From positions 1 to 34,793 of the forward strand of contig NZ_JAPEHT010000022.1 in NCBI RefSeq assembly GCF_028823615.1: a stretch of DNA of 34,793 bases, written 5' to 3'. A program made the position numbers and the translations under genes. The notes beneath the pieces are model-generated. The model did no database searches. It was not told the DNA's origin and was given only the letters and a program-made list of their open reading frames with translations. The stretch is from Planococcus sp. A6. GTDB taxonomy: Bacteria; Bacillota; Bacilli; Bacillales_A; Planococcaceae. Positions 1-34,793 of the stretch are shown in pieces (positions within the stretch are counted from its first letter, which is position 1; every line of letters begins with the position of its first letter).

Positions 1-59
1 CTGCCAGCTGCCAGGGCACAGTCGCTGACGCTAAAAACCTCCTGCTCAACTCTCACAAA

Positions 60-170
60 GTTCGAGCTTCGCAAACGAATGACTTCGTTCATTCGCTTGC
101 AGGGTCTTCGGCTCGTGTCGCTCCTTCGCTTTGCTGCGTCACTGCTCCCTTAGGAGTCGCCGGCTTCCAC
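60..170 (-). repeat. Structured intergenic repeat, non-coding
   Basis: The first 266 bases hold no credible gene. Read on the minus strand, the stretch starts with GGAAGCCGGCGACTCCT, which I recall from abundant intergenic repeats of Bacillaceae and Planococcaceae; this is memory, not a search. It contains a strong inverted repeat at 71-100, with arms GCAA-A-CGAATGA and TCATTCG-C-TTGC around a CTTCGT loop, plus a short CTCC/GGAG hairpin near 146-156. It lies just downstream of the alcohol dehydrogenase stop codon, so it could also shape the 3' end of that transcript. No second copy was noticed in this window. Confidence 0.45.
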
Positions 171-266
171 TTCACTGACATAAGCAGAGATTCATATCTC
201 ATACTTGAAGAATTCTTTTGTACTATGAACCCTTCTTTTCAAGTAAAGCTTCCTAACTTTTTCATA

Positions 267-1451
267 TCACACCGTTTTCTTTTCAGCGACTTCTCCTGAA
301 TAGGCGGCATGGTAGATTGCGTAAATATCTTCTCTCTCCAGCGGCATCGGGCTTCTCGCCAAGATTCTTGTTTGCTTGATGCCATCGTCCGCCAAGCTGT
401 CCAAGGCGTCTTCCCCAATATCGAAGCCTTTCAGCGACACGGGAATATTCACGTCGGCAACGAGTTTTTTCAACTCCTCGACGCATGTATAGGAAGCTTG
501 TTGGTTATCCATTTGTGTGATGTTAACGCCCATCGCCTCGACGATGTCCTTCATTCTTTTTTCACAGCTCGGGCGGATATAGCCCATGACATACGGAAGC
601 AAGACGGCATTGGATTCACCGTGCGAGATATGGAACTGGCCGCCAAGCGGATACGCCAAGGCGTGCACACCCGCAACGCCGGCATTGAAAAAGGCCAATC
701 CTGCCAAATAACTGCCGTAGCTCATATTCGTGCGCGCTTCTTTGTTTTCCCCGTCTTCTACTGCCGGGCGGATCGACCCGCTGATCAAGCGGATTGCCTG
801 CAACGCCAGGCCGTCTGTTACCGGGTTGGCGTTTTTCGACACATACGCCTCCACTGCATGCGTCAACGCGTCGATACCTGTCGCAGCCGTCACTTTCGGC
901 GGCAAGGAAATGGTCAATTCTGGGTCGACAATCGCCACGTCCGGCAATAAATAATCATGAGTGACTACGTCTTTTGAGGATTCCAGCGACAATACAGCAA
1001 TATTGGTCACTTCGGAACCCGTTCCGGACGTCGTCGGAATCAATATTTTCGGGATGCCTTTATCGATTAGCGCCCGTTCACCCGTCAAGTTCAAATAGTC
1101 GGCCACTTTCCCTTCATGGGTCGCCAGGACGCCTGCTAATTTCGCCAGGTCCAAGGCACTGCCGCCGCCAAGACCGATGACTAAATCGAATTTGTTTTCC
1201 TTCGTATAAGCGACCAGTTTTTCCCCGACCTCGAGCGGCGGTTCCGGCACGACTTCCGTATAAACACTCGTCTTCCAGCCTTTTGCTTCAAGCGGTTCGA
1301 CGATTTTTTTCGTCATCCCCAGCTCTTCCAGAAACGGGTCGGTGACGATGAGGATATTGCTCGCGTTCAGGCGTTCCGCTTCACTCGTTAATTGCTCCAA
1401 TGCGCCCCAGCCGGTATAGCTGATCGGCATGAATGTAAGTTTGTTCGACAC
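267..1451 (-). CDS. Iron-containing alcohol dehydrogenase
   Basis: This is a group III NAD(P)-dependent alcohol dehydrogenase of about 394 residues, the usual family length. The nucleotide-binding GGGSALDLAK lies near residues 95-104 and the GTGSEVT segment near 143-149. The four expected metal ligands are present: D194 and H198 in DALTHAVEAY, H263 in GVHALAYPLGG and H277 in HISHGESNA. I place the start at a GTG eight bases after AAAGGAG; an in-frame GTG three codons earlier sits too close to that ribosome site. It is the last gene of the LacI-regulated operon, 24 bases after the aldehyde dehydrogenase. The pairing suggests that it oxidises an alcohol to the aldehyde used by its neighbour, or does the reverse. 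The substrate cannot be read from the sequence. Confidence 0.93.
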   Translation of the reverse strand: MSNKLTFMPISYTGWGALEQLTSEAERLNASNILIVTDPFLEELGMTKKIVEPLEAKGWKTSVYTEVVPEPPLEVGEKLVAYTKENKFDLVIGLGGGSALDLAKLAGVLATHEGKVADYLNLTGERALIDKGIPKILIPTTSGTGSEVTNIAVLSLESSKDVVTHDYLLPDVAIVDPELTISLPPKVTAATGIDALTHAVEAYVSKNANPVTDGLALQAIRLISGSIRPAVEDGENKEARTNMSYGSYLAGLAFFNAGVAGVHALAYPLGGQFHISHGESNAVLLPYVMGYIRPSCEKRMKDIVEAMGVNITQMDNQQASYTCVEELKKLVADVNIPVSLKGFDIGEDALDSLADDGIKQTRILARSPMPLEREDIYAIYHAAYSGEVAEKKTV

Positions 1452-1475
1452 ATCATCCACTCCTTTTTAAGATTT

Positions 1476-2897
1476 TTACGATTGATTCCAGATGACCAAC
1501 TTCATTTCAGTCATTTCTTCAATTGCGTATTTAAGTCCTTCTTTCCCGTTGCCGCTCTCTTTCACACCGCCATAAGGCATCTGGTCGACGCGGAATGTCG
1601 GGATATCGTTGATCAACACGCCGCCGACCTGAAGTTTTTTCGATGCGTGGAAGGCTGTCTTGATATCATTCGTGAAAATTCCGGCTTGCAGACCGAAATC
1701 CGAGTTGTTGATTTCGTTGATGCCTTGCTCAACCGATTGGATAGCGTTGACGATGACGACAGGCGCAAATACTTCCTGGCACGACACTTTTGAATCTGTT
1801 GCGACATTCGACAGGATGGTCGGTTGGAACACCTCATTTTCGACTGTTCCTCCAGCGATTAGCGTGGCTCCTTCATCAACCGATTCCTTGACCCATAGCA
1901 CAGCCCGCTCTTGTTCTTGTTTGGAGATCATCGCTGAAAGATCGGTCTTTGCATCCAGTGGATCTCCTATCACCAATTGACTGGCCGCCGTTTTGAAACG
2001 GGACAAAAACTCATCCATCAAGCTGTCCATAATGTAAATCCGCTGTAAGGAGATGCACACTTGCCCTTGGTTCGAAAAGGCACCGGCAATCGCCTTCTCC
2101 ACAACCACGTCCAGGTCGACTCCTTCATCGACGATCATCCCTGCATTTGATCCCAGTTCCAAGGCGACTTTCTTCAGTCCTGCCTTGTCCCGTATCCCTT
2201 TGCCGACAGCTGGGCTTCCTGTAAAGGTCACCATTTTCACTCGGTCGCTTTCGACCAACACATCACCCACTGTTCTGCCGCTGCCTGTGACCAGATTAAA
2301 TGCACCCTTCGGCAAATCTGTTTGATCGAGAAGTTCAGCCAGGAAAAATGCCGAAAGCGGGGTTTGGGACGCTGGCTTCAATACGACCGTATTGCCTGCA
2401 GCAATAGCCGGCCCAACTTTGTGGGCGACCAGATTCTGCGGGAAGTTGAACGGCGTGATCGCTGCCACGACGCCCAAAGGTTCGCGCATCGTATATGCTA
2501 AACGATTGCTGCCGCCTTTTGCCGCGTCCATCGGGATCATTTCCCCCGATAGCCGTTTCGCTTCTTCAGCCGCGAATTTATACGTTTCAATCGTCCGGTC
2601 CATTTCCCCTAAGGCAAACTTCAAAGGTTTGGCGGATTCTTGGGCAATGATTTTCGCCGCTTGCTCTTTATGTTCAATGAACAGCGAAACCAATTGCTCA
2701 AGGATGGCCGCACGCTCATAGGCAGTCAATGCTTCCATGGCTTCCTGTGCATCAGAAGCTGCTTCGATGGCTGCTTCCACATCTGATACGGAAGCTTTCG
2801 GGATGTCACCGATTTTTTCGTTGGAGTACGGCGAGAACAACTCTGCATAGTCTTTCGTTTCTTGCCATTGACCGTTTACATAAAGTTTCTTTTTCAT
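1476..2897 (-). CDS. NAD(P)-dependent aldehyde dehydrogenase
   Basis: This is an ALDH-superfamily enzyme of about 473 residues. It has the oxyanion Asn in TPFNFPQNLVAHK (about residue 151), the cofactor loop VTFTGSPAVGKG, the general base Glu247 in LELGSNAG, and the nucleophile Cys281 in NQGQVC. The LELGSNAG form replaces the commoner LELGGNSP and resembles the lactaldehyde/GapN-like branch, so a small hydroxylated, sulfonated or phosphorylated aldehyde is possible; that is inference. The start chosen is the ATG eight bases after AAAGGGTG; an in-frame GTG at 2906 lies inside this ribosome site. It follows the permease by about 20 bases and precedes the alcohol dehydrogenase, so the two enzymes probably convert alcohol to aldehyde to acid. 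Confidence 0.93.
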   Translation of the reverse strand: MKKKLYVNGQWQETKDYAELFSPYSNEKIGDIPKASVSDVEAAIEAASDAQEAMEALTAYERAAILEQLVSLFIEHKEQAAKIIAQESAKPLKFALGEMDRTIETYKFAAEEAKRLSGEMIPMDAAKGGSNRLAYTMREPLGVVAAITPFNFPQNLVAHKVGPAIAAGNTVVLKPASQTPLSAFFLAELLDQTDLPKGAFNLVTGSGRTVGDVLVESDRVKMVTFTGSPAVGKGIRDKAGLKKVALELGSNAGMIVDEGVDLDVVVEKAIAGAFSNQGQVCISLQRIYIMDSLMDEFLSRFKTAASQLVIGDPLDAKTDLSAMISKQEQERAVLWVKESVDEGATLIAGGTVENEVFQPTILSNVATDSKVSCQEVFAPVVIVNAIQSVEQGINEINNSDFGLQAGIFTNDIKTAFHASKKLQVGGVLINDIPTFRVDQMPYGGVKESGNGKEGLKYAIEEMTEMKLVIWNQS

Positions 2898-2917
2898 ACA
2901 TGACACCCTTTCATCTC

Positions 2918-4342
2918 TTAAACGTTTTCATTCGCTTCCGGCGCAAGGTCTTTCGTGAATGTTTCATCCGATTCGTTCTTGAAGAAGTCCTTGCCGTAAA
3001 TCAATAAGCACAATGCGATACCGACTGGGAATGCCCATGCCGCGCCTTTAATGACCAATACGGCCCCAATGATGCCGGCAATTCCCAAATCGCTTTGGCT
3101 TCTGGCTTCCAAGATGCCGACTTTTACGCTGACATACCCTTGGATCAAAAGCGTCAACGCGAGCGCAATTCCGAGAATCGGCTCAACCAAGCTGACGATT
3201 GGCAATAACAATAAGCCGGTATTCGTTCCCCAACGGAATGAACCTGCGCCCCCGATGAAAGAATCCATCGCTTTTCTGCCATCTTTATAACGCTGAACGA
3301 CGACGACTTGCATGGCTGCCCACAATGGACCTGCCATTGTCACGTCTGGCCCAAGCACACTCATCGCCGAGTTTCTTGCGCCAAAAATCAAGTGCGCACG
3401 GTTCGGATTGTAATCGAGTTTTTCATCCGGACGCGATAAATCTGCTTCTTTTACTAACGCTTTCGTCTGCAACACGTCGCCGAACAGAACAATATAAGCT
3501 GCCAGAACGGTCGGAATACCTGTGATAAACAACATCAATGGTGGAAAGCCTAAACCGAACATAGTGTAGTTTGTCCATAAGCCTATAAAGTCAGGCGAGA
3601 TAAGCCCCCATTCAATAGTCGGCCATGGCGCTTCACCGAACAGCGGCGCGATGACAATCGCTATGATGATAATTGGAAAAATCCCGAGCTTTCCGACCAG
3701 CCCCCATAGAGGATGTGTGGTTTTGAGTTTGTTGAAATGCTTTGAAAACAGCAGATAGAAACCAATGCCGACAGCGATCGAAATCGTCCATGGGAAGGTT
3801 TCGAAAGAAGCAACTGCGGCAAATCCGGCACCAAGTATGATTCCAGCCCTGATGGCGGAAGGAATGCTCGATACTACTTTAGCTGCTAAACCGGTCGATC
3901 CGAGAAGAATCGCAAACACCCCTAAGGTCATCTGAAAAGCGATTAATGCGTGGATCCTCTCCGGCCCTTCCGGAAATTGCATGCAATACAACATAATCAA
4001 CGGAATCGCTGGCGTAATCCATCCCGGAACTGCTGGATCTCCAAGTAAATGGTGCAGCAAGTAAAAGACTCCGTTCAGTAATACAATGGCTAAAGCGACT
4101 TCAAAAGGCATCCCGAGCAGTTCAATCAATAGCGGAATCGCCGCCAAATCAACTGCACACATTAACAAACCTTGCACATAATCTGGCCATTCAAATCGAT
4201 AATGAATAAAAGGCAACCGAATTTTAAACGGCCCCGCTGGAATAAATGGTGATTCTTCTCCAAACTCACGATCTTTCCACTTCATATACATCCCCCAATT
4301 TCTTTGTGAAATTCTTACCCCTTGTTGCAATATGGGTTTCAA
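2918..4342 (-). CDS. Multi-pass membrane permease, NCS2/SulP-like
   Basis: This is a 474-residue integral membrane protein with roughly 10-12 hydrophobic segments between about residues 55 and 455. The intramembrane stretches VPGWITPAIPL, GAGFAAVASFE and SVLGPDVTMAGPLWA look like the half-helix substrate sites of xanthine/uracil (NCS2) and SulP permeases, but I do not recognise the exact family or cargo. The start is a TTG nine bases after GGAGG; an ATG 17 codons downstream has GGGGG only four to nine bases away and is less convincing. It is the first structural gene after the LacI regulator and its palindrome, so it probably imports the substrate of the two dehydrogenases that follow. A loop near residues 290-310 is charged and may be cytoplasmic. 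Confidence 0.8.
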   Translation of the reverse strand: MKPILQQGVRISQRNWGMYMKWKDREFGEESPFIPAGPFKIRLPFIHYRFEWPDYVQGLLMCAVDLAAIPLLIELLGMPFEVALAIVLLNGVFYLLHHLLGDPAVPGWITPAIPLIMLYCMQFPEGPERIHALIAFQMTLGVFAILLGSTGLAAKVVSSIPSAIRAGIILGAGFAAVASFETFPWTISIAVGIGFYLLFSKHFNKLKTTHPLWGLVGKLGIFPIIIIAIVIAPLFGEAPWPTIEWGLISPDFIGLWTNYTMFGLGFPPLMLFITGIPTVLAAYIVLFGDVLQTKALVKEADLSRPDEKLDYNPNRAHLIFGARNSAMSVLGPDVTMAGPLWAAMQVVVVQRYKDGRKAMDSFIGGAGSFRWGTNTGLLLLPIVSLVEPILGIALALTLLIQGYVSVKVGILEARSQSDLGIAGIIGAVLVIKGAAWAFPVGIALCLLIYGKDFFKNESDETFTKDLAPEANENV

Positions 4343-4381
4343 CCCAACTTTCCTCCAACTATGAAAGCGCCACCATTTTCA

Positions 4382-4416
4382 CACTCAATAAAATGGTTAC
4401 GTAACCATTTTGAGTG
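4382..4416 (-). promoter_or_regulatory. Palindromic LacI-type operator before the permease operon
   Basis: A perfect 22-base palindrome at 4390-4411 has the half-site AAAATGGTTAC and a central CG, the classic geometry of LacI/GalR operators. Flanking CACTCA and TGAGTG extend the dyad, with a three-base offset on one side. It lies between the regulator gene and the permease start, so repression of the permease-ALDH-ADH genes by the adjacent regulator is the simplest reading. The dyad is not followed by a T-run in the direction of transcription, so a terminator is unlikely. Confidence 0.75.
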
Positions 4417-4428
4417 AAAAAAAAGGGC

Positions 4429-5430
4429 TCATACCCTCCTTCTTGACATTGTTGTCTTTCTTTCGAATAGTCTAACAGCTTTTGTGATTTGAATACAAGG
4501 TTTATTTTTTTCATGAATCATGTCAATCAGTGTTTCGATCGCTAATTGCCCCAGGTTCATCGATGATGAAATGCCAACAGTTGTTAAGTTAATGGAGGCA
4601 TGTTGCCCGATTTCTACATTGTCGATACCGATGATACTGATATCCTCCGGCACGCGATAGCCTGCCGAAATATAGAAATCCATCATTTGGATAGCGATAG
4701 CATCTGTCGCTGCATAAATTGCCGTCGGTTTTTCCTCGAGCATTTCCATTTTCAAAAAAGTTTCATGCAGCTGTTTTTTGCTCGTGTCGGTGAGAAAAAC
4801 CCGCTCTTGCTCCACTGCGACTCCATTCTTTTGGAACGCTCTTAAAAAGCCGTCGTAGCGGCCTTTGAATGTGCTGATCTCTAGCGGCCCGCCTACCCAG
4901 CAAATCTTGTCGTGTCCAAGTGAAAGCAAATAATCCGCAGCCAAAAAACCGGCCTGTTCGTTATTCATTTCCACAAAATTCTTATTGCTCTCATGTTTTC
5001 TGTTGTATGTAATGAAGGGAATTCCTGATTTCTCCAGTTTTTCGAAAATGGGATCTTCCAATAAAATCGAAGACAGGATAATGCCATCCACTTTGTTTTC
5101 AAATATGGAATGATACGTATCGGTAATGTTTTCATTTTTGGAGAAATGAACGTTGATTTTAAAGCCGTTCTCGTTGGCGTAATTGACGATCGAACTCGTC
5201 GTCTCCACGAAAAACGGATTGTACAAAGGTCCAGAAATCAAAGCAATCGTATCGGTTTTTTGTTGAACAAGCGATCTGGCGTTAGCGTCCGGGATGTAAT
5301 TCAATTCCTCGATGGCCGCCATTACTTTTTTATAAGTAGGCTCTTTCACCCGTTCAGGAGTATTCAAAACACGTGAAACCGTAGTTTGTGAAACACCTGC
5401 ATATTTTGCAACATCTTTTGATGAAACCAT
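4429..5430 (-). CDS. LacI/GalR-family transcriptional regulator
   Basis: The protein has about 333 residues from the ATG at 5430, which is preceded by GGGGA six bases upstream and begins directly with the DNA-binding domain. The longer open frame upstream lacks domain sense. Residues 1-50 form the LacI helix-turn-helix, with SSKDVAKYAGVSQTTVSRVLN followed by the hinge segment PDANARSL. The remainder is a periplasmic-binding-protein-like effector domain, including IALISGPLYNPFF, DGIILSS and the C-terminal IIGIDNVEIG region. It directly precedes a matching palindrome and three catabolic genes on the same strand, so it is probably their local repressor. The effector is unknown. Confidence 0.92.
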   Translation of the reverse strand: MVSSKDVAKYAGVSQTTVSRVLNTPERVKEPTYKKVMAAIEELNYIPDANARSLVQQKTDTIALISGPLYNPFFVETTSSIVNYANENGFKINVHFSKNENITDTYHSIFENKVDGIILSSILLEDPIFEKLEKSGIPFITYNRKHESNKNFVEMNNEQAGFLAADYLLSLGHDKICWVGGPLEISTFKGRYDGFLRAFQKNGVAVEQERVFLTDTSKKQLHETFLKMEMLEEKPTAIYAATDAIAIQMMDFYISAGYRVPEDISIIGIDNVEIGQHASINLTTVGISSSMNLGQLAIETLIDMIHEKNKPCIQITKAVRLFERKTTMSRRRV

Positions 5431-5624
5431 ATCGAATCCCCGACTTTCATTTAGTATAGAAAATTTTAGAATAAATATTGAAATAAAGTCACTTATACCT
5501 TGCAAGTTTTTATGCAGGTGGTGCATGCGAAAAAGAAAGTATCTTCCTGGAAATATTACACGAAAACGAGAAGGGAATAAAGTTGAAAAGAGCATACTAG
5601 GTTTTCAACATCATTATTCAACGA

Positions 5625-5658
5625 TAAAAAATCCACTAGCCATTTTCAGGCTAGCGGA
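5625..5658 (-). terminator. Terminator after nadA
   Basis: The arms CCACTAGCC and GGCTAGCGG (one mismatch, seven-base loop) form a hairpin. On the minus strand it is followed by ATTTTTTATCG. It lies immediately after the nadA stop codon and ends the nadBCA transcript. Confidence 0.75.
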
Positions 5659-5666
5659 CTTTCTTG

Positions 5667-6761
5667 TTACAACATTTTCTCCAAAGCCATCTTCGCTTCA
5701 CTCGCCGTTTTCCCGTCCACTTGGATACGGTTTAGGACACGTCCTTCCACCAGTTCTTCCAAGATCCACGTAAAATGCGGCAAATCGATACGATTCATCG
5801 TCAGGCATGGGCACATAAAAGGATTCAAGGAAACAATGTCGCGGTCCGGGTAATCCTTGATAAGCCGGTTGACGAGATTCATTTCCGTGCCGATCGCCCA
5901 TTTGGATCCCGGTTCGGACGCTTCGATCATATCGATGATGTATTTCGTGGAGCCCGCAAAATCAGAGGCGCTAACGACTTCATACGTACATTCCGGATGC
6001 ACGAGGATGTTGCGGTCTGGCTCTTTAAGGCGCAAATTGTCGACGTGTTTCGGCAAAAAGTTCATATGTACCGAGCAATGCCCTTTCCAGAGAATCACTT
6101 GCACGTCTTCTACTGTACAATCGAGTTCAAGTTTTTGCTTGATCGGATCCCACACCGCCACGTGCTCGAGCGGAATGCCAAGCTTCACTGCAGTATTGCG
6201 CCCTAAATGCTGGTCGGGCAAGAACAGCATGCGCTGCTTTTGGGACAAGGCCCATTCGACCATTTCTTCAGCATTCGAGGAGGTCACGGTAGCTCCGCCG
6301 TTCCGCCCGACAAACGCTTTGATGGCCGCGGTCGAGTTGACGTACGTCAGCGGGACGATGGTGTCACCGAAAAGCGCCTGCAGTTCTTCCCAGGCCCGTT
6401 CCGTCTGGTCGATATTCGCCATATCCGCCATCGAACAGCCCGCCCGCATATCCGGCAAAATAACCGCCTGGTGCGGTTCGGTCAAAATATCTGCCGTCTC
6501 CGCCATGAAATGGACGCCGCAGAACAAGATGTAATCCGCTGTCTGCCTCCCTGCGATTTGCGACAATTGCAGCGAATCGCCTGTCACATCGGCATACTCG
6601 ATCACCTCGTCTTTCTGGTAATGATGGCCGAGGATATAAAGCCGGTCACCAAGCGTCTCACGCGCCTGTTTCGCCCGTTTGTGCAATTCTTCAGTCGACG
6701 CGGTTAAATAGGATTTTGGCATTGCATCTGCCATTTGCAGTTCTTCAAGCAAAGAAGTCAT
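5667..6761 (-). CDS. nadA: Quinolinate synthase NadA
   Basis: NadA condenses iminoaspartate with dihydroxyacetone phosphate to give quinolinate, using a 4Fe-4S cluster in the cytosol. The 364-residue protein has the expected cluster cysteines: C109 in AGCSMAD, C229 in KGHCSVH and C319 in FMCPCLTM. It also has GHHYQKDEV near residue 45 and HPEC near 255. The start ATG overlaps the TGA of nadC as ATGA and has AAGGAGGT nine bases upstream, so it can also be translated independently. It is the last gene of nadB-nadC-nadA. The reading frame is intact and of normal length, in contrast to its neighbour nadC. Confidence 0.96.
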   Translation of the reverse strand: MTSLLEELQMADAMPKSYLTASTEELHKRAKQARETLGDRLYILGHHYQKDEVIEYADVTGDSLQLSQIAGRQTADYILFCGVHFMAETADILTEPHQAVILPDMRAGCSMADMANIDQTERAWEELQALFGDTIVPLTYVNSTAAIKAFVGRNGGATVTSSNAEEMVEWALSQKQRMLFLPDQHLGRNTAVKLGIPLEHVAVWDPIKQKLELDCTVEDVQVILWKGHCSVHMNFLPKHVDNLRLKEPDRNILVHPECTYEVVSASDFAGSTKYIIDMIEASEPGSKWAIGTEMNLVNRLIKDYPDRDIVSLNPFMCPCLTMNRIDLPHFTWILEELVEGRVLNRIQVDGKTASEAKMALEKML

Positions 6762-7598
6762 GTTGTAAGTACCTCCTTAGGGGATATGGAAAGATTCATG
6801 CTCATGTCAAGATTCGATACGCTATGTGTCAAGGCACCGATGGAGATGACATCGACGCCGGTATCACGATAATGCGCCAGCTTCTCGAGATCGATGCCGC
6901 CTGACGCTTCCGTGCGGATGGACTCCGGCACGAGTTGTGCCCAACGCCGCATCGTCTCAGGTGTCTGGTTGTCGAACATGATGGTATCGGGGCGTGCCTC
7001 AATCGCTTCATGCAATTGAGCTTCCGTTTCCACTTCGACTTCAATCATCGTCATATGGCCAAGAGCCGCACGTACTTTTTTCACCGCTTGTGTGATCGAA
7101 CCGGCTGCCGCGATGTGGTTGTCTTTCAGCATGACCGCATCATATAACGAAGCCGCCGCCTGCGCGGACAGCGTATTTTTCAAACATGCGCAGACCCGGT
7201 GTCGTCTTGCGGGTATCGACGATGCGCGTATGTGAAGAGCCTAGCGCGTCGACACAGTTCGCGGTCAATGTCGCGACTGCACTCATACGCTGGACCAGGT
7301 TCAGCAATACACGTTCCCCGGCAAGCAGCGAGGCAACCGGCCCCGTCAGTTTGACGACTGCATCCCCTGCCTGAACCCGGTCACCGTCCCGTTTCAAGAG
7401 CTCGACCGTGACGGAGGCATCAAGCATGCCATATCCCCAAACGTAACATTCGAGCCCAGCGATGATGCCCTCTTGCTTCATGCGGACGATTGCTTCCCCG
7501 GCATCGCTATCGGTAAACAAGACGGATGACACATCGCGGTCTCCGATATCTTCGATTAAAAATTGCTTTAATGCTTGTTCTGCTTTCAAACGGTTCAT
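6758..7598 (-). pseudogene. nadC: Nicotinate-nucleotide pyrophosphorylase NadC, frameshifted
   Basis: NadC converts quinolinate and PRPP to nicotinate mononucleotide. The 5' part, from the ATG at 7598, encodes about 150 residues and includes the substrate motif DTRKTTPGLR and AVRAGGGF, then meets a stop at 7140. The 3' part continues in another frame from SLYDAVMLKDNHIA to the end. NadC proteins normally have five residues starting with NHR between GGGF/Y and LYD. Here a single base separates the two codons, so 14 bases appear to be missing near 7148, including the conserved His-Arg of the active site. The start overlaps the nadB stop as ATGA, and the end overlaps the nadA start. A frameshift alone could be a sequencing error, but loss of the NHR motif is a small deletion. 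Function is probably lost if the sequence is correct. Confidence 0.88.
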
Positions 7599-9151
7599 AG
7601 CACTGTCTCCTTGGAATGAATTTTACGCTCAACTATACTTGCACCCTGTTTCGATAACTCGATGATTTTTCCGCTCCACTGCTCTTGCGCTTGCGGGATA
7701 TCGATCCGGTAATGGCCGCCCCTGCTTTCTTCGCGTAACAGAGCAGCCGTGGCAATGAGGCTGCTTGCCGTGCTTCGATGAATCTGTGCAATCAGTTCAT
7801 CGGGATGGTTTCGAAGTGTATACGAGCGCAGCGGATGCACCTCGAGAAACCGTTTCAACTGTCTGGGATCTCTCAATATCCCTACTGCACGCGTCATTTC
7901 GTTTTTCAGTTCATTTTCATCACCCGCTTCGAAAGTGGTAAATGTCCTTTCAAATGACGCTAGAGGCAGTTGCCATTTGGTTTCCTGTTGCTCCAGCTCT
8001 CCAGTTATCCGTTCAGCCAGCCGATGACCGAACACCAGCCCTTCCAATAAAGAATTGCTCGCCAGCCGGTTCGCACCATGCACGCCGGTCGATGCCACTT
8101 CGCCGATGGCAAAAAGCCCCTCTACCGAAGTTGCGCCAAAGCTGTCCGTCTTCACCCCACCCATATGAAAATGGGCTCCAGGACGCACCGGCAACAGCTC
8201 ACGGCAAGGATCGATTCCATGACTGCAGCAATTTTGATGGATTGATGGGAAATGTTGATTGAAATCAGCCAGTTGCCTGGCATCGAGATACACAGGCCCA
8301 TTCTGTTGCCAATGCCATTCGATTGCCCTCGCGACGACATCACGCGGTGCGAGTTCCATAAGCGGATGGATGTCGTCCATGATGCGCTTGCCTTCCCTAT
8401 CCACCAGTAAAGCACCTTCTCCGCGAACCGCTTCCGAGATCAGCCCGCAAGACTGGCCGCCTATTGTCAGGACGGTCGGATGAAATTGGACAAACTCGAC
8501 ATCTTCCAGCACAGCGCCCGCGTGATAAGCGAGCGACAACCCATCGCCCGTTGCGACGGAGGAATTCGATGTCTGGCTGTATAATTGGCCGATGCCGCCA
8601 GTCGCAAGCACGACGCGGCGGGCACGGACGACCGAGCGCTTGCCGGAAGAATCGGAGACGAGGACACCGCTACAGCGCCCTTGTTCGGTGATCAGTTCCA
8701 AAGCTTGATGGAATGGCAAGCGGGTTATTTTCTTTGCAGTCTCTTCCATCAAAAATTGCATCAGCATTTTCCCGGTTTGGTCGCCTCCTGCATGCAAGAT
8801 ACGTCTTGTGCTATGCGCTCCTTCCATCCCTAGAGACGGATTACCGTGGCGATCCGCATCAAACGGCAAGCCTTGGGCAATCAAGTTCGCTATGATTTCG
8901 GCTCCTTCATGGACTAAAATATCGACCCGCTCGACATCTGCGTGATGGGCTGAAGCGAGCATGGTATCCGAGGCGTGGGAATCCGGACGGTCATCTATAC
9001 TGATGCTCGCGGCAATGCCGCCTTGTGCGAGCGTAGTGTTTCCCGTGGCTGCGTGTTCTTTCGTCAGCAATGCAATGGAATACGAATCGGGAAGCGAACG
9101 GGCAAGCATCAGCCCGGCGGCGCCTCCTCCGATAATGCAAACATCAAACAA
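7595..9151 (-). CDS. nadB: L-aspartate oxidase NadB
   Basis: NadB is a flavoprotein that oxidises L-aspartate to iminoaspartate, the first step of NAD synthesis. The 518-residue product starts with the FAD-binding CIIGGGAAGLMLARSL. It contains GMEGAHSTRRILHAGGDQTG (about 109-128), VQFHPT, SEAVRGEGALLVD and the C-terminal FAD site GEVASTGVHGANRLASNSLL, all typical of the fumarate reductase/succinate dehydrogenase flavoprotein fold. The start is a TTG with AAGAAGGTG six bases upstream. It is the first gene of the operon, divergent from the nifS-like gene across a 99-base region that holds an operator-like palindrome. No lesion was noticed. Confidence 0.95.
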   Translation of the reverse strand: MFDVCIIGGGAAGLMLARSLPDSYSIALLTKEHAATGNTTLAQGGIAASISIDDRPDSHASDTMLASAHHADVERVDILVHEGAEIIANLIAQGLPFDADRHGNPSLGMEGAHSTRRILHAGGDQTGKMLMQFLMEETAKKITRLPFHQALELITEQGRCSGVLVSDSSGKRSVVRARRVVLATGGIGQLYSQTSNSSVATGDGLSLAYHAGAVLEDVEFVQFHPTVLTIGGQSCGLISEAVRGEGALLVDREGKRIMDDIHPLMELAPRDVVARAIEWHWQQNGPVYLDARQLADFNQHFPSIHQNCCSHGIDPCRELLPVRPGAHFHMGGVKTDSFGATSVEGLFAIGEVASTGVHGANRLASNSLLEGLVFGHRLAERITGELEQQETKWQLPLASFERTFTTFEAGDENELKNEMTRAVGILRDPRQLKRFLEVHPLRSYTLRNHPDELIAQIHRSTASSLIATAALLREESRGGHYRIDIPQAQEQWSGKIIELSKQGASIVERKIHSKETVL

Positions 9152-9171
9152 ACTTTACACCTTCTTTACAA

Positions 9172-9206
9172 GTGTCTTGACACCATTAATGACATAAAGA
9201 TAGAGT
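9172..9206. promoter_or_regulatory. Operator palindrome and promoter between nadB and nifS-like gene
   Basis: GTGTC-TT-GACAC at 9172-9183 is a perfect dyad in the divergent intergenic region. On the plus strand it overlaps a consensus -35 TTGACA at 9177-9182, followed 18 bases later by TAGAGT at 9201-9206. In Bacillus the equivalent nadBCA/nifS region is controlled by the nicotinate-responsive repressor NiaR (YrxA), so a NiaR site is the natural reading. The identity is inferred from position and symmetry; no niaR gene is in this window. Confidence 0.6.
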
Positions 9207-9250
9207 GATTACAAGAAGAAAGTCCATTCAAGGAAGGAATTTGATGAGAG

Positions 9251-10379
9251 ATGATGATTTATCTGGACTCAGCTGCAACCGCACCGATGAGAAAAGAGTC
9301 CCGCCTACGCAGAAGCAGCGGAAAAAGCATTTGGCAACACGCAAAGCCTTCACGACGCTGGATCCGCTGCTGCAGACTACTTCGTTTCATGCCGCAAGTT
9401 ATGGGCAGAATTCCTGAACGTCCGGCCCGACGGCATTTATTTCACCGGCAACGCTTCCGAAGCAAACCAGCTCGCCATCCGCTCGCTGCTGAACGGAAGG
9501 CCCGCAGCTTGCCGGCAGATCGTCTCCACTAAACTTGAGCACGCTTCCGTGCTTTCAGTTTTGCATGAACTCGAAAAGAAAGGCTACACGATCGATTACA
9601 TCGACGTCGACCGCTTTGGTCAAGTGGATATGGCAGCCTTCGAACAGGCCGTGGGTGAAGAGACGGCTCTTGTCATCATGCAGCTGGTCAATTCTGAAAT
9701 GGGCGCAGTGCAGCCGGTCAAAGAGTGCACGCAAATTGCCAAGCGTTTCGGTGTGCCGCTTCACTCGGATATCGTCCAGGGATTCGGGAAACTGCCCGTC
9801 GACATCGGATCATGGGGCGTCGCTTCCGCTGTTTGTTCAGCGCATAAAATCGGCGGTCCTAAAGGTGTCGGCATCGCCTATCTAGATCCGTCCATCCATT
9901 GGCAATCGGTGTACGAAGGCACGACGCATCAAAACGGATTCCGCGCGGGAACAATTGATGTTCCGGGTATTGTCTCCGCAACCATCGCTGCAAAGCACGC
10001 AGTGATTGAACAGCCTCAAAGCTACGAGTATGCGCTATCTCTTCAAAATTACCTACTCGAACATTTGCCCGATGGCGTGATTGCAACAGGCGATATCGCC
10101 ACGAAATCCCCATTTATCCAAGGCTTGATCCTGCCCCATGTCGAAGGGCAATGGATGATGCTCGATTGCAACCGCGCGCAGATCGCTATCTCCACCGGCA
10201 CTGCCTGCAAAATCGGCTATGGCGAAGCGATGTCCGCGATGCTTGCGATGGGAACAGAACCTGATGCGGCGCGAAAATTTGTCCGTATTTCCTTTCATCA
10301 AGCAATCAGCACACGGGATATCGATGAGTTTATCCGAGTCGTTGAAAAGTCATTGGCCGAATTCACCCCTTCCTCTTGA
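9251..10379 (+). pseudogene. NifS-like cysteine desulfurase, frameshifted near the 5' end
   Basis: This is a PLP-dependent cysteine desulfurase of the type paired with nadBCA, where it is thought to supply sulfur for the NadA cluster. The first codons give MIYLDSAATAPMRKE, the normal N-terminus. The rest of the protein lies in another frame from AYAEAAEKAFGNTQSLHDAG onward, without interruption to the stop at 10379. It includes TGNASEANQLAIRSLL, the cofactor Lys in CSAHKIGGPKGVGI and the mobile-loop Cys in STGTACKIGYG. The two frames meet at about 9299-9302. By my recollection of Bacillus NifS roughly five bases are missing, though the exact lesion is uncertain. The initiation region is weak: AAGGAAGG lies 13 bases before the ATG. 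A terminator follows at once. Confidence 0.85.
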
Positions 10380-10409
10380 AAGCCGCGATTTTAGCGGCTT
10401 CTTTTTTTT
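10380..10409 (+). terminator. Terminator after the nifS-like gene
   Basis: The arms AAGCCGC and GCGGCTT around GATTTTA, followed by a run of eight Ts on the plus strand, lie directly after the stop codon. Confidence 0.85.
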
Positions 10410-10433
10410 ACCTAAATTTTTCTGACAATTCAA

Positions 10434-10485
10434 TTGACAAAAAACATCTTTCGTTATATGGTTATACACATAAGTATATAACCAT
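10434..10485 (+). promoter_or_regulatory. Promoter with GntR-type operator
   Basis: A consensus -35 TTGACA at 10434-10439 is followed after 17 bases by TATGGT at 10457-10462. An inverted repeat, ATGGTTATA and TATAACCAT with a ten-base spacer (10458-10466 and 10477-10485), covers the -10 region. YtrA-type GntR regulators commonly bind such dyads in their own promoter, so autorepression of the downstream regulator-ABC genes is likely. Confidence 0.65.
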
Positions 10486-10514
10486 TAAACCAAACCACCC
10501 TAGGAGGTGTATTC

Positions 10515-10889
10515 ATGATCAATCCATCCGATCCGACAAAGCCATTGTTCTTACAGATCCGTGAATTGATCGAAGACCAAATCGTCAACGATCAATTGAA
10601 AGAAGGCGACCAAGCCCCATCCACCAACCAATTGGTCAATTTCTATAAGATCAATCACGCCACCGTGTCCAAAGGCATCACCCAGCTCGTCGATGAAGGA
10701 ATACTTTATAAAAAGCGAGGGATCGGCATGTTTGTAGCAGAAGGCGCAAAGAACACTTTAGTCCAGCAGCGAAAAAAGGCATTTGTCGACAATTACGTCA
10801 CCCGCCTGGTGCAGGAAGCGGAAAAACTCGGCATCACCGAACAGCAAATCATCGAATTGATCAAATCCACGAAAGGGCGTGATGCATGA
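10515..10889 (+). CDS. GntR-family regulator, YtrA type
   Basis: The 124-residue protein consists of an N-terminal GntR winged helix (about residues 8-75, with FLQIRELIEDQI, the recognition segment NFYKINHATVSKGITQL and the wing KKRGIGMFV) and only a short helical tail. That is the YtrA subfamily layout, without a large effector domain. AGGAGGTG lies five bases before the ATG. The gene sits first in a three-gene operon with an ABC ATPase, overlapping it by four bases (ATGA), and behind a promoter with a dyad at the -10 box. Regulators of this type often respond to cell-envelope stress or antimicrobials. The inducer is not evident here. Confidence 0.9.
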   Translation: MINPSDPTKPLFLQIRELIEDQIVNDQLKEGDQAPSTNQLVNFYKINHATVSKGITQLVDEGILYKKRGIGMFVAEGAKNTLVQQRKKAFVDNYVTRLVQEAEKLGITEQQIIELIKSTKGRDA

Positions 10890-11761
10890 TGGCAGCTTCA
10901 GTCCAGCTCGATCACGTAACATTGAAATTCAAGAAATTTGAAGCTTTGAAAGACGTATCGCTCACACTCGAAGCCGGGAAAATCCATGGCTTAATTGGAC
11001 GAAACGGCGCGGGCAAGACTTCTCTATTGTCGTTGATTGCCGCTTTCCGTGAACCTACGTCTGGCAAAGTGCTCGTCGACAGCTCCCCGGTGTTCGAAAA
11101 TCCGGAAAAAATGGAACAAGTGGCGTTCGTCTACGATAAGGACTATAAGGAAGAAACCGAGAAAGCGAAGAAATTGATCGCACTTGCTTCTCATTACCGT
11201 CCTCATTTCGACATGGATTATGCGGAGCATTTGATCAAGCGTTTCAAGTTGCCCATCGATAAACCCGTCAATAAATTATCGAAAGGCATGCAGTCGGCGC
11301 TGAATGTCGTCATCGGCCTCGCCAGCCGCGCACCCATCACGATTTTCGATGAAGCCTATCTCGGCATGGACGCGCCGGCACGCGAGATCTTCTATAAAGA
11401 GATCTTGAAGGACCAGGAAGAACATCCGCGAACGTTTGTCCTATCGACCCATTTAGTGTCGGAGATGGATTATTTGTTCGACGATGTCATCATTATCGAC
11501 CAAGGCAAACTGCTGTTACACGAACCATATGAAACCATTGAAGCATACGGCGTTTCTGTTACCGGCGCGGCAAATGAAGTCAACACTTTCACAGCCGGCA
11601 TGAAACACTTGAGTGAACAACAACTTGGGGGCACCAAATCCGTTATGATCTACGGAGAGCTCACCGATGCTAAACGCCAAGAAGCCCATACCATGGGACT
11701 CGAAATCGGGCCAGTTGCGCTTCAAGATCTATTCATCCACTTAACCGAGGAGGCGAGTTAA
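10886..11761 (+). CDS. ABC transporter ATP-binding protein
   Basis: The 291-residue ABC ATPase has Walker A GRNGAGKTS near residue 38, the signature LSKGMQSALNVVIGLA near 131, Walker B ITIFDEAYLGMD near 150 and the switch His in LSTHLVSEMD near 191. The signature serine-glycine-lysine form LSKGM and the long C-terminal tail resemble the YtrB/BcrA-like exporters coupled to GntR regulators. The start overlaps the regulator stop codon, implying translational coupling, and the membrane subunit begins just after its own stop. The cargo is unknown; resistance to an antimicrobial or envelope remodelling is plausible from the regulator type. Confidence 0.93.
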   Translation: MMAASVQLDHVTLKFKKFEALKDVSLTLEAGKIHGLIGRNGAGKTSLLSLIAAFREPTSGKVLVDSSPVFENPEKMEQVAFVYDKDYKEETEKAKKLIALASHYRPHFDMDYAEHLIKRFKLPIDKPVNKLSKGMQSALNVVIGLASRAPITIFDEAYLGMDAPAREIFYKEILKDQEEHPRTFVLSTHLVSEMDYLFDDVIIIDQGKLLLHEPYETIEAYGVSVTGAANEVNTFTAGMKHLSEQQLGGTKSVMIYGELTDAKRQEAHTMGLEIGPVALQDLFIHLTEEAS

Positions 11762-11762
11762 C

Positions 11763-12473
11763 ATGATTTCTGCACGCTATAAGAAAGTTGCAGCCGCGGT
11801 CTTTTCCGATATGTTCAAATGGAGTTTGTGGTTCTTCTCCATCCTTTTCACGATCCATTTGGTAAGAGTATTTTGGCTGAATGGAGGCACCAACCAAATA
11901 GAAGGCTTCTTCATCTTCGCCCAGTATTCTGTGAACATTTTCATGCTAGTTGTCGGCATCATGGCGGCCTATGTATTCTTGAGCCGGCATATCCAACAAG
12001 GCATCAGCCGCCGGGATTCTTATATCGGCACTGCGCTTGCCGCCACCGGACTGGCATTATTCGCGACGCTCGTACCACTCATCGTCAATGGGCTTCAACA
12101 TGTGCTTGCTGAAACGATCTCATTGCCTGTCGAGTTGGATACGGCCTCTGCTTTCGAGACAACAGGCGGTTGGGTTGCTGCTGCGATTGCGCTGTTTCTA
12201 AACGCTTTGACTTTCTTTTTAGCCGGCTGGCTCATCAGCATCGGCTATTACCGCTTTGGCTGGATCGCCGGTTTCGCCTTTATCGCCTTGTCGTTCGTCG
12301 TCTTCGGCCTGAATGATTATCTATGGAAGCCTACGAGCGACATGGTCGGATGGATGACTTATCATCCGCTCGAAGTGGATTTTTGGCTGACCGCACTCGG
12401 ATCGTCGACAATGATTTTGGTTTTGTTTTTCTTGATGCGATTGCTGACGAAGCGCGTGCCGATTAAAATGTAA
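11763..12473 (+). CDS. ABC transporter membrane subunit
   Basis: This 236-residue protein has about six hydrophobic spans (roughly residues 20-40, 55-75, 95-118, 140-165, 172-190 and 208-228) and no catalytic motif. It is preceded by GAGGAGG nine bases before its ATG and follows the ATPase with one base between stop and start, so it is the natural permease partner. Many transporters of this class have a single small membrane protein that dimerises. The sequence is too divergent for me to name a family. A strong terminator follows, closing the operon. Confidence 0.82.
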   Translation: MISARYKKVAAAVFSDMFKWSLWFFSILFTIHLVRVFWLNGGTNQIEGFFIFAQYSVNIFMLVVGIMAAYVFLSRHIQQGISRRDSYIGTALAATGLALFATLVPLIVNGLQHVLAETISLPVELDTASAFETTGGWVAAAIALFLNALTFFLAGWLISIGYYRFGWIAGFAFIALSFVVFGLNDYLWKPTSDMVGWMTYHPLEVDFWLTALGSSTMILVLFFLMRLLTKRVPIKM

Positions 12474-12478
12474 GTACT

Positions 12479-12533
12479 CAAAAAAGCTGTTCCAGAGACG
12501 ATGTCAATCATCTCCGGAACAGCTTTTTTATTA
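12479..12533. terminator. Bidirectional terminator between convergent genes
   Basis: AAAAAAGCTGTTCC pairs with GGAACAGCTTTTTT, and an inner GAGA/TCTC extends the stem. A-runs and T-runs lie on both sides, so it can serve the ABC operon on plus and the amidase gene on minus. Confidence 0.85.
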
Positions 12534-12537
12534 ATAT

Positions 12538-13473
12538 TTAGCGTATCGCCCCGTGCGGCAAAATGGCGTGCACCCCTTTGACGCCGTTGACGATCTGTGT
12601 GACGTGCAAGTCGACAGCGACACTCGCGAGCGCGGTAGCTTCAGTTTTCGATAGTGAATGAAACTGTTGGATCAAACCGATCATTTCATCAAGCGCAGTT
12701 GCAGCCGCTTCGTTCAAGTCTTCATCAAAGCCGAACGTCACCCAGCCCGCAGGCGTCTTCGCTTTCGGCATATGAAGTTCCATGTCTTCGTGCAGCACAA
12801 CCGTCAACTGGACATGATCCATTGGGCATTCGATCGCCGTCCCCGAATTCTCTCCGTCGCCTTGCACAGCATGCCCATCGCCGAACGACAATAGTGCTCC
12901 TTTGACTTCAACCGGCAAAAACAAAGAGCTGCCTCGGACCAGTTCCTTGCAGTCGATATTGCCGCCTGTGCGGTACGGCGGTGATGTACGATGCATGCCC
13001 ATCTCTCCTGGTGAAAGGCCGATGAGCCCGAGAAACGGCGACAAGGCAACGCTGAATTCTTTGCCGGATAAGGTGCATTTTCCGATCATTTGCTCCCGGT
13101 CCAGTGTCCAGTCCACTTGCAGGCGTTCGCTATTTGCAATGCCGAGTTTCTCGTTTTGCCAAGCCGGTGTGCCGCCAGCCCAATTGCGCCCGTACCAGCC
13201 CGGCCTATTTTCGTCGATGCGCACTTCGAGCACCATTCCGGGCTTCGCGCCTTCGACCGCAATCGGCCCAATCAGTGGATGGCCAAGCGTTTCTTCGTTC
13301 TCACGAGAGCTGTAGATCACCCGCTCTTCGCCTGCATGAGCCGAATAGCCCCACTGGATATCCGGCGTCTTGGCTTCGATGGTATCGCCTGATTGAATCG
13401 ACAAAATCGGTGCATAATCTTTATTGAATGAAGAATGGAGGTTTTCGGATTTGAGTTCAATTTTATGGTTCAT
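12538..13473 (-). CDS. Acetamidase/formamidase family protein
   Basis: The protein has about 311 residues from the ATG with AAGGGGA seven bases upstream; an open frame ten codons longer lacks a ribosome site. It matches the FmdA/AmdA acetamidase-formamidase fold: GPIAVEGAKPGMVLEVRI near 75-92, GMHRTSPPYRTGGNIDCKEL near 163-182, and FGDGHAVQGDGE near 197-208. The family hydrolyses short amides such as formamide and acetamide to ammonia and the acid. The gene stands alone between terminators, with no urease or nitrogen regulator beside it. The substrate is assumed from the family only. Confidence 0.9.
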   Translation of the reverse strand: MNHKIELKSENLHSSFNKDYAPILSIQSGDTIEAKTPDIQWGYSAHAGEERVIYSSRENEETLGHPLIGPIAVEGAKPGMVLEVRIDENRPGWYGRNWAGGTPAWQNEKLGIANSERLQVDWTLDREQMIGKCTLSGKEFSVALSPFLGLIGLSPGEMGMHRTSPPYRTGGNIDCKELVRGSSLFLPVEVKGALLSFGDGHAVQGDGENSGTAIECPMDHVQLTVVLHEDMELHMPKAKTPAGWVTFGFDEDLNEAAATALDEMIGLIQQFHSLSKTEATALASVAVDLHVTQIVNGVKGVHAILPHGAIR

Positions 13474-13535
13474 GAGTTTCCCCTTCCGTATACACGGTTT
13501 CATTTGATTATAGCGTCACAAAACTATGTTGATAG

Positions 13536-13564
13536 AAAAAACCTGCCGCTTGTGTGGCAGGTTT
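13536..13564 (-). terminator. Terminator after the small CxxC gene
   Basis: AAACCTGCC and GGCAGGTTT form a nine-pair stem with an eight-base loop. On the minus strand it is followed by TTTCTATC after the T-rich arm. It lies between the small CxxC gene and the amidase gene. Confidence 0.75.
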
Positions 13565-13568
13565 CTGT

Positions 13569-13721
13569 TTAAGCGCTGCGTTTCCGAAATGCACGCCTTT
13601 CTGCATATAGAACGCACTGGGCACAGACGACAACCGGCTCGTTGTGGTCATCAAAATACTTTCGCGGTTCACGCGCTTTCTGTTTGCACACTGCGCATTT
13701 CTTTTTAAATAGTGAAAACAT
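13569..13721 (-). CDS. 50-residue double-CxxC protein, possible zinc ribbon
   Basis: This short gene reads MFSLFKKKCAVCKQKARE at its start. It has a first CAVC at residues 9-12 and a second CAQC at 33-36, then a basic tail ERRAFRKRSA. Four cysteines in two CxxC pairs about 20 residues apart imply a structural zinc site. AAAGGAGT lies nine bases before the ATG and a terminator follows the stop, so it looks like a complete independent gene. I do not recognise a named family. The basic ends suggest nucleic acid or ribosome contact, which is inference only. Confidence 0.75.
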   Translation of the reverse strand: MFSLFKKKCAVCKQKAREPRKYFDDHNEPVVVCAQCVLYAERRAFRKRSA

Positions 13722-13760
13722 AAGATGTCGACTCCTTTGATGACGGGATTCAGCTTAATC

Positions 13761-14375
13761 TTATTCTTTCATAGTAAAAAGCATAAGAGAAGTAACAAGC
13801 ATCCAAAGTTGCAGCGCACCGATATTGAGCCGTTCGACCAATCCGAAATACGGCCAGCCTTGTGCGAAGAAAACCGCGGTCGTCCCGCCGGCAATCAGGA
13901 TGAAGATGCCTGTAGCCAGGGAATAATTCCCATACCTTTTGAAATTCGCGTCTTTCCGAAGCCCGATGCCGACCAAAAGCGACGCAAGAATCGTTAAGGG
14001 AACAATCAAGGCGGTGACTACCAAATGCATGACGCCGGTAAATGTCATCGGCTCCCCTGCCGCATCTTGTGGAAACAAGCCATAGCTAATGGATACTAGA
14101 TGCATCGCTAGGAAAATCAGCATTCCTACGCGCACCAGCTTTGGAGCAAATCGTCGAAAAACAAGATAAGCACTACCAGCAAAGCTAATCGAACAAATGC
14201 CGTATAAAACCGTAATAACTGTCAGCATTCCCCGGTCCGGTGCCCCTTGAGCCGTCAAATCGCTAATTGGCTGATGAAGATGGCTGTAGCCTTCCCATAA
14301 CCAACCTCCCAGGAGAACATGGAGAACGTATAAAAACACAGCGATTGCTCCGAAAATCGTCAGTTTCTGTGCCAT
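13761..14375 (-). CDS. DUF998-like integral membrane protein
   Basis: The 204-residue protein has about six transmembrane segments (roughly 5-24, 52-70, 78-97, 112-138, 150-170 and 180-200). It has the short conserved extracytoplasmic stretch YSHLHQPISDLTAQGAPDRG near residues 30-50, which resembles DUF998 proteins, where a similar His/Ser/Asp motif follows the first helix. AAAGGAGC lies nine bases before the ATG. Function is not established for the family. The gene stands alone upstream of the small CxxC gene on the same strand. Confidence 0.8.
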   Translation of the reverse strand: MAQKLTIFGAIAVFLYVLHVLLGGWLWEGYSHLHQPISDLTAQGAPDRGMLTVITVLYGICSISFAGSAYLVFRRFAPKLVRVGMLIFLAMHLVSISYGLFPQDAAGEPMTFTGVMHLVVTALIVPLTILASLLVGIGLRKDANFKRYGNYSLATGIFILIAGGTTAVFFAQGWPYFGLVERLNIGALQLWMLVTSLMLFTMKE

Positions 14376-14480
14376 GCTGAACAGCTCCTTTTCAGGTTTT
14401 TCCGTCCATATGAATTATTGCCATTATCGCCCGTTTGACCCCATTTGCCAATACAACAACTCAGAAATATCATTCCATAG

Positions 14481-14521
14481 AAAAAGATGCCCGCGAACCA
14501 AAGCTCTGGTCCGCGGGCATC
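14481..14521 (-). terminator. Terminator after the LtaS-like gene
   Basis: GATGCCCGCG and CGCGGGCATC, extended inward by ACCA/TGGT after one mismatch, form a long GC-rich stem. On the minus strand it is followed by TTTTTCTATGG, nine bases past the stop codon. Confidence 0.85.
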
Positions 14522-14529
14522 TTCTGTTC

Positions 14530-16438
14530 TTATTCATTTATATCTGTCGAGGATTGGTAGTAATAATCCGACGGGTCGACTGGCGTGAAGCCGTTCGGCG
14601 TATAGAATCTCAACAAGTCGCCGTTGACCACTTGGTCCGACAACTGCAATTCGTATCTACCGTGCTGCTTCAAGGTCTCGGCTTGTTCGAGCTGTTGTTC
14701 TTCAAGCGGCAAGCCGGTTTCGGGATCGTAGAACGCTTCGCCGATGGAATAGACATCGGGGCTGACATAATCGCCATTGCGGAACATGACGAGTTCTTCA
14801 TGTTCTTCCGACAATAGATCGGTACCGAAATGCACGTAGTTCTGTGTTTCCACACCAAGCAGGTGCATCACTGTTGGCAGCAGGTCAATCTGGCCGCCAT
14901 ATGTGTCGTTGATGCCGCCTTCCATGCCCGGTACGTGGATGAACAACGGCACGCGCTGAAGCTTGGCGTTCTCTACCGGCGTGATGTCTTTTGACAATAC
15001 CTCAGACATCGCCTCGTTGTGGTTGTCGGAAATGCCGTAATGGTCGCCGTACATGACGATCATCGTATTGTCCGCAAGCCCAGACGATTCAAGCTGTTCG
15101 AAAAATTGCTTGATCGCTTCGTCAGCATAACGGGCCGTCTGGAAATAATTATCGACGCTCGCATCGCCTGTCGTCCCTTTTTCGATGGTCGCCAGTTGCT
15201 GGTCCATTTTATAAGGGAAATGATGCGCCACGGTGATAAATTTCGTATAGAACGGTTCACTGCTCGAAGAACGGTTTATCCATTAAGCCGTATTCTGCCA
15301 TATCCGCTTCGGTCGTATTCGGATACGATTCGATATCGAAGAAATGGTCATAGCCGAAAGACTTGTAGATTTCAGAGCGGTTCCAGAACGTCCCGTTATT
15401 GCCATGGAACACAGCCGATGTATAACCTTCATCTTTCAAGATGGCTGGAGCCGATTGATACGTGTTCTGCCCTTTTGTAATGAATGCAGATCCTTTCGGC
15501 AAGCCGAATAGGGAGTTTTCGAGCATGAATTCCGCGTCTGAAGTTTTACCTTGCGCTGTCTGGTGGAAGAAATTATCGAAGTACATCGTATTCGGGTCAT
15601 CCATCATCGAATTCAAGAACGGCGTCACTTCTTCCCCGTCCAGTTCATAATCCATCAGGAAAGTCTGGAATGATTCGAGATGCAAATAGACGACGTTCAT
15701 GCCTTCCGCTGCACCGAAATTTTTTTCATTGGAGCTCGCATAATTGGATTTCGTGTAGTTCAACACTTCCGTATTATCGTCGCTGTCGGCCATGACGCGC
15801 TGGGAAGAAGCTTTCAAGGTCTCCGCCGTGTCATATAGGGCGTAATTATACATCCCCAAATACTTGACGATGTACGCGCGGTCAAAACCGCGTGTCAATA
15901 GGTCGGGACGGTCCGATTCTGCGAGCGACAAATTAAAGAGGGAAATCAACAAAGCTGCCGCGATCAAAGGCAGTGCCATTCTCTTTTTGATGATGCGCAT
16001 GTCTTTTTCCGTCCGCTTGGAAATAACCCATGCGCCGAGGATCAAGACGTCCACAAAGAACAGCACATCCATCGGCTGGATCAAGGTCAGGACACTGCCC
16101 CCCAAATCGCCGAAGTTCTGTGTTTGGAACAAAGTCGGCAAGGTGATGAAATCACTGAAGAACCGGTAATAGACAACATTGGCATACAACAGGATCGACA
16201 TACCAAGGTAAATCGAAAGCAGTGCCCAGTATTTCCGCGTGCCTTTGAAAAACAGCGAGAAACTCAACAATAGCAGTGCCGATCCTAAAGGGTTGATCGC
16301 CAGCAGGAATTCCTGCAGCGCCCCTTCCACTTCCAGCGTAAATTGGGTTTTTTGCAAGATATAGGTTTTCGCCCAAAGCATGGCAACTGCCACGAGAAAC
16401 AAGGACATAAAAGTATTCATTTTCATTTTATTTTTCAT
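14530..16438 (-). pseudogene. LtaS-family lipoteichoic acid synthase, frameshifted
   Basis: LtaS enzymes polymerise glycerol phosphate from phosphatidylglycerol on the outer face of the membrane. The 5' frame codes for about five N-terminal transmembrane helices (within residues 10-170) and the start of the sulfatase-like domain, with the metal-binding Glu255 in YLHLESF and the Thr nucleophile at 299 in QGKTSDAEF, then ends at 15257 after MDKPFFEQ. The 3' frame resumes at EPFYTKFITVAHHFPY and carries the catalytic region YGDHYGI to the stop. LtaS proteins have about nine to eleven residues between FF.Q and the PFY segment. Here one base remains, so about 26-32 bases seem to be lost near 15260. 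All known catalytic residues survive but in two frames. If real, another LtaS paralogue elsewhere would be needed. Confidence 0.85.
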
Positions 16439-16511
16439 TTTGCATTACACCTTTTCATCATCGATTATCTGAAAGCAGTCTAACGTACCTGCCTTTAAAG
16501 AAACAAACTCT

Positions 16512-16539
16512 ATTGTACTCCCATTTTTCGGAAATTCAA
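16512..16539 (-). promoter_or_regulatory. Sigma-A promoter for the LtaS-like gene
   Basis: On the minus strand TTGAAT and TACAAT are separated by 16 bases. They lie about 75 bases before the LtaS-like ATG, which has its own AAAAGGTG ribosome site. Confidence 0.55.
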
Positions 16540-16564
16540 AGTTTGAAGCGGTTTTTTAGGAAGG

Positions 16565-17305
16565 TTACGCATTTTTCATCGCTTCGCGCCATTCGACAAG
16601 TTCCTTTTCTTCGATCTGTTTTTCAAGCACTCCATCCCATGCGCCGAGCCGAGTATTCCAGACACGCGCGTAGAAGAGGTCCTGTTTTTGGTCGTATAAT
16701 TGAAACTCGATGCACGGGATGTGTTCAGCTCCAAGCTCGTCACAAGATGAAACATCCGCGACGATTACTTGATAGCCATCTTCTGCACTGTTTTTTTCTT
16801 CCGTTAGCAGCTCATGGATGCGCTCGGTATCAGCATTCCGGCTAAGTGCGTAACGGTAGGAGGGTAAGGTTTGCCCACTTTCTTCAAGCACATCTTCTGA
16901 CAGCCCATAACTATCGTGCACGGCACTGAAGGACACGATGGCTTGATCGTCTTCCATCGCTTCTTCGAAAATGCCTTTTTCCAAATGGCCATGGCCTTTA
17001 TCGGTCAGCCGGTAGCCTTTTGCATCGAGGCGGATTAGCTGCGTGCTGTGCATTTTATCAATCAAATCGCGAATGAATAGCTCTTCGACAAACAGCATCT
17101 CAGCGAGCGCTGCAGGGCGGCGGATGTCTGCTTCTTGAAACGCCAGCAGCAGCATCTTCATTAAAATGTCCATTTTGAGCCGCTTGACGCGGGCAAACGA
17201 CACGTCATAAGAAACCAGCGGCACATGCCACGAAAGTTCTTTGACGATCGTCACGTCCTTGTTCGATACCACTTCCGCGCGCAGCTTGTTATTCAGTTTG
17301 TCCAT
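16565..17305 (-). CDS. Unrecognised protein with helix-turn-helix-like N-terminal half
   Basis: This 246-residue soluble protein begins four bases after the helicase stop codon, with AAGGGGTG before its ATG, so the two are almost certainly co-transcribed. Residues 45-115 (LMKMLLLAFQEADIRRPAAL, then FIRDLIDKM and LIRLDAKGYRLTDKGHGHLE) read like a winged-helix domain. The C-terminal half is acidic, with a probable beta-strand region FQLYDQKQDLFYARVW near 208-223. It has no signal peptide, membrane helix or nuclease motif that I can see. I do not recognise the family. Its position suggests an accessory or targeting subunit for the helicase. Confidence 0.65.
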   Translation of the reverse strand: MDKLNNKLRAEVVSNKDVTIVKELSWHVPLVSYDVSFARVKRLKMDILMKMLLLAFQEADIRRPAALAEMLFVEELFIRDLIDKMHSTQLIRLDAKGYRLTDKGHGHLEKGIFEEAMEDDQAIVSFSAVHDSYGLSEDVLEESGQTLPSYRYALSRNADTERIHELLTEEKNSAEDGYQVIVADVSSCDELGAEHIPCIEFQLYDQKQDLFYARVWNTRLGAWDGVLEKQIEEKELVEWREAMKNA

Positions 17306-17309
17306 TTGC

Positions 17310-20300
17310 TCACCCCTTCTGCAGCACTTTTACGCCTTGTTTTTGTTCAGCCACATCGAGCACATGCTGATACATCCGTTTCGTCTGTTCTTTTTTCGCA
17401 CGCTTCGTGAACATCGCGGAACTGCCGACCATCACGAGTAATTGCTTGGCGCGCGACAACGCGACGTTCAATCGGCGGTAATCTTTCGCAAAGCCGATAT
17501 CGCCGCGGTCATTGTGGTTATTGCGGACCATGCTTAGGAGGATAATCTCCATTTCACTGCCTTGGAATCGGTCGACCGTGCCGGTGCGGAGCAGTAGATG
17601 CGGCAGTCGCATTTCCTGGTCGATCATGCGCTGCAGCCGCTTCACTTGTTCGCCGTAGAACGAAATGACGCCGACCGTTTTCAGCTCATCCGCCGGAATC
17701 CGCCCGGCCGCTTTCGCTTCGGCCACCGCATCGTTAAGTTCCACCAGCAGGCGGCTGATTTCTGCAAGTTCCGACGGGTTGAATAAGCTTTTCCCGCCGC
17801 TCATGCGCTCCTCGAAATACGCCGGTTCGTTCGGCAAATCGAGCCACATGAGATGGTTGTTGCGTTTGACGGATGCCGACTCAAGGAAATGGTCGCGTTC
17901 TTTGTCTGAATCAGCCAAGCCACATTGCAATTGCACATTCTCGTCTTTATAGAACGGCGAGATGGTTTCCATGATGTCTTTGTGCATGCGGTACTGGATG
18001 GCGAGCATCGTCTTGTTGGTCTCCGGCAAGTTTTTATACAAGCGTTCGAACAACGATTCTTCGAGCAGTTTTTCGAGTTCGCGCTTTTCTTCAAAGCCGC
18101 TGCCCTCTTTAATCATTTCTTCTAAGGTCTCTTCCAAAGTATCGTTGCCGAGCAATGGCGGCAATTGGTGATGATCGCCGACCAAAATGACTTTTTTGCC
18201 TTTGAGCATCGGCAATAATAGTTCAGGAGGCGTCGCTTTCGACACTTCGTCGACGATAACAACATCGAATACCGGATAATTGTCCTGAAAATCCTTGCGT
18301 GCTGATGCCACGCAAGTCGTCCCGATGACATTGGCGTGTTTGATGTAGAGCTTGCGGATTTCATCCAAATCGTGCTCGTTCGCCGACTCCAACAACCCGA
18401 TCCATTGCTTTTGCACCGATTGCAATAAGGGGAAGTTTTTCTGCTCTTGCTTGAGCGATTCCACATCGAATGACAAGCTGGCGAGTTGTTTCGCGGTTTC
18501 TTCGTATGCCGCTTCCGGATCCATTGAAAGGATGGTTTCCAAAGCTTGAAGTTCCTGCTCTTTCTCTGTTAGACGCTGCATCACCACGGCAAGTTGCGCT
18601 GCAATCTCTACGATTCGCTGTTCCGCTTGGTCAAATGCCGTTTGTTCAGCGAGCAAATTGACTTGCTGCTGCTCCAAATCTGCTGCCGCTTGAACCGAAT
18701 CCGCTTGACCTTTCCGTAGCTGCGTCAATTGCATTTCGTGATCGGCAATCGCCTGTCCGATATCTTCCGGTACGTCGATCGAAACGGACAAACTGGCCAC
18801 TCGCCGTCCGATGCGTGAAAGTTCTTCCCGCTGCCGTTCGAACTGCTCAAGCCCCCGTTCGTCCAAGTCCAGGTAGCGCTGCCTGTGCTTTTCGAGTTCC
18901 ATGCACAGCGCTTTTTTCAATTGGCCAAATGCACGTTGCGACTCTTCTATATAAATATCGGGGGCTTTTAGCATCGCGCCTCTCCGCCATACATCGTTCT
19001 GCCGTTTGTATAAGCCGCTCAGCGCTTTCGTGAGCACGCTCGAATCGATATGCTGCGAATTTTTCAGCACCGCGCGCAGCTTTTCCAGAAATTCATCGAT
19101 ATTGGCCGAGGTGAACGATTCCGCTTGCGACAAGGCGCGTTCTTTCACTTGCACCGCATCGATGCCAGAACCTCCGAGCAATTTCTCGACATAGCCGATC
19201 GCTGAAGTGACACTGGTATTATAGGCTTCGAGTTTTTTACGCTCGGCCATCTTGTCGCGGATCATCTCGAGTTTGCTGAGTGAGAAAGTGATCGCCGGCA
19301 CTTCTTCGATCTCGTGTTCATTCATCACATCAAGCAAACTGCCGACTTTCTTCATGCCTTCGACTGCTTCAAGCACGGCTTGCTTTTCCTTAGCTTTTGC
19401 CATCACTTCGTCGCGTTTTTCTTCAATCAATGCCATCTCGCGGTGGAGTGCTGACAACTTGTCGTTCAGCTGATTGGACTCGCGTACGCGTTCGAGTTGC
19501 TCGATGGTTTCGGCTATGTGCTGCTGTTGTTGTTCGAACCATTCGGGCCCATGACCGCTATCGATCAAGCCCTGCGCTTTCTGGATCTTCGCTTGCAGAA
19601 CATCCATTTTCTCTTGGATGCTGTTTTTGCGGCTTGTTGCTTGCCGCTGTTCGAGCTCGAATGCCCGGGTTTTATTTTGCAATGGTTCGATGGATGACTG
19701 CAATTCGCGTTGTGTCGCTTGGGCTGTCTTTTTATCTTCTACGGCTTGCTTCCATTTTTCAAAAACCGGCTGCAATTCTGTATAGGCCTGTTGCGTTTCT
19801 TTAAGCTTTTGGGCGACTTCTTGTTCGCGAATTTCACGTGCCTCGAACTGCGCTGTGATTTCTTTTAAGGTATGGTCTTTCCAATACTGGCCGACGTTTT
19901 CTTCGATGAATTTTTGGCCGTCTTCTTCGATGCTTTCGGTGCGCCCGACTCGCAAGATGCGGATGTCTTTATGTGCAAGCAAGCGCCCGAGCGCATTATC
20001 GACTGCCAGATTCGACTGGGAAGCGACGAGCGTGCGCAAGCCTTTTTTCGCATTTTGCAGGCAGATTTCCGAAATGACCGTCGTCTTGCCGGTTCCGGGA
20101 GGCCCTTGGATGACATATAAATCTTCCGCTGACATCGCCCCTGTCACCGCTTGCTGCTGGAATTCATTCAAGCGGTTGTGGAACTCGAGTTTCGGCATTT
20201 CTTTTAGCTGCGCCACATTCGGCCGTTCCTCAAATAATAGGCGATCGAGCTGTGGGTTGACCGCGAGTCCCTTCTCGAGATTGGTGAAGCCCTGGCGCAA

Positions 20301-21074
20301 TCTCCGGATTTGGCTGAGTGCCGCGAAATTGCTGAACACAACTTCCCTTTTTGGTAGGGCATGCGCTTTTTCGCGCAGCTGCTTGATGATGTATGGATTC
20401 AATTCGATTTCGATCGTGCGGTTCTTGGTCTTGAGGACACTTCCGACATCGCCGTCGATCCCTGTCAAGCGGACGCTTAGATTGCGCAGGTTTTTCCATT
20501 CTTTGTCGTCCATGCGGCAGCCCGTCAAGGTGATGCGGCTGAAGTCGTGGCTGAACGCCAGATTCGAATAGCCTGTCTTGATATCTGGAATATCCATGCC
20601 CTGTTCTTGGATTTTCAAATAACCTTCCCAGCTCGAGATGCGCTTTTTCACGTAATCCGAACGCTCTTTCGCCGGCGTCATCCGGTTGATCAAATTCATG
20701 AACGCTACCGGCACCGGATCGCGCGAATTGTTGAACTGAATCGACTCCTCGCGCTGCCAATTGGTGCCGAGCGCTTGGTATGCTTTGCGTAAAGTCACGT
20801 TGGTCACCAATAATTGATGGTTGGCGAACACGCAGTGAAGCACAGCGAGTTGCCCTGACGCTTGGTTCGTCAGCCGATCCGTCTGTTCTGCACTAAACAG
20901 CAGCGCAACCGAAAGAGAGCCATCCGCGGTCGACGGATAGCGTTCAAGAAATACTTGAAACGGTTTGTCCGCCATAAAAAATGAGCGTTCGCTGATGCCG
21001 AACCCTCTCATCTTTTCCGATGCGGTTTTAGTTAGACGTATAGACGTCTGGTATGTGTTTGTCTGCGTTGCCAT
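17310..21074 (-). CDS. Very large superfamily 1 helicase with coiled-coil insertion
   Basis: The product has 1254 residues from the ATG with AGGTGA seven bases upstream; the open frame runs 48 codons further without a better ribosome site. Motif I is QGPPGTGKTT at about 323-332. Motif II/III follow far away, as VIVDEVSKA at about 939-947 and GDHHQLPP at about 964-971. Then come AIQYRMHKDIM (about 1025), DRFQGSEMEI (about 1168) and RRLNVALSRAK (about 1201). This is the Upf1/Dna2-like SF1B pattern. About 600 residues between motifs I and II are rich in Glu, Gln and Lys heptads and should form long antiparallel coiled coil. The role is unknown: repair, RNA processing and conflict systems are all possible for such enzymes. 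It forms a two-gene operon with the protein ending at 16565. Confidence 0.9.
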   Translation of the reverse strand: MATQTNTYQTSIRLTKTASEKMRGFGISERSFFMADKPFQVFLERYPSTADGSLSVALLFSAEQTDRLTNQASGQLAVLHCVFANHQLLVTNVTLRKAYQALGTNWQREESIQFNNSRDPVPVAFMNLINRMTPAKERSDYVKKRISSWEGYLKIQEQGMDIPDIKTGYSNLAFSHDFSRITLTGCRMDDKEWKNLRNLSVRLTGIDGDVGSVLKTKNRTIEIELNPYIIKQLREKAHALPKREVVFSNFAALSQIRRLRQGFTNLEKGLAVNPQLDRLLFEERPNVAQLKEMPKLEFHNRLNEFQQQAVTGAMSAEDLYVIQGPPGTGKTTVISEICLQNAKKGLRTLVASQSNLAVDNALGRLLAHKDIRILRVGRTESIEEDGQKFIEENVGQYWKDHTLKEITAQFEAREIREQEVAQKLKETQQAYTELQPVFEKWKQAVEDKKTAQATQRELQSSIEPLQNKTRAFELEQRQATSRKNSIQEKMDVLQAKIQKAQGLIDSGHGPEWFEQQQQHIAETIEQLERVRESNQLNDKLSALHREMALIEEKRDEVMAKAKEKQAVLEAVEGMKKVGSLLDVMNEHEIEEVPAITFSLSKLEMIRDKMAERKKLEAYNTSVTSAIGYVEKLLGGSGIDAVQVKERALSQAESFTSANIDEFLEKLRAVLKNSQHIDSSVLTKALSGLYKRQNDVWRRGAMLKAPDIYIEESQRAFGQLKKALCMELEKHRQRYLDLDERGLEQFERQREELSRIGRRVASLSVSIDVPEDIGQAIADHEMQLTQLRKGQADSVQAAADLEQQQVNLLAEQTAFDQAEQRIVEIAAQLAVVMQRLTEKEQELQALETILSMDPEAAYEETAKQLASLSFDVESLKQEQKNFPLLQSVQKQWIGLLESANEHDLDEIRKLYIKHANVIGTTCVASARKDFQDNYPVFDVVIVDEVSKATPPELLLPMLKGKKVILVGDHHQLPPLLGNDTLEETLEEMIKEGSGFEEKRELEKLLEESLFERLYKNLPETNKTMLAIQYRMHKDIMETISPFYKDENVQLQCGLADSDKERDHFLESASVKRNNHLMWLDLPNEPAYFEERMSGGKSLFNPSELAEISRLLVELNDAVAEAKAAGRIPADELKTVGVISFYGEQVKRLQRMIDQEMRLPHLLLRTGTVDRFQGSEMEIILLSMVRNNHNDRGDIGFAKDYRRLNVALSRAKQLLVMVGSSAMFTKRAKKEQTKRMYQHVLDVAEQKQGVKVLQKG

Positions 21075-21100
21075 TGTGTCATCACCTGTTCTGCCAAACT

Positions 21101-21122
21101 GAAAAAGCCGAATAGCCCGGCT
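21101..21122 (-). terminator. Terminator-like hairpin in the helicase leader
   Basis: On the minus strand AGCCG-GGCTATT-CGGCT is followed by TTTTTC, 27-48 bases before the helicase ATG. No gene on this strand ends just upstream, so it lies inside the helicase 5' leader. The stem is only five pairs, so it could be chance, or a weak attenuator. Confidence 0.35.
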
Positions 21123-21304
21123 GGTTTCTTCGGGTTTTCGCTGTCGATCGTATCTTCTAATCATATCACCTGCAGGGCCCTTATGTTTTCTGAACTTATG
21201 TATTTTAAAGGAAACCATTCTTTTGCCTCACACAATTTCACGCATTGTAGAACTTGAAACTTTATTGCGTAAAAAGCGTAAACCATTAAAGGGAGATGAA
21301 GAGT

Positions 21305-21493
21305 ATGAAGCACATAGAAAAGAAATGCCCAGATTGCGGAGGGAATTCGTTTGTCCAAGCGATGGATTTCGTCAACTTGCGCCCATTGAATAAGAAAATG
21401 TCTTTCGGTTCGGAACGGGTCTTCACGGTTTGCCTCGACTGCGGTGAGGTCGTTTCCATCAAAGTGAAAGAGCCGAAAAAGCTTTTGCCCTGA
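21305..21493 (+). CDS. 62-residue zinc-ribbon-like protein
   Basis: The small protein has CPDCGG near residues 8-13 and CLDCGEVV near 44-51, two knuckles of a zinc ribbon. Between them lies a charged strand region (MDFVNLRPLNKKM), and it ends in a basic tail. AGGGAG lies nine bases before the ATG at 21305, which I prefer to the in-frame ATG three codons upstream. It is divergent from the helicase. Similar small zinc-ribbon proteins are common in Bacillales without known function. No partner on its strand is evident. Confidence 0.75.
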   Translation: MKHIEKKCPDCGGNSFVQAMDFVNLRPLNKKMSFGSERVFTVCLDCGEVVSIKVKEPKKLLP

Positions 21494-21515
21494 GTGTTCA
21501 TGGTCAACTGAACGT

Positions 21516-21556
21516 AAAAAACCTGCGGCTCTCCGGCTGGTTCAAGGCCGGCCATC
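21516..21556. terminator. Possible bidirectional terminator
   Basis: An imperfect long stem with outer ACCTG/CAGGT and inner CCGGC/GCCGG lies between the convergent zinc-ribbon and dehydrogenase genes. On the minus strand it is followed by six Ts (AAAAAA before ACCTG on plus), suiting the dehydrogenase gene. Confidence 0.5.
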
Positions 21557-21598
21557 GAGCGCACAGGTATTTTCGGATATTTTACACTTCATTTCAGT

Positions 21599-22339
21599 TT
21601 ATTGCGCGGTATAGCCGCCGTCGACCAGGATCGTCGTGCCGGTGGTGAAGTCATTTTCACTTAGGAAAATAATTGCGTGGGCGATTTCGTCCGCGTTCCC
21701 CAGGCGCCCGATTGGATGCTTACTGACCAGCTGCCCGTAGAACTCTTCGCCCAACGCTTCACGGCTCACCATGCCGGATTCGACATAGCCCGGCGCGACG
21801 GCGTTGACGCGGATGCCGTGCGGTGCATATTGGAGCGCCAAGGATTTCGTCATAAGGTTGACCGCACCTTTTGATGCGTTATAGGCAAATGCCGCCCCTT
21901 CACCGACACTTCCAAGAATCGAAGAAGTGTTGATGATGGCGCCGCCTCCATTGTTCATCATATGGCGGATTGCGTGCTTCGCACCAAAGAAGATGCTGTC
22001 CTGGTTGACTGCGATAACTTTATGGTAATCCTCATAGCTCAACTCGTGTGTCTCCGTCAACGCGCCGATGCCTGCGTTGCTTACGAGGAGATCAATTGTG
22101 CCGAATTGTTCGATCGCGAAATCGATCATGCCCTTCACCGAATCTTCGCTTGCTACATCTACTTTAATGAACAGGATGTCGCCATCGTTCTTCAAGCTCT
22201 CTGCGGCTTGTTTGCCGCCTTCTTCATTAAAATCGGCAATGACCACTTTTGCGCCTTTCGCTAAATATGCTTTTGCCGCCGCCAACCCGATGCCGGAAGC
22301 CCCGCCTGTCACCACTGCCACTTTGCCTGCCAAATCCAT
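21599..22339 (-). CDS. Short-chain dehydrogenase/reductase
   Basis: This classical SDR has 246 residues from the ATG with GGAGG eight bases upstream; the open frame extends seven codons further without support. The cofactor motif TGGASGIG lies near 11-18, NAG near 88-90, and the catalytic Ser140, Tyr153 and Lys157 in NTSSILGS and YNASKGAV. The Asp at the end of the second strand (VVIADFNEEGG) predicts NAD(H) preference. Substrate is not predictable; 3-oxoacyl-ACP reductase-like and glucose dehydrogenase-like enzymes share this pattern. It lies 68 bases after a DUF1697 gene and may be separately transcribed. Confidence 0.9.
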   Translation of the reverse strand: MDLAGKVAVVTGGASGIGLAAAKAYLAKGAKVVIADFNEEGGKQAAESLKNDGDILFIKVDVASEDSVKGMIDFAIEQFGTIDLLVSNAGIGALTETHELSYEDYHKVIAVNQDSIFFGAKHAIRHMMNNGGGAIINTSSILGSVGEGAAFAYNASKGAVNLMTKSLALQYAPHGIRVNAVAPGYVESGMVSREALGEEFYGQLVSKHPIGRLGNADEIAHAIIFLSENDFTTGTTILVDGGYTAQ

Positions 22340-22407
22340 CCTGATCGCCTCCAATTCCAAATTTCATATCATATTCATCTTATCAGAATTATTCATCAAT
22401 TCATAAG

Positions 22408-22962
22408 TTAATTCGGTGACTTTTCTTCCAGTTCCTTCATTAAATTGTAAATCTTCCGGACAGTATTGACGTTGCGGACGGTGACCAGTTTATACAGCTT
22501 GGTCCCGACGATTTTTGCCATCCCACTTTTGGTTACATCCCTTCGATCAACCGACCAAAGAATTGCTCCGGGCACATATTGAACACGGTCGATTTCTTGC
22601 TTCAAGGGCAATTGTTCAAGCACGCGTTCATCATCGGCTTGTTCCCATAAAAACAGCACATCGCTTTTCAATCGTTCATCGTTGGTCCATTCAGGCGGGA
22701 CCGTTTGTGCAATGCGCTTGTATTCTTCGAATGAATAAACGAGCACCTTGATGCGCAGTCCGAAATGTTCAAAAATCGCCTCTTCCAAAACAAGCGTTAC
22801 TCGCTCTTTATTGCGGGCGTCTTCGAAAACGATATTCCCTGAATTAATATACGTTTTGACCGACGACATGCCTGCTTGTTCGAACGCTTCTTTCAGTTCT
22901 TTCATATTGATTTTATTGTTGCCGCCGACATTGATTCCGCGAAGCAACGCTGCATAGATCAT
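22408..22962 (-). CDS. DUF1697 family protein
   Basis: The protein has about 184 residues, beginning MIYAALLRGINVGGNNKINMKEL, the diagnostic N-terminus of DUF1697, followed by the conserved YINSGNIVFE near residue 38 and the C-terminal VTVRNVNTVRKI. The ATG at 22962 has GGGGAG six bases upstream; two earlier in-frame candidates are less well placed. The family is cytosolic and widespread in Firmicutes and Actinobacteria. No activity is firmly established that I know of. Confidence 0.9.
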   Translation of the reverse strand: MIYAALLRGINVGGNNKINMKELKEAFEQAGMSSVKTYINSGNIVFEDARNKERVTLVLEEAIFEHFGLRIKVLVYSFEEYKRIAQTVPPEWTNDERLKSDVLFLWEQADDERVLEQLPLKQEIDRVQYVPGAILWSVDRRDVTKSGMAKIVGTKLYKLVTVRNVNTVRKIYNLMKELEEKSPN

Positions 22963-23043
22963 GGACATCTCCCCTTTTGAAAAATAGCGGACTAGCAAAT
23001 GGAGCTGGTCGTCATACTATCCGTTTTTTTAGAAACCTAATTT

Positions 23044-23073
23044 TTGACGGAGTTCTCATACAAGGCGTACAGT
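23044..23073 (+). promoter_or_regulatory. Sigma-A promoter for the sulfurtransferase gene
   Basis: TTGACG and TACAGT are separated by 18 bases, about 30 bases before the ATG of the sulfurtransferase gene. The ribosome site AAGGAGGAG follows. Confidence 0.5.
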
Positions 23074-23104
23074 AAAGACAACTACACGAAGGAGGAGTTC
23101 TTAG

Positions 23105-23971
23105 ATGAATGATATTCCATTAATCGTGACAACCGATTGGCTAGCCGAGCATTTGGATGATCCTGATTTACGGATTGTGGATGCCACGGTATTCATGAAA
23201 TTTCCGGAAGCCGGCGGGCCGCCGGATGTCGAATCCGGCAAAGAGTCCTTTGCACAAGGCCATGTCCCAGGAGCCGTGTATGCTGATTTGCTCGGGGAAT
23301 TGACCGATAGCGAATCGGATTTGCCGTTCACGGTGCCGCCGCGCGACGCATTTATCGACAAAATGACCGAGCTCGGCATCGGCGACGGCACACGCACCGT
23401 CGTCTATGATCAAAATGCACTCGTCGGCGAATCGGTTGCCGCTTCGTACTGGGCTTCGCGCCTCGCGTGGCAATTGCGTTATGAAGGATTCGGCCAAATC
23501 GCCATTTTAGAAGGCGGTTTGCAGAAATGGCAGGCGGAAGGCCGCGACTTATCAACAGACCAAGCGTCCTACCCAAAAGCCAGCTTCTCAGGGCAGCGTC
23601 GCAGTGATATGCTCGCCACGAAAGAAGACGTCCGAAAAGCCATCGATGACGAACAGACCATTCTCATCGATAGCCTGTCGCCGGAAGAATACGAAGGCAG
23701 CCACATCCCAAGCAGCCAAAACGTCTTTTTCGGCGTTCATGCAGACGAACAGTCAAAAGCATTGTACGACGATAAAAAACTGCGTGCTGCCTTTGAACAG
23801 ACTGGCGCGCTCGACCCCAACAAAAAAGTCATCACGTATTGCGGGGGCGGCATCGCGGCAACATGGAACGCCTTGTTGCTGAATAAACTCGGGCAACCGA
23901 ATGTCGCGGTATACGACGGATCGATGAACGAATGGACAAGCGATCCATCGTGCCCGGTCGTTAAAAGCTAA
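23105..23971 (+). CDS. Two-domain rhodanese-like sulfurtransferase
   Basis: The 288-residue protein has two rhodanese domains (about 5-150 and 168-285), as in thiosulfate and 3-mercaptopyruvate sulfurtransferases. The N-terminal domain has GHVPGAVYADLLGEL near 52-66 and no active cysteine. The C-terminal domain has the persulfide Cys246 in ITYCGGGIAATW. The CGGGIA loop favours neither donor clearly. The ATG has AAGGAGGAG seven bases upstream. It is a single-gene unit, with a promoter before it and a strong terminator after it. It is probably cytosolic, since no signal peptide is seen. Confidence 0.93.
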   Translation: MNDIPLIVTTDWLAEHLDDPDLRIVDATVFMKFPEAGGPPDVESGKESFAQGHVPGAVYADLLGELTDSESDLPFTVPPRDAFIDKMTELGIGDGTRTVVYDQNALVGESVAASYWASRLAWQLRYEGFGQIAILEGGLQKWQAEGRDLSTDQASYPKASFSGQRRSDMLATKEDVRKAIDDEQTILIDSLSPEEYEGSHIPSSQNVFFGVHADEQSKALYDDKKLRAAFEQTGALDPNKKVITYCGGGIAATWNALLLNKLGQPNVAVYDGSMNEWTSDPSCPVVKS

Positions 23972-23989
23972 ACTCGCTAATACAAGAAC

Positions 23990-24025
23990 ACTCCCGGCCA
24001 ACTTCTGATGGCTGGGAGTTTTTTT
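23990..24025 (+). terminator. Terminator after the sulfurtransferase gene
   Basis: ACTCCCGGCCA pairs with TGGCTGGGAGT through one G-U pair, then seven Ts on the plus strand. Confidence 0.88.
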
Positions 24026-24057
24026 GCCTGCGCGACCGATCCATCATCCGTTGGAAA

Positions 24058-25273
24058 CTACTCGATTTTCTTCTTGCGTTTCATCAGCTTCCTCTTTTTC
24101 TTTTCAGAAACCAAAGGCTTCGGCGCTGGATTGTAGTCATCGGCATACATGCCGGTATAGGATTGATACCATTTGAATAAATGCACGAGAACTACTTTGA
24201 GAACTGCATAGGCCGGTATCCCGATGATGACGCCGGGCAAACCGAATAAGCTCCCAGCTGTCAGCAGCACGGCGATGATCGTCACCGGATGGATATTCAA
24301 GCTGCTTCCGAGGACAAGCGGCTGCACAACGCGCCCCTCCAATGTCTGTTCGATAATGAACACAATCAGCACTTTCAAAAGCATGAGCGGTGGATGCAGG
24401 ACAATGGCGATGATGAAGATCGGAATGACCGCGATAAAGGTCCCAAGAAATGGAATCAAATTCAATGCGCCCGCCAAAACCCCAAGCGTCAGCGCATACT
24501 CCAGGCCGATGATGCTCAAGCCGATCCAGAACATCAGCCCGACAAAAAATGCGACGAGCAGCTGGCCACGGATATACTGGCTGATCTGCATATTCATTTC
24601 GCGCAGCAATCGGTAGGTCTGTTCCCGCATATGCGAAGGCACAAATTTCATAATATGATACGGCAGGTGATGGCCGTCCTTCAATAAATAGAACAAGATG
24701 AAAGGCGTCGTGATCAAGGCCAAGACGGTCGTCGACACGATGCCGAATACATTGCCGATGCCGCTCCCCGCCGACTTGATCAGTAATCGTGGCCGTGATG
24801 CCGCCTTCTTCCCCGGTTAATTGTTCCTGCAGCCCTGCCAAAAATTCACTTTCAAAAAATGTATCGATTTTGGCGATAAAGCTGGCTAAATAATCCTGCC
24901 AGTTTTCCAGTAAGTCCAGTGATTGTTCGCGGATTACCGGGATCAAAGCCGTAACGCCCCATGCGAGCAAGCCGAGAATCACTACGAAGACAATCGTAAT
25001 GCCGCCGAGTCTGTTGATTTTTTTCGTTTCCATCCAATCAATCAAAGGGCTTAGCAAATAATACAATACCCCGGCCATGATCAGCGGCAGCCCCATGACG
25101 CTGATCAATGCAAATAGCGGTGCGAAAATGAAGCTGATTCTTGGCAACAGCAGGATGTTCACTTGGATCAATAAAAGAATGACCAGTACGGATACCGCTT
25201 TATTGTTCAACACCCACCTCACGAACCACGAAGCGGCAAGGCTGAACGCCGTTTTGTTCTTTTCCGGCTCCAT
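24058..25273 (-). pseudogene. AI-2E family transporter, frameshifted
   Basis: AI-2E/YdbI-like permeases have about eight transmembrane helices and export small molecules or exchange ions. The 5' frame, from the ATG with GAGGGTG upstream, gives the first three or four helices and the long extracytoplasmic loop, ending its sense at ATITDQV. The 3' frame resumes at SAGSGIGNVFGIVSTTVLALITTPFILFYLLKDG and runs through the conserved C-terminal half, LLREMNMQISQYIRGQLLVAF and GVIIGIPAYAVLKV, to a basic tail. The frames meet near 24770-24780, inside a region where homologues have additional loop residues, so a small frame-changing deletion is likely. Its size is uncertain because this loop varies. 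The original 5' frame stays open for another 190 codons in meaningless sequence. Confidence 0.82.
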
Positions 25274-25427
25274 CGAACCCACCCTCTCCAAAAACACAAT
25301 TGGTTTTGGCATATCCCAGACAAGGTGCGCCGGCAGCAGTGGCAGAGTTCGTGATTACAGATAAAGTACCCCCATCCCTGCCATTTCACACCGCTCCGTC
25401 CGTTGAGAATCAGAACTTTTTTAAGAC

Positions 25428-25459
25428 AAAAGCTCCCCAGCATTTGCCGGAGAGCTTTT
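25428..25459 (-). terminator. Terminator after the FusB-family gene
   Basis: AAAAGCTC with GAGCTTTT and an inner GG/CC-rich extension form a hairpin about seven bases past the stop codon. On the minus strand it is followed by TTTTGTCTT. Confidence 0.7.
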
Positions 25460-25466
25460 GGGTCAT

Positions 25467-26153
25467 TTATCTTTGCAGCCGTCCGACGAATTCATCCAGA
25501 CGCTCCAAGGTATCGATGTGTTCATTGCAGGTTTCGTTGTTTTGGCAAATATAGTTGCCGCGCTTGATGAACTGATCCTGAGTGGATCCTTTCGTTTTCG
25601 CGATGAACATGCCGACCTCACTGTGGCGGTTGCAGATCGAGCAAATGCCTTGTTTCGAACTGCGCGTAAAGCTGCCGTGGATTCCCTGCAGCTGCCCGTC
25701 TTGTTCCGTTACCAAGTACATCACATTCGAGCTTTCAATCCACCCTAAATAGGATATACGTGTAAAGTCCAGTGACTCAAGCTTCGGGCCTTTGAGCTTT
25801 TTCGCTTTTGGAAACAGTTTCTTCAATCCAGCAGGCGACACTTGTTTGAACGGCACAAGATAAGCTTCCAATTGCTCCAAATAAGCATCAGCTTGCGCTT
25901 GATCTGCTATTTCGATCAATTGCCCAAGCAGCGATGACTGTTCTTCAGTAATTAATGGAAACAAGCCGGAAACCTTTTCCTGCGCCAAATGCCGCAGTAC
26001 CTCCACTACTTCCCGGTCGTTGCTCGACGCCTTGCCATTGACCAGGATTTTTGCCTGGTTTTTGATAAAGTTAAACTGGTCATTGCGGATGAATGCTTCC
26101 ACCCGTCTGCCAGAAATGTTGTTCTCAGCACGGTTCTGTTCTGTTTGCGTCAT
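25467..26153 (-). CDS. FusB/FusC-family EF-G-binding protein
   Basis: The 228-residue protein has an N-terminal helical EF-G-binding domain (about 15-110, with FIRNDQFNFIKNQAKILVNG) and a C-terminal zinc domain with C171 and C174 (CSIC) and C203 and C208 (CQNNETC). That is the four-cysteine treble clef of FusB/FusC/FusF. Family members bind elongation factor G and free ribosomes stalled by fusidic acid. Chromosomal versions are common in Gram-positive bacteria. The ATG has AAGGAG nine bases upstream, but that site lies in the 3' arm of a stem (26164-26197). A 30-codon ORF lies just before it. Translation is therefore probably controlled by upstream ribosome stalling. Confidence 0.88.
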   Translation of the reverse strand: MTQTEQNRAENNISGRRVEAFIRNDQFNFIKNQAKILVNGKASSNDREVVEVLRHLAQEKVSGLFPLITEEQSSLLGQLIEIADQAQADAYLEQLEAYLVPFKQVSPAGLKKLFPKAKKLKGPKLESLDFTRISYLGWIESSNVMYLVTEQDGQLQGIHGSFTRSSKQGICSICNRHSEVGMFIAKTKGSTQDQFIKRGNYICQNNETCNEHIDTLERLDEFVGRLQR

Positions 26154-26163
26154 TGAAAGACAC

Positions 26164-26197
26164 TCCTTATAAAGTAAATTCTTTTATTTAATAAGGA
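26164..26197 (-). promoter_or_regulatory. Hairpin sequestering the FusB-family ribosome site
   Basis: On the minus strand, TCCTTAT at the start of the 5' arm pairs with ATAAGGA in the 3' arm. The stem continues for 15 positions with two mismatches and closes on a four-base loop. The 3' arm contains the AAGGAG Shine-Dalgarno of the FusB-family gene. There is no T-run, so it is a translational and not a transcriptional element. Confidence 0.7.
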
Positions 26198-26230
26198 AGC
26201 CGTGTGCTGAAATGACGCGTGATGGGCGAT

Positions 26231-26323
26231 TCAATTCTTGCTTGCCCCACACAAAGGATCGCCATTCCATACAGGCTTTGCGTGAGTCGTTCCTGACGCT
26301 GACAATTGATTACGGATTGTCAT
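26231..26323 (-). CDS. 30-codon leader peptide upstream of the FusB-family gene
   Basis: This ORF begins MTIRNQLSAS and ends GDPLCGASKN before TGA. AAAGGGGTG lies seven bases before its ATG, a stronger site than many full genes here. It stops 33 bases before the hairpin that masks the FusB-family ribosome site and 77 bases before that gene's ATG. Its last third overlaps GGCGAT, which can pair with ATCGCC just past its stop, and AAGCC, which can pair with GGCTT at the foot of the masking hairpin. Alternative structures are therefore possible. The role as a leader peptide is inferred from position and structure; a stray small protein is the alternative. Confidence 0.6.
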   Translation of the reverse strand: MTIRNQLSASGTTHAKPVWNGDPLCGASKN

Positions 26324-26380
26324 CTGATATCACCCCTTTCGCTGCAATTTTTCTAATCTCAAATTAAGCTATTGAATTGC

Positions 26381-26635
26381 CTACGCCTTGCTGGAGTAAG
26401 CCAATTGATGATCGACAAACACTTTGCACTCGATCGTAAAAAAACCGCCGACAGTGGCTTTCAAGTCTTTTATGCCTTCGGAGGTTTTCAGCTTGCCATT
26501 CAACTCCCCGCCAAAACTGAGCCCCAGATTTTCATCCTGCAATTGGCCGTCCACGAATAACTTTTCGCCTTCAAACCATCGATTTTCAATGACGATATGT
26601 CGGCCTTCATGTGTGAATTCAAAGCTTTTCTTCAT
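26381..26635 (-). CDS. 84-residue protein of unknown function
   Basis: This small soluble protein is rich in beta-type segments (HIVIENRWFEGEKLFVDGQL and TVGGFFTIECKVFVDHQLAY). AAGGAGGG stands five bases before its ATG. It has one cysteine and no motif I recognise. The pattern of short strands and Gly turns suggests a small beta-sandwich. It lies upstream of the leader ORF and FusB-family gene on the same strand, about 58 bases from the leader. No terminator was seen between them, so read-through transcription is possible. Confidence 0.7.
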   Translation of the reverse strand: MKKSFEFTHEGRHIVIENRWFEGEKLFVDGQLQDENLGLSFGGELNGKLKTSEGIKDLKATVGGFFTIECKVFVDHQLAYSSKA

Positions 26636-26718
26636 TTAAGCCCTCCTTGGGAAATCCAACTTATCTTCCACTATCATCCATTTCTGCTTTAAGTTTATCA
26701 TAATAGTCCGTCAATAAA

Positions 26719-26750
26719 AAACAGCATCCCATTAGAAGCGGATGCTGTTT
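26719..26750 (-). terminator. Terminator after the general stress protein gene
   Basis: AAACAGCATCC and GGATGCTGTTT form an eleven-pair stem, followed on the minus strand by TTTTTTATTG. Confidence 0.9.
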
Positions 26751-26765
26751 AATCTGTGATTTCAA

Positions 26766-27275
26766 TTATTTATTTGGCTTGTTGAAATCGACGGTGTCGT
26801 TCAGTTCACCGTCATTATCATCTACGGAATCTTTGCTCGTCAGTTTCTGCGCAAACTTCTTCACGGTTTTCAGCGTATTGCCCGACTCCCAATATTCTGC
26901 AGTTTCCGGCGTCACTTTGATCAGCACGACGTTCGGGTCGTCGTAGCTGGTCTCCAGCATTTTATCGAAGATCGGGTTCCAATATTTCTTCTTGCGCTCC
27001 AGGTCTTCCATAAATTCAGCCGTGCCACTGACGGAGACGTAGGATTTTCCGGCATATGCCAAATTGACTGTCGGGTTCGATGCAATCTCATCGTATTTAT
27101 CCGTGTCTTTCAAGGTAACGAACCATAAATCGCCATCGAACTCGGTCTCCTGCGTTTGCATTGGGCGCGACACGGGCTTCCCATCCACGACTGTCGTCAT
27201 CATCGTGACCTTGATATCCTTGATGAGATCTTTGACCGTTTCTACTGCTTCTTCATGTGTATGCTGTTGTGCCAT
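26766..27275 (-). CDS. Pyridoxamine 5'-phosphate oxidase-like general stress protein
   Basis: The 169-residue protein has the split-barrel FMN-binding fold of the general stress protein 26 group: MMTTVVDGKPVSRPMQTQ near 25-42, DLWFVTLKDTDKYDEIASNP near 49-68 and VNLAYAGKSYVSVSGTAEF near 70-88. It ends in an acidic tail. GGAGGAG lies about nine bases before the ATG. A sigma-B promoter stands about 57 bases upstream, consistent with a stress-induced role. It is not the biosynthetic PdxH. FMN or heme may be bound; the substrate is unknown. Confidence 0.92.
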   Translation of the reverse strand: MAQQHTHEEAVETVKDLIKDIKVTMMTTVVDGKPVSRPMQTQETEFDGDLWFVTLKDTDKYDEIASNPTVNLAYAGKSYVSVSGTAEFMEDLERKKKYWNPIFDKMLETSYDDPNVVLIKVTPETAEYWESGNTLKTVKKFAQKLTSKDSVDDNDGELNDTVDFNKPNK

Positions 27276-27331
27276 CTTCTTTCTCCTCCATTCAACTAGT
27301 AACCTGCGATTAATTAAGTACAGTCACTTAG

Positions 27332-27357
27332 TTTCCCGCAATGAATTGTCGCTAAAC
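27332..27357 (-). promoter_or_regulatory. Sigma-B promoter of the general stress gene
   Basis: On the minus strand GTTTAG, 14 bases, then GGGAAA match the sigma-B consensus GTTTAA-N12-15-GGGWAW at all but one position. The predicted start of transcription is about 50 bases before the ATG of the general stress protein. Confidence 0.75.
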
Positions 27358-27414
27358 TTTGGAAGAAATCCCTGAAAAAGTATGCGTTTTATCCAGTCAT
27401 AAACATGCCGAGAT

Positions 27415-28440
27415 TTACGCATTCGCCTTTCTTGCTTTCCATTTTCCCAGCACCGCTTGTTCCTTATCGTCATCAAGCCCTGCTTTACGCTCCAAAACTT
27501 CTTGTCTGAGCTCCCATTCACGGGTATCACGGATTGTTTCCGAAAGTGGGCGGAACGTGAGCCCTTTCCCAAGCGCTTTATCGATATCAAGCGACAGGAA
27601 GCCTTCCATCTGCTCGCTATCCGGTATCCATAAAGGCAACTCCATCCAATAGCCGACCTCATTTTCAAGGAGAAACGCTTCATCCACCCACACGAATTTC
27701 GCATCGCTCTTCAATGCTCTTTTGCATTCGTCCAAAAAGGCTTCCATCGTCAAGGGCGATTCGGGCCCTACTGCATTGAAAACGCCATTGTTCTGTTGTT
27801 CGACCATGCGGATGATCCATTCCGCCAAATCCCGGACGTCGATAAATTGGATGCGTTTATCTTTACGGCCGGGCGCTAGAACTTTACCGCCCTTCGCCAC
27901 GCGATTGACCCAATAGCTAAAGCGTCCTGTGAAATCATATGGCCCGACAATCAGCCCCGGGCGGACGATGAGGCTGCGTCCGCGATATTGCTGCTCCACT
28001 TCCTGCTCGCATAAGAATTTCAGCTCGCCGTAGTATTCATTGGCAGGCGGATTGGTCATCCCTTTCGTCATCTCTTCCGCATCCGGCAGAGACATCTGGC
28101 CGACGGGATGATCCTCGTCGATTCCTGGGCTTTCCAATTCATCGTAGACGGACGCACTGGAAATGAAGGTGTAATGCCCTGCGCGTTCTGCAAGGAGCTT
28201 CGCCGATTCACGGACTACGCGCGGCACAAAGCCGCATGTATCGATGACCGCATCCCATTCGCCTTCTTCGAGCGCCGATAAGTCGCTTCCACGGTCGCCG
28301 AGCAATTTCTCCACTTCTGGAAAAAGTTCCGGATTTTCTTTTCCACGGTTGAACAGTGTGACTTCGTGCCCCTGCTTTAGCGCCGACTCCGTTAGAAAGC
28401 GCCCCAAAAACCGGGTGCCGCCGAGAATCAATATTTTCAT
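27415..28440 (-). CDS. NAD-dependent epimerase/dehydratase family protein
   Basis: This extended SDR has 341 residues. The N-terminal ILGGTRFLGRFL is the GxxGxxG cofactor site. Other motifs are CGFVPRVV near 69, SSASVYDE near 94 and YYGELK near 136 (Tyr-x3-Lys catalytic pair). It resembles the Bacillus isoflavone reductase-like/NAD-epimerase proteins more than sugar epimerases of a capsule cluster. GAGGAAAC precedes the ATG. It stands alone, with no sugar pathway genes nearby, so the substrate is open. Confidence 0.9.
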   Translation of the reverse strand: MKILILGGTRFLGRFLTESALKQGHEVTLFNRGKENPELFPEVEKLLGDRGSDLSALEEGEWDAVIDTCGFVPRVVRESAKLLAERAGHYTFISSASVYDELESPGIDEDHPVGQMSLPDAEEMTKGMTNPPANEYYGELKFLCEQEVEQQYRGRSLIVRPGLIVGPYDFTGRFSYWVNRVAKGGKVLAPGRKDKRIQFIDVRDLAEWIIRMVEQQNNGVFNAVGPESPLTMEAFLDECKRALKSDAKFVWVDEAFLLENEVGYWMELPLWIPDSEQMEGFLSLDIDKALGKGLTFRPLSETIRDTREWELRQEVLERKAGLDDDKEQAVLGKWKARKANA

Positions 28441-28590
28441 TATGTTTCCTCCTGCCGTGGTTTTTCATTGCCCGTATGCGCTGAAACCCTCTTTTCAAGC
28501 ATATTCGCTAAGGAACTTTTAAAGTCCTTCTTGCCCGCAGTTGATATTAGTTAGCACAACTTTATTTAATTTGAATATTCTAATAACTTA

Positions 28591-28619
28591 TTGCAATTTA
28601 GCTTCATTTCCTATATAAT
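28591..28619 (+). promoter_or_regulatory. Sigma-A promoter and long leader of the SRPBCC gene
   Basis: TTGCAA, 17 bases, then perfect TATAAT lie in the 384-base gap 28441-28824. Transcription should start near 28626, leaving about 200 bases of 5' leader before the SRPBCC ATG. The leader has a partial dyad at 28762-28785 (GAGG and CCTC with inner CGAA/TTCG). I see no convincing riboswitch, RNA gene or small ORF in it. Confidence 0.65.
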
Positions 28620-28824
28620 AGCAGTGCTTAATTTATCGAAAAACGAAGTCATTCTATTTCCTATCGTTGCGCATTAACCAAATCCGGTTTGACGAATTGG
28701 CGATTGTTTTAGCATCAGTTGTGATCGGCAAAGAGATTTCCCGCATCGTTTTAACATCTATGAGGCGAAGAACGATTCGAACCTCATTTCCCGTACCCGG
28801 AGCACGAACGAGGAGGAACATGGT

Positions 28825-29295
28825 ATGTGGAATATCAAAAAAAGCGTCTATATCGACCGGCCGATTGATGAAGTTTACCACTACGCAATCAACCCGAGCG
28901 ATTGGTTCCAATGGTACGTCGGCCTTTCGGAACCCGAAAACCTGGTTGGCCAAGGAGAGACCGGCACGACCATGGACATGAAATACACGATGCTCGGAAT
29001 GCATTTGCCGGTTGAAGTTGAAGTCGTGGAAACGGGCAAAGATGGCAATGGATACTCATGGAGAGGCACCGTCAAAGGAGCGATCACATCCGATCAATTC
29101 TGGACCTATATCCCGGAAGGACAGGGCGTCGAAATCTCTTTGGATATGAATTATGAACTGCCTGGTAAATTGGTGGGCAAAGTCGCCAATAAACTCATCA
29201 TCCAAAAACTGATGAACAATTCCATGGAGCAAACCTTGAACAATTTAAAAGCCGTCTGCGAAACGTCCGCCACTTACAGTATGAATGCGGACTGA
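28825..29295 (+). CDS. SRPBCC (polyketide cyclase-like) protein
   Basis: The 156-residue protein starts with the hallmark of the START/Bet-v1-like fold: KKSVYIDRPIDEVYHYAINPSDWFQW. Alternating strands (MKYTMLGMHLPVEVEVVETG, GYSWRGTVKG, EISLDMNYELPG) and a long C-terminal helix LIIQKLMNNSMEQTLNNLKAV follow. Such proteins bind hydrophobic ligands in a deep cavity. No catalytic residue can be assigned. AGGAGG lies eight bases before the ATG. It is a single-gene unit with its own strong promoter and terminator. Confidence 0.88.
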   Translation: MWNIKKSVYIDRPIDEVYHYAINPSDWFQWYVGLSEPENLVGQGETGTTMDMKYTMLGMHLPVEVEVVETGKDGNGYSWRGTVKGAITSDQFWTYIPEGQGVEISLDMNYELPGKLVGKVANKLIIQKLMNNSMEQTLNNLKAVCETSATYSMNAD

Positions 29296-29342
29296 AACCC
29301 CGTTTCGCCGATCCGCCAACTGATCTTGGCATTCGCCAATTT

Positions 29343-29391
29343 AAAACAGCTGCCCATTGGGATGGGAAATCCATCCGGGCAGCTGTTTTTT
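29343..29391. terminator. Strong bidirectional terminator
   Basis: AAAACAGCTGCCC pairs with GGGCAGCTGTTTT, with T-runs on the plus strand and As on the other side. It lies between the convergent SRPBCC and sortase genes. Confidence 0.9.
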
Positions 29392-29432
29392 CGTGTCTGC
29401 AACATTGACTTGCATCCGCAGCGTTTCAATTA

Positions 29433-30034
29433 TTAGTTCTTGACCTTTTGTTCAGCGACTAACTCGGCCTGGACGATATATCGATCCGGAGCATAGCCGA
29501 TAAAGTCGAAAGGATAGCAAGTCGTCAAAGTCAGAGTGGATTCCTCTTTTTCCACAATGACTGTCCGATCGTCTTCGTGCGTAATCCACGTATCCGTGAC
29601 CTCGTAGATAAAAATTTCATCGTCATATTGCACATGAAGCAAATCGGCCTTTTCAAGTTCACCTAATCTAGTAAAGACCGTATCCCGATGGCCGCTTAGA
29701 ACAGTATGGCCATAACAACGCCTTGAGTCAAGGTGGAAGGATCCGTCCCCCAATAGATAGAATATTTCTGTTCGATCTTCGGAATGAGCAGTGTCGCGAT
29801 ATTCGCTCCTGCCTCTTCTTGAATATCGCTTGTCAAAACGGGAGTCGGCTCTTCAATGGAAGGCGGTGTAAAGATCATTTCTTTTTCCAGTGTCTGAGCT
29901 ACTTCCGCCACTTCGTCCGCTTCTTCCTCAGTGAAGTCCTGCGCTGCTGTATGGCCGATATTCCATTCCAAGAAATTCACTATGACAATACTTAAACCAA
30001 TAAACAGGAGCACCAAGCCCAACCAACGCTTCAT
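29433..30034 (-). pseudogene. Class D-like sortase, frameshifted
   Basis: Sortases cleave a C-terminal LPxT-type signal and anchor the protein to peptidoglycan. The 5' frame codes for a membrane anchor (about 5-22), an acidic stalk and KYSIYWGTDPSTLTQGV, then ends at 29696. The 3' frame resumes at GHTVLSGHRDTVF, with the catalytic His, followed by the Cys in TLTTCYPFDFIG and the Arg in APDRYIV. In class D sortases about 12 or more residues lie between the GVG segment and GGHTVLSGHRD. Here only five bases do, so a frame-changing deletion of roughly 30-40 bases near 29705 is likely. The neighbouring gene on the same strand encodes an LPDTA protein, the probable substrate. Confidence 0.85.
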
Positions 30035-30056
30035 CTAGCATCACCTCGCAATAAAG

Positions 30057-30173
30057 AGGCTGCCCCAAAAGGTCATGGTCATGACTTTCAAGGACAGTCC
30101 TTTTTTAGATTCGGATAAAGCGGCGGATATCCAATCCCGCTGCTCTTTCATATGAGTGCTTATCAGACAGCCT
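30057..30173. mobile_element. Candidate IS remnant or MITE
   Basis: This 117-base stretch begins AGGCTGCCCCAAAAGG and ends GACAGCCT, giving imperfect terminal inverted repeats (AGGCTG followed by C or T, then C). The GGCTGyCCCAAAAG end is typical of IS1182-type and related elements. It carries internal dyads (GTCATGAC; AAGGACAGTCCTT, then six Ts) and no ORF. It sits between the sortase and its substrate and touches the substrate stop codon. No target duplication is obvious, so this may be a decayed end or simply a terminator-rich spacer. Confidence 0.4.
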
Positions 30174-30612
30174 ATTGCTGATCGGCTGTTTGGTTCTTTC
30201 TACGGAATAAGAGCAATGATCCTGCCCCGGCAATTCCAGCGCCGAATAGCATCATAAGAGGTCCGTTCGAAGCAGTATCCGGCAAAGCTGCGCCTTCCTC
30301 TTCCTCTTCCTCTTCTACAGCTTCTTCCTGATCACCAGAAGCTTCGTCATCAGATCCGGCAGCTTCTTGGCTCGCTACATAATCATCGTATTCTGACTGG
30401 CTGACTTCACAAGCGAGTCCGTCATTATCACGGTCGAGGTCGTGCGGGTCGTTTTCTGCACTATACCCGTTCGTGTACCAAAATTCCATCACTTCTTCGT
30501 GATTCGCAAAATCACCACAGTCTTTATCGACATGTTCATCGGCAGCTACGTTTAGAGAAGCCCCCATCACTAAAAATGATCCCATAAAAATTCCAGCAAT
30601 TCCTTTTTTCAT
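30172..30612 (-). CDS. Secreted Excalibur-domain protein with LPDTA sorting signal
   Basis: The 146-residue precursor has a signal peptide (1-24, cleavage near NVAA). An Excalibur-type calcium-binding domain (about 31-70) has C32 and C68 and the loop DLDRDNDGLACE. An acidic low-complexity linker (about 87-107, with a run of seven Glu) follows, then LPDTA at 110-114, a hydrophobic span (118-136) and RRK. LPDTA/LPNTA signals are the known substrates of class D sortases such as YhcS, and a class D-like sortase gene lies directly downstream. It should end up on the cell wall, with the Excalibur domain near the outer surface. Function beyond calcium binding is unknown. Confidence 0.9.
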   Translation of the reverse strand: MKKGIAGIFMGSFLVMGASLNVAADEHVDKDCGDFANHEEVMEFWYTNGYSAENDPHDLDRDNDGLACEVSQSEYDDYVASQEAAGSDDEASGDQEEAVEEEEEEEGAALPDTASNGPLMMLFGAGIAGAGSLLLFRRKNQTADQQ

Positions 30613-30774
30613 ATTATTCTCCTTCCATTTCCTTTATTTTCTTGCTACAACAAATAATAGTCTGAATTAAAAAATAATTCAATGTAATTTTCGGTATTTT
30701 TGTCATAATCCTCATAAAGACATCAAAAGTCCTGTCTCCCGTTAATTTTTTCCAAAATTTTCATTTCCACAGTT

Positions 30775-30805
30775 AAAAAGCCCTCCAAGCAATCCGGAAG
30801 GCTTT
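30775..30805 (-). terminator. Terminator after the DUF1579-like gene
   Basis: AAAGCC and GGCTTT, with an inner CTCC/GGA extension, form a hairpin at the stop codon. On the minus strand it is followed by TTAACTG after an arm of Ts. Confidence 0.6.
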
Positions 30806-31266
30806 CACTCTTTATATTTTTTATAAATCAAGCTGAAATCATGCTCCCACTGAACACCGTCTGCTGATTGTTCCCAGGAGCTTTCGATAAGATTTCCTGT
30901 TTCATTCACTATGCCATTGAACCGTTGATGGAAATCGAGCGGTGAGAAGTCGGGTGTCGTCCGCCACAACTTCCAGTTCCCTTCTTCAAAACTCATTTCA
31001 TACAAACGAGTCACCCCGCGCGAATCGAAATAATGCTGCATGTACTGTCCCTTTGCATCGTCCCAATCGTAGATGATTATGCTGCTCGGAAATTCAGGCT
31101 TGTTGATTTGCGTGCGCTGAATAATATAGCGCTCGTCCAGCCATTCGAAATTTGCCTCTCCGGTAATCGGCCGTGGTTGAAGCTGTGGGTGAGACACTTC
31201 GATCGCCCAAGTCCCGATAAAGAAATCCAAGCGGTTCATCATTTCTGTTCGTGTCGATCGAGCCAT
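30805..31266 (-). CDS. DUF1579-like beta-barrel protein
   Basis: The 153-residue protein starts with LDFFIGTWAIEVSHPQLQ and continues with GEANFEWLDERYIIQRTQ, DWDDAKGQYMQHYFDSRGVTRLYEM and WEHDFSLIYKKY. This repeated strand pattern resembles DUF1579 and other lipocalin-like proteins. GGAGGTG lies eight bases before the ATG. It follows the membrane protein gene by 39 bases on the same strand and may be in its operon. The spacer 30613-30804 upstream of the Excalibur gene holds only this terminator and AT-rich promoter-like sequence. Confidence 0.75.
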   Translation of the reverse strand: MARSTRTEMMNRLDFFIGTWAIEVSHPQLQPRPITGEANFEWLDERYIIQRTQINKPEFPSSIIIYDWDDAKGQYMQHYFDSRGVTRLYEMSFEEGNWKLWRTTPDFSPLDFHQRFNGIVNETGNLIESSWEQSADGVQWEHDFSLIYKKYKE

Positions 31267-31305
31267 TGGACAAACACCTCCCTCCTTGCAATGTCTTCAC
31301 ACCGT

Positions 31306-32088
31306 TTATTGCTTGATCCGCGTAAAGAAAATAAACCCGATGACTGCCAGCAGGCGAAGCTTGTCCTTATCTGCCGTCCCGTCCGCCAACTCGACAATGT
31401 CATTATGCGTATCCCTGAAGAGATGCGTATATTCATGTGGAAATATGCCATTATAAAAGTAAGCTAAACGCCGTCCCTGTTGGTCATTCCAACTGAAACT
31501 GCCGGAGAATCCGGATGCTTTAATGGACAGCAGCTCTTCTTCCTCTTCGTCATACAATACCCCTTTGATATTGAACAACGCTTTTAATTCTTCTTGCATA
31601 TACGTACCGATTTTTTCCTGGCTGCTATTGAAAATTTCAATTTTTGACTGCTTCAGCCATCCCGTTTTCCGGAACGTAATTTGGCTCGCGCCCTCGTTGC
31701 TTACCAGTTGATAATTCATTGGAAACAAGCTAATTAGCGAAGAAGCAAAAAATAGGAACGGATACACCCACCAGGAAGTTTTCGCGATTTCGACACTTCC
31801 GACATACTGACCGCTTTTTTCGAATAGTAAAAGCCTCGGGATAAGCGCTGCATCTTTCTTGATGACAATGTCTTTAAGCTCCAGCAGCTGCTTTTCGGAT
31901 CGTGGAATTTGAATGTCTTTCACTTTTTTATAATGTGCGCGGCTGATCAATACGACCGCTATGCTCAAACCAATCGGGATCAGGAAAGGCAGCAGTTCAA
32001 TCCATTCCGTAGACTGCGCCACAACCAACGTTCCGCCCAATAATAAATAAGCGAGTTTTTCACGCTTTTTATACATTTCTGCAAGCAT
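31306..32088 (-). CDS. Membrane protein with tubby/LURP-like C-terminal domain
   Basis: The 260-residue protein has two N-terminal transmembrane segments (about 12-30 and 34-50) and a third near 106-125. A soluble domain of strand repeats follows (FRKTGWLKQSKIEIFNSSQE, LSIKASGFSGSFSWNDQQGR, YFYNGIFPHEYTHLFRD). The last part resembles tubby/LURP-one-like proteins in its residue-strand rhythm, but I cannot name the family. AAGGAGGA lies five bases before the ATG. It is the first gene of a probable operon with the DUF1579-like protein. Confidence 0.7.
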   Translation of the reverse strand: MLAEMYKKREKLAYLLLGGTLVVAQSTEWIELLPFLIPIGLSIAVVLISRAHYKKVKDIQIPRSEKQLLELKDIVIKKDAALIPRLLLFEKSGQYVGSVEIAKTSWWVYPFLFFASSLISLFPMNYQLVSNEGASQITFRKTGWLKQSKIEIFNSSQEKIGTYMQEELKALFNIKGVLYDEEEEELLSIKASGFSGSFSWNDQQGRRLAYFYNGIFPHEYTHLFRDTHNDIVELADGTADKDKLRLLAVIGFIFFTRIKQ

Positions 32089-32153
32089 GGTGTTCCTCCT
32101 TCATTACTTAGGGGATGATTCTTCTGACTGAATTTCCCCCACCGAAAAATTTA

Positions 32154-32181
32154 TTGCCAGGCCATTTTAACATACTATAAT
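32154..32181 (+). promoter_or_regulatory. Sigma-A promoter before the PH-domain gene
   Basis: TTGCCA, 16 bases, then perfect TATAAT point towards the PH-domain gene, whose ATG is about 125 bases further on. The gap 32089-32309 otherwise shows no gene. Confidence 0.6.
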
Positions 32182-32309
32182 TTTCCATTCAGCGTATGTC
32201 GAACAAGAATCTGATCGTATGGACGTCTTTCGAATGGCCCATTCATTTTTATAGCCCCTCTTTCCGACATATGCCATACTAATATCAATAATAGATAGGG
32301 GGAATTCAA

Positions 32310-32675
32310 ATGGCAGAATTGAACGCAATGATGGGCTGGACCTTCCTGCAGGAAATTGATGTACCGGACTCGGTCAAAGACTTGCTGGTAGACGGCGAAC
32401 AAGCGAAAATCGCCTATAAAACCGTGCGCGATACCGCTGTCGTGACAAACAAGCGCATCATCATTTCTGACAAGCAAGGCTTGACCGGCAAAAAAGTCGA
32501 AGTTTACACTATCCCATTCGCATCAATCAATATGTACTCGACTGAAAACGCCGGTACCTTCGATGCCAACGCCGAAATACAACTTTGGACAAGAGCCGGA
32601 AACTTCAAACTGAACTTGAATAAGAAAGTCGATATCCGCAAGCTGGATAAGATTATTGCGGAAGCGATTCTGTAA
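32310..32675 (+). CDS. PH-domain protein (bPH_1-like)
   Basis: The 121-residue single-domain protein reads DGEQAKIAYKTVRDTAVVTNKRIIISDKQGLTGKKVEVYTIPFASINMYSTE. Here I see the bacterial PH pattern of F/TNKRIII.D.QGLTGKK and the IPYSSI strand (broken here into its parts: TNKRIIISDKQG, KKVEVYTIPFASI). It ends with a C-terminal helix IRKLDKIIAEAIL. AGGGGGA lies before the ATG. Such proteins are cytosolic and often oligomeric, and are common in Bacillales. The function is not established. Confidence 0.85.
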   Translation: MAELNAMMGWTFLQEIDVPDSVKDLLVDGEQAKIAYKTVRDTAVVTNKRIIISDKQGLTGKKVEVYTIPFASINMYSTENAGTFDANAEIQLWTRAGNFKLNLNKKVDIRKLDKIIAEAIL

Positions 32676-32686
32676 CTTTCAACTGG

Positions 32687-32729
32687 GCTATACCTACACG
32701 TCTCACGGGCGGATAGGTGTAGCTTTTTT
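32687..32729 (+). terminator. Terminator after the PH-domain gene
   Basis: GCTATACCTA pairs with TAGGTGTAGC (one G-U pair), followed by six Ts on the plus strand. Confidence 0.85.
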
Positions 32730-32842
32730 ATCTCCCTCGGAAAGGATCCGTACTTTCACAATTCTTTACACTGCATTTACCGCAGCTTAGCAGCCGTTTG
32801 AGATACTGGTGTTATTAAATGCAGAAGGAGTTGTTGAACAGA

Positions 32843-33727
32843 ATGAAAATTGCAGTGATTGGAGATTTGCATTTTCCTTCGGTAAAAGAGAACTATGCTT
32901 TTATTCGGGAAGATCGGCAGTCATTTTTTGAGTCCTTCATGGAACAGTTTTTCTCGATTCCGGCAGACTTATATGTCTCTATTGGTGATTTGACGAATTT
33001 TGGTTCAGCTGACGAATTAGAAGATATATATGGCATGATCCGCCAGTATCAAAAACCATTTGTGCATGTGCTCGGCAACCATGACGTCTATGCCATGACA
33101 CGGAAAAATGTCCTCCACATCACACAGCAAGAGCGTTTTCATACCATTTCAACAGAACATGCAACATTGGCATTTCTAGATACCGCCCAAGAACAAAACT
33201 ACGAAGACTGGGGCGGAACACTGGACCTTGTGCAACAACAATGGCTTGAAAATGTCGTTCAAGAGTCTGGGGATCTCCCACTCATCGTCTTCGGCCACCA
33301 TCCTGTCCATGGAACCACCAAAAATTCTGAAAAAGAAAAACGTTGCATTGCCCCAGATATTCCGATGTGGGAATTGCTAAAACCAAAGCAACGTGCTGGA
33401 CTGTACGTAAATGGCCATAACCATTACAACTCCATCGCGGCACGAGAACAGTGGACATTTCTCCAAATAGCGGCGGTTTTGGACGAACAGGCTGTCCGGA
33501 TCATTGACGTGTCCGATTCATTAATTGCCATCGATTATATTCCTTTAATGGATCCCAAATTAAAATCGGCCGCCCAAACCATCGGTACAGCCATCGATCA
33601 CTTTCAACTGAAGCCCCACCCTCTCGGCACCCAGGCCGATGTGAAATACACGATTCCGCTTTCCGCTTCATCACCGATCGCTACTGGCCTGGATTTAAAC
33701 GATATAAAAAAGTTGACGACAAAATAA
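32843..33727 (+). CDS. Calcineurin-like metallophosphoesterase
   Basis: The protein has about 294 residues from the ATG after AGAAGGAG (11-base spacing); an upstream in-frame ATG at 32819 has no ribosome site. The metallophosphoesterase motifs are in order: GDLHFPS near residue 7, GDLTNFGS near 47, GNHDVYA near 77, FGHHPVHG near 151 and NGHNHYN near 192. The D, H and N residues that bind two metals are all present. The substrate is unknown; homologues include 3',5'-cyclic nucleotide and phosphoprotein hydrolases. No signal peptide is seen, so it acts in the cytosol. It is flanked by terminators as a single unit. Confidence 0.92.
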   Translation: MKIAVIGDLHFPSVKENYAFIREDRQSFFESFMEQFFSIPADLYVSIGDLTNFGSADELEDIYGMIRQYQKPFVHVLGNHDVYAMTRKNVLHITQQERFHTISTEHATLAFLDTAQEQNYEDWGGTLDLVQQQWLENVVQESGDLPLIVFGHHPVHGTTKNSEKEKRCIAPDIPMWELLKPKQRAGLYVNGHNHYNSIAAREQWTFLQIAAVLDEQAVRIIDVSDSLIAIDYIPLMDPKLKSAAQTIGTAIDHFQLKPHPLGTQADVKYTIPLSASSPIATGLDLNDIKKLTTK

Positions 33728-33770
33728 CGTCTGATTTTAATTTTAAATAATTGCCTTACCAGCTGTCTCC

Positions 33771-33800
33771 CTTTTCTACATAATGGGAGCCAGCTTTTTT
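33771..33800 (+). terminator. Terminator after the metallophosphoesterase gene
   Basis: AGCTGTCTCCC and GGGAGCCAGCT (one mismatch) form a hairpin, followed by a T-run on the plus strand. Confidence 0.82.
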
Positions 33801-33862
33801 ATGTTTATATGTAGTGATTTGCGTAAAGAAAAAATAATTTTCAATTAATTATCTCCAGTACC

Positions 33863-33920
33863 TTGCATTGAACAATACTAGATGATATATTATTCATTAA
33901 TCACTACTGTTTATAAAACA
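33863..33920 (+). promoter_or_regulatory. Promoter and possible PadR operator
   Basis: TTGCAT, 17 bases, then TATATT make a fair sigma-A promoter at 33863-33891. Just downstream, TGTTT-ATA-AAACA at 33908-33920 is a perfect dyad between the promoter and the ribosome site, where an autoregulating PadR protein could bind. Confidence 0.5.
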
Positions 33921-33945
33921 CTAGCTGTGAAAGGAGGAAATCCCA

Positions 33946-34269
33946 TTGAACATCCAGTTTAAAAAAGGCGTATTGAATTTATGTGTGCTGGTGCTGTTGG
34001 ATAAACAAGACCGCTACGGCTATGAACTCGTCCAGAAAATCTCAAGCCGCATCGCGATCTCGGAAGGCGCCGTCTATCCCCTGCTCCGGCGGCTCACCAA
34101 GGAAGGCTATTTCACCACTTACTTGCAGGAATCAAGCGAAGGTCCGCCGCGGAAATATTACTCGCTCACCGAACTTGGCCGGACGTATTTACAGGAACAG
34201 CTCGAAGAATGGAAAAGTTTTACGGATGGGGTCAACCAACTAATTGAAGAGGGTGTGCAAAATGACTGA
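33946..34269 (+). CDS. PadR-family transcriptional regulator
   Basis: The 107-residue protein has the PadR winged helix: KGVLNLCVLVLLDKQDRYGYELVQKI, then ISEGAVYPLLRRLTKEGYF and the wing PPRKYYSLTELGRTYL, with a C-terminal dimerising helix. The start is a TTG with AAAGGAGG eight bases upstream. It overlaps the next gene by eight bases. PadR genes followed by DUF1700/DUF4097-type membrane proteins are a recurring Bacillales pair linked to envelope stress, so it probably regulates its partner and itself. Confidence 0.92.
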   Translation: MNIQFKKGVLNLCVLVLLDKQDRYGYELVQKISSRIAISEGAVYPLLRRLTKEGYFTTYLQESSEGPPRKYYSLTELGRTYLQEQLEEWKSFTDGVNQLIEEGVQND

Positions 34270-34793
34270 AAACCAATTTTTGCAAGAACTTGAAACAGCG
34301 TTGAAACGATTGCCGAAAGAAGAACAAAACGACATTCTCCAAGACATCCGCGAGTATTTCGCAAACGGCCAGGCAGATGGCAAAACCGATAGCGAAATCG
34401 CCGATGAACTCGGCTCGCCGCAGGAAATTGCCGATGAACTGATCAAGTCGTTTGATTTCAACCAAAGCGATATCAGCGCGGCGGCGAATGAACTGACAGA
34501 AGACAAATTCGATCAAGTAGATATCCAGATCGATAACGGCATACTTACCATCGGCCCTTCGGAAGACGGCAAGATGTATGCAGACATTACTGATAAAAGT
34601 TACCGCCAGCAGTTTTCTGTTGATATCCTCAACCGGACGCTCGTCATCACCTTGAAAGAAGAGCCGAGAAAATGGGGCATCTTCAGCTTTACCGCCAGCA
34701 TGAAATCGCCGAAGCTAGACGTCCGCTTGCCGAAGAAATTGTATGACAAAATCCAAATCGATTCCGATCACGGCATGATCACTGGCGAGCGCC
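34262..34793 (+). CDS. DUF1700/DUF4097-like protein, partial at window end
   Basis: The visible 177 codons begin MTENQFLQELETALKRLPKE and continue with a HAAS/DUF1700-type helical region (about 5-65, with DILQDIREYFANG and ELGSPQEIADELIKSF). A beta-rich segment follows from about residue 85, with IDNGILTIGPSEDG, YRQQFSVDILNRTLVITL and SPKLDVRLPKKLYDKI, like the DUF4097 putative-adhesin domain. A membrane span, if any, would be beyond the window or absent. The start overlaps the padR stop region and is translationally coupled to it. The 3' end is cut by the window edge. Confidence 0.85.
   Translation, partial: MTENQFLQELETALKRLPKEEQNDILQDIREYFANGQADGKTDSEIADELGSPQEIADELIKSFDFNQSDISAAANELTEDKFDQVDIQIDNGILTIGPSEDGKMYADITDKSYRQQFSVDILNRTLVITLKEEPRKWGIFSFTASMKSPKLDVRLPKKLYDKIQIDSDHGMITGER

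Follow-up and report, generated by a model that had tools for sequence, protein, structure and literature searches.

The window, that is, the whole stretch of 34,793 nucleotides from Planococcus sp. A6 that was analysed (contig NZ_JAPEHT010000022.1), carries on its minus strand a gene for a FusB/FusC-family protein and, upstream of it, a short leader ORF with a ribosome site of its own (Table 1). An earlier note on this DNA had described the 30-codon ORF and its strong ribosome site, and both coordinates and letters proved right. The FusB-family identity given there agrees with the matches of the product to Pfam PF07299 (86.7 bits) and PF16571 (45.6 bits), both above the cut-offs; according to Pfam and an alignment to S. 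aureus FusB, the EF-G-binding N-terminal domain and the treble-clef zinc finger are both present. The protein matched solved FusB/Far1 chains (e.g. 4adn, 4e4b, 9ghc) and is 31% identical to S. aureus FusB of pUB101 over 212 aligned positions. It scored far under the NCBIfam cut-offs of the resistance models, with 117.7 bits for the fusB model (cut-off 375 bits). The gene had been taken as chromosomal, and indeed its 96% orthologue lies on a contig of 3.26 Mb. A second FusB-family gene of the source genome (locus L001) is without such a leader.

As previously proposed, a stem is predicted to bury the AAGGAG of the FusB-family gene. It comprises 15 positions, with two mismatches and one G-U pair as counted by eye, and its 5' arm begins at 26198, 32 nt past the leader stop. 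Compared with shuffled sequence, folding gave z -3.57 for the masking region and z -2.33 for the 206-nt leader; the conservation among relatives described below is a stronger test than these z-scores. The two alternative pairings pointed out before, GGCGAT with ATCGCC and AAGCC with GGCTT, both exist and are referred to here as helices 2':3 and 1:4. Three further helices are new with respect to that description: helix 1:2, the start hairpin P0 and a start-codon clamp.

Scanning positions 26100-26700 for promoters gave one site only, on the plus strand and within chance, and no terminator was found in a scan of the same interval. Directly upstream of the leader lies an 84-aa ORF (26381-26635, minus strand) with no Pfam or NCBIfam match. 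At 24058-25312 (minus strand), a membrane-protein gene, presumably for an AI-2E-type transporter, is broken into two overlapping reading frames at about 24.7 kb; the break is a frameshift, either real or from sequencing.

Table 1. Features and helices of the FusB-family locus in the window.
Feature	Sequence	Position	Strand	Remarks
Leader ribosome site	AAAGGGGTG	26339-26331	minus	spacing to ATG 7 nt
Leader ORF		26323..26231	minus	30 codons, peptide MTIRNQLSASGTTHAKPVWNGDPLCGASKN
Start hairpin P0	TGACAAT with ATTGTCA	26300..26322	minus	26322-26316 with 26306-26300; covarying pairs
Segment 1	CACGCAAAGCC	26274..26284	minus	partner is segment 2 or segment 4
Segment 2'	GGCGAT	26258..26263	minus	abuts segment 2; partner segment 3
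Segment 2	CTTTGTGTG	26248..26256	minus	partner segment 1
Segment 3	ATCGCC	26225..26230	minus	immediately past leader stop
Clamp, 5' arm	GCGTCATT	26211..26218	minus	pairs with 26154-26147
Segment 4	GGCTT, continuing into anti-ribosome-site strand CTTCCTTAT	26191..26201	minus	
FusB-gene ribosome site	AAGGAG	26168-26163	minus	predicted to be masked by stem
Clamp, 3' arm	AATGACGC	26147..26154	minus	includes ATG
FusB/FusC-family EF-G-binding protein gene		26153..25467	minus	228 aa
Helix 1:2	CACGCAAAG with CTTTGTGTG	26284-26276 with 26256-26248	minus	best conserved helix
Helix 2':3	GGCGAT with ATCGCC	26263-26258 with 26230-26225	minus	
Helix 1:4	AAGCC with GGCTT	26278-26274 with 26201-26197	minus	5 bp only
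Start-codon clamp	GCGTCATT with AATGACGC	26218-26211 with 26154-26147	minus	also encloses FusB start codon

Distribution of the element

Two covariance models were built, R1 from alignment A2 (26 cores) and R2 from alignment A3 (51 cores). A2 held 26 of 30 cores, the degenerate L029 and the near-duplicates L004, L007 and L009 being left out; A3 held 49 of 51 picked cores (without L126 and L155) together with L160 and L162. R1 recognised the element in 29 of the 46 genomes of the genus and in 101 of the 261 genomes of the order, spread over 9 of 19 genera including Planococcus itself, and R2 recognised it in 89 of 398 genomes of the class (26 of 145 genera); the members used for model building match by construction. 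When R2 was run on a sample of the phylum, 9 of 398 genomes matched, all nine within the class. An exact-pattern scan of named genomes matched at least 119 stretches, and among the matches listed were Bacillus spizizenii, B. inaquosorum, B. paralicheniformis, Metabacillus, Neobacillus, Paenibacillus, Cohnella, Sporosarcina, Ureibacillus, Brevibacillus and others. R1 also matched the element in the Pseudalkalibacillus and Paenibacillus cellulosilyticus loci, and gave no match on the FusB loci of pUB101, Priestia, Listeria and E. faecalis. No Rfam 15 family reached its gathering threshold in the window, and a permissive Rfam 15 search of six loci returned four matches below gathering, none of them at the element.

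A FusB match was obtained in 45 of the 46 genomes of the genus. A HAK-type leader ORF precedes 27 of the 33 FusB loci of the genus (L003-L035, the window's own included) and is absent or degenerate in the other six (L017, L023, L028, L029, L034 and L035); it is kept where FusB is only 61% identical to that of the window (L032, L033). In one genome (G029:C13:782436-783114) the window-type FusB looks broken, since it lies in two overlapping open pieces, and its leader is still matched by R1. The earlier note had proposed a comparison among relatives: the leader ORF and the pairings were found to be conserved and to covary. The element of the window is genuine and conserved, and it belongs to the attenuator type.

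Covarying helices and the two partners of segment 1

In A3, helix 1:2 was paired in 51 of 51 sequences, helix 2':3 in 97.3% of cells and P0 in 75.9%; in these 51 sequences overall, 91.8% of cells were paired compared with 33-45% in slid controls. Nine pairs had changed on both sides. None of 500 shuffles reached the observed double-change count, percentage paired or covariation score, and 8 of 500 reached the observed number of pair types; the copies are related, not independent, and both the shuffles and the slid controls leave this relatedness in place. The core letters were near-invariant. The junction between helices 1:2 and 2':3 measured 0-1 nt in 210 of 243 rows, and the loops of the core helices, with medians of 13 and 20 nt, suit an H-type pseudoknot (these rows still count L099, a mirror image on the plus strand that was removed to give the working set of 242 copies). 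Copy by copy, complementarity between segments 2 and 3 was weaker, with p<=0.05 in 147 of 243. Judging from the sequences, the abutting helices 1:2 and 2':3 could form an H-type pseudoknot. The idea that these two helices exclude each other was dropped, as they abut and can coexist in this way, and the pairings could not be fitted to a simple erm 1-2-3-4 scheme.

Segment 1 may also pair with segment 4, the strand at the base of the masking stem. The analyses of this pairing and of folding energies cover 230 of the 242 copies, 12 without a clear downstream start being left out. The complementarity of segments 1 and 4 extended over at least 7 bp in 205 of the 230 copies and at least 9 bp in 161, and reached p<=0.05 against shuffled partners in 206. 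Across copies, segment 1 has two conserved and mutually exclusive partners, segment 2 or segment 4, the 1:4 pairing of the window being a weak one. The earlier proposal of an erm/cat-type attenuator was right in recognising an attenuator-like element; its erm-type topology was not supported, segment 1 being the strand that would switch between 2 and 4.

The start-codon clamp was surveyed in 29 loci, 27 of the genus and 2 of another genus, and its pairing reached p<=0.05 in 19, all in the genus. The window and the seven loci most closely related to it have the letters GCGTCATT:AATGACGC, and the remaining eleven clamp loci mostly have ATGTGTCATT:AATGATACAT; since the letters differ in step between subclades, both arms of the clamp changed together.

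The RNA is kept and the peptide varies

We surveyed the reading frame in the 242 copies after choosing the best leader start without regard to frame. In 239 copies a leader ORF served by a ribosome site stayed open through segment 1, and over the 242 copies segment 1 was read in a HAKP-type frame in 196, in an SCKA-type frame in 42 and otherwise in 4. The SCKA-type leaders terminate right after segment 1 in 32 of 42 cases, and their 20 named carriers are Paenibacillus (18) and Cohnella (2). Of the 196 HAKP-type leaders, 145 begin 39 nt upstream of segment 1, and of the 42 SCKA-type ones, 38 begin 34 or 37 nt upstream of it; whatever the peptide, the distance is mostly 34-39 nt. Given this variation in frame and peptide, what is kept throughout is the start distance and the RNA, not the peptide. 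In the 212 copies filtered for the HAKP frame, segment 2 was read in frames 0, 1 and 2 in 143, 53 and 14 copies, respectively (it was not found in 2), meaning that segment 2 is kept as RNA. THAKP or SHAKP occurred in 178 copies of this in-frame set and a histidine at codon 14 in 153, and the residues preceding segment 1 varied widely. Segment 1 in the HAKP frame varied mostly at third positions, so the peptide may still have a role. The specific stalling peptide supposed at the outset was not borne out, as the peptide and even its reading frame vary among copies. THAKP as an invariant stalling peptide was likewise abandoned: earlier sets had selected that frame, and the unfiltered set varies.

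Genes downstream of the element

FusB lies downstream in 202 of the 242 non-identical copies. In 97 there is no recognised CD3324 gene, and 95 of these have FusB within 200 nt of segment 1; in 105 a CD3324-family gene stands between the element and FusB. CD3324 was found alone in 14 copies, 7 of which had less than 800 nt of sequence left, with an acetyltransferase in 10, with an alpha/beta hydrolase in 7, with a metallo-beta-lactamase-fold protein in 4 (the name of the fold is our own reading) and with a hormone-sensitive-lipase-like esterase in 2; one copy had an acetyltransferase and two had no recognised gene. These labels rest on seeds that we chose, and representatives of FusB, CD3324, both hydrolases and an acetyltransferase were checked, the CD3324 representative matching NF040785 with 114 bits. 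The genes downstream of CD3324 may not share its transcript. In Domibacillus antri (L221 1310-2388) the element is followed by CD3324 and then by a YebC/PmpR-family gene, maybe a chance neighbourhood. Three loci (L142, L153 and L154) have extra sequence between the element and the CD3324 gene, and the masking stem is therefore displaced or lost there. No paper on the "CD3324 family protein" was found in the open-licence literature.

Folding energies and ribosome position

We compared the two pairings of segment 1 by nested folding, which cannot score a pseudoknot. Opening the downstream ribosome site cost on average 7.24 kcal/mol with 1:2 enforced versus 5.63 kcal/mol with 1:4 enforced (n=230), and enforcing 1:4 made it easier in 168 copies and harder in 53, the cost being equal in the remaining 9. 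The 1:4 state was the more stable one in 169 of the 230, and a ribosome-site hairpin of about 7 bp persisted beside 1:4 in the folds shown. In the window the two states were nearly equal (-63.8 and -63.4), and opening the site together with the AUG cost 11.6 in the 1:2 state compared with 9.1 in the 1:4 state, a difference of 2.5 kcal/mol. Its mask cost 8.3 kcal/mol to open and changed little over ribosome positions (7.1-9.4), and segments 2 and 3 paired as a nested helix cost more than 7 kcal/mol.

We then considered a ribosome on the leader. With its leading edge at segment 1, the mean change in the opening cost was -0.74 (shuffled leaders, +0.05), below the copy's own shuffles in 147 of 230 and above them in 77. 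With the ribosome on segment 1 it was +0.72 (shuffled, +0.12), above the own shuffles in only 124 of 230 and below in 101, and on segment 2 it was +0.51 (shuffled, +0.08). The contrast between a leading edge at segment 1 and a ribosome on it amounted to 1.46 for natural leaders versus 0.06 for shuffled ones. Free of ribosomes, natural leaders masked less than shuffled ones (5.75 versus 7.03 kcal/mol). Placing a ribosome at every codon of 98 copies gave only weak effects (left out were the duplicate L103, the unresolved L135, L142 and L154, and L153). The folding comparison that the earlier note had suggested thus gave an effect on the ribosome site of the expected sign, but a small one: the predicted direction of the switch would rest on folding energies of about 1.5 kcal/mol.

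A proposed switch set by the leader ribosome

On balance, we lean towards the view that the window holds one copy of a Bacilli-wide cis-regulatory element in which the ribosome on the leader decides the partner of segment 1. During normal elongation ribosomes would run through the leader, and the emerging segment 1 would re-pair with segment 2; segment 4 would then stay with the ribosome site, the OFF state. After an early stop, at about leader codons 2-9, the leading edge would at most touch segment 1, which could then pair with segment 4; the mask would shrink, and FusB, or CD3324 and FusB, would be translated. Because the copies have no peptide common to all of them, what is sensed is likely to be elongation arrest in general, which would include EF-G held on the ribosome by fusidic acid or a natural equivalent, and FusB would clear the held EF-G. 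Induction, and EF-G as its signal, we infer beyond the folding evidence. It is possible, and we put it forward tentatively, that the element is a peptide-independent elongation sensor throughout the Bacilli, in which the state of a pseudoknot depends on where the first ribosome stands, and FusB, which clears EF-G, is induced by EF-G arrest; with the same reserve, a set of protective genes, FusB as well as CD3324-family, hydrolase and acetyltransferase genes, may be switched on whenever elongation stops.

Several other explanations have to be weighed. If the element were a classical erm/cat-type attenuator, a drug and the nascent peptide would stall the ribosome at a defined leader codon and so free the downstream site. 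The frequent THAKP or SHAKP and the histidine at codon 14 would fit a stall some 9-10 residues in, and the conserved distance of the leader start speaks in its favour; we nevertheless consider it unlikely, given the 42 of 242 unfiltered copies that read segment 1 in another frame into unrelated peptides, the three frames of segment 2 and the diverse residues preceding segment 1. The polarity could also be the reverse, with 1:4 repressed, the 1:2 pseudoknot active and leader translation activating the gene. That 168 of 230 copies are harder to open in the 1:2 state, and that ribosome-free natural leaders mask less than shuffled ones, makes this scheme rather less likely still, even though 1:4 is the more stable state in most copies, several minimum-energy folds contain it together with the ribosome-site hairpin, and 53 copies open more easily with 1:2.

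The near-invariant core letters, the short junction and the loop lengths would all be expected of a pseudoknot recognised directly by a ligand or a protein, to which the leader ORF would be secondary. This we hold to be improbable: nearly all copies have a leader ORF, served by a ribosome site, that runs on through segment 1, and the invariance can be accounted for by the two roles of segment 1, as partner of 2 and as partner of 4. It seems very improbable, finally, that the conserved leader merely sets a low basal level without induction, as the strong mask of the window might suggest, since two covarying conserved partners of segment 1 are hard to explain without switching. Should the leader ribosome indeed choose the partner of segment 1, 89 of the 398 genomes sampled from the class would carry a conserved RNA element that matches nothing in Rfam 15, and attenuation would read the position of the ribosome instead of a stalling peptide. 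FusB-family proteins, known mainly as clinical resistance factors, would be tied to a standing chromosomal stress circuit, and the native role of the chromosomal ones would become testable.

Comparison with known systems

The attenuators of erm and cat genes combine a leader ORF, a ribosome acting as sensor, alternative pairings and the masked site of a resistance gene related to translation. The element of the window resembles them in its leader ORF with a ribosome site, its predicted masked site and its alternative pairings. It differs in that peptide and frame are not conserved throughout (HAKP in 196 of 242), segment 1 chooses between 2 and 4, a pseudoknot is possible and a start-codon clamp is found in part of the genus.

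We found no description of the architecture and spread of the element in the open-licence literature. Nothing relevant to "THAKP" was among the literature matches listed, and a term search of the main texts of PMC2965389, PMC8632094 and PMC2864571 returned no fusB, fibronectin or elongation factor G. In three other sources, FusB is reported to clear EF-G held by fusidic acid (PMC8161019), a leader peptide upstream of fusB is named in clinical work (aj1-LP-fusB; PMC12561750), and it is proposed that fusB induction probably involves translational attenuation, stalling by fusidic acid releasing the fusB ribosome site (the review PMC12190993). As described there, the staphylococcal system is alike in the gene family downstream, the short leader ORF and the proposed release of the ribosome site. 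However, the pUB101 fusB leader encodes an unrelated peptide (MLKDITYLKLLDLEYKMLCS, our own reading) and gave no R1 match, whereas the present element occurs in 26 of the 145 genera that were sampled from the class, and often includes CD3324.

The FusB homologues of Enterococcus faecalis (L161 1350-1496) and Listeria monocytogenes (L159 1375-1520) have short leader ORFs of their own, whose peptides we read as MIRQTLSLSKTHEVVCH and MQTKLHCSRLSNNGFRIV, respectively, and which R1 did not match; the Listeria leader has a better fold than its shuffled counterparts (z -3.52) and the Enterococcus leader does not (z -0.45). FusB genes may have acquired leader control on several occasions. Among published RNA motifs, the nearest one that we found is uORFC-6-1 (PMC8632094). 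According to that paper, it is a uORF with a covarying RNA before a ribosome-rescue gene of Bacillales, for which stalling is proposed, and it differs in that the downstream gene is hflX; the likeness to the present element drawn here is one of description.
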